The notes beneath the pieces were generated by a model. It worked only from the letters and a program-made list of their open reading frames with translations, had not been told where the DNA came from and did no database searches. A DNA stretch of 36,315 nucleotides from Clostridiales bacterium (lineage in GTDB: Bacteria; Bacillota; Limnochordia; Darwinibacteriales; B1SED10-159). This document shows positions 1 to 36,315 of this stretch, piece after piece (position 1 is the first letter of the stretch; each line of letters starts with the position of its first letter). Location of the stretch: the NCBI GenBank assembly GCA_003551965.1, contig PUOC01000197.1:1-36315 (forward strand), written 5' to 3'. A program made the position numbers and the translations under genes.

Positions 1-113
1 ATGATCGAGCTTGGGGGCCGGAGCGTTCGGTCTTTGGGAAGATCCGTTATATGAGCTATGAAAGCACACGCCGTAAATTCGGCGCACGCCAGTATATGGA
101 GCGGTACAGCTGA
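1..113 (+). CDS. Class II deoxyribodipyrimidine photolyase, C-terminal end (partial)
   Basis: Frame 3 is open from the left edge to a TGA at 111-113 and encodes the last 36 residues of a protein. It contains [14 protein letters not shown] followed by R-R-K-F, which matches the conserved C-terminus of class II (PhrII) CPD photolyases, where the usual text is [11 protein letters not shown] followed by KRKFD. Those enzymes use FADH and light to split cyclobutane pyrimidine dimers in DNA. Only the tail is present, so FAD-binding and catalytic residues cannot be checked. No terminator is seen directly after it; the next gene follows on the same strand after 120 bases. Confidence 0.72.
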
Positions 114-233
114 ACGGGTATGGCTGCGGCGGACGCCGGCCCTCGGCATGGCGGGCTCATGACCGGACGGACCGCAGGCAGGCGCTGCCGCCGAGAACCG
201 ATGACATGATCAACCGATAGGAGGAGATGCGCC

Positions 234-1196
234 ATGGAAGCACTGCCGCAGCGTTTGCCCTTGGTACAGGGGCCTACGGCCCTGCACCGCCTGCCAAGGC
301 TGACGGAGTATTTTGGGGGGCCGGAGATTTGGGTGAAACGAGACGACAATACGGGTTTGGCCCTGGGCGGTAACAAAGCCCGCAAACTGGAATTTTTGCT
401 GCACGATGCCCAAGAGAAGGACTGCACCGACGTGATTACAGTCGGGGGCATACAATCCAATCACGCACGCATGACAGCGGCGGCGGCCGCCTCATTGGGT
501 CTGGCCTGCCATCTTGTCCTGCGAGGCAAGGATCGCAGCCTGCAGGGGAATTTGCTCCTTGACCGCCAGTTTGGGGCGGAACTGTATTTCCTCGATCCCG
601 GCCAAGACCGCGAAGCACACATGGCTGCACTGGCCCAAGAACTCAAGAACCAAGGGCGGCGTCCTTACACCATCGGCGTGGGGGGCTCTAATGCCCTTGG
701 CAGTCTGGGTTATGTCAAGGCCGCCGAGGAACTCATGGGCCAGCTGAACCGGCCCGACTTCTTTGACGAAACCGTCGCGGCCGTGGGTTCGGGCGGGACC
801 TATGCCGGTTTGTGGATCGGGGCTGCAGCCTACTGCTGGAGAACACGGCTGCAGGGAATTGCCGTTGATGGCGAGCCCTTTGCAGAGATCATCCAGGCCA
901 TTGCCCAAGACGCTGCAGCAAGCTACGGCACACCCCTGCCCCGTCGGGATAGTCTGCTGATTGACGATTCTTACATCGGAGGCGGCTACTCGATTCCAAC
1001 CGACGAAGGGGTCGAGGCGATTCAACTTTTCAGCCGCTTAGAAGGAATTCTACTGGATCCCACATATACGGGGAAAGCGGCGGCAGGACTGATCGACCGT
1101 GTTCGATCCGGCGTGTACCGTGAATGTAAACGGATACTTTTCTGGCACACGGGGGGAGCGCCGGCGCTCTTTGCATCGGCGGAGCTTCTGTCCTGA
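234..1196 (+). CDS. dcyD: PLP-dependent D-cysteine desulfhydrase / ACC deaminase family protein
   Basis: This 320-residue protein has the full length of the ACC deaminase / D-cysteine desulfhydrase family (fold type II PLP enzymes). The N-terminal part carries W-V-K-R-D-D and then GGNKARKLEF, with the PLP-binding lysine near residue 48, followed by GGIQSNHARMTAAAA, which binds the cofactor and substrate carboxylate. VGSGGTYAGL near residue 185 is the phosphate-binding glycine loop. The expected reaction is conversion of D-cysteine to pyruvate, sulfide and ammonia; ACC deaminase or cysteate lyase activity cannot be excluded from sequence. The ATG at 234 sits 8 bases after an AGGAGGAG ribosome binding site. 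A hairpin at 1212-1247 follows the stop. Confidence 0.85.
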   Translation: MEALPQRLPLVQGPTALHRLPRLTEYFGGPEIWVKRDDNTGLALGGNKARKLEFLLHDAQEKDCTDVITVGGIQSNHARMTAAAAASLGLACHLVLRGKDRSLQGNLLLDRQFGAELYFLDPGQDREAHMAALAQELKNQGRRPYTIGVGGSNALGSLGYVKAAEELMGQLNRPDFFDETVAAVGSGGTYAGLWIGAAAYCWRTRLQGIAVDGEPFAEIIQAIAQDAAASYGTPLPRRDSLLIDDSYIGGGYSIPTDEGVEAIQLFSRLEGILLDPTYTGKAAAGLIDRVRSGVYRECKRILFWHTGGAPALFASAELLS

Positions 1197-1211
1197 GCCG
1201 CTGATCGAAAG

Positions 1212-1248
1212 AAACGCCCCGATGCGCAGTTGGGCAAGGGGGCGTTTT
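1212..1248 (+). terminator. Probable rho-independent terminator after dcyD
   Basis: A 9-bp stem (AAACGCCCC at 1212-1220 with GGGGCGTTT at 1239-1247) closes on an 18-base loop and runs into a short T tract. It lies 15 bases past the dcyD stop and just before the stop of the convergent gene at 1264, so it may serve both strands. The long loop and short T run make it a moderate candidate. Confidence 0.5.
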
Positions 1249-1263
1249 GTGCTGTATAGGCCG

Positions 1264-2223
1264 TCAGATGGTCTCACCAGCCTGCAGAGAATGCAGTACC
1301 ATGGCACTGCGGAGGATGGCCGCGTCACTGTAGCGGCGCGGATCGAGGCCAATATTGGACGTGACTTGATTTAAGCGGTATGTGACGGAATTTCCGGCCA
1401 AAAACATCCGATCTCCTGTGTCGCGCAGCCGGTGGTTGTGAAGGAAGAAAATGCGTACGGTTTGGAACCAGTCCTTCTGCTGGGCTAACATCTCGGCAGC
1501 TTTGAGATGCTCTTCCGATGTGGTGCTGTACGGTATCGACTGCACAAACCGGATCATGGTATCCTCATCATAGTACAGAAAGGGTTCTTTGAGGCGCATC
1601 CACGGTCGGCAGCGCATGGCGCTGACCGCCTCCATAATCGACTGCTGCGTACCGTCGCGGCCGGTGTGAAAGCGTCCGATTCCCGTATGCAGCTCGCCCG
1701 CCGTGGGATCGAGACTGCTGTTCAGGTTGCCTATCTGCTGCTGCAGAGTCTGCAGTTGTTCGTCCAAACTGCGGTCGGCTTCTATCCACTTCAGAAACAA
1801 CCAGTGCCGTTCTCCCCACTCTAGGACGGCGTCCTGTTCGTGCATGGGGAGGGCGGATACCGCAGGGAAATTGGCGCTGCGGGGTTTTTTCCATTCATAG
1901 AGCGGCTCCCAGGTCATGGATACCGCCAGGCGTTGATGGTTTGTGTCCCAACCTCGGTTGGACAGTTCGCTTAAGGTCTGCTCCCCGGGCTCGCCATCGG
2001 GATCGTAGGCTTGACGGATCAGAGACAGCAGCTCAGCACTGTGCGCTTTGGGAAGAGAGGGCTCGCGGCCGGACACTTCAGCGTCTCCATGTAGGCGCTG
2101 CTTATGGCGCTGGTATGGTCCCAGAACTGTCTTTGCCACAAATCGTTGGTTTGTTGGTTCGTATGTGCGCAGTGATCTCGCTCCTTTATGGTCTCCCGTC
2201 CCCCATTGGCCAGACACATCCAA
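1264..2223 (-). CDS. Uncharacterised protein with a short coiled coil
   Basis: I do not recognise this 319-residue soluble protein. It has no signal peptide or membrane segment. A glutamine-rich amphipathic stretch in the middle (RSLDEQLQTLQQQIGNLNSSL) looks like a coiled coil, and the C-terminal third is rich in aromatic and charged residues. The codon pattern and length support a real gene, and a good extended -10 promoter lies at 2252-2280. The frame is open back to a TTG at 2247, but that is about where transcription should begin, so translation must start further in. TTG at 2223, after AAAGGACAGGGG, is my choice; GTG at 2217 or a CTG at 2172 behind a perfect AAAGGAG are alternatives. It is transcribed alone, divergently from the serine hydrolase gene. 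Confidence 0.62.
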   Translation of the reverse strand: MDVSGQWGTGDHKGARSLRTYEPTNQRFVAKTVLGPYQRHKQRLHGDAEVSGREPSLPKAHSAELLSLIRQAYDPDGEPGEQTLSELSNRGWDTNHQRLAVSMTWEPLYEWKKPRSANFPAVSALPMHEQDAVLEWGERHWLFLKWIEADRSLDEQLQTLQQQIGNLNSSLDPTAGELHTGIGRFHTGRDGTQQSIMEAVSAMRCRPWMRLKEPFLYYDEDTMIRFVQSIPYSTTSEEHLKAAEMLAQQKDWFQTVRIFFLHNHRLRDTGDRMFLAGNSVTYRLNQVTSNIGLDPRRYSDAAILRSAMVLHSLQAGETI

Positions 2224-2251
2224 GGTGCCCCTGTCCTTTCGTGACAAGGAA

Positions 2252-2280
2252 ATTATAGCATAAACGGAAGTTATCTACAA
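2252..2280 (-). promoter_or_regulatory. Extended -10 promoter for the gene at 1264-2223
   Basis: On the minus strand a perfect TATAAT (2252-2257) is preceded by TGC, forming an extended -10 element, with TTGTAG (2275-2280) at 17-bp spacing as a weak -35. Transcription would begin near 2245, only about 22 bases before the proposed TTG start. Confidence 0.65.
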
Positions 2281-2443
2281 CAGAAAAAGAAATATCACAA
2301 AATTATTTCGGCCGTCAGCGGCCAAGGATTTACCCCGACGGGCAGGAACCCCGAAACTGGACAAGAACAACAAATAGGGACGGAACAAGTACGTTCCAAG
2401 CAGACGCTGATCCAAGAAGTAGCAAAGAAAGGGGTGTGCTTAC

Positions 2444-3499
2444 GTGCAGGCGCACAATCCCGTGTTTTCGCTAGTGAACGGCTTTGTGGATGCCAGGCAT
2501 GCCAGCTGTGCTGTGGCGTGTTTTGCCCGGGGCGATCGGGTATACGGCCCGGCAGCCTTCGGGGAGATGAGCTTCTTCCCCGACGCCGAACCCGCGCATG
2601 AACGGGCACTGTTTGATCTGGCTTCTTTGACAAAAGTCGTCGGTACCACTTCGGCTGTACTGCTCCTGTTGGACCAGGGACAGATTCGGCTGGACGATCC
2701 TCTGGCCCATTTTTGGCCGCAGATTCCCGCGGACAAACGCGCCATTACTATCCGTCAGCTTTTGACCCATACCAGCGGAATGCACGCCTGGCTGCCGCTT
2801 TATGAGCATGCCAGCAGCCGGCAGGACGCGCGGCACTGGATATTGGACCAACCTTTGCAGCACCTGCCTGGACGGGAGGTCGTTTACTCCTGCAAAGGGT
2901 TCATCATCCTCGGCCTGCTGGTGGAATGGATCGTCAACCAACGCCTGGACGCCTTCCTGCAGACGGACCTCTTTGGGCCGCTGCATATGGACGAAACGCT
3001 GTATAACCCCGACGAGTCACTGCATGATCGCATTCCCTACACGGAATGGTGCCCCCGGCGGAAACAATTCCTGCGCGGGACTGTACACGACGAAAACGCC
3101 CAGGCCATGGGCGGTGTCAGCGGTAATGCCGGTCTTTTCTCCACTGCCGCCGATCTGTGGAAGTTTGCCCGCTGGATCTTGGGGGAGGGGTATCCGCTGC
3201 TCAGCGCGTCCACGGTTCGCCTCCTGTTTCGCAACCATACGCCGGGTTTCCATGAAGCCCGCAGTCTAGGGTGGCTCGCCCGCGGCCAAACACACAGTTC
3301 CGGCGGTGATCTGCTTTCGGCGCGCGCCATTGGGCATACCGGCTTTACCGGAACGTCGCTGTGGTTGGATCCCGACACCGACAGCGGCTTCATTCTGCTC
3401 ACCAACCGTGTTCACCCAACTCGAGATAATCCGGCGATGACTGCCTTTCGGCCCCGATTTCACAATGCAGCCGCCGCGTTTCTCGATAGCGGCGCGTAA
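2444..3499 (+). CDS. Beta-lactamase-fold serine hydrolase (PBP4*/EstB type)
   Basis: A 351-residue protein of the serine beta-lactamase-like family (PF00144), which includes penicillin-binding protein homologues, D-aminopeptidases and esterases. The catalytic S-x-x-K is SLTK at residues 61-64. The second motif, normally Y-x-N, reads YSC at 148-150, and HTG at 298-300 takes the place of KTG. LLTHTSGM near 107-113 and GGVSGNAGLFSTAADL near 223-238 are typical family blocks. No signal peptide is evident, so it is probably cytoplasmic. The start is GTG at 2444 behind GAAAGGGG; no better in-frame start exists nearby. It is monocistronic and converges on the TIM-barrel gene. The substrate cannot be told from sequence. 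Confidence 0.82.
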   Translation: MQAHNPVFSLVNGFVDARHASCAVACFARGDRVYGPAAFGEMSFFPDAEPAHERALFDLASLTKVVGTTSAVLLLLDQGQIRLDDPLAHFWPQIPADKRAITIRQLLTHTSGMHAWLPLYEHASSRQDARHWILDQPLQHLPGREVVYSCKGFIILGLLVEWIVNQRLDAFLQTDLFGPLHMDETLYNPDESLHDRIPYTEWCPRRKQFLRGTVHDENAQAMGGVSGNAGLFSTAADLWKFARWILGEGYPLLSASTVRLLFRNHTPGFHEARSLGWLARGQTHSSGGDLLSARAIGHTGFTGTSLWLDPDTDSGFILLTNRVHPTRDNPAMTAFRPRFHNAAAAFLDSGA

Positions 3500-3535
3500 A
3501 ACCGGGGGCGGCGCGGATGGCGCTCGTCCCCGGTT
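3500..3535. terminator. Hairpin between convergent genes
   Basis: AACCGGGG (3500-3507) pairs perfectly with CCCCGGTT (3528-3535) directly after the stop of the serine hydrolase and 11 bases from the stop of the convergent isomerase gene. There is no clear T tract on either side, so its role as a terminator is inferred from position and stem strength. Confidence 0.4.
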
Positions 3536-3546
3536 CCCAGACGATA

Positions 3547-4308
3547 TTAGCGATTGCGTTCCTTGGCAGCCCGCAGGTTCTTCAGTCCAACGGTGACGCT
3601 GTCCACAGGGGAGATTTTGTACTCTTCGGTTTCGATGATCATCCATTGTACACCGACGGGCTCTAGCGATTGAACCACCGCATCCAAGTCCAGATTCCCT
3701 TCTCCCACATCGGTCTGTTCTTTGCTGCTGTTGAAATCTTTTACGTGCACCAATGGGCAGCGCCCGGCGTATTTCTTCATGTACGAAATGGGATCGACCC
3801 CTCCATGGAGCACCCAGCCTAGATCCAGCTGCGCGAAGACATATTCCGGATCGGCCTCTTGGAACAATGTGTCGAGGAAGTATTCACCGTCTTCCTGAAC
3901 AAATTCAAAGGAATGATTGTGATAACCGAACTGGATACCTTCGCCCTTCAGTGTGCGGCCGATCTCTGTCAGGCTCTGGGCAAACTGTTTCCAATCGGCG
4001 GCCGTGGTCAACTCTGCCCGCGGTGCTGCGGGGCAGACCACATAGGGCAGGTTCAAAGCCTTGGCATCGCGGATCACTCCGTCTAGCGAGTCCCGCAGCA
4101 TCGGATAGGGCACGTGTGAACTCACGGGGGTCAGCCCATACTCCTTGAGTGCCTTGTCAATGGCCCCCACGTCAACTCCCTGGTATCCTGCGAACTCTAC
4201 CCCTTCATAACCCAAGTCGGATACGGTTTTCAATACTGACAACAAGTCGTCGGCAGCTGCCTCCCGGAGTGAGTACAGCTGCAGTGCAATAGGTTTCGTC
4301 ACGTACAT
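3547..4308 (-). CDS. Sugar phosphate isomerase/epimerase (xylose isomerase-like TIM barrel)
   Basis: The 253-residue product belongs to the AP endonuclease 2 / xylose isomerase-like TIM barrel family (PF01261), which includes IolE- and IolI-type enzymes. Recognisable blocks in order are IALQLYSLR at the N-terminus, GYEGVEFAGY, a YHNHSFEF strand, LDLGWVLHGG, HVKDF and a C-terminal IIETEEY; the His, Asp and Glu residues in these form the usual divalent metal site. The likely reaction is isomerisation or epimerisation of a sugar or inositol derivative. The frame is open to 4413, but the ATG at 4308 lies four bases after AAAGGATGGT, a proper ribosome binding site, and begins the conserved region. 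It stands alone, so the substrate is unknown. Confidence 0.8.
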   Translation of the reverse strand: MYVTKPIALQLYSLREAAADDLLSVLKTVSDLGYEGVEFAGYQGVDVGAIDKALKEYGLTPVSSHVPYPMLRDSLDGVIRDAKALNLPYVVCPAAPRAELTTAADWKQFAQSLTEIGRTLKGEGIQFGYHNHSFEFVQEDGEYFLDTLFQEADPEYVFAQLDLGWVLHGGVDPISYMKKYAGRCPLVHVKDFNSSKEQTDVGEGNLDLDAVVQSLEPVGVQWMIIETEEYKISPVDSVTVGLKNLRAAKERNR

Positions 4309-4549
4309 ACCATCCTTTCTGGGGCGGTAATTTTGGCTGTCGCCGTGTAATTTCGTCCTCCCACCCACGGAATCCTTTTCGTGGGGGAAATCTGGCCCAG
4401 CTTTCCTCGGCACTGGTTGCCTTTCATCTCCTGCAACCAGTTTGCATAACGAAATTTTCGCAGCAGCGGGCGAAGAAATGGATATCCAGGGAGGAATTCG
4501 ATGTCATGTGTGGAAGTGAAGAAGAAAGAAGCGCTGAGGGGTGATAACA
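4309..4549. repeat. Gene-free divergent region with two inverted repeats
   Basis: This 241-base stretch separates the isomerase gene (minus) from the small gene at 4550 (plus). It contains CCCACG (4364-4369) facing CGTGGG (4380-4385) and a perfect 9-bp inverted repeat, ACTGGTTGC (4412-4420) with GCAACCAGT (4433-4441). On the minus strand both would lie in the isomerase leader or promoter. They could be operators or RNA hairpins. No convincing -35/-10 pair was found on either strand. Confidence 0.4.
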
Positions 4550-4756
4550 ATGAACACGATGTTTCAGGTGGACGACTTCTTTGTGCGCATCCGTGATAAA
4601 GGCGGCCGCATGAAGCTTACGGTGTGGAATGGGCATGGAAACAAGATTATTTCCGAGTTTATTACAACGGATCACAGTGGGAATTTTTGGAATTTGATCG
4701 AGAATCATAGTTCGGAGTCGGTTGTCAACGCAGTCAAAGAACGGCTTTATTCTTAG
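4550..4756 (+). CDS. Small uncharacterised protein, 68 residues
   Basis: I do not recognise this small soluble protein. The ATG at 4550 follows GAGGGGTGATAA, a strong Bacillota ribosome binding site, which supports a real gene and fixes the start. The product is mixed-charge with alternating hydrophobic residues (FFVRIRD, MKLTVWNG, KIISEFI), suggesting a small beta-rich fold followed by a short helix (SVVNAVKERL). It is followed after 64 bases by a perfect terminator hairpin. It has no neighbour on the same strand, so context gives no hint of function. Confidence 0.55.
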   Translation: MNTMFQVDDFFVRIRDKGGRMKLTVWNGHGNKIISEFITTDHSGNFWNLIENHSSESVVNAVKERLYS

Positions 4757-4820
4757 GTTATTTTTCCCGGAAGCACGGTGACATGGCCCGTACCCGAACA
4801 GCAGTGACAAGTAAAAGTAT

Positions 4821-4851
4821 AAAACTCCAGGGAGACTGTCCCTGGAGTTTT
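4821..4851. terminator. Bidirectional rho-independent terminator
   Basis: A perfect 13-bp stem, AAAACTCCAGGGA (4821-4833) and TCCCTGGAGTTTT (4839-4851), closes on a 5-base loop. A-run and T-run flank it, so it can end both the small gene at 4550 and the minus-strand operon whose last gene stops at 4894. Confidence 0.88.
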
Positions 4852-4893
4852 GTGTTGCAAGGCCGAACCGCGCGCCTGATTGGTTGGACGTTC

Positions 4894-5316
4894 TCAGTGT
4901 GCTACCACGTCAAACTCCAGGGCTTCTTCCCCAAGGGATTCGATTCTCACCAGCAATCTCGCGGGAACCGCAGCAATGGTCTGGTATGTTTGGCTGATTG
5001 GCCCCATATCCCGGTGAATCGGCAGAGGCACGATATCCCGCTGCAGGCGGTGCAGAAACACTTCACCCCTGTCCAATGTGAGGGTGCCCTCGTACTCCTG
5101 TCCCTTGACGGTAAAGGTGAACTGGTGCTGCTCCTGGTGATCCCGGGGAATTTCGCGGCGGAACACTTCTTGCCGGTCCACGGTCACCACAGCTTCCCGC
5201 CGGCCCTGGCCGTTATCACCGAACAGCCGCGGCATACTGACAATGGCTGTTCCGGCCACGGAGGCCAAGAGAATGATCAGCACCACATCTGCTTTTTTCA
5301 ACCCTAACAATGCCAT
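4894..5316 (-). CDS. Membrane-anchored NusG domain II-like protein
   Basis: This 140-residue protein starts with a hydrophobic segment (residues about 8-27, VVLIILLASVAGTAIVSM) that should act as a membrane anchor or uncleaved signal. The rest resembles the NusG domain II family (PF07009) common in Bacillota: a VTVDRQEV strand, a central FTVKGQEYEGTLTLDRGEVFL region and the terminal A-V-P-A-R-L-L-V-R-I strand. The family's usual C-P-x-x-x-C and G-W-I residues are missing; QRDIVPLPIHRDMGP occupies that place, so this is a divergent member. It starts 10 bases after the XRE-cobalamin gene and is the last gene of the operon before the terminator at 4821-4851. Its role is unknown. Confidence 0.6.
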   Translation of the reverse strand: MALLGLKKADVVLIILLASVAGTAIVSMPRLFGDNGQGRREAVVTVDRQEVFRREIPRDHQEQHQFTFTVKGQEYEGTLTLDRGEVFLHRLQRDIVPLPIHRDMGPISQTYQTIAAVPARLLVRIESLGEEALEFDVVAH

Positions 5317-5326
5317 CAGTCCTTTT

Positions 5327-6241
5327 CTAGTGGCGGCTAGGCGGGGCCTCTGCCTTCTGCCTTTGCTTGAGCAAGCGTTCGGCTAGCCCGGGCACTTCGC
5401 CGGCATGGGACGCCGAACCGTCAGCCCCGATGTCCTTGGCCAATTTCGGCTGGCTGCGAAACGCAGGTCCACCGACCAGAATCACAGGGGCTGCGGCGCC
5501 CAAAGACCTCACGGCCGCAATCATACGTTCGGCCGCTTCCACATGGGTATCTAAGGCGGCGCCGATGCACAACAGCCGCGGCATACCTTCGGCGGAAAAT
5601 TCCTTTATCCGCTGCGGGGTGTGGCCGCTGCCTAAGAAAAACATGTTCCAGCCCGCGGTCTTCAACCGATCCGACACCAAGCGCAGTCCAATGTCATGTT
5701 CGTTGTCCGGCGCCAGGACGGCAAACCCATCCCGCCCGTATGCCTGTCTCTGCGAGGGAAACAGCGACGGGATATGATGGGTGATGATCCGCATATGATC
5801 GAAGAACTGCATGGCAGCTGCTTCAGGAACCTTTCCGTCCTGCCAGCGTCTGAACATGGATTCCATCAGCGGGGCAACGTAATAATCAAAGACCTGATCC
5901 AGGTTGCCGGATGCATCCAGCTGTTCCTGGAGAAAGCCCATGGCTTCGTTTACCTGCCCGTTTTGAATGGCCAGTTCCAGCTTCTTAGGCTCGTCGGGAC
6001 GGAATGACTCATTCCATGGACTCCCGCCTTCCTGCCCCCAACCTTCTCGCCCCATGAGGAAGTCGATGGAAACAAGAAACACGTCGGCCAGCTGCCTCAA
6101 TGTGTCCGGTCCGGGAAAGCGCGAATTCGCTTCGTAGTTGGCAATGGTAGTCTGAGCCACATTAAGTTTCTCTGCCAGCTGCCTTTGGCCGTAGCCATGG
6201 CTCTGGCGCAGTGCCCGCAGCCTTTGTCCGAAATCTGCCAC
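5327..6241 (-). CDS. XRE-family regulator fused to a cobalamin-binding domain
   Basis: The 304-residue product begins with an XRE helix-turn-helix (residues about 3-60: RLRALRQSHGYGQRQLAEKLNVAQTTIANYE in parts), followed by a helical bundle (about 85-165) and a Rossmann-like B12-binding domain (about 170-285). NEHDIG in the last domain matches the (D/E)xHxxG motif whose histidine ligates cobalt; GSGH and VGGPAF fit the cobalamin tail-binding loops. CarH/LitR photoreceptors have the same helical and B12 modules but a MerR head. Here the capping motif W-x9-E-H of CarH reads W-x9-A-M, so light sensing by the CarH route is doubtful. GTG at 6241, 8 bases after GGGAGG, is preferred over GTG at 6250. 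It lies 36 bases after the DUF1874 gene in the same operon. Confidence 0.8.
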   Translation of the reverse strand: MADFGQRLRALRQSHGYGQRQLAEKLNVAQTTIANYEANSRFPGPDTLRQLADVFLVSIDFLMGREGWGQEGGSPWNESFRPDEPKKLELAIQNGQVNEAMGFLQEQLDASGNLDQVFDYYVAPLMESMFRRWQDGKVPEAAAMQFFDHMRIITHHIPSLFPSQRQAYGRDGFAVLAPDNEHDIGLRLVSDRLKTAGWNMFFLGSGHTPQRIKEFSAEGMPRLLCIGAALDTHVEAAERMIAAVRSLGAAAPVILVGGPAFRSQPKLAKDIGADGSASHAGEVPGLAERLLKQRQKAEAPPSRH

Positions 6242-6277
6242 ACACTCCACCTCCCAGAGCGATCTTCGATGTTAGTG

Positions 6278-6613
6278 TTATTCGAGCCGTTCAATGAGTT
6301 TGAGGCTGTAACCGATGATTTGCATTTCATCCTCGTCCAAAACAATGCCCTCTGGCGGGCGCTGCCGCAACTTTAGGGCAACGGCCTTCTGGCCCACAGC
6401 CTGGTGGAATTGAATGCGGTTCATCACAGCCCGGACGCCCAAGACAGCGGAAAGCACAGATGCGGCGGCTTCATGTCCTATGGCCGAAATGAAACCGTTG
6501 TTTTCCACCAGCGCTTTTGCCTCTTCCACGGATATGTCACCGACGCGAAATAGGCCATTGGAGGTTATGATTGGGCCATTAAACAGGGCAATGGGATGGC
6601 CTCCGTCCTTCAT
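6278..6613 (-). CDS. DUF1874 (STIV B116-like/YddF) protein, candidate Crn2/AcrIII-1 ring nuclease
   Basis: The 111-residue protein matches the DUF1874 family (PF08960) end to end: LFNGPIIT at the start, SVEEAKALV, the block SAIGHEAAASVLSAVLG, NRIQF, then LKLRQRPPEG and a terminal LIERLE. Viral AcrIII-1 and cellular Crn2 proteins of this family cleave cyclic tetra-adenylate, the messenger of type III CRISPR systems. The residues shown to matter in SIRV1 gp29 are H47, R85 and E88, and this protein has H47, R85 and E88 at the same numbers. Activity is inferred, not shown, and no type III CRISPR gene is visible here. ATG at 6613 follows AGAGGAG by 11 bases. It is the first gene of the operon. Confidence 0.82.
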   Translation of the reverse strand: MKDGGHPIALFNGPIITSNGLFRVGDISVEEAKALVENNGFISAIGHEAAASVLSAVLGVRAVMNRIQFHQAVGQKAVALKLRQRPPEGIVLDEDEMQIIGYSLKLIERLE

Positions 6614-6681
6614 GGTACAATAGGCTCCTCTCTGATTCCGGTATCGGCCAAGGACACAGGATGGCCGTTCTTTGTCGCCGG

Positions 6682-6699
6682 CACCCCGGTCTCACCGGG
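6682..6699. repeat. Small inverted repeat after the CoA-disulfide reductase gene
   Basis: CCCGGT and ACCGGG face each other across three bases just past the stop of the reductase gene (minus strand), ahead of the DUF1874 operon. It has no T tract and could be a weak terminator or an operator for the operon, whose promoter should lie in 6614-6699. No good -35/-10 pair was found there. Confidence 0.3.
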
Positions 6700-8394
6700 T
6701 TAACCGTTTTCACTGCGGCCGGAGTCACCCAAGGTTCCTGACCACAGTTCGTAGCCGCCGCTTAGGCTGTAAAGGTTCGAGAAGCCGTGGTTCTGCAGAA
6801 TGCGATAGGCTGTGTAGGCCCGTTGGCCTACGGCACAGTACAAAAGAATCGGCTTCTGGTCATCCAACGCCCCGATGTGGGAACGGAATTCATCGATGGG
6901 GTAATTGACCGCGCCGGGCAGGTGCCCCTGTTCGAACTCGTCGGGTCTGCGCACATCGATGATCTGGCAGCCGTCGAGACCATCTTCCAGGTCGTCTAGT
7001 GTCAGCAGGCGGTACTGCCCTCTCATGACATTGGCCGCCACCATGCCTGCGACAATGATCGGGTCTTTAGCCGCAGAGTAAGGCGGGGCATATGCCAGAT
7101 CCAACTGCTCCAGATCATACGGCGTCATGTCGGCCATCAAGGCCGTGGCCAGGACATCGATGCGTTTGTCCACGCCTGCAAAACCCACAGCCTGTCCGCC
7201 TAGCAGCCGTCCGCTGTTGGCATCGGCGATCAGTTTGATGATCATGTCCTGGGCGCCGGGATAATAATCGGCATGGTGTCCCGAAATCGTATGGCTGACC
7301 TGAACAGCATAATCCAATGCCGCAGCCGCTCTTTCATTGAGCCCGGTGGCCGCCACGGTCAGATCGAAGACCCGGACAATCGAAGTTCCCAGAACGCCGC
7401 GGAACGCCTCCTTGGCAGGTTCCTCCGGGTGGAGATCGGCTGCTGCGTTGTGTCCGGCTATGCTGCCCTGCTTGTTGGCCGGTCCGGCCAGGGGAATACG
7501 GACGGGACAGCGTCCGCTGCAGTGATTGGTTTCCACCATGTCGCCGGCTGCATAGATATGCGGGTCGGAGGTGCGCATATAGGAATCGACCTCGACGCCG
7601 TTGTTGGGACCAATGTGCAGCTGGGCTTTTTCAGCCAGGGACGTTTCCGGGCGCACACCGATACTGAGTACCACCAAGGCTGCAGCTATTTCTTCCCCGC
7701 TTTCCAGTACAACAGACTCTACCGTTCCATCGCGGCCTTCAAAGGAGGACACTCCGTCAGAGAGAATGACCCGAATTCCCTTAGAGCGCATGTGTTCGGA
7801 AGCAAAATAGGCCATTTCCCTGTCCAAGGGCGGCATAACCTGATCCATCTTCTCTACCAGTGTGATCTGAAAGCCGCGGCGATGCAGGTTTTCAGCGATT
7901 TCCAGTCCAATGAAGCCTCCGCCGACCACGCAGACGGGGTCGTCTTTGGACAACGTCTTCACCATATCGAGAATGGCATCACCGTCGGGGATTGTCCAGA
8001 GGGTGTGAATGCCGCGGCTGTCAATTCCGGGAATCGGCGGCCGCAGGGGAACAGCACCAGTCGCCAAAATCAATCGGTCATAGTGGTCTTCAAAACTGCC
8101 GTCGGGACCCGCCACCTGAACCGTGGACTGATCGGGCTTTATCTCCGTTACTTCATGGTTCACTCGTACATCAATGCGGAGCCGATCCCAAAACCGCTGT
8201 TCGGTGACTAGAAACAGATCATCCCGGGATGGGATCTCACCGCCGATATAGTAGGGAATGCCGCAGTTTCCATAGGACACATACGGCCCCTTTTCGTAGA
8301 TCACGATTTCCACGTCTTCATTGGTTCGGCGGGCCTTGGCAGCAGCACTGGCTCCGGCTGCCACTCCGCCGACCACAAGCAAACGTTTTGTCAA
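6700..8394 (-). CDS. CoA-disulfide reductase with C-terminal rhodanese domain
   Basis: A 564-residue flavoprotein with the layout of CoADR-RHD enzymes. It has an N-terminal FAD-binding fold (LLVVGGVAAGASAAAKARR), the active-site cysteine in SYGNCGIPYY near residue 42, an NAD(P)H-binding fold (CVVGGGFIGLEIAENL), the second FAD motif (IYAAGDM) and a dimerisation domain. The last 100 residues form a rhodanese domain with the active loop CAVGQRAY. These enzymes reduce CoA disulfide, persulfides or polysulfides with NAD(P)H, so a role in thiol redox balance or sulfur reduction is likely. The frame is open to a GTG at 8403, but TTG at 8394 follows AGGTGG at 5 bases and gives the usual MTKRLLVVGG start. 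It is divergent from the BCCT gene. Confidence 0.9.
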   Translation of the reverse strand: MTKRLLVVGGVAAGASAAAKARRTNEDVEIVIYEKGPYVSYGNCGIPYYIGGEIPSRDDLFLVTEQRFWDRLRIDVRVNHEVTEIKPDQSTVQVAGPDGSFEDHYDRLILATGAVPLRPPIPGIDSRGIHTLWTIPDGDAILDMVKTLSKDDPVCVVGGGFIGLEIAENLHRRGFQITLVEKMDQVMPPLDREMAYFASEHMRSKGIRVILSDGVSSFEGRDGTVESVVLESGEEIAAALVVLSIGVRPETSLAEKAQLHIGPNNGVEVDSYMRTSDPHIYAAGDMVETNHCSGRCPVRIPLAGPANKQGSIAGHNAAADLHPEEPAKEAFRGVLGTSIVRVFDLTVAATGLNERAAAALDYAVQVSHTISGHHADYYPGAQDMIIKLIADANSGRLLGGQAVGFAGVDKRIDVLATALMADMTPYDLEQLDLAYAPPYSAAKDPIIVAGMVAANVMRGQYRLLTLDDLEDGLDGCQIIDVRRPDEFEQGHLPGAVNYPIDEFRSHIGALDDQKPILLYCAVGQRAYTAYRILQNHGFSNLYSLSGGYELWSGTLGDSGRSENG

Positions 8395-8708
8395 GATATC
8401 CACCTGCCTTGTGGGTGCATTGGTTTTTGCCGATTATGTCTAGTTTAACACGTCGGGAAGAAGAAATCACGTGGCGATCTTCGCCGAGGCGGCCAGCGCG
8501 ATTTCCCGCATCCTGCGGGAGGAGCCCAGGCTTTTGCCCGGAAATACTATTATTATCGGCTCCAGCGCGAACCTCCCTTATCCCGATGTCCCGGTTCGGC
8601 TGGCTTGGGGCAGGGGTTTTAGGAGACACGCTCCCCTCCCTACCATATCGGGCTCGACGCCCGGCGGGACCACGGCCGAAACAAAGCAGAGGAAAGGAGA
8701 CGCTCCAC
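8395..8708. other. Long divergent intergenic region before the BCCT gene
   Basis: About 310 bases lie between the reductase and carrier genes. The region holds the AAAGGAG site for the BCCT start and a small hairpin around CCCGCATCCTGCGGG (about 8508-8522). A plus-strand frame from GTG 8471 reads plausibly for about 40 residues but lacks a good ribosome binding site and overlaps the carrier start in another frame. I see no known riboswitch and no clear promoter pair. Confidence 0.4.
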
Positions 8709-10361
8709 ATGGAACGGCATGCCACAAAACAGGACGTCAACCAACGGCTTTTTAGCAGAAACTACACAAGGTTCGGCTTCGATCTCAACCCGGTGGTGTT
8801 CCTTGCTGCGTCCGCATTTGTGCTTTTGTTCTCGGCCTATGCGCTGCTGGATGCAGAACGAGCTTTCGAGATGTTCACATCGCTGCGGGCCAATATCACG
8901 GAGTCCTTTGACTGGCTGTTTATCATGGGCAGCAACTTTTACATCCTGGTCTGTCTCTATCTGGCCCTGTCCCAGTTAGGCAGTGTCCGCATCGGCGGTG
9001 TGGACAGCCGTCCTGAGTTCTCCAATCTGGCCTGGTATTCGATGCTGTTGTCCGCGGGTATGGGAATCGGGCTTATGTTCTGGGCCGTGGGCGAACCGCT
9101 CTATCATTTCGTGCAAACACCCCCCATTTTCACCGGTGCCGATGGAATACACGCAGCCCTGGCGGCTACCTTCTTCCATTGGGGCTTCCACCCGTGGGCT
9201 ATCTATGCATTGCTGGCCCTGTCCTTGGCGTTCTTTGCATACAATCAAAAGCTGCCCTTGTCGCTGCGCTCCGCCTTCTATCCCTTGCTGAAAGACCGCA
9301 TTTATGGCATCCCCGGTGACCTTATTGACACCTTTGCCGTACTGGCCACGCTGTTCGGCCTAGCCACATCTTTAGGCCTGGGTATCCAGCAGATCAACAG
9401 CGGCCTTCACCACATGCTGGGCATTGAGTTCAGTGTGGCCGCCCAGGTTGTACTGATTGCCGGCATTACCATGCTGGCCATCGTTTCGGTACTGTCCGGC
9501 ATTGACAAAGGCATTCGGATCCTGTCGCAGGTTAACATAAAACTGGCTGGCCTCTTCATGGTACTGATCCTGCTGCTCGGTCCAACCCTTTATCTGCTGC
9601 GCCTCTTTTCCAACGCACTCGGTGTGTACCTCAACCAATTTGTGGAATCGGCCCTGTATGTCAGCCAAAACGGGAATGGCTGGCAGGGAGAGTGGTCTGT
9701 CTTCTATCTGGCCTGGTGGATTTCCTGGTCGCCTTTTGTGGGAACATTCATCGCCCGCATATCCAGAGGGCGGACCATCCGTGAGTTCGTACTCGGCGTT
9801 CTCGTGATTCCTTCTCTGCTTTCCTTTGTCTGGCTGTCCGTGTTTGGCGGCACGGCCATATTCATGGATCAGAGGTTGGACGGCGGCCTATTTGCCGTGG
9901 TGGAAGGCAACCTTCCCGGTGCGCTGTTCGAACTCATCGATTCTCTTACACTGCCGTTTTTGGCCGGTGTTTTGAGCAATCTTCTCTTCGTCGTTGTCAT
10001 CGCCTTGGTGATGTCCTATTTCATCACTTCCTCCGACTCCGGCTCGCTGGTCATCGATAAGATCACATCCGGCGGAAAGCACAACGCCCCCAAACAGCAG
10101 CGGGTTTTCTGGGCCGTCATTGAAGGGCTGATTGCCGCCGTTTTGCTGGTTATCGGCGGCGAAGAAGCACTAGAAGCCCTGCAGGCTGCGGTGGTCAGTA
10201 CCGGTCTGCCCTTGAGCGTTCTGTTGATTGTCATGTCGATATCCCTTGTGCAGGGAATACAAGCAGAACACCAAGTGCAGCGGCAGATCAGGGAATCCCA
10301 GCGGCTGACAACCATTCTCCAGCGTCAGGGGCGGCTAGAAGAAGACGAGCATGACCTTTGA
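8709..10361 (+). CDS. BCCT family (betaine/carnitine/choline) transporter
   Basis: The 550-residue protein has the usual length and about twelve membrane segments of the BCCT family (PF02028). The signature WWISWSPFVGTFIARISRGR near residue 340 and the glycine-rich SAGMGIGLMFWAVGEPLYHF near residue 115 are clear; the tryptophans in these segments form the trimethylammonium-binding box. These carriers import glycine betaine, choline or carnitine, usually with sodium, as protection against salt stress. The C-terminal tail is charged and helical (QVQRQIRESQRL to the end), as in osmosensing members. The frame is open from 8229, but ATG at 8709 has AAAGGAGA eight bases upstream and begins the conserved region. 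Substrate cannot be fixed from sequence. Confidence 0.93.
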   Translation: MERHATKQDVNQRLFSRNYTRFGFDLNPVVFLAASAFVLLFSAYALLDAERAFEMFTSLRANITESFDWLFIMGSNFYILVCLYLALSQLGSVRIGGVDSRPEFSNLAWYSMLLSAGMGIGLMFWAVGEPLYHFVQTPPIFTGADGIHAALAATFFHWGFHPWAIYALLALSLAFFAYNQKLPLSLRSAFYPLLKDRIYGIPGDLIDTFAVLATLFGLATSLGLGIQQINSGLHHMLGIEFSVAAQVVLIAGITMLAIVSVLSGIDKGIRILSQVNIKLAGLFMVLILLLGPTLYLLRLFSNALGVYLNQFVESALYVSQNGNGWQGEWSVFYLAWWISWSPFVGTFIARISRGRTIREFVLGVLVIPSLLSFVWLSVFGGTAIFMDQRLDGGLFAVVEGNLPGALFELIDSLTLPFLAGVLSNLLFVVVIALVMSYFITSSDSGSLVIDKITSGGKHNAPKQQRVFWAVIEGLIAAVLLVIGGEEALEALQAAVVSTGLPLSVLLIVMSISLVQGIQAEHQVQRQIRESQRLTTILQRQGRLEEDEHDL

Positions 10362-10396
10362 CATACTCCCCTGGCTGCTGGCATCGGGAGGATGTC
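10360..10396. terminator. Hairpin between convergent BCCT and GGDEF-EAL genes
   Basis: GACATACTCCC (10360-10370) pairs with GGGAGGATGTC (10386-10396) with one mismatch. It spans the whole 33-base gap between the two convergent stop codons. No T tract follows, so termination is inferred from position. Confidence 0.4.
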
Positions 10397-13199
10397 AATC
10401 ATGGTTCCACTCCCGGACCCAGCGCTGAAAGCGTTCGGCCGGCATCGGTTGGGCATAGTAAAAGCCCTGGAGACTGTCATAGCCGAGCCGATGGACCAGT
10501 TCTGCCTGTTCCCGGGTCTCGACGCCTTCGGCTGTTACATGCAGATGCAGGCTTTTGGCCAGGGCCGCTGTCCCCTCTAGAATTTGGGCGTCGCGGGTGC
10601 TTCTTTGGCTTTGGGCCACGAATAGCCGGTCGACCTTGAGACCGTACAGTGAAAGTGTCTGCAGGCATGCCAAGGAAGCTTGGCCCGTTCCAAAGTTGTC
10701 AATGACTGTGGCAACACCCATGGACTGCAGTCTTTGTATAGTCTGACCTACCCGTACTTGCTGGCTGACCGCGGTGCTTTCCCCGATCTCCAGCTGCAGC
10801 CGGTGCGGTTCGGCTCCTGTTTCCTGCAGTGTCCTCTTCAAATCTTCGACGAACCACGGTTGCAGCTGGCTTTCGGAAACATTGATTGAGAGGAACAAGC
10901 GGCCTAGTTCCGGTCCCTGCCACTGCTGCAGACACCGGCAGGCCTGCTCCGACAGCCACCGTCCAATGACGGCGATCTGGCCATGCCGGTCGGCCAAAGG
11001 TACGAAGTCGGCAGGAAGGATCGTTCCCCAGCGGGGGTGCTGCCAGCGGAGCAGAACTTCAGCTCCGATGCACTTTTTGCTGCGGGCATCGATCAGCGGT
11101 TGGAAATACGGGACCAACTCTTCCCTTTCCACAGCCCGCTGCATTTCGCTGTTGAATTGGACCCCGCTGGCCGGCCGTTCAGCCGCAGTGGGCTCAAAGA
11201 ATACGATGTGCCCGGGCCCGCTCCCCTTGGCTTGGCGCAGAGCCAGATCGGCCTTCTTCAGAAGCACTTCACTGCTGGAGCCGTGCTGGGGGTAAGTACT
11301 GATACCTATACTGAGCTTAACTTCGAATTCGCTGCCGTTCACGGCCAGCGGCTCGTGCATGGCTTGGCAGATGCGGCCGGCCAGTCTGCGCAGATGCTTG
11401 GCTCCGCGAAAACGCGGCACGACCAGTGCAAAAGTGTCCCCGCCGTATCGAAACAGTGTCCCCTTGGGAGCGGTTTCTCGTTTGATGCGATGGGCCGCTG
11501 CCTTGAGAACGTCGTCGCCCGCAGCATAACCCCACGCTGCATGGACGTCTTTAAACGAGTCCAGATCCATGAGCAGGAGTCCCACGGGATAGGGCTTGGC
11601 CTCGGCCCGGCTGCTGGCGATGGCGCGCTCTAGCGTCTGCCGGCCGGAGCGGCGGTTCGGCAGCATGGTCAGCGGGTCGTGGGTGTCCATGAACGAAAGC
11701 TGGGATTGGGCGCTTTCCTTTTCTTCCTGCGTCTGCTGCAGTATCTGCGCTAAGGATTGGACGTTGGTGATCAGACGCCGTACCGCCCGAAACGGCGATC
11801 CCGGCCAGGGAAGGGATATATCATCGGCAGAACCTTGATTGTGCGTCCCCATCCCTTCTGCCCGGACCTGAAGATGTCCTACGGGCAGCAATATCCAGCA
11901 ATACACCAGCCAAGCGCCGGCGGCGCTGAGCAGAGCAAACAGCCATATCAGTCCGAAATTGCCCATGTACAGCTGGAAGAGTTCCTGACGATAGTAGTCC
12001 ATTGGCATTTCCACGATGACCTGCCAGTTGGGCGTTTCCGGAATGCCCATGGAACCGGAGCGGTAGACAGGGTTCTCTTCGAGAACCGTCTGTTCCAGGT
12101 TCCGCAGGCGTCCGAAAAGGCCGTCGATGGCTTGGTAATCGGAAGGGTTCTCGGGAGCTTGATCGCCAAAGGCGAATCGGTATTGGAGATCCCTATCCAA
12201 TACGGTCCGCACTTGACCCTGCAGAATCACGTCTTCATGCACAAACACCGTTTCGGAACGGGAGTCTTCCGGAAGCGAGAGGATAATGGGAAGCAGTTCA
12301 TGCTTCCGGGCTGCCTTGTTCCACGGCTTGTGGGAGGCTGGTTCCTGATTGCCGGAGAAGAAGTGTATGTAAGGCTCGTCATCATCGGCCAGTATGGCGT
12401 CGATACGGAGAAACTGACGAAAACTGGGCAGCCCCTCCAAGCTGTCCTTGAGACTGTTCTCCGGTTCGTGATTGACTGCATGCTGCGTCAGGAGAGATTG
12501 GATCTCTCCATAATCGGTTGTGACCTGTTCCGAAGCATAGCGGGCTGCTGTTTCCAAACGCATATCCACTTGGCCTTCCACTGTGTCCACAAAGTTCCAG
12601 GCATGCAGTGCGGTGATGAACAGCCCCGCCGCCAGGACGACGATCAAGGGCAGGGGAAATAGCGCCGAGAACAGGGCCCGCAGCTGTTCTCCCCGGGGAA
12701 GCCCATTTTCGCCAGCAGCCTTTTTCCACAATGCATGCAGTCCGCCGGCGATGCCGGCATTGATCAGTCCGCTGATGCTCTGGATTAAGTAGAACAGCAC
12801 CAGCGCAGACAGGCCAAAGGACAAAATCCGAACATAGACCAGGTAAAACACAGGCGGGGCCAGAATGAACCAGAATAAGCCCGCAGCCGCCAGAAGCGGC
12901 GTACGGGGCCAGCGGTACAGGACACCGCCAATGACAAGGGCTTCTGCGGCCATGGTCACCGTCAGCCAAGCATGATTCCAAACAAAGACAGTGAACAAAC
13001 CAGACACCACTGCGCCCGCGAGTCCAGCCCAAAGGCCAAACCGCAGCAGGATCAGAAGCCAGGCGCTGCCAGCCAGCAGGAGCGGAACACCGGGAAAGAT
13101 CGGGACCGGATTGACACCAGCGGCGATGGCTGCGGTGAAAAGCCCGAACAAAAGCAGGTTTTGCCGTCGTTTCACGTTCAACATAGGAGCACCATCCAT
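10395..13199 (-). CDS. Membrane GGDEF-EAL protein, probable c-di-GMP phosphodiesterase
   Basis: The 934-residue protein has a hydrophobic N-terminal block of six to eight membrane segments (about 1-205), an extracytoplasmic sensor-like segment (about 210-415), another membrane segment (about 425-450), a degenerate GGDEF domain (about 510-670) and an EAL domain (about 685-930). The GGDEF signature reads GGDTF (near 587), so cyclase activity is unlikely. The EAL domain keeps the glutamate of E-V-L (near 711), S-I-N-V, the second glutamate in LEIGES, LKVDR, TAEGVE and LQGFYY; the usual D-D-F-G-T-G reads D-N-F-G-T-G (near 831). The expected role is c-di-GMP hydrolysis or sensing at the membrane. 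ATG 13199 has a weak ribosome binding site; ATG 13184 is an alternative start. Confidence 0.88.
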   Translation of the reverse strand: MDGAPMLNVKRRQNLLLFGLFTAAIAAGVNPVPIFPGVPLLLAGSAWLLILLRFGLWAGLAGAVVSGLFTVFVWNHAWLTVTMAAEALVIGGVLYRWPRTPLLAAAGLFWFILAPPVFYLVYVRILSFGLSALVLFYLIQSISGLINAGIAGGLHALWKKAAGENGLPRGEQLRALFSALFPLPLIVVLAAGLFITALHAWNFVDTVEGQVDMRLETAARYASEQVTTDYGEIQSLLTQHAVNHEPENSLKDSLEGLPSFRQFLRIDAILADDDEPYIHFFSGNQEPASHKPWNKAARKHELLPIILSLPEDSRSETVFVHEDVILQGQVRTVLDRDLQYRFAFGDQAPENPSDYQAIDGLFGRLRNLEQTVLEENPVYRSGSMGIPETPNWQVIVEMPMDYYRQELFQLYMGNFGLIWLFALLSAAGAWLVYCWILLPVGHLQVRAEGMGTHNQGSADDISLPWPGSPFRAVRRLITNVQSLAQILQQTQEEKESAQSQLSFMDTHDPLTMLPNRRSGRQTLERAIASSRAEAKPYPVGLLLMDLDSFKDVHAAWGYAAGDDVLKAAAHRIKRETAPKGTLFRYGGDTFALVVPRFRGAKHLRRLAGRICQAMHEPLAVNGSEFEVKLSIGISTYPQHGSSSEVLLKKADLALRQAKGSGPGHIVFFEPTAAERPASGVQFNSEMQRAVEREELVPYFQPLIDARSKKCIGAEVLLRWQHPRWGTILPADFVPLADRHGQIAVIGRWLSEQACRCLQQWQGPELGRLFLSINVSESQLQPWFVEDLKRTLQETGAEPHRLQLEIGESTAVSQQVRVGQTIQRLQSMGVATVIDNFGTGQASLACLQTLSLYGLKVDRLFVAQSQRSTRDAQILEGTAALAKSLHLHVTAEGVETREQAELVHRLGYDSLQGFYYAQPMPAERFQRWVREWNHD

Positions 13200-13332
13200 A
13201 GGAATGCTTTCGATTCTGTCCTTGCTTGTGTTCCATAATTCTCTGCTGCAGGCCTATTTCCTTCCCATAACGAACACAAGTTTCCATCTGCCATCCCGTT
13301 GCCAAATACTAGATCACAGGAGGTGCATAGCG

Positions 13333-14433
13333 TTGCCGAAGCTCCCAATATGGCTGCGGTCCACGATCATAGCATGGGGGGTCCTTGCCGCAGCGGCCGT
13401 ATCCGTGCATGCGGGCCCTGAACTGCTATATTCTCGGACTGTGGACGAGAAAATCTACGATCTCCATCTGCGGAATGGGGCGGAGACGCTGCTCGCGGCA
13501 GCAGAAACGCATCTGCTGGCGGTGGATGTGGGCAGCGGCGCAGAACAGAAACTGCGCAGTTCACTGCTGTCGCAGCCGAGCTATGACCAAGCTGTTCTAT
13601 GGCAGGATTTCTGGCTGCGTCTAGACAGCATGGAAGGATGGGTCAGCTCCATCGACAGATCCGATTATCTGTTCAAAAAAGGCCATCTGGAGCTTGCATC
13701 TACCGACCGCTTCCGTTGGGAACCGGGTACCGTGTACGCCGGCCGATGCGGGTTTGTCCATGCCAATGACCGAGGGCTTCTCACAGCCTATGATCCGGAG
13801 TTGAATATTACTTGGCAGACGCAGTTTCCCAGCCGCATCGAACACGTACAGTTTTCCGAAGCCGGGTCCCTGGTCTATGCTGCTGGCAAAACGTATCTCT
13901 TGCACTGTGACAGTGGACGGATGCAAGCGGAGATCACCCACAGCGGCCAGCTGGAAGCACTGCCGATAGTGTTTGACAACCAGGTGTATGCACTGCTTCG
14001 TAACGGAAGCAAGTGGTCGTTGGCTGCTTACGACGGGCAGGGCGACAAGCACTTCAGTACAGCTCTGCCCTGGGGGCGCCGTGCCGGGCGGGGGGTTGTT
14101 TTTGCCTTTGACTGCTGTGTCCTGGCTGCGGTACCGATTGCGGCGGACCGGGTATCGGTGGCCGCCCTGGATCGCAGCAGCGGTGAGCTCAAATGGATAC
14201 TAGAATATGACCTGCACTTTCTCGCCGCTGCCAGTGTGCAGACGGAGGACTGGGTGCTCTTGGCCGGCCAGTCTTCACTGAAGGCGATCCATCCCGACAG
14301 TGGCGAAACCCGTTGGCAGCACACCGTCTACGGTGGCCCTGAGAAGGTCTATGTATTTTCCGGCAACCCCCAAATGGCGGCCTTGATCAGCCGCAGTGGC
14401 GAGCTGCAGCTGCTTCGGATTACAGACCCGTAG
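13333..14433 (+). CDS. Exported PQQ-type beta-propeller protein
   Basis: The 366-residue product starts with a Sec signal (positive MPKLPIWLRS, then a hydrophobic stretch ending at A-x-A around VSVHAGPE). The mature part is made of repeating short beta-blades of the PQQ/WD40-like kind: LLAVDVGSG, LLTAYDPELNITWQ, LLHCDSGRM, LAAYDGQGDKHF, VAALDRSSGELKW, LKAIHPDSGETRW. These repeats usually form a seven- or eight-bladed propeller acting as a scaffold or binding protein outside the membrane. The frame opens far upstream, but TTG at 13333 lies 9 bases after a perfect AGGAGG and directly precedes the signal peptide. It is divergent from the GGDEF-EAL gene and ends before a strong terminator. The ligand is unknown. 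Confidence 0.75.
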   Translation: MPKLPIWLRSTIIAWGVLAAAAVSVHAGPELLYSRTVDEKIYDLHLRNGAETLLAAAETHLLAVDVGSGAEQKLRSSLLSQPSYDQAVLWQDFWLRLDSMEGWVSSIDRSDYLFKKGHLELASTDRFRWEPGTVYAGRCGFVHANDRGLLTAYDPELNITWQTQFPSRIEHVQFSEAGSLVYAAGKTYLLHCDSGRMQAEITHSGQLEALPIVFDNQVYALLRNGSKWSLAAYDGQGDKHFSTALPWGRRAGRGVVFAFDCCVLAAVPIAADRVSVAALDRSSGELKWILEYDLHFLAAASVQTEDWVLLAGQSSLKAIHPDSGETRWQHTVYGGPEKVYVFSGNPQMAALISRSGELQLLRITDP

Positions 14434-14493
14434 AGCTGCTGGTCCAGGGCCCAGAAGAGTAAAGTGTGGCAGCGCTGGGGTGCAGAAGAAGAC

Positions 14494-14524
14494 AAAAAAA
14501 CAGCCGTATCACGGCTGTTTTTTT
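14494..14524. terminator. Bidirectional rho-independent terminator
   Basis: A perfect stem of AAAAAAACAGCCGT (14494-14507) and ACGGCTGTTTTTTT (14511-14524) with a 3-base loop lies between the convergent beta-propeller and FUN14 genes. The A and T runs make it suited to both strands, and it touches the TAA of the FUN14 gene. Confidence 0.9.
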
Positions 14525-14837
14525 ATCCCCACTTCAAACCTACGACGAATCCGGCGGTGAAACTGCCAGCCGCCGCGATGTTGGGTTTAAAGAATGCGAT
14601 GACGTCTTCCATAAGTCCCCGAAAACCACTGACAGATTGCATGTATTGGTTATAGGCTGTCTCAATCGTCTCCCAATTGATGGTGATCAACTCATAGTGC
14701 TGGGCAGCGAGAAAGACAATGGCTAAGAGCCCTAGAATGATCATGACTACTTTCACGATCTTCTTGATGGCGTATCCGATCAGCAGTCCTAAGAGAGTTC
14801 CCAACGCAAGCTGGCTTCCGATAACAGTCCAATCCAC
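14523..14837 (-). CDS. FUN14 domain-containing membrane protein
   Basis: The 104-residue protein fits the FUN14 family (PF04930): a glycine-rich first membrane segment (LALGTLLGLLIGYAIKK), a second one (VVMIILGLLAIVFLAAQ), the conserved ITINWETIE turn, and a C-terminal segment with GSFTAGFVVGLKWG. Bacterial members are small inner-membrane proteins of unknown function; eukaryotic FUNDC proteins act on mitochondria. The frame extends to 14894, but GTG at 14837 lies five bases after GGAGGAGGAGG and yields the usual short N-terminus. It is transcribed alone from the extended -10 promoter at 15078-15107, giving a leader of about 230 bases. Confidence 0.75.
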   Translation of the reverse strand: MDWTVIGSQLALGTLLGLLIGYAIKKIVKVVMIILGLLAIVFLAAQHYELITINWETIETAYNQYMQSVSGFRGLMEDVIAFFKPNIAAAGSFTAGFVVGLKWG

Positions 14838-15256
14838 GAAAACCTCCTCCTCCCCAGCACGGCCAGGACACAATGGACCAGGGAGAAAGCGCACCTGCTT
14901 GTCTTTTTTGCCCGAGTGCTTCCCAGGAGCCGCTCATACCCATAAGGCTCCTGCTGCGGCAGCTTATAGAAGGTACGGGGTTGAAGCAGAGCTCCTCCCT
15001 CTATGGTTGTGGTCCGTCAAGAACAGCCGCTTCGGAGCACGGCATGCATGCAAACCACCACCGGATCTTTCAATTCCATTATATCAGATCCCGGCAGGCA
15101 CCGCCAATGAATTCACAGGGTCGGTGCCTGCTTGAGGGCATCAAGTGCGAAAAGCGGCCAGACAGGCTTTGGGAGGATCAGCCCGACCTTACACATGGCA
15201 TGCAGGTGCTCTGGACCGAACAATGGATCTTCGCCGCTGCCGCTGTTTGCACGGGC
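14838..15256. other. Gene-free region: FUN14 leader and spacer
   Basis: No gene is supportable in these 419 bases. The minus strand carries the FUN14 promoter at 15078-15107 and the transcribed leader below it. In that leader AGGAGCC and GGCTCCT form a 7-bp stem (about 14926-14953), which could be a regulatory hairpin. A palindrome GCATGCATGC lies near 15043. I do not recognise a riboswitch. Confidence 0.4.
15078..15107 (-). promoter_or_regulatory. Extended -10 promoter for the FUN14 gene
   Basis: Minus strand TATAAT (15078-15083) is preceded by TGA, giving an extended -10 element. TTGGCG (15102-15107) lies 18 bp upstream as the -35. Transcription would begin near 15070. Confidence 0.65.
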
Positions 15257-16405
15257 TTAGGTCAGGGCAGCATGGGCGTCCTTCAGATCCTGTATGACCT
15301 TAAGGTTCTGGGGGCACTTGGTTTCACACTGGCCGCATTCGATGCAGGTTGTGGCATCTTTACTGTCCTGCTGCAGGCGGCTGTAAGCACCTTTGGATTC
15401 TGCCAGGGTGCCGTAGATTGACGCTTCATTATAGAGGTGGAAGATGCGGGGGATCGCCACACCGACCGGACAGGGCAAGCAGTATTCGCACTCGGTACAG
15501 TCCACTGCGGTGCGGTCCAGATAGAACTGCTTAGCTTTTTCGATCAACTGTCGCTCTTCGCCGGTTATACAGCCGGGAACTGCATTGTCCAGGGCCCGGA
15601 TGTTTTCGTCTATTTCTTCCATGCGGTTCATCCCGCTTAACACCACACCCACTTCTTCGAAGTCTCCCAACCAACGCAGAGCCCATGCAGCTGCACTGCG
15701 CTGCACCGGTGCTTGGTTCCAGATGGCCTGAACTTCGCTGGGAACGTTCTTGGCCAGTTTGCCGCCCCGAAGGGGTTCCATGATAATGATGCCCAGTCCC
15801 CGCTCTGCGGCATAGCGCATGCCTTCGACACCGGCTTGAAAGTCTGTGTCCATGTAATTGAGCTGGATTTGACAGACATCCCAATCGAAACTATCTACGA
15901 TTTCTTTGAACAGGGGCAGTTCATCGTGGAAGGAAAAACCGATGCACTTAGCGCGTCCGTCGGCTTTGATCTGTTTCAAGAAAGGAAACACATCAAACTC
16001 TTTCATCTTGCTCCAGTTGTCCTCGTTCAGTGCATGGAGCAGATAGACATCCACATGGTCTGTCTGCAGTTTTTCTAGTTGCTCGGAAAAGATGGCTTCG
16101 AAATCATCTCGAGAATTCACTTCCCAGCAGGGCAGCTTCGTGGCTAACTGGACCTGTTCCCGGTAGCCGTCCCGCAGTGCCTCTCCCACCAGCAGTTCGC
16201 TCTTCTGGCCGTGGTAGCCATGGGCTGTATCCATGTAGGTGACACCCTTGTCGATAGCAGCCCGAATTTGGCTGACAGCCTCTTTTTCATCGATCTCCCC
16301 GAACTTCCGGCCCGTTGCGGGGCCGTCCACCTTAGGCAGGCGCATACAGCCAAAGCCCAACAGTGATGTTCGTGTTCCGCATTTACCTAACTTTCTTCTT
16401 TGCAT
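15257..16405 (-). CDS. Aldo/keto reductase with two C-terminal [4Fe-4S] clusters
   Basis: The 382-residue protein has an aldo/keto reductase TIM barrel (about 1-285) with the catalytic Asp and Tyr in MDTAHGYHG, Lys in ATKLP and His in YLLHAL, plus the family block GFGCMRLP at the start. After it comes a ferredoxin-like part with C-T-E-C-E-Y-C-L-P-C-P and C-I-E-C-G-Q-C-E-T-K-C-P, two full C-x2-C-x2-C-x3-C-P sets able to hold two [4Fe-4S] clusters. Such fusions are common in anaerobes, but their substrates are mostly unknown. The frame is open to 16438; ATG 16405, nine bases after GGAGG, gives the standard MQRRKLGKCG start. It is monocistronic. Confidence 0.88.
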   Translation of the reverse strand: MQRRKLGKCGTRTSLLGFGCMRLPKVDGPATGRKFGEIDEKEAVSQIRAAIDKGVTYMDTAHGYHGQKSELLVGEALRDGYREQVQLATKLPCWEVNSRDDFEAIFSEQLEKLQTDHVDVYLLHALNEDNWSKMKEFDVFPFLKQIKADGRAKCIGFSFHDELPLFKEIVDSFDWDVCQIQLNYMDTDFQAGVEGMRYAAERGLGIIIMEPLRGGKLAKNVPSEVQAIWNQAPVQRSAAAWALRWLGDFEEVGVVLSGMNRMEEIDENIRALDNAVPGCITGEERQLIEKAKQFYLDRTAVDCTECEYCLPCPVGVAIPRIFHLYNEASIYGTLAESKGAYSRLQQDSKDATTCIECGQCETKCPQNLKVIQDLKDAHAALT

Positions 16406-16519
16406 CGTGTACTCCCTCCAAAGGGTAGAGTGGTACAAAGTAGAATCATACTTCGTATAGTAATTGATTAAACACGTAAATAAAGAATTCCTTCCGGCAA
16501 TGACAGCCGATTATTGTGT

Positions 16520-16540
16520 CCAGGGGCTTAGGCCCCCTGG
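16520..16540. repeat. Inverted repeat between the FliT-like and reductase genes
   Basis: CCAGGGG (16520-16526) pairs with CCCCTGG (16534-16540) over a 7-base loop. It lies downstream of the main flagellar terminator at 16562-16591 on the minus strand and upstream of the aldo/keto reductase start, so it may be a backup terminator or part of the reductase leader. Confidence 0.35.
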
Positions 16541-16561
16541 GCATGGCCCAAAGGGCCTGCG

Positions 16562-16591
16562 AAAAATAGGACTGCCCGCCAAGGCAGCCCT
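16562..16591 (-). terminator. Terminator of the fliD operon
   Basis: On the minus strand AGGGCTGCC, a 6-base loop and GGCAGTCCT (one G-T pair) are followed by ATTTTTC. The stem begins inside the stop codon of the FliT-like gene. This is a good rho-independent terminator for the fliD transcript. Confidence 0.75.
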
Positions 16592-16976
16592 ACTCTATCT
16601 TTTTATCGACAAACGCGCCTTCAGCAGAGGGCCTGCGGCCGGTGTAGGCCTGGTTCTGCTGTCGCCCGGCTTTCAATTTCTGAATATCTTGGCGCACACT
16701 TTGGCAGTGTCCACGCATCTGCCCTTGGTTTTGCCGGTCGCACTGCTGGATCTGCTCCAATAGCGGCTGCAGTTCTTTGTCCAAGAACTGGTTCTGCTGG
16801 AGCTCATCGATTTCCGCTGCCAACTCTTGCCGCTGGGTGAGCAGTTCCTGAAAGGCATGCAGTGACGGATTGTCGCCGAAATGCTCCTTTCCCAGAAGCA
16901 CTCCCTGCTCACGGGCGCATTCCAGCATGGCTTCCAAGCGTCTTTTCACTTCTCTGCTTTGTTTGTTTTCATCCAC
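16590..16976 (-). CDS. FliT-like flagellar coiled-coil protein
   Basis: The 128-residue protein is mostly helical and rich in Glu, Gln and Arg, with heptad-like stretches (ELLTQRQELAAEIDELQQNQFLD in parts). It ends with A-E-G-A-F-V-D-K-K, a C-terminal pattern often seen in FlgN/FliT-type flagellar export chaperones. GTG at 16976 directly abuts the TAA of fliD, so the two are almost certainly translated together. In Bacillota fliD is typically followed by fliS and fliT; here only this one gene follows, and I see no FliS-like motif. The FliT-like call rests on position, size and helical nature rather than on clear homology. Confidence 0.6.
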   Translation of the reverse strand: MDENKQSREVKRRLEAMLECAREQGVLLGKEHFGDNPSLHAFQELLTQRQELAAEIDELQQNQFLDKELQPLLEQIQQCDRQNQGQMRGHCQSVRQDIQKLKAGRQQNQAYTGRRPSAEGAFVDKKIE

Positions 16977-18434
16977 TTAACCCATCATCCCCATCAGCTG
17001 CTGATCAAGCCAGTTGGCTTGTGCGTTCATGTCGGCGACCATGCGTTCCATGGCTGTAAATTGACTCCAGTAGCGCTCCTCTGTTCGCTGAAGACGTTCT
17101 TCCATCACATCCATGCGTTCTTCATAACGGCGGATCTGGTTTCCGAGAAAGCTCTGATCATAGAGGCTGGTCTCCCGGCCGGCTTGCTGCGTAATCTGCT
17201 GCATCCCGGTCCGCAGAGCGCTGTCCAACCGGCGGGCTATGCCCATGGATGCCTGATCCCCTTCTTCTTCCGGCTGCTTGGTGAACAGTTCCATGACACC
17301 GTCTGGGTCGGTACGAATAGCATCTCTGAGCTGGTCTTCGTCTACGTGGAGATAGCCCCGTTCCTGCCAACTACCCGTGGAAATGCCAATCTCTGAGAGC
17401 ATCTGCTTGTCGCCTTCGACGCCTTCCACCGGAGACCCAAAGGCCAGGCGCAGGTTGCTGAGCATGCCGCTCAAAATTCGATCATTACGCAGCATGCCGC
17501 TTTGGGCTTTCTCTTCCCACATTTCAATTTCGCGATCGGACATTTCCCGCTTTTGCTCGTCGGTTAAGGGGTGAAAATCGCTGTGCAAAGGTTCGTTCAG
17601 ACGTTCCTGTATGTCAAGGGCCATTTCATTGTATTTTTCAATGAATCCGGCAACGCGTTCGTACACTGCGTCGGTGTCGGCATCGACCGTAACCCGGGCT
17701 TCTCCTGCACGGTGCAGCGTCAGCAGGACGCCGTCGATTTCAAATTCGTTTGATTCGCGTTCTATGTCGAGGCCGTTTACCGTCAGTTCGGCGTTGCGGC
17801 CGGTGGCTAGAACACCGTTCTCCTCCCCGTTGTTCCAATCGGAACCAAAGATCGAATTCATTATGTCCTTGGTTTCTTCATGGGAGGCATCGAAGTCGAT
17901 GACTGCCTGTTCACCGGTATTTCGGGTCGTGAACGATACACCGGCGTCTTCGTCATGGAACACCTGCAGGTTCAGGTCTGCGTGGCCGCTGATCTTTGCC
18001 AATACATCCCCGATCTCGTCATCTGCGTCGACGCCAATCTCGACATAATCGCCTTCGCTGTCGGTTCGCAGCCGCAGCGTGCCTGCCTGCAGGTCGTTGC
18101 CAGCCACACTGGACCACCAGGAAGCGGTGTCGGCCTGTTGTTTAACGTCGACGTCGTACACTGCTTCTCCGGCCCGGCCCGTGGCCTGCGCCGAGACCAC
18201 CGATTCCTGGCTGGAACGGGCCTTCCAGGCTGCGTAGTTGCCCTGCAGGCGCATATCGAATGCTTTCTCCTGCAGGCGCCGGACCATCGTATTTACTTCC
18301 CGATAGCCCTCCCGCTGCCATTCCGCCTGCACTTTGCGATGATATACCCGCTCGAGCGGCTGGCGCTCGGCCTGCATAAGCTCGTTCACCATCTGCTCGG
18401 TATCGATGCCGGAAGCAATTCCGCCAATTCGCAT
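16977..18434 (-). CDS. fliD: Flagellar filament cap protein FliD (HAP2)
   Basis: The 485-residue protein has the FliD N-terminal domain beginning MRIGGIASGIDTEQMVNELM (residues 1-20), a central variable region, and a C-terminal domain with GVMELFTKQPEE near 390 and a terminal coiled coil. The start G-I-A-S-G-I-D-T is diagnostic of HAP2 (PF02465, PF07195). It caps the growing filament and folds flagellin subunits as they leave the channel. ATG 18434 follows AAGGAG by nine bases. A sigma-28 type promoter lies at 18479-18505, fitting a late flagellar gene. Flagellin and hook-associated genes are not in the window, so this is a small outlying flagellar unit. Confidence 0.93.
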   Translation of the reverse strand: MRIGGIASGIDTEQMVNELMQAERQPLERVYHRKVQAEWQREGYREVNTMVRRLQEKAFDMRLQGNYAAWKARSSQESVVSAQATGRAGEAVYDVDVKQQADTASWWSSVAGNDLQAGTLRLRTDSEGDYVEIGVDADDEIGDVLAKISGHADLNLQVFHDEDAGVSFTTRNTGEQAVIDFDASHEETKDIMNSIFGSDWNNGEENGVLATGRNAELTVNGLDIERESNEFEIDGVLLTLHRAGEARVTVDADTDAVYERVAGFIEKYNEMALDIQERLNEPLHSDFHPLTDEQKREMSDREIEMWEEKAQSGMLRNDRILSGMLSNLRLAFGSPVEGVEGDKQMLSEIGISTGSWQERGYLHVDEDQLRDAIRTDPDGVMELFTKQPEEEGDQASMGIARRLDSALRTGMQQITQQAGRETSLYDQSFLGNQIRRYEERMDVMEERLQRTEERYWSQFTAMERMVADMNAQANWLDQQLMGMMG

Positions 18435-18478
18435 AGGGCGTCACTCCTTACTTGCCGTATGGGTCCTGCCTATTAGGC

Positions 18479-18505
18479 ATATCGACATCCATGCAGCAAT
18501 CTTTA
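18479..18505 (-). promoter_or_regulatory. Sigma-28 (SigD/FliA) promoter for fliD
   Basis: On the minus strand TAAA (18502-18505) is followed by exactly 15 bases and GTCGATAT (18479-18486). The SigD consensus is TAAA-N15-GCCGATAT, so only one base differs. Transcription would start close to 18472, about 38 bases before the fliD ATG. Confidence 0.8.
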
Positions 18506-18566
18506 GCACCCTGCCGCGATTTTCGCCCGCGGCGTTTGCCCGCTGCAACCCCGGTTGTGACCCATG

Positions 18567-18998
18567 TCAATTCAAGGAGTGCACTTCGGCCCAAAGCTTC
18601 CGGTAGATTCCATAGGCGTGTTCGCCTTCTTCGGCTGCCTGCTCTAGAGGCATCATAATTCCGAAATTGTACTTGCGGTGTTCGATGGTCGTGTCTGTCA
18701 AAAAAATGCAGATACGCTTTCTATCTCCATTCTTACAGGTGATTACCGCTTCTGCATAGTTGATGGCACCGCTTAGGGCGCGCTTGGCCTGTTCGACGGC
18801 CCGCTCTCGCTCCTCCGCGTCCGGGAAGACCAGCTGGAACCATCCGGCTTCATTGACCTCCTGGCGCGTGTAGCCGGAAAGTCCCTCCATTGCCCTATTG
18901 TAGCAGACTACCTGTCCATTGGGCGTGCCTACAGATATTCCAAAGGGTGCGTCTTCAACCAACACATCGAACATGCGCAGGAAATTGGGTGTATTCAC
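18567..18998 (-). CDS. Stand-alone PAS domain protein
   Basis: The 143-residue protein consists almost only of a PAS domain: DAPFGISVGTPNGQVVCYNRAMEGLSGYTRQEV at its core (residues about 16-50), a W-F-Q-L-V-F-P-D turn, and the final strands AEAVITCKNGDRKRICIFLTDTT. No output domain, HTH or kinase part is present, so it must act through a partner. PAS domains bind flavin, haem or small ligands or mediate protein contacts; none can be assigned. ATG at 19016 lacks a ribosome binding site, while GTG at 18998 lies seven bases after GAGGTG, so the latter is preferred. It is transcribed toward fliD, 68 bases upstream of the fliD promoter. Confidence 0.72.
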   Translation of the reverse strand: MNTPNFLRMFDVLVEDAPFGISVGTPNGQVVCYNRAMEGLSGYTRQEVNEAGWFQLVFPDAEERERAVEQAKRALSGAINYAEAVITCKNGDRKRICIFLTDTTIEHRKYNFGIMMPLEQAAEEGEHAYGIYRKLWAEVHSLN

Positions 18999-19170
18999 AA
19001 AACCCCACCTCACCATTTGTTCTGTTAATTACTTTCTTTCGAGCTGCAGCGACTATTCCCTGCCCTTCTCGGCGAAAATGGCATGTATTCCCAGCTTTCA
19101 AAAGCGCGAGGATTAGGGCTGCCGGCGGCGAATACTGTGAATACTGTAAGGATGAGAAAGGGGCCCGCCC

Positions 19171-20217
19171 ATGTTCAGAAATATGCGCCATCCCGATCGT
19201 TACCACGGCCGCGGGACCATGCGCGGTTTCTTTGAAGGCTGGTATTTCAAACTGGCCACAGCAGACAAAAAGCGCGTGATTGCCCTGATTCCAGGGATTT
19301 TCTGGGGCCAGACGGACGCCGAACATCACAGCTTCCTGCAGGTCCTCGATGGCGACCATATCTCCTATGACTATATCAAAATGCCGCCCGAACGTTTCCA
19401 AGCTGCGGACAGGCCCTTTAAGGTGGAACTGGGTGCAAACAGCTTTTCGCTGGATTCGATCCGGCTGCAGGCATCATCGCAGCAGACGCGCTTATTCGGC
19501 GGAGTTGATTTCGCCGGTCAAAGGGCCTGGAGGAGTTCGCGTCTTTTTCCCGGCAGTATGGGCGCTTACAACTACATACCCGGGCTGCAGTGTTACAGCC
19601 AGGTGTGCCTCATGGATGCCGAACTATCCGGGGCCCTGTCGATTAACGGAGAAGCGGTCAACTTTGAAGGCGGTCGCGTCTACGTGGAAAAGAACTGGGG
19701 GAAGGCCTTCCCCTATTCGTGGATCTGGGTGCAGTGCAATGCCTTTGACGAGCGCGCAGCCTCCCTGAGCTGCTCCATCGGACACATTCCCTTCGGGCCG
19801 GGCAGTTTCCGAGGCCATCTCGTCGGCCTCTACCATGGGGAGCAGTTCTTTGCCTTTACCACCATGAACCGTTCGCGACTGACAATCCGCTCCTTACAGC
19901 CCGATGTGAGAATGGAGCTGGAAAACCGGCGCTACTGGGTGGAAATCACAACGCAAAGCGATCCGGACACGTTCATACTCTGCCGAGGCCCCCGGGGCGG
20001 GGAGATGGTTCCCATGGTGTGGGAAACGCTGCAGGGAAAGGTGACCCTGCGTCTCTATGATAAGCGCCAGCGGCAGTATCTGTTGGAGACCCAAGGCGAG
20101 CGGGCCGGGATTGAGTACGGCGGTGACCAGATGCAGATCATTGATGGGCAGACGGAACAGACAAGCTCAACCGATTCGACGGGCAGAACAGAGCAGGACT
20201 CGGGAAACAATCGATAA
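19171..20217 (+). CDS. Tocopherol cyclase-like protein
   Basis: The 348-residue protein fits the tocopherol cyclase-like family (PF14249): R-G-F-F-E-G-W-Y-F-K near the start, YNYIPGLQCYSQVCLMD around residue 130, and VYVEKNWGKAFPYSWIWVQC around 170-190, where the E-K-N-W-G block is the family hallmark. Plant and cyanobacterial members close the chromanol ring of vitamin E; Bacillota members are not expected to make tocopherol and their substrate is unknown, probably a lipid or carotenoid-like compound. The last 25 residues are Thr/Ser/Gln/Glu-rich and look disordered. ATG 19171 follows AGAAAGGGG. The ferritin promoter lies just past its stop. Confidence 0.78.
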   Translation: MFRNMRHPDRYHGRGTMRGFFEGWYFKLATADKKRVIALIPGIFWGQTDAEHHSFLQVLDGDHISYDYIKMPPERFQAADRPFKVELGANSFSLDSIRLQASSQQTRLFGGVDFAGQRAWRSSRLFPGSMGAYNYIPGLQCYSQVCLMDAELSGALSINGEAVNFEGGRVYVEKNWGKAFPYSWIWVQCNAFDERAASLSCSIGHIPFGPGSFRGHLVGLYHGEQFFAFTTMNRSRLTIRSLQPDVRMELENRRYWVEITTQSDPDTFILCRGPRGGEMVPMVWETLQGKVTLRLYDKRQRQYLLETQGERAGIEYGGDQMQIIDGQTEQTSSTDSTGRTEQDSGNNR

Positions 20218-20223
20218 TTATTC
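20211..20223. promoter_or_regulatory. AT-rich palindrome upstream of the ferritin promoter
   Basis: TCGATAATTATTC contains the palindrome ATAATTAT. It sits 10 bases upstream of the ferritin -35 box and overlaps the stop of the preceding gene. The same 13-mer with one change occurs upstream of the ABC importer at 25050-25062. It resembles the core of Fur/PerR-type boxes but is even-centred, so the regulator is uncertain. Confidence 0.4.
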
Positions 20224-20233
20224 CTAACAAGTG

Positions 20234-20262
20234 TTGCTGTGCCGACGCAAACGTGCTATACT
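20234..20262 (+). promoter_or_regulatory. Ferritin promoter with extended -10
   Basis: TTGCTG (20234-20239) and TATACT (20257-20262) are spaced by 17 bp, and TGC precedes the -10, making it an extended element. Transcription would start near 20269, about 20 bases before the ATG. Confidence 0.78.
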
Positions 20263-20288
20263 GAGAAAAACAACAGTGGAGGGATACC

Positions 20289-20798
20289 ATGCTATCCAAA
20301 GAAATGCTGGCTGAACTGAACGAACAAATCAAACACGAATTTGCATCCGCTAACTATTATCTGGCCATGGCCGCGTATTTCGCTGAACAGGGTTTGGACG
20401 GGTTTACGAACTTTTTTATTGTTCAAGCCGAAGAAGAGCGGTTTCATGCCATGAAGTTCTTCCACTTCATCAATGATCTGGGCGGGAAGGTGGAAATCAC
20501 CGGCTATGAAGATCCGAAAAGAGACTTCTCGTCGGTGGAAGAAGTGTTTCAGCTGGCTCTGAAACATGAGCAGTTTGTCACTGCCAGAATCCATAAGCTC
20601 TTGGATGTGGCCAAGAATGAAAACCACCATCCGACCATGAGCTTCCTGCAGTGGTTCGTGGATGAACAGGTGGAAGAAGAGGCAACGATGTCCGGCATCC
20701 TCGATAAGATTCGGCTTTCCGGCGGTGCCGGCCCCGGATTGCTGTTCTTAGACAAAGAACTGGCCGGCCGCAGCTTTACGCCGCCAGCGGGCGAGTAA
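20289..20798 (+). CDS. ftnA: Non-haem ferritin
   Basis: The 169-residue protein is a standard bacterial ferritin: four-helix bundle with iron ligands in NEQIKHEFASANYYLAMA (first Glu of the ferroxidase site near residue 17), QAEEERFHAMKFF (E-E-x-x-H at about 49-53) and the later EQF and QWFVDEQVEEE blocks (helix D, near 125-135). It oxidises Fe(II) and stores iron as a mineral in a 24-mer shell. ATG 20289 lies five bases after GGAGGG. The gene has its own strong promoter, is monocistronic and ends at a very stable terminator. The upstream palindrome suggests iron- or stress-responsive control. Confidence 0.95.
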   Translation: MLSKEMLAELNEQIKHEFASANYYLAMAAYFAEQGLDGFTNFFIVQAEEERFHAMKFFHFINDLGGKVEITGYEDPKRDFSSVEEVFQLALKHEQFVTARIHKLLDVAKNENHHPTMSFLQWFVDEQVEEEATMSGILDKIRLSGGAGPGLLFLDKELAGRSFTPPAGE

Positions 20799-20845
20799 GG
20801 CGCGAACCACCGGCAGTTTCACACAAGGAAAAGACAGATCATGAC

Positions 20846-20895
20846 AAGCGAAGGCCGACGGCAGTGGTTATTCTGCCATCGGCCTTCGCTTTTTG
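20846..20895. terminator. Strong terminator between ferritin and the ABC importer operon
   Basis: A 19-bp stem with one mismatch (20846-20864 and 20873-20891) closes on an 8-base loop and runs into TTTTT on the plus strand. It ends the ferritin transcript and, read on the minus strand, lies just past the stop of the last importer-operon gene. Confidence 0.88.
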
Positions 20896-20900
20896 TTTGT

Positions 20901-21104
20901 CTACAACCAAAGGCTTAAAGCCCAAAGTCCGTGGACCGTTGCAATGATTAAGGACAAGCCGGCAATATACACATGCCATTTCCGCAGCTTGGGCTTGCGT
21001 TTTTTCCGGGCTACCTGCATGACAATGGCAGCAATCCAGAATCCAATGACTGCAACGATGCCAAGCCATCCGAACATGGGTAAGTACTGCAAATTACTCA
21101 GCAA
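20901..21104 (-). CDS. Small two-helix membrane protein
   Basis: The 67-residue protein has two membrane segments (about 10-32, FGWLGIVAVIGFWIAAIVMQV, and 46-66, VYIAGLSLIIATVHGLWALSL) joined by a very basic loop, ARKKRKPKLRKWH, which should face the cytoplasm. TTG at 21104 follows TGGAGTGAT, a good ribosome binding site. It is the last gene of the importer operon, 22 bases after the 183-residue membrane protein, and ends just before the terminator. I do not recognise the family; it could be an accessory subunit of the transporter. Confidence 0.6.
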   Translation of the reverse strand: MLSNLQYLPMFGWLGIVAVIGFWIAAIVMQVARKKRKPKLRKWHVYIAGLSLIIATVHGLWALSLWL

Positions 21105-21126
21105 ACCACATCACTCCAATCGTTTT

Positions 21127-21678
21127 TTACTGTGCTTCATGCCTGTCTTCCCCCATCTCAGCCCGGCTTTCCATCTCCGTAGAAAGGCGGCGGTTGATAG
21201 CACGGCCAAATACCAAGCCTGCAAGGCTGGTTAAACAGACCACGAATGTTAGGACAGCCAACAGCAGCCAGGCATTGGCCGAATTCAAAGGCATGACCAA
21301 GATGTACATCAGTGGCAGTTGAAACACGGGAAACAACGCGGCCCGCGCCGACGACACGGTCCTCTGGTCGAATCCCAATCGCTTAAGCAGCAGGCCGGAC
21401 AGCTGTGCTCCGAGGCCGCCGCTGATGGAGACAAAAAAGATGTAGGGCATGAACATGGTGAGAATGGCGCCCAAAAGCACGCCGAAAAATAGGATCGTAC
21501 CGGGGAGCGACACCCTCTGCAGCAGGACAAAGGCAGCCATGCTGTACAACGGGGCGATCCAGACAACCTTGAACACCGGTGCAGGGACGAACTGCATCAG
21601 CGGAACCACCGCAAGGCCGACAACTATGACTAGTGCGGCCACCATACTTACCCGTACATAATCGCTGGTTCTCGACAC
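21127..21678 (-). CDS. Polytopic membrane protein, possibly ECF S-component-like
   Basis: The 183-residue protein has about six hydrophobic segments and a short charged cytoplasmic tail (RRLSTEMESRAEMGEDRHEAQ in parts). Its size and six-segment layout recall substrate-binding S components of energy-coupling factor transporters, and motifs such as VFKVVWIAPLYS and MPYIFFVSISGGLG look structural, but I cannot assign a known subfamily. GTG at 21678 lies eight bases after AGGAGG and three bases after the stop of the second permease gene, so it is part of the same operon. It stands where the ATPase genes of such operons are normally found. Confidence 0.6.
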   Translation of the reverse strand: MSRTSDYVRVSMVAALVIVVGLAVVPLMQFVPAPVFKVVWIAPLYSMAAFVLLQRVSLPGTILFFGVLLGAILTMFMPYIFFVSISGGLGAQLSGLLLKRLGFDQRTVSSARAALFPVFQLPLMYILVMPLNSANAWLLLAVLTFVVCLTSLAGLVFGRAINRRLSTEMESRAEMGEDRHEAQ

Positions 21679-21681
21679 GGT

Positions 21682-22485
21682 TCAACCCTCCTGATATGGA
21701 TCAAGCCAGTCCTGGAGCTTATCTCCCATAAGGTTCAGGGCCAGGACGGCTATGAACATGGCCCCGCCGGGAAACAGTACGAGCCACGGCGCTACCGGAA
21801 TGTAGTCTCGAGCTTCGCTGATCATCCCTCCCCAACTGGGAGCCGGCGGCTGAATACCCACGCCGAGAAAGCTCAGGGCGGCTTCTGCCAGTATGGCGGC
21901 GGCAAACATATACGTGGCCTGGACAACCACCGGCGCCAAGGAGTTTGGAAGTACATGCCGGAGCAGGGCGTAGAGATCCTTAGCCCCCAAAGCTCGAACG
22001 GCCTCGACAAAATCCCGTGACTTGACATTGAGGACGGCTCCCCGGGCCACCCTGGCCATACGGGGCGTATAGGCAAAGGCTATGGCGAAGATGATCACGT
22101 ACTGCCCTGCTCCCCAGACCGCGGCCAGAGAGATAGCGAGGATAATTTCCGGAAATGCCATCCAGCCGTCGAATATCCGCATAATATACGGGTCGATGCT
22201 GCGGTTCCACCCGCACAGGGCGCCGACACTGGTACCCACAAGGATGGTGATGGATATGACTGCCAAGCCAATTAACAGTGATGTGCGTCCGCCGTGGGCT
22301 GTCCTGCTGAAGACGTCCCGGCCGAACTCATCGGTTCCCATCCAATGTTGGCTAGAAGGAGGCTGCAGCCGTTTCTGCGGTGCTATGTCCCTGGGATTTT
22401 GATCGGCAAGAAACGGAGCAAACAGCATAAACAGCAGTATGAACGACAACAGCAAGAACTCGATTTTGTTCGTGTTTCGGGTCAC
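21682..22485 (-). CDS. Peptide/nickel-type ABC transporter permease (DppC/OppC family)
   Basis: The 267-residue protein has the N-terminal region of DppC-type permeases, with HWMGTDEFGRDVFSR at residues about 47-61, a classic family block, about six membrane segments, and the coupling EAVRALGAKDLYALLRHVLPN (the EAA loop with its conserved glycine). AALSFLGVGIQPPAPSWG near 205-222 is also typical. It forms one half of the membrane channel of a binding-protein-dependent importer for peptides, nickel or related solutes. The start is GTG 22485, ten bases after the stop of the first permease gene. Confidence 0.9.
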   Translation of the reverse strand: MTRNTNKIEFLLLSFILLFMLFAPFLADQNPRDIAPQKRLQPPSSQHWMGTDEFGRDVFSRTAHGGRTSLLIGLAVISITILVGTSVGALCGWNRSIDPYIMRIFDGWMAFPEIILAISLAAVWGAGQYVIIFAIAFAYTPRMARVARGAVLNVKSRDFVEAVRALGAKDLYALLRHVLPNSLAPVVVQATYMFAAAILAEAALSFLGVGIQPPAPSWGGMISEARDYIPVAPWLVLFPGGAMFIAVLALNLMGDKLQDWLDPYQEG

Positions 22486-22495
22486 AATTCACCGC

Positions 22496-23440
22496 CTACC
22501 TGTCTCGTAACCTGGGATCAAAGGCTGCATAGGAAATATCGATGATGAGGTTGATGAATACATAGATGCCGGCAGCGAATAGGATTGTTCCCTGAATGAC
22601 AGGGTAGTCCCGCCGCAGAATGGCCGTGACAGCCAGGGATCCCGTTCCGGGAATGGCAAATACCGACTCCACAATCCAAGTGCCTCCCAAAAGAGCTGCG
22701 AAACTCAATCCGAATACGGTCACAATGGGGACAGCTGCGTTGCGCAGAACGTGTTTGAGCATCACCGAGGTTCGCGGCACACCTTTGGCGCGGGCGGTGC
22801 GCACGAAATCTTGATGGAGAACTTCCAAAACGGCGCTGCGGGTCATCCTGGCCAATATGGCCATCTGCATCAGACCCAGGGTGAGCGCCGGGAGCACCAG
22901 ATAATACACGGCTCCGAATCCCACTTCGCTGAAGGATCGGTAGCCCGCCACGGGAAACCATCCCATCTGGACGCCAAAGACCGATACCAGCAGGGTGGCC
23001 ATGAGAAAGCTCGGTATGGAAATCCCGGCTAAGGAGGCAACGATGGCACCGGCATCGATCAGCTTGCGGTGATGCATGGCAGCGGCGGTGCCTAGGGGAA
23101 TCCCTAGAAGCACACCCAAAAACTGGCCGCTCAGTGCCAGCAGAATGGTGGGCTCCAAGCGCTGGACCAGGGCATGGGTCACGGGCATCTGCAGAAACAG
23201 TGAAGTGCCCAGATCGCCGCGCACCACACGCTGGAGCCAGAGCCCAAATCGTATGGGCAGCGGTTGGTCAAGCCCAAGTTTCGCCCGCATCTGGGCAACC
23301 TCGGCCTCCGTGGCAAAATCGCCCACGATCAGCCGCACAGGGTCGCCCGGCGTGACATTCGTAATAAAAAAGGCGGTGACGGCCACCACCGCCAAAACGG
23401 GAATGGCCGCTAACAACCGCTTCAACACATATTGCCCCAT
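22496..23440 (-). CDS. Peptide/nickel-type ABC transporter permease (DppB/OppB family)
   Basis: The 314-residue protein matches DppB-type permeases: an N-terminal segment followed by T-P-G-D-P-V-R, LGLDQPLPIRFGLWL, RGDLGTSLF, then five further membrane segments and the EAA loop around QDFVRTARAKGVPRTSVMLKHVLRN (in parts), with FGLSFAALLGGTWIVESVFAIPGTG near the end. Together with the next gene it forms the importer channel. Three start codons lie in a row (GTG 23446, ATG 23443, ATG 23440); the last has the best spacing from AGGAG. The gap to the binding-protein gene is 14 bases. Confidence 0.9.
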   Translation of the reverse strand: MGQYVLKRLLAAIPVLAVVAVTAFFITNVTPGDPVRLIVGDFATEAEVAQMRAKLGLDQPLPIRFGLWLQRVVRGDLGTSLFLQMPVTHALVQRLEPTILLALSGQFLGVLLGIPLGTAAAMHHRKLIDAGAIVASLAGISIPSFLMATLLVSVFGVQMGWFPVAGYRSFSEVGFGAVYYLVLPALTLGLMQMAILARMTRSAVLEVLHQDFVRTARAKGVPRTSVMLKHVLRNAAVPIVTVFGLSFAALLGGTWIVESVFAIPGTGSLAVTAILRRDYPVIQGTILFAAGIYVFINLIIDISYAAFDPRLRDR

Positions 23441-23454
23441 CATCACAGCTCCTG

Positions 23455-25023
23455 TTATTCAGCCAGCCACACGTTGAAGAATGTGGGATGGACGAAGTTA
23501 CTGTATCCTTGGACTGTCGGTGTGGTCAGACGCAGCTGGTTGAAATCGTACAGCTTGACATACGGCACCAAATCGTAGAATGCGTGCTGCCAATTGCGGA
23601 CCACTTCGTAGCGTTCTTCCAGGTCGGTGGTGATCAGCATTTCCTCGAAAATGGCGTCCATTTTCCGGGAATCTTCATCGTCCCAGTTTCCAATCCATTT
23701 GTCTGTGCCCATCCACGCCTGATACACCTGCGGGTCGGGATCAGGGGATAGAAACTGCGAGAAGTGCAGATGATAGCCATCTTCCCGGGAACGCTGTTCC
23801 ACAACGGTAGCCCGATCCAGCAACCGGACCTCCACATTGAAACCTACAGCTTCGAGTTGGCTCTGGAGCGTGAGTGCCCCCCGGGATTCGATTTCATCTT
23901 CGCGGCTGTTGAGGATGATGATCGGCTTCCCGTCATATCCTGCTTCAGCCAGCAGTGCCTCAGCCTGTTCCGGATCCGGCTGCGCATAGATGTCTTCACC
24001 GGCATCTTCCACATGCCAGAGATGGCCTTCCGGGAACAGCGATGGGTTGAGCTGCCAGAAATCCGGATCGCCTACCACCGCCAGACCCATCTCTTCCGGA
24101 TCGATGGCCAGCTGCAGAGCCCTCCGCACCTGGAGATTATCGAAGGGCTCATGGCCCATATTAACAATCAGGAAACTCTGGCGGTACGGACTCACAACCC
24201 AAGGTTCAATCCCGGCATCGCTTTGGAAGATGGAGTATTGATCCCGGGGTGCTTGGTCGGCGAAATGGTACTCACCGGAACGGACGCCGGCTGTCCGGAC
24301 CGATTGTTCCCGGATAATGCGGAATTCCAACATATCGACATAGGCCTGTTTTTCACCTGAATAGCCAAAGTAGGGGCCGCTGTGGGCTGCATAGTCGTCA
24401 AAGCGTGTCATCCGCACATATTGATCCGGCTGCCAGCTGTCGAACTGGAAAGGTCCGGTACCCACGTGTTCGGTGATCACGTCGTCACCAAACTCTTCAA
24501 TGATTTCCGCCGGCCGGACCACGAATTTCTGATTGGCCACCACAGAACTGAGAAAGAACAGAAACGGTGCATACGGCTGCGAAAATTCAACAACAAAGGT
24601 GTAATCTCCATCTTGATAGGCTTCTTCCACGTAGGGCGCTATGGTCTGGCCGCCGCCGTTGTTCTCAAGGTAGCGATGGAAGGAAGCTTCAACGTCAGCT
24701 GCGGTCATAGATTCTCCATTGTGGAACACCACATCTTCCCGCAGCTCAAAGGCGTACACGGTACCGTCGTCACTGAGATCGTAGTCGGCAGCCAAATGCG
24801 GTACGGGGCGATATTCCTCATCCAGTTCAAAAAGCCCCTCATAGATATGCCACATGATCTGTCCCACACTAGAGTCCGTTGTCTTGTCGGGGTCAAGGTG
24901 CGGCAGTGTCAGCGCGTTAGCGGCCACAAGTGTTCCTCCCCATTCCACATCGGCATCCTCAGCCGCTGCGGGAGCGAAGGAGAGCAGAAAAATTAAGAAT
25001 AGAAGCGTAAGCTTTCGTGTCAT
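23455..25023 (-). CDS. Family 5 extracellular solute-binding protein of a peptide/nickel-type ABC importer
   Basis: The 522-residue protein belongs to solute-binding family 5 (PF00496; DppA, OppA, NikA). It has a signal peptide (residues 1-21, hydrophobic run then A-A-A) and the family blocks VGQIMWHIYEGLFELDE, YAFELREDVVFHNGESMTAADV (in parts), GTGPFQF and VRRALQLAIDPEEM. There is no cysteine at the cleavage region, so it is not a lipoprotein, which is unusual in Gram-positive bacteria. ATG 25023, six bases after AAAGGTGG, is chosen over the upstream ATG 25053. It is the first gene of an operon with two permeases and two small membrane proteins but no ATPase. The solute is unknown. Confidence 0.9.
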   Translation of the reverse strand: MTRKLTLLFLIFLLSFAPAAAEDADVEWGGTLVAANALTLPHLDPDKTTDSSVGQIMWHIYEGLFELDEEYRPVPHLAADYDLSDDGTVYAFELREDVVFHNGESMTAADVEASFHRYLENNGGGQTIAPYVEEAYQDGDYTFVVEFSQPYAPFLFFLSSVVANQKFVVRPAEIIEEFGDDVITEHVGTGPFQFDSWQPDQYVRMTRFDDYAAHSGPYFGYSGEKQAYVDMLEFRIIREQSVRTAGVRSGEYHFADQAPRDQYSIFQSDAGIEPWVVSPYRQSFLIVNMGHEPFDNLQVRRALQLAIDPEEMGLAVVGDPDFWQLNPSLFPEGHLWHVEDAGEDIYAQPDPEQAEALLAEAGYDGKPIIILNSREDEIESRGALTLQSQLEAVGFNVEVRLLDRATVVEQRSREDGYHLHFSQFLSPDPDPQVYQAWMGTDKWIGNWDDEDSRKMDAIFEEMLITTDLEERYEVVRNWQHAFYDLVPYVKLYDFNQLRLTTPTVQGYSNFVHPTFFNVWLAE

Positions 25024-25049
25024 GGTAGACCACCTTTCAGGGTGAGATA

Positions 25050-25062
25050 TCAATAATTATTC
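25050..25062. promoter_or_regulatory. AT-rich palindrome upstream of the ABC importer operon
   Basis: TCAATAATTATTC holds the perfect 10-base palindrome AATAATTATT, 27 bases before the binding-protein ATG, where a promoter or operator would be expected. It matches the site upstream of the ferritin promoter at 12 of 13 positions. Confidence 0.42.
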
Positions 25063-25305
25063 TCTTTCGTTGTGTCTTATCCCTGCCTTTATCCATAACA
25101 TTAACCGGGTTCACTGTTTGTGATTCCCCTGCGCTGTCGGCCGTCCATGGGCGGCGAGTGCTTGGGACCCCATTGAGGGGTTTTACCGTTATCCATGGCA
25201 TGGGGTGCAGCCCAATCGATCCCCCACCATCTCCTCCCCGGGCCTTGCAAGCCAGCGGATTGCCTCTCCGGGATTCTTTTTGCCTTTCATCTGCTGAACC
25301 CGTTC

Positions 25306-26529
25306 CTATTTTTTCTTTATTCGCTGCGGCCGCTTCTTTTCCTTGTTGGAGGTTTTACTGCGGCGTCTTCTATCACCGGCCAGGACCACCATATTGCGGC
25401 CCCGCTCCTTAGCCTTGTACAGGGCTTGATCGGCGGCTTTCAGGACATCCATGGGGTCGGGATGCTCCCCGCTGCGGCCTGCTGCACCGATGCTTACGGT
25501 GACTTTCAGCGCCCTTTGGCTGCCCCGGACAACAAAGGTGCGTTTTTCAATGGCCTCGCGCACCGCTTCCAGCGGCTCCCGCACTGCCTTCAGCTCGCGC
25601 CCGGCAAACAACAGTGTAAACTCTTCGCCTCCGTAGCGGTAAGCCTGGGCCCCGTCGGTTTTGAGCAGCATCGATGCCACCAGGCGCAGAACATCGTCGC
25701 CCACGTCATGTCCGTGGGTGTCGTTGAATTTCTTGAAATGATCAATATCCACCATGGCCGCTGCAAATGCAGGGCCGCAGCGCTGCAGATCCTCCCTCAG
25801 TGCCCTTCTGCCCGGGATCTCTGTCAGCTCGTCCATGTAACTCATCTGATAGGATTCCATGACGATGGAAAAGGAGATCCAAATTCCGCTGAGTATGGCC
25901 AGGGACAGACCATGGTATGGGCTCGCCCCTTGGAAATAGAGCATTACGAGCAGCAGCCAAAGGCCGACAAAGGTTCGGTGCAGAAAGGAGGGCTGCAGCA
26001 CCTCCCGAAAGAAGAGCGGCACAGCACTGAGGAAAAGGACCAAAACTGCCGGGGCCGGTACCGCATGGGTGCCGTACGTGAGAATGTCCGACCCTGGTAT
26101 ACTCTGTGCGGGGGGCATGTCCAAGGACCAGAAGGGCCCGAGAACGCTGAATATGGAGAACTGCATCATGGCAAATGCCATGAAGGATACACTGCCCACC
26201 GAGGCGATTTTGCGCTCCGGAAGGATCAAAAGCAGCAGCCAATTGGCCGGCAGCAGCATAAAGACAGCGGCCCACAGGCCCTGGCCCTCTAAGGTCTGCA
26301 GCCCTAAGGCCTGCATCTGTTCTGACGCGAAAAACCAGGCCATGCCGAGGATCAAGGTGGCCAGAAAGCGTCTGGTTTTGCGAAACCAAAGGCTGAGAAT
26401 GGCGGCCGCGATCAAGGCAGCGGCGGCCGCTGGCTGTAGGTGGCCCCGCTCCAGCCCCAGCAGGGTCAGGCCATAGGCCAGCCCTGCCAATCCGGCCAGC
26501 AGAGCCAAGGATTGTAGTCGTTTCTTCAT
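25306..26529 (-). CDS. Membrane diguanylate cyclase (GGDEF domain)
   Basis: The 407-residue protein has seven or so membrane segments (about 5-220) and a C-terminal GGDEF domain (about 235-385). The active-site signature is intact as R-Y-G-G-E-E-F near residue 300, with the metal-binding MVDIDHFKKFNDTHGHDVGD block before it, so it should make c-di-GMP from two GTP. I see no R-x-x-D inhibitory site at the usual spacing before the signature. The last 25 residues are very basic (RRRRSKTSNKEKKRPQRIKKK in parts). GTG at 26538 is possible, but ATG 26529, five bases after GGTGG, is preferred. It is transcribed alone. Its opposite number may be the GGDEF-EAL protein at 10395-13199. Confidence 0.9.
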   Translation of the reverse strand: MKKRLQSLALLAGLAGLAYGLTLLGLERGHLQPAAAAALIAAAILSLWFRKTRRFLATLILGMAWFFASEQMQALGLQTLEGQGLWAAVFMLLPANWLLLLILPERKIASVGSVSFMAFAMMQFSIFSVLGPFWSLDMPPAQSIPGSDILTYGTHAVPAPAVLVLFLSAVPLFFREVLQPSFLHRTFVGLWLLLVMLYFQGASPYHGLSLAILSGIWISFSIVMESYQMSYMDELTEIPGRRALREDLQRCGPAFAAAMVDIDHFKKFNDTHGHDVGDDVLRLVASMLLKTDGAQAYRYGGEEFTLLFAGRELKAVREPLEAVREAIEKRTFVVRGSQRALKVTVSIGAAGRSGEHPDPMDVLKAADQALYKAKERGRNMVVLAGDRRRRSKTSNKEKKRPQRIKKK

Positions 26530-26643
26530 AGCTTCCACCGCATCCTAACAGAGAACATGATAAAGATATTTTCCCTGCTCCATTGCGGATTCCCTCCCAT
26601 TTGGTTACACTAAGCAAAAAGGGCTTGGGAGGAGTACTGTGCC

Positions 26644-27597
26644 ATGTGTAAGCCGTTCTTGGCCATTAAGATTGTTGTCTGGGTGTCGATGCTGCTGTTG
26701 CTTGTCGCCGATGGAAGTGCCTTTGCACCTCCCTTTGCCGAAAGCCAGTTCCAAGTGGTGGACGGTGTGATGCTCCACTATCGATTGTGGGAACCCGAAG
26801 AGGAACCGCAGGGACAGGTGCTTTTGGTGCACGGATTGGGCGGGTCGACGTTTTCCTGGCGCTATACCGCCCCATTTCTGCAGGAACAGGGCTATCGCGT
26901 GGCCGCTGTGGATCTGCCCGGCTTTGGCTATAGCGACCGCCAGCGCGGCCTCGACCACTCCCAGCAGAATCGAGCCCGGCTGCTTTGGAGGCTTTTGGAT
27001 CGGATTGCAGATGCGGACGATAAGGACGGATGCTGGCATCTGGTCGGCCATTCCATGGGTGGGGGCACTATTACTGCCATGGCCCATTTCGACTCCGACT
27101 GTACCGCTACCTTATCCTATGCCGCCGGGGCTGTCTACCAGCGCCCGCCCGGTGCTGCCAGCTTCTTCGCTTCCCTGCCGGTCATACGCTCGGTCGTGGC
27201 GTGGGTGGTGCGGGTCTTTCTTCTCACCGAGAACAGACTGGCCTCGGCCTTGGAGTCAGCCTACGGGCGAGTACCCAACTCCGCCGAATTGAAAGGATAC
27301 CTCACTCCCCTCCAGGCTCCGGGAACTGAACACATGCTTTTGGACATTACCGCCAGCCGCGGAGAACCTGTATCGCAGTACCTGGGGTCCCTGCGGCAGC
27401 CGGCACTGCTGCTTTGGGGAGCGGAAGATACTTGGGTGCCCGTGGAGGAAGCCAGAGACATGCTCTCCGAGCTTCCCCGGGCCCGCTTAATCGTGGAGCC
27501 AAAGGCTGCCCACTGCCCCATGGAAACGGCACCTGCATGGTTCAATCATCATCTGTTGGATCATCTCCAGGAAGCGGGTGCGGAGCAAAATCCGTAA
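26644..27597 (+). CDS. Alpha/beta hydrolase with N-terminal membrane anchor or signal
   Basis: The 317-residue protein begins with a hydrophobic segment (about 6-27) that serves as a signal peptide or anchor. The hydrolase fold follows, with the oxyanion block LLVHGLGGSTFSW, the nucleophile Ser137 in GHSMGGG, the acid Asp262 in GAEDTWVP and His290 in AAHCPMETAP. A small lid region (about 165-235) lies between the nucleophile and the acid. It is an esterase or lipase-like enzyme of unknown substrate acting at or outside the membrane. ATG 26644 follows GGGAGGAG by nine bases. It is divergent from the diguanylate cyclase. Confidence 0.85.
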   Translation: MCKPFLAIKIVVWVSMLLLLVADGSAFAPPFAESQFQVVDGVMLHYRLWEPEEEPQGQVLLVHGLGGSTFSWRYTAPFLQEQGYRVAAVDLPGFGYSDRQRGLDHSQQNRARLLWRLLDRIADADDKDGCWHLVGHSMGGGTITAMAHFDSDCTATLSYAAGAVYQRPPGAASFFASLPVIRSVVAWVVRVFLLTENRLASALESAYGRVPNSAELKGYLTPLQAPGTEHMLLDITASRGEPVSQYLGSLRQPALLLWGAEDTWVPVEEARDMLSELPRARLIVEPKAAHCPMETAPAWFNHHLLDHLQEAGAEQNP

Positions 27598-27648
27598 AAG
27601 AGCTGCGAACCCATGACGAGACAATCGGCGCTAGGACGAACACAGGCA

Positions 27649-27701
27649 TTGCATTTTGGGGGCCTTTGCATTAAACTGACTTTTGAACGTTTTATTGCAT
27701 T
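27649..27701 (+). repeat. Three direct TTGCATT repeats upstream of adenine deaminase
   Basis: TTGCATT occurs at 27649-27655, 27666-27672 and 27695-27701; the second and third extend to TTGCATTAA. They lie 31-83 bases before the adenine deaminase ATG, in the expected promoter region, spaced 17 and 29 bases apart. They look like binding sites for a transcription factor, though the -35/-10 elements themselves are not clear. Confidence 0.4.
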
Positions 27702-27731
27702 AAGACGATACCATTCGGCAGAGGTGAAAGC

Positions 27732-29483
27732 ATGACATCAACGATCAATGCAGCCATTCGCGGCAAGGTGCCGTTTGATCTAGTGCTGCGCAATGTGCAG
27801 GTGGTCAATGTTTATACGGAAGAAATTCTTCCTATGGATGTGGCGATCCACGACGGGCGCTTTGCACACATGGCTCTAGCGGAAACAGAGGACATGGACG
27901 CAGAAAGGTATGTGGATGGAAACGGCAGCTTTCTGGTTCCCGGGTTCGTGGATTGTCATCTTCACATCGAAAGTACGATGATGACGCCCGTCAACTTCGC
28001 AGAGGCAGCTCTTCCCCACGGTACCACCACGGTCATTATCGATCCGCACGAGTTCGGTAATGTCTTGGGAACCGAGGCCGTACGCTATATGGCGGCGGCC
28101 GGTGCCGAAGTGCCCATGGAAGTATTGGTGGAAGTGCCGTCTTCCGTTCCGGCCGTTCCGGGCATCGAAACTTCGGGTGCATCCTTTGATGCTGAAGATG
28201 TGGCACAGCTGCTGCAGGAACCGAACGTGGTGGGGCTGGCAGAAGTAATGGATTTTCCCGGTGTCATCGGGCGTTCAGAGCGAATGACTTCCATCTTGGA
28301 GGCTGCGGCCCGGGCGGATACGGTGATCTCTGGTCATGCTCCCATGGTACAGGGCCGCGATCTCTCAGCCTATCTGGTGGAAGGGCCGAACTCGGATCAT
28401 GAAACGGTCACCCGCGAAGAAGTGTTAGAGAAGCTGCGGGCGGGCATGGTAGTTGAGGCGCGCCGCAGCAGCCATTCGGAGAACCTGTCACTGTTGGCCG
28501 ACGTACTGAAGGATCTGCAGACGCTGCCGCCGAACATTGTGTTCTGCACCGACGATGTGCTTCCGAACGATCTGCTCCGACGGGGGCATATGAACGAAGT
28601 GGTCCGGCACGCGATCGCCGAAGGTATTCCTGCTCCCCGGGCCATCCGGATCGCCTCCCTGCATGGAGCCCTTCGGTTTCGCCTCTGGGACCAAGGCGCC
28701 GCCGCTCCCGGCATGAAAGCCCACTTTTCGCTGATGGATTCACTGGAAGAGTGCCGGCCGCACAAGGTGTATGTGAACGGCGTGCTGACAGCCGATGCAG
28801 GCCGCGTTATCTCTCCGTTCTCTCGCCGTTCCTTCGCCATCGAAGAACGCCATACGGTAAAAACAGCGCCGATTTCGGAAACACTCTTCCGCATTCCGGC
28901 ACCGCCGGGCGATGGGGACTATGCTGCCGTCAACGGCATGCAGGTAAGTGAAATACCTCTGCTCACCGAACATGCTGTGATCAACCTGCCGGTGCGAAAC
29001 GGCGAGTTAGCATTGCCGGAGGGCCAGGATACCGCGTGGATTGCCGTCCTGGAACGGCATGGGCAGCACGGGGGCGTAGGACGTTCTGTCATCCGCGGTA
29101 TTGGGTTGACCGACGGTGCCTTAGCCACCACAGTCTCCCACGACAGTCACAATATGCTGGTGGTTGGGCGTTCGCACCGTGATATGAAGGTGGCCGCCGA
29201 GACGCTGGTCGAATGCGGAGGCGGAGTGGTCTACTGTCGAGAGGGAGCTGTCCAGGCCCTGCTGGAACTTCCCGTGGGCGGTCTGATGTCAAAACTGTCT
29301 GCCGATGAGCTAGCACCCAAACTGGACACACTGCAGGGTGTGCTCCGTAGTGCCGGTATTGTACAGGACGATCCGCTGATGGCTTTCCTGATTCTTGCCC
29401 TGCCGGTCATCCCTGCTGTGCGCATGACCGATAAGGGCTTGGTGGACATCGCCTCGCAGACGATCTTCCCCGTTTACGCTTGA
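27732..29483 (+). CDS. ade: Adenine deaminase
   Basis: The 583-residue protein matches the AdeC-type adenine deaminase of the amidohydrolase superfamily in length and layout. Metal and substrate blocks are visible in order: PGFVDCHLHIES (residues about 70-81), IIDPHEFGNVLG, GLAEVMDFPGVI, ISGHAP, FCTDDVLPNDLL near 275 and VSHDSHNMLVVG near 472. It hydrolyses adenine to hypoxanthine and ammonia for purine salvage, in the cytoplasm. ATG 27732 follows AGAGGTGA by four bases. It is monocistronic, with TTGCATT repeats upstream and a long hairpin after the stop. No purine riboswitch was found in front of it. Confidence 0.93.
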   Translation: MTSTINAAIRGKVPFDLVLRNVQVVNVYTEEILPMDVAIHDGRFAHMALAETEDMDAERYVDGNGSFLVPGFVDCHLHIESTMMTPVNFAEAALPHGTTTVIIDPHEFGNVLGTEAVRYMAAAGAEVPMEVLVEVPSSVPAVPGIETSGASFDAEDVAQLLQEPNVVGLAEVMDFPGVIGRSERMTSILEAAARADTVISGHAPMVQGRDLSAYLVEGPNSDHETVTREEVLEKLRAGMVVEARRSSHSENLSLLADVLKDLQTLPPNIVFCTDDVLPNDLLRRGHMNEVVRHAIAEGIPAPRAIRIASLHGALRFRLWDQGAAAPGMKAHFSLMDSLEECRPHKVYVNGVLTADAGRVISPFSRRSFAIEERHTVKTAPISETLFRIPAPPGDGDYAAVNGMQVSEIPLLTEHAVINLPVRNGELALPEGQDTAWIAVLERHGQHGGVGRSVIRGIGLTDGALATTVSHDSHNMLVVGRSHRDMKVAAETLVECGGGVVYCREGAVQALLELPVGGLMSKLSADELAPKLDTLQGVLRSAGIVQDDPLMAFLILALPVIPAVRMTDKGLVDIASQTIFPVYA

Positions 29484-29490
29484 GTGTACA

Positions 29491-29536
29491 CTGTCTAGAC
29501 AGCCTCCGAAGGACGCTTGTCCTTTGGAGGTTGTCT
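29491..29536 (+). terminator. Long hairpin after adenine deaminase
   Basis: An 18-bp stem (29497-29514 with 29519-29536, two G-T pairs) closes on a 4-base loop and is preceded by the palindrome CTGTCTAGACAG at 29491-29502. No T run follows, so it may terminate transcription or protect the 3' end of the mRNA. Confidence 0.55.
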
Positions 29537-29922
29537 GTGTCCAAACGAAACCTTTGGTTTCCTTCTATGCCTCAAACTTTCAAATGCCATCTATGATGGC
29601 AGTTTGAACAGGGATCGGCCGTTGGCACTGTGGAGACAGCATCGTCTTTTGGCGCCTGGCGAAACCTCTTGGCCAAACCAGGAAAGTCGGTGCGGCCGTC
29701 TGCTCCGGAAGACTTCTTTGATTGACAGGCAGAGGCTATCTCCGCCTGGAGCATATTCATAAAGTTCTGCTTCCGGTCCACCGTATCGGTCCTGGCAGGA
29801 ACCGATGCTGACAGAACAGTAAACCATTTTTTTACACGGGCTTTAACTGGATTCGGCAACGGGTACGTCTCATTTCGGTATAATGAGAATGAAGCAATCT
29901 ATGAATTCGTGAGGTGACTGTG
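29537..29922. other. Gene-free stretch before the glycosyltransferase
   Basis: No gene is supportable here. A hairpin lies at 29581-29606 (CAAATGCCATC facing GATGGCAGTTTG, with one bulge). A minus-strand open frame at 29572-29859 has only a TTG start without a ribosome binding site and runs through that hairpin. A perfect TATAAT at 29879-29884 probably serves the glycosyltransferase gene; it has no good -35, and CTCATT (29869-29874) and AATGAG (29882-29887) form an inverted repeat around it that could be an operator. Confidence 0.4.
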
Positions 29923-30579
29923 ATGGCCGCCCAGGTTCACTTTCTGATGCCAGCGCTGAACGAAGAACCACGTATCGGGGCGGTATTGGAGTCTCTGTGC
30001 TCCTATCCGCAGAAAAAGCGGATCGTGGTCATTGACGACGGTTCCACCGACGGTACGGGTGCAGCGGCGGCAAAGTTTCCCATAGAGGTGGTGCAGCATC
30101 CAGCCAACATGGGCAAAGGCGCTGCGATTCAGACTGGTATTGAACACCTGGGTCCCACACCGTATTGGGTGTTTTTGGACGCCGATCTCATCGGATTGGA
30201 ACACGACCACATCGATCAGCTCTTGGAGCCCCTCTATCGTGATCGCGATATGGCGATGACGGTGGGCATGCTTGTGGGAGCTAAACCCCAGGTGAATATG
30301 GCACAGCGCTGGTTTGGCATTCTCAATGGCCAGCGGGGACTGGCCGGCCATTTTGTGGATTCACTTCCCTCCCTTGCTTGGTCCCGCTTTGGTGTGGAGA
30401 TCTTCCTCAGCAAATATGCACAGGCGCGGCGGCTGCCTGTCCGACAACCTCTCTTGCACGGCCTCACCCATTATACGAAAGAAGAGAAACTCGGCTTTGG
30501 TCCCGGTGTCCGAAGCCGCATGCAAATGTACCGCGAATGCATTTATTCCCTGTTTTACTGGCGACGCTACGTGGTCTAG
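29923..30579 (+). CDS. Family 2 glycosyltransferase
   Basis: The 218-residue protein is a compact GT-A fold enzyme of the GT2 family. It has MPALNEEPRIGAVLESL at the start, VIDDGSTDGT near 37-45, NMGKGAAIQTG near 62-72 and the metal-binding D-A-D at 86-88 in FLDADLIG. It lacks membrane segments, unlike many polyprenyl-phosphate transferases, although PANMGKG is typical of dolichol-phosphate mannosyltransferase-like members. It transfers a sugar from a nucleotide sugar to an unknown acceptor. ATG 29923 lies five bases after GAGGTGA; the GTG at 29914 overlaps that site. It is monocistronic and ends before a strong terminator. Confidence 0.85.
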   Translation: MAAQVHFLMPALNEEPRIGAVLESLCSYPQKKRIVVIDDGSTDGTGAAAAKFPIEVVQHPANMGKGAAIQTGIEHLGPTPYWVFLDADLIGLEHDHIDQLLEPLYRDRDMAMTVGMLVGAKPQVNMAQRWFGILNGQRGLAGHFVDSLPSLAWSRFGVEIFLSKYAQARRLPVRQPLLHGLTHYTKEEKLGFGPGVRSRMQMYRECIYSLFYWRRYVV

Positions 30580-30622
30580 CCGCTCCATACAAGGTCAAGG
30601 TTCTTGCGGCAGTTTATACAAG

Positions 30623-30659
30623 AAAGCCACCGCCTCCTGCAAAGGACGCGGTGGCTTTT
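30623..30659. terminator. Rho-independent terminator between convergent genes
   Basis: AAAGCCACCGC (30623-30633) pairs perfectly with GCGGTGGCTTT (30648-30658), with an extra T after it. It lies 43 bases past the glycosyltransferase stop and about 50 bases past the stop of the convergent ABC permease gene, and can serve both. Confidence 0.8.
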
Positions 30660-30711
30660 ATCCTGCACAGGGACCATATTCCCCGGCATTCATTCCCGAC
30701 ATGCGCCCACC

Positions 30712-31929
30712 CTAGGAGCGCCGGCGGAGAACAGCTCCCATGTCTTTGAGGCCCAGCGCCCGATGGTACTGCAGAATACCGCTTTCAAAGATCCTCGCAC
30801 CAACGTAGACGAAGGCGATAATCGATAGAATCAGGGCGGTTAACGTCGTGGCCATTTCCCACAGGGGTACGTCCATTACAGCCATGCGCAGCAGAACCAT
30901 GGTAGGGATAAACGGCGGAATATGGCTGGCGATGACGGCCCAGAGGGCATCGGGGTTTGCCGCTACCATGCCGCTGACGAAGAGCGGCGCTACGGGGATC
31001 AGAACCACGAGCCCCTGGGCTTGGCTGCTCTCCTCGGCTTCTTTCATGGCCGCTCCCAGCGCTGCAAAGATGGAAGCCAATAAGAAGTACCCAAAGAAGA
31101 AAAACAGTAGCGACGGCACCAGGGAAGCGGCGTTGAGGCCGATTTCGTCAAGGGCAAGAAAACGGCTTCCTACCGCGATGCCGACCGCGACCCAAAGACC
31201 GATCTGCAGCAGGCTAAGTCCTCCCACACCGAGGATTTTGCCCAGGAGCAGATCCAAGGATGATACCGAAGAAAGAAGGATTTCCACAACCCGGTTTCTC
31301 TTTTCCCGGATCACGCCGTACATCAGAACCTGGCCCGAGAGCAGTGCGGACAAGATCAGCACGACCGCCACCGCCATGGGAACCAGCATGCCTCCGATGG
31401 ACAGATCTGCCGCTTCACCATCCCGTATTTCCTGCACCTGCATGGACAAAGGCGCTACCGCCTGCATCACAGCCTCCGAGTCCATTCCCAGTTGGTCCAA
31501 TCGGTAAACACTGACGGGGTCCCGCAGGGCGTCGCGGATTTGGTTGGGGCTGATCCGCCGCAGGTCGCTGGCCAAGAGTGGCAGGCGCCCATCCCGGAGG
31601 CCATCGTCATTTACCAGTACATAGGCATGGATGTCACCCGCATCGAGAAGAGCTCTGGCTTCCTCTTCCTGCCGGGTCAAGGTCTGAATCCGGACTGCAT
31701 CCGGAAGAAAGGCCGGCTGCAGATAATCCTCGAAGCTTCCCGTTTCGTCGACGACGGCTAGATCCACAGCCCGTTCGCTCTGCATTCTTTCGGCGAAGAA
31801 ACCGGCGCCGCCGGAAATAGCGATAATCGCCGGTACCAAGATGGTCATGAACAGAAACATCGGACTGCGAGCGCCCTTGGAAAACTCCCAGCGGGCTACC
31901 CGCAGGACATTAGGCCAATTGCTTTGCAT
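30712..31929 (-). CDS. ABC-2 type exporter permease (NatB-like)
   Basis: The 405-residue protein has one N-terminal membrane segment (about 24-44), a large extracytoplasmic domain (about 50-180), then five membrane segments in the C-terminal half, the layout of ABC-2 family permeases (PF12698) such as NatB. A cytoplasmic E-K-R-N-R-V-V-E-I-L-L-S-S block near 228-240 is the family's coupling motif. It pairs with the ATPase encoded just upstream, whose last 20 bases overlap its start; ATG 31929 follows GGGGGGAG by six bases. NatAB exports sodium in Bacillus, but related systems export antibiotics or lipids, so the substrate is open. Confidence 0.88.
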   Translation of the reverse strand: MQSNWPNVLRVARWEFSKGARSPMFLFMTILVPAIIAISGGAGFFAERMQSERAVDLAVVDETGSFEDYLQPAFLPDAVRIQTLTRQEEEARALLDAGDIHAYVLVNDDGLRDGRLPLLASDLRRISPNQIRDALRDPVSVYRLDQLGMDSEAVMQAVAPLSMQVQEIRDGEAADLSIGGMLVPMAVAVVLILSALLSGQVLMYGVIREKRNRVVEILLSSVSSLDLLLGKILGVGGLSLLQIGLWVAVGIAVGSRFLALDEIGLNAASLVPSLLFFFFGYFLLASIFAALGAAMKEAEESSQAQGLVVLIPVAPLFVSGMVAANPDALWAVIASHIPPFIPTMVLLRMAVMDVPLWEMATTLTALILSIIAFVYVGARIFESGILQYHRALGLKDMGAVLRRRS

Positions 31930-32863
31930 CGATGTCTCCCCCCTGTCTTTTCACGGTTTCGACGAAAATATCGTGGAGCGGCGGTTTTTTCACAGCGCAT
32001 TCCTGGATATTCAGGAACCGTGAGGCTGTAGAAACCAACTCCGCTGCCGGCACTGGTCCCCGGCAGCGCAGGGTCAGCCGCTGGCCCTGGCGGTGTGCCA
32101 GGGACGAACCGGGAAGCGCCTCCAATAGCCGGTCAACCGTACCGTTATCCGCAGAGTCGCCGAAGCGGATGTCCAGCAGTTTTTCCTCGTAGTTGTCCTT
32201 AATATGCTGCAGCGTGCCGCTTAAAACGACGCGTCCTTGATGGATCATGACCAGAGAGTCGCAGAGCTCTTCCACCACGCTCATCTGATGGGCACTGAGC
32301 AGGACGGTGACACCTTGGGCCTGCAGTTCTTGGATCAGCTCCTTGAAAAAGTTCTGGTTAATCGGATCCAAGCCGGAAAATGGTTCATCCAGCATAATCA
32401 AGTCGGGACGGTGAAGCAGTGCTGCGGTGAACTGGACTTTCTGCTGCATGCCCTTGGACAGCTTCTCCAATTTTTGGTGGGCCCAATCTGTCAAATCCAG
32501 CCGCTGCAGCCAAGCCAAGGCTTCCTTTTTGGCCTCCGGCCCGGTGTATCCCTTCAGGCCGGCCAAATACAGCAGGTTATCCAGTACTTTGGCCTCGTAA
32601 TAGAGACCCCGTTCTTCGGGTAGATAACCGATGCGCTTTTTGTTGACTCGGCCGCTGGATCCATTGAGCTGGAAGCGGATGGTTCCCTGATCCGGTTCGA
32701 GGATACCCATGATCATGCGAATCGCGGTGGTTTTGCCCGCGCCGTTAGGCCCGAGAAGCCCCATGATTTCTCCCCGCCGTACAGAAAAGCTCACGTTGTC
32801 CACGGCCTTCGTGGAGCCAAAACGCCTGCTCACGGACGAAACATCCAAAATGTTATGCGTCAT
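31910..32863 (-). CDS. ABC exporter ATPase (NatA-like)
   Basis: The 317-residue protein has a full ABC ATPase domain: Walker A GPNGAGKTT at 38-46, the Q-loop region IGYLPEERGLY, the signature LSKGMQQ, Walker B LIMLDEP, the D-loop SGLDPINQ and the H-loop SAHQ. A C-terminal domain of about 90 residues, common in drug/sodium exporter ATPases, follows. It powers the permease encoded downstream. The frame is open to ATG 32878, but ATG 32863 lies eight bases after GGAGG and gives the normal MTHNILDV start. The promoter is at 33110-33138, leaving a leader of about 240 bases that looks structured. Confidence 0.93.
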   Translation of the reverse strand: MTHNILDVSSVSRRFGSTKAVDNVSFSVRRGEIMGLLGPNGAGKTTAIRMIMGILEPDQGTIRFQLNGSSGRVNKKRIGYLPEERGLYYEAKVLDNLLYLAGLKGYTGPEAKKEALAWLQRLDLTDWAHQKLEKLSKGMQQKVQFTAALLHRPDLIMLDEPFSGLDPINQNFFKELIQELQAQGVTVLLSAHQMSVVEELCDSLVMIHQGRVVLSGTLQHIKDNYEEKLLDIRFGDSADNGTVDRLLEALPGSSLAHRQGQRLTLRCRGPVPAAELVSTASRFLNIQECAVKKPPLHDIFVETVKRQGGDIDAKQLA

Positions 32864-32865
32864 TG

Positions 32866-33105
32866 TCATTTCCTCCATCTATCTGTTCTAATTCCTGTGG
32901 GTGCCATGGGCAGGCCTGCGATCCATTTCTCCGAGACTTCATGGGTGGTGGTGTGCATCCAGAGCGGCAGACGTGCCGGACTTAAGACATCCACCCTTCT
33001 CACGGCCTTCTGGGCATAAGAGCCGGCTTCGGCGGGTTGAAATGCACCAGCGCTGTGGTCTGCGGGGCTGCCTACCCCTTGGAAAATACCCTCGGTTCAA
33101 ATCTC
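32866..33105 (-). ncRNA. Structured leader or conserved-looking cryptic frame before the ABC exporter
   Basis: This 240-base stretch is the transcribed leader of the exporter operon. Several helices can be drawn on the minus strand: GGGG/CCCC around a 7-base loop (33064-33078), a long-range GGGTGG/CCACCC pair (32991-32996 with 32943-32948) that encloses CGGC/GCCG (32965-32978), and the palindrome GCAGGCCTGC (32910-32919). One frame is also open for 76 codons (33096 to a TGA at 32866-32868) with protein-like text such as L-P-L-W-M-H-T-T-T-H-E, but it has no start with a ribosome binding site. It may be a regulatory RNA, a mobile-element-derived RNA or a decayed gene. I cannot name the class. 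Confidence 0.33.
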
Positions 33106-33109
33106 GTTA

Positions 33110-33138
33110 AATGTATCACAAACAATGGGGCCCGTCAA
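33110..33138 (-). promoter_or_regulatory. Promoter of the ABC exporter operon
   Basis: On the minus strand TTGACG (33133-33138) and TACATT (33110-33115) are spaced by exactly 17 bp. The -35 box lies in a tandem TTGACGTTGACG, so a second, upstream -35 is possible. Transcription would begin near 33103. Confidence 0.7.
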
Positions 33139-33304
33139 CGTCAATTGATTCCACCGTGGAAATGTTTGCAGGTTCTTGGCGGCACCCGGGAATGACACGG
33201 TTGCGTTGCGGACTGCCGCCGATCTATCCCGGCACATGTGCAGCCGCTGTACTCTGACTGACTGCCCGGATTCTTGAAGAACCCCTTTCTGTGGCTGCGT
33301 TATG
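33139..33304. other. Spacer downstream of the peptidase gene
   Basis: No gene is seen. GGATTCTT (33268-33275) and AAGAACC (33277-33283) form a small inverted repeat 22 bases past the peptidase stop on the minus strand, a possible weak terminator without a T run. Confidence 0.3.
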
Positions 33305-34066
33305 TCAACGCTCGTCGGTCTGTTTGCCCAGAAGGATGGCTTCCCTTCCGCTTCCGAGCAGCCAACGCTTCCAGTCCCGGGCGAGCTTGCGTGGGCGGTC
33401 GGTGATCCAATCGAGCACAGCACCGGCTTGACAGTGTTTGACGGCTTCCGCAACCATTTCTCTTCCCCATTGCCGTTCGATATACATAACGAGGGTCCAT
33501 CCCCAGGCATTGGCAGTATACCAGTCGGCTTCCAGCCTCGGCAGTTCAGGGACGATGCCCTTCATGATACTCTCCGCAACCGGCTCGCGGAATCGAAATG
33601 GGCTGTCAAAACGCCATTGGCCGGACAAATAGACAGCCAACCCTTCGCTCCACCACAGCGGCTGGCGTTCAATATCCGGAGAGAGGCACTCCTCAAACAC
33701 ATGGGTCATTTCATGGAAAACGAGGCGGCCGAATTCCGCCTGGTCGTATGGGTAGTGCGAATGCTCGGCATAGGCCGCCGGGGACAAAAACACCAAGTCA
33801 GTTCCCTGCGGCTGCGCAATGCGTCCAGGATGCGAAGGCAGTTCGATGGGGACGCCCAACAGCTCCGTAACAAGCCGCTCGTATTCGCTGCGGCAGGGAG
33901 CGAGGATTCCCCGCAGCCCTGGAGGAATCGGTGTCTGAAAATAAGCGCCCAACACTTGGGCGCTTGTGTCCATGGTCTCTGTGAAATGCCGTGCGTACTC
34001 TGCGTCCTGCAGGGTGCCGTACGCACGGCAGTGCTGGCCGTGCCAGACTCGATAGGCCTCTAGCAT
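33305..34066 (-). CDS. Peptidase MA-like zinc metallopeptidase (gluzincin)
   Basis: The 253-residue protein has the zinc-binding H-E-x-x-H as HEMTH at residues 118-122 and a downstream glutamate in W-W-S-E-G-L-A-V-Y at 138-146, the third ligand arrangement of the peptidase MA-like family (PF13485) and other gluzincins. No signal peptide is visible, so it is probably cytoplasmic unless exported in another way. The N-terminal 90 residues are a helical lead-in, and the C-terminal part (NAWGWTLVMYIERQWG onward) fits the family's helical tail. ATG 34066 follows GGAGGAAGGGG. It is likely monocistronic. The substrate is unknown. Confidence 0.78.
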   Translation of the reverse strand: MLEAYRVWHGQHCRAYGTLQDAEYARHFTETMDTSAQVLGAYFQTPIPPGLRGILAPCRSEYERLVTELLGVPIELPSHPGRIAQPQGTDLVFLSPAAYAEHSHYPYDQAEFGRLVFHEMTHVFEECLSPDIERQPLWWSEGLAVYLSGQWRFDSPFRFREPVAESIMKGIVPELPRLEADWYTANAWGWTLVMYIERQWGREMVAEAVKHCQAGAVLDWITDRPRKLARDWKRWLLGSGREAILLGKQTDER

Positions 34067-34201
34067 GCCCCTTCCTCCCCTGGTCTTCGTGCCCCGCGGC
34101 AGTCACGGAGACAGCCCATGATGACCCTTTCGCCTATGCAGTGCAGATATCGGCAGGTGCAGGCCTAAGGGTAATACTCCGCAGAAGTGTCCGAAACGGC
34201 G

Positions 34202-35980
34202 TTACCAAAGTCCGGGAAGATTCCAATAGGAAGCGTAGGCAAACACGCTCAGATAGAAGACGGTGATCACTGTGTAGCCAATTTTCCGGCCCACCGGCAG
34301 CGGTGTCTGCAGCCATGTATATACAGTCACAGCCAAGAGGGCCACGCAAGCTGCTCCGGCCGCCAGCAGCAGGCGCTGGGCCCAGATCAGTCCGGATGGC
34401 ACCTGCAGCGGCAGTAAGTATACCGGATGGTTTAACAGCGAAGTGATGACAAGCAGAACAGCCGCCCCGAACAACCAGACGGTGACCCGCCGGGTCCAGA
34501 GAAAGCTGGGTGGATCTGGACGGTGTTTCCGCCTCTTGCTGGGAAACAGCCACGGAGAAAACACGTCCATGGCCAAAATAAGGATAAGAACGCTCCATAT
34601 CACCCGACCGGCAGAGATCGTCTGCAGTAAACCCTGACGGTTCCACGCTTCCCCCGGGGCATGGTCGGTTTCCAAAAACTGCACGCCTTCGCCTTGGGCG
34701 GGATAGAAGCGGACAATGCTTCCGCTTTCGGCTCCTTGAAAGGTTCTATTCCCGAGGTTGATCAGCGGCTCCTGGTAATCCCCTTCCTGATAGATAAGAT
34801 CATCACCGCTGCCCCGGCGTATTTCGATGGACGGGTACTGGCCCAGCAGCGCTGTAAATCGGTCAAGTCCTTGGCGGGAAATGGTATTGCGCTGGTAGCT
34901 TCCGCCCAGATTGCGTTGTTCAGCCCTGGACAGTTCTTCATTTTCGCTGTCGGAGCGGTTTGCGGCTAGGAAGGCGCCCTGTAACGAACGGAGCAGCATA
35001 GTGCCCTCGTCAGAGTTCGCCGCGGCGAAAACCATCCGGCCTTCGTCAGGCAGGAACAGCATGACTCCGGCCATGCCCGGGAGCTGGCTGAAACGCGCGT
35101 ATACGTTTTCTTCGGGCAGACCTACGGGAAACAGACCCATGGATGCCGGCTCTATCTCGTCCGTGCCCCCGCCGGACGACGTGTGGTCCAGCAGGAAATG
35201 CAGCAGGGACTGTAGGTCGTCACCGGTTGTGTAAAGACCCAAGGACGGATAGAGAGCGGTTTCGTGGGCCGGATAGTGGGTGTAGCCCAAATTGGTACGG
35301 CGGTGACTGCGCATGCGGTCGTCGGGTGCCGCGGAAGGCAGCAGGCCCAGTGTTGTGTGCTCCAATCCTGCTCGTTGTATGATCTCGTTTTCAAACAGAC
35401 GGTGAAATGGCTCTTCCTCTATGTTCTCCACAGCCAGAGCGGCCAAGCTGTAGTTAAGGCTGCTCAGCCGCGTATCGGCGCCGGGATCGGCGGAATATCC
35501 GGCCCAGTGTGCATCTAGTGCACTGCTCAAGGGATGCGCATCCTGGGCAAAACTGCTTAACAGATAGGCACTGCTGTTGATACCGCTTGTGTGGTCCATA
35601 AGCTGCCGGAGTGTCAATTCCTGGCCGCTGCCGGGGTGGTACCGATTGGGCAGCAGCGGAGCGATATCCTCCTCCAAGGCCCCCAGACGACTTTGGATGG
35701 CAGCGGCAGAGAAGACTTCGGTGATCCTGCCCAAAGGGACCTCCGTCGCCGGCGTTACCAGAAGGCGGCGACTGTGGTCGGCATAGCCAAAGGGCCGCGT
35801 CCATGCGCCCCCCTCTTGATCGACGAAGGTGACAAGGACTCCGGGCACTTGGTATTCCTGCATCCACTGGGCCATATGTTCACTGAGCAGTTCATCCAGT
35901 CTATCGCCGCCGGCCGCAGCCGCTGCAGTGGTCAGGATGAAAAGGATAGGGAAAAACAATGCGCTGGCAATCCATTTCAT
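34202..35980 (-). CDS. Catalytically degenerate beta-lactamase-fold membrane protein
   Basis: The 592-residue protein has a signal peptide (1-23), a beta-lactamase-like domain (about 28-340), a linker domain (about 350-450) and four or five membrane segments at the C-terminus (about 460-590). Family landmarks are clear (VPGVLVTFVD, LTLRQLMDHTSGI, LGLYTTGDDLQSLLHFLL), but the S-x-x-K motif reads R-I-T-E (85-88), Y-S-N reads L-S-S (172-174) and H-x-G is lost in QLPGMAG. All key residues are gone, so it is probably a binding or sensing protein, not an enzyme. ATG 35980 overlaps the TGA of the upstream gene (ATGA), so the two are translated together. Confidence 0.82.
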   Translation of the reverse strand: MKWIASALFFPILFILTTAAAAAGGDRLDELLSEHMAQWMQEYQVPGVLVTFVDQEGGAWTRPFGYADHSRRLLVTPATEVPLGRITEVFSAAAIQSRLGALEEDIAPLLPNRYHPGSGQELTLRQLMDHTSGINSSAYLLSSFAQDAHPLSSALDAHWAGYSADPGADTRLSSLNYSLAALAVENIEEEPFHRLFENEIIQRAGLEHTTLGLLPSAAPDDRMRSHRRTNLGYTHYPAHETALYPSLGLYTTGDDLQSLLHFLLDHTSSGGGTDEIEPASMGLFPVGLPEENVYARFSQLPGMAGVMLFLPDEGRMVFAAANSDEGTMLLRSLQGAFLAANRSDSENEELSRAEQRNLGGSYQRNTISRQGLDRFTALLGQYPSIEIRRGSGDDLIYQEGDYQEPLINLGNRTFQGAESGSIVRFYPAQGEGVQFLETDHAPGEAWNRQGLLQTISAGRVIWSVLILILAMDVFSPWLFPSKRRKHRPDPPSFLWTRRVTVWLFGAAVLLVITSLLNHPVYLLPLQVPSGLIWAQRLLLAAGAACVALLAVTVYTWLQTPLPVGRKIGYTVITVFYLSVFAYASYWNLPGLW

Positions 35981-36315
35981 GGTCGATTGTCTCCTAGACG
36001 TATTGGCGGCAGTTCCTCGTAGGAAATAAAGAACTCAGGCAGGCCTGCCGCGTAGGGGGCGATCTCGTATGCCTCAAAGAACAATACCAAGCCGGTATCG
36101 GTCAGGTAGTAGGGCTGATCGGAGCGCAGCTGTTCGGCGCAGAACTCGTCGAGGAAATAACGGTCGGGATCGTCTTGGATGCTTTGATTCACCGCTGCCG
36201 CGATGATTTCCCGATAGGACGAGTCCTGCTCGAAAAGGTCACCCAGCAGTGGCTGTGAGCCCGACGGAATGTGGAAGTTCCACGCCTTGCGCACTCCGAT
36301 GCCATGGGCGCCTCC
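35977..36315 (-). CDS. RsiV-like DUF3298 domain protein (partial, 5' end outside the window)
   Basis: The last 112 residues of a protein run off the right edge. They begin G-G-A-H-G-I-G-V-R-K-A-W-N-F, matching the T-G-G-A-H-G turn of DUF3298/RsiV-type domains, continue with an acidic helix (DLFEQDSSYREII) and end with FEAYEIAPYAAGLPEFFISYEEL, the usual C-terminus of PF11738. RsiV is an anti-sigma factor that binds lysozyme outside the cell; many other DUF3298 proteins are secreted or lipid-anchored without that role. A GTG at 36294 exists, but the matching residues upstream of it show that the gene begins beyond the window. It is coupled to the degenerate beta-lactamase-fold gene. Confidence 0.72.
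   Translation of the reverse strand, partial: GGAHGIGVRKAWNFHIPSGSQPLLGDLFEQDSSYREIIAAAVNQSIQDDPDRYFLDEFCAEQLRSDQPYYLTDTGLVLFFEAYEIAPYAAGLPEFFISYEELPPIRLGDNRP

Follow-up and report, generated by a model that had tools for sequence, protein, structure and literature searches.

A chromosomal clade of DUF1874 ring-nuclease candidates in Limnochordia and other Bacillota without detected type III CRISPR systems

What does a ring-nuclease gene of a kind known from viruses do in a bacterial chromosome in which no type III CRISPR gene is seen? This question is raised by a 36,315 bp stretch of DNA from a Clostridiales bacterium of the class Limnochordia (contig PUOC01000197.1), which we refer to in its entirety as the window. 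On its minus strand lies an open reading frame of 111 amino acids with an ATG start (6613..6278), coding for a DUF1874 (STIV_B116-like) ring-nuclease candidate. An earlier note on this DNA proposed that the product could be a stray anti-CRISPR, a distant partner of a type III system or an enzyme for another cyclic oligonucleotide.

The protein matched Pfam family PF08960 (STIV_B116-like) far above chance (E-value 7.4e-29), and its score of 100.3 bits, against a curated cut-off of 26, places it in the family. Alignment to the SIRV1 gp29 record (NC_004087, SIRV1gp29) paired N12 (=N8), G46, H47, N65, R66, Q84, R85, E88 and G89. H47, R85 and E88 carry the same numbers in both proteins, as the earlier note had read from the sequence, and the complete catalytic set of a ring nuclease (H47, R85 and E88) is thus present. 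A phmmer search with the window protein retrieved AFV3-109 (5e-18) and STIV B116 in the PDB. One of five AlphaFold2 models was confident (pLDDT 91.1, pTM 0.83) and the other four were poor. Using Foldseek, this best single-chain model was superimposed on AFV3-109 (2j6b, TM 0.84), on the cA4-bound Csx1-Crn2 of Marinitoga (8y7g, TM 0.85) and on SIRV1 AcrIII-1 (6scf, TM 0.81), which identifies the fold as that of B116 and AFV3-109; matches beyond the DUF1874 family were noise. The window protein is therefore a real DUF1874 protein and PF08960 member, with the ring-nuclease fold and intact catalytic residues.

PADLOC-DB model PDLC01147, which is labelled Csx16, matches the window protein, SIRV1 gp29 and a type III-linked Crn2 of Vibrio alike. 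The label looks like a naming matter, and it may misname DUF1874/AcrIII-1 genes in defence annotations.

The gene was found in 21 of the 37 genomes of the Limnochordia order to which the window belongs and in none of 36 other genomes of the class. A sample of 398 genomes of the phylum added only 10 genomes with any PF08960 match. Judged by their titles, the close matches are Limnochordia and Bacillota metagenome-assembled genomes (MAGs), several of them from soda-lake sediment sets, a habitat that we infer from the isolate names. In a phylogenetic tree (described below) 20 members of the order and seven further proteins formed one clade; together with one more genome, in which the gene is partly masked (G023), this gives 28 clade genomes. 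H47, R66, R85 and E88 are invariant in the 20 order members and in all 27 clade members in the tree, as is N12 among clade members. Among the close pairs, eight had an estimable dS: pairwise dN/dS was 0.05–0.14 in six of these and 0.22 and 0.33 in the remaining pairs; dS was saturated in three further pairs. By these sequence comparisons the gene is under purifying selection. It is vertically inherited within the order, at conserved chromosomal sites.

These sites differ between families. Directly upstream of the gene in the window, on the same strand and separated by 86 bp, is a gene for a CoA-disulfide reductase-like protein with a C-terminal rhodanese domain (6700..8403, minus strand). The genomes most closely related to that of the window, G001 and G002, retain it (with gaps of about 55 and 21 bp), and it is the conserved neighbour in the window's own family (f1). 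In a second family (f4) the gene occupies a single fixed site, in the order udk (uridine kinase), DUF1874, EamA transporter, class I aminotransferase and glycerate kinase. In two genomes that lack the DUF1874 gene (G029 and G032), udk and the EamA gene overlap by a few bases exactly at the site that it occupies in their relatives, indicating clean insertion or loss there. A third apparent absence (G016) is uninformative, as the contig ends just after udk. A metabolic pathway shared with the neighbours was considered on the basis of synteny and rejected, since the neighbours vary by family (uridine kinase and EamA in f4, CoA-disulfide reductase in f1, others elsewhere).

A regulator with HTH_3 and B12-binding domains (5327..6250, minus strand) starts 27 bp downstream of the DUF1874 gene, and the earlier note had the gene leading an operon with this cobalamin-linked regulator. 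The regulator is indeed adjacent, but the gene need not lead an operon, because the end of the CoA-disulfide reductase/rhodanese gene, which has the same orientation, is just 86 bp upstream. In addition, the regulator adjoins the DUF1874 gene only in the window genome and is absent from that place in the related genomes examined; the proposed operon was rejected on account of this unconserved arrangement, and the regulator is probably an incidental neighbour. Scans for promoters and terminators gave nothing better than shuffled sequences. As a separate observation, the B12-binding domain of the regulator resembles methylamine and glycine-betaine corrinoid proteins (MtgC, MtbC), and a BCCT transporter is encoded nearby (8229–10361); a corrinoid-sensing regulator of betaine use is possible.

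The relation of the clade to viral proteins was examined in a tree with 39 viral and phage sequences. The 27 chromosomal proteins (20 from the order, six from other Bacillota families and one from a Bacteroidales MAG) grouped together with support of 100/99, and none of the 39 viral sequences fell among them; an earlier tree with 13 viral sequences had given support of 95/94. The nearest sequences outside the clade were those of Vibrio phage Rostov 7 and other phages. No relative turned up when viral contigs were scanned with the clade alignment, and a phage-centred alignment recovered 28 DUF1874 loci from the same collection, all outside the clade. Rooted on SIRV1 gp29, itself a long branch, the chromosomal clade was nested among phage sequences. 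This nesting, with the root placed on that long branch, suggests that the clade goes back to a domesticated viral gene; we consider it likely that the origin is viral and old and that domestication came later.

The closest viral relatives are DUF1874/YddF proteins of Fusobacterium and Vibrio phages (phiFN37, Fnu1 and Rostov 7), which are 44–48% identical to the window protein and have a Q-x3-Q pattern (Q71/Q75) in common with it. They lie outside the chromosomal clade and read N-T where the window protein has N12-G13. More generally, N12 is followed by G in clade members and by S, T or A in viral proteins, and from these clade-specific N-terminal changes it seems that specificity may have shifted. 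The clade signature consists of F-N-G-x3-T-x2-G, S-A-[IV]-G-H and R-x2-E-G. For the DUF1874 gene of Rostov 7 (593–928) the annotated start lies about 150 bases too far into the gene; the homologous frame continues upstream.

Could the window gene be a recent stray anti-CRISPR, left behind by a prophage or plasmid? Its fold and its closest relatives outside the clade, which are phage proteins, would fit such an origin. Against this, the gene is present in 21 of 37 order genomes at conserved sites, the clade has no viral member, no phage or integrase genes were recognised among its neighbours, and its GC and GC3 contents resemble those of the surrounding genes. A recent viral passenger, one of the proposals of the earlier note, does not agree with vertical inheritance in the order and a position outside all viral proteins sampled; this reading is disfavoured and we consider it very unlikely. 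In contrast to AcrIII-1, which is encoded by viruses or mobile elements, the gene occupies conserved chromosomal loci in a clade free of the 39 viral sequences.

No type III gene was seen in the window, and this observation of the earlier note holds for the entire genome. A RAMP model gave no match in the 3.87 Mb draft (329 contigs, 98% complete). The genome-wide search for Cas10 that the note had proposed gave a single match to the palm model (PF22335), on C187. This candidate was rejected as Cas10: it is a multi-helix protein with a C-terminal GGDEF (GGEEF) domain, a diguanylate cyclase. Contig C105 encodes type I-E CRISPR proteins (Cas6e, Cas1e and a Cas2 of the CT1978 type), and for that reason the Cas1 was rejected as a sign of type III. 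RAMPs were not found in the other 27 clade genomes either, and the reading as a distant type III partner fails for these genomes as it does for that of the window. Furthermore, the SMODS domain of CBASS synthases was not found in any of 40 genomes searched (the window's own and 39 others, including all clade genomes).

The fragmented state of the draft would allow for a Crn2 whose type III system was missed by the assembly, or is too diverged for detection. Yet RAMPs were found in 0 of 28 clade genomes, four of which are complete single-contig sequences (G299, G165, G127 and G372), and the same search detected type III systems in 25 of 101 relatives. This explanation is strongly disfavoured and the least probable of those considered. 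Type III RAMPs were present in three of the four genomes with other DUF1874 proteins, as expected if those are anti-CRISPR or Crn2 genes. Comparison of the 28 clade genomes with these four gave p = 0.0008 for the association with lack of type III (Fisher's test), a value that is too optimistic because of kinship; the association is partly confounded, with p = 0.024 when counted by family lineage and p = 0.07 within the order. Neither in its own genome nor in any of the 28 clade genomes does the protein occur in or with a type III system. It is not a Crn2 in the CRISPR-associated sense, nor is it a mobile anti-CRISPR.

The protein shares with AcrIII-1 (SIRV1 gp29, AFV3-109, STIV B116) the DUF1874 fold, H47/R66/R85/E88 and its size, at TM values of about 0.8, whereas identity to SIRV1 gp29 is low (14–19% over structural alignments). 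AcrIII-1 proteins are viral; the window protein is chromosomal, vertically inherited and found in hosts without detected type III systems. Crn2, the type III-associated form of DUF1874 (for example in Marinitoga Csx1-Crn2), resembles it in family, catalytic residues and cellular location, and differs in that the window protein has no CRISPR locus nearby and no type III genes in the genome and belongs to a separate clade. A genuine Crn2 was encountered on a plasmid of Vibrio aerogenes (NZ_AP024863.1), where a type III locus has a DUF1874/YddF gene directly next to a RAMP gene and a cas1 of very great length.

A published ring nuclease census, which analysed genes no more than 6 kb from type III loci, reported Crn2 in seven bacterial and 36 phage genomes, and concluded that Crn2 is of viral origin, with the excess in phages as support (PMC12409355). 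Since bacterial Crn2 was counted only near type III loci, the census would have missed the present clade. Our literature search, which was limited in coverage, found no description of this clade. New here is a cellular clade of a known kind of enzyme, present in at least 28 genomes and outside the search space of the census.

For the function of the clade, our best explanation is a DUF1874 ring nuclease with the AcrIII-1/Crn2 fold, domesticated by cells and working on its own to quench cA4 or a cyclic oligonucleotide like it; we rate its chances of being correct as even. The analysis establishes the family, the fold, the invariant catalytic residues, vertical inheritance, a low dN/dS for most of the close pairs and the lack of detected type III and SMODS genes; we infer the dimer, cleavage, the substrate and the biological role. 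By analogy with its relatives, a homodimer would bind cA4 (or a cyclic oligonucleotide much like it) in a pocket between the subunits. H47, aided by R85 and E88, would then open the ring in a metal-independent reaction, giving linear products with 2',3'-cyclic phosphate ends, with H47 as the presumed general acid, as in the chemistry of AcrIII-1 and Crn2 (PMC7293037, PMC7213978, PMC12830947). With no type III system detected in the hosts, resetting of a resident CRISPR response is not an option. We favour a permanently held quencher that would instead clear the cell of such signals; that these might come from type III systems arriving on mobile elements is a speculative hypothesis. The entire catalytic set has been retained in lineages without detected type III, which implies that selection still acts on cleavage. 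A known source of cA4 is nearly absent, and this counts against the quencher explanation.

That an orphan protein can handle cA4 is plausible, because the orphan ring nuclease PfCsx15, of another family, retains cA4 binding (PMC13148439). PfCsx15 ties up cA4 but cleaves it little or not at all (PMC13148439), and the window protein might likewise be a sponge that binds cA4 without turnover. PfCsx15 differs from it in having an unrelated CARF-like fold and weak catalysis, and invariant H47, R85 and E88 in all clade members would be unexpected in a pure sponge, so that we regard this as improbable.

In the main rival to the quencher explanation, cA4 cleavage would be a relic. The substrate of the clade would be another oligonucleotide, cyclic or short, from a housekeeping or defence synthase yet to be recognised, or else the clade would trim the 3' ends of RNA. 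Purifying selection in hosts without RAMPs and SMODS would fit this, as would a location among metabolic genes (beside uridine kinase in f4) and the clade-specific changes near the N-terminal loop. In Csx1-Crn2, moreover, Crn2 seems to trim RNA, and cA3 and cA6 bind competitively in the Crn2 pocket (PMC7293037). Nevertheless, the residues required for cA4 cleavage are fully retained, no co-conserved synthase was found, and the neighbourhood varies between families in a way that implies no single pathway. We consider this alternative rather unlikely.

A chromosomal clade under constraint in hosts without detected type III raises the question which cyclic oligonucleotide needs to be destroyed, or alternatively whether a resident ring nuclease explains the lack of type III systems in these hosts. 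Former viral ring nucleases that degrade a cyclic oligonucleotide made without detected type III or SMODS genes would point to an unrecognised signal, or else to a constitutive barrier that renders the chromosome refractory to type III signalling; we offer this wider proposition tentatively. The clade supplies clean proteins to assay.

Elsewhere in the window, a tocopherol-cyclase-like protein (19171–20217; PF14249, E-value 1.4e-32) is encoded next to a ferritin gene, which is unusual for an anaerobic Bacillota lineage, here a Limnochordia genome.
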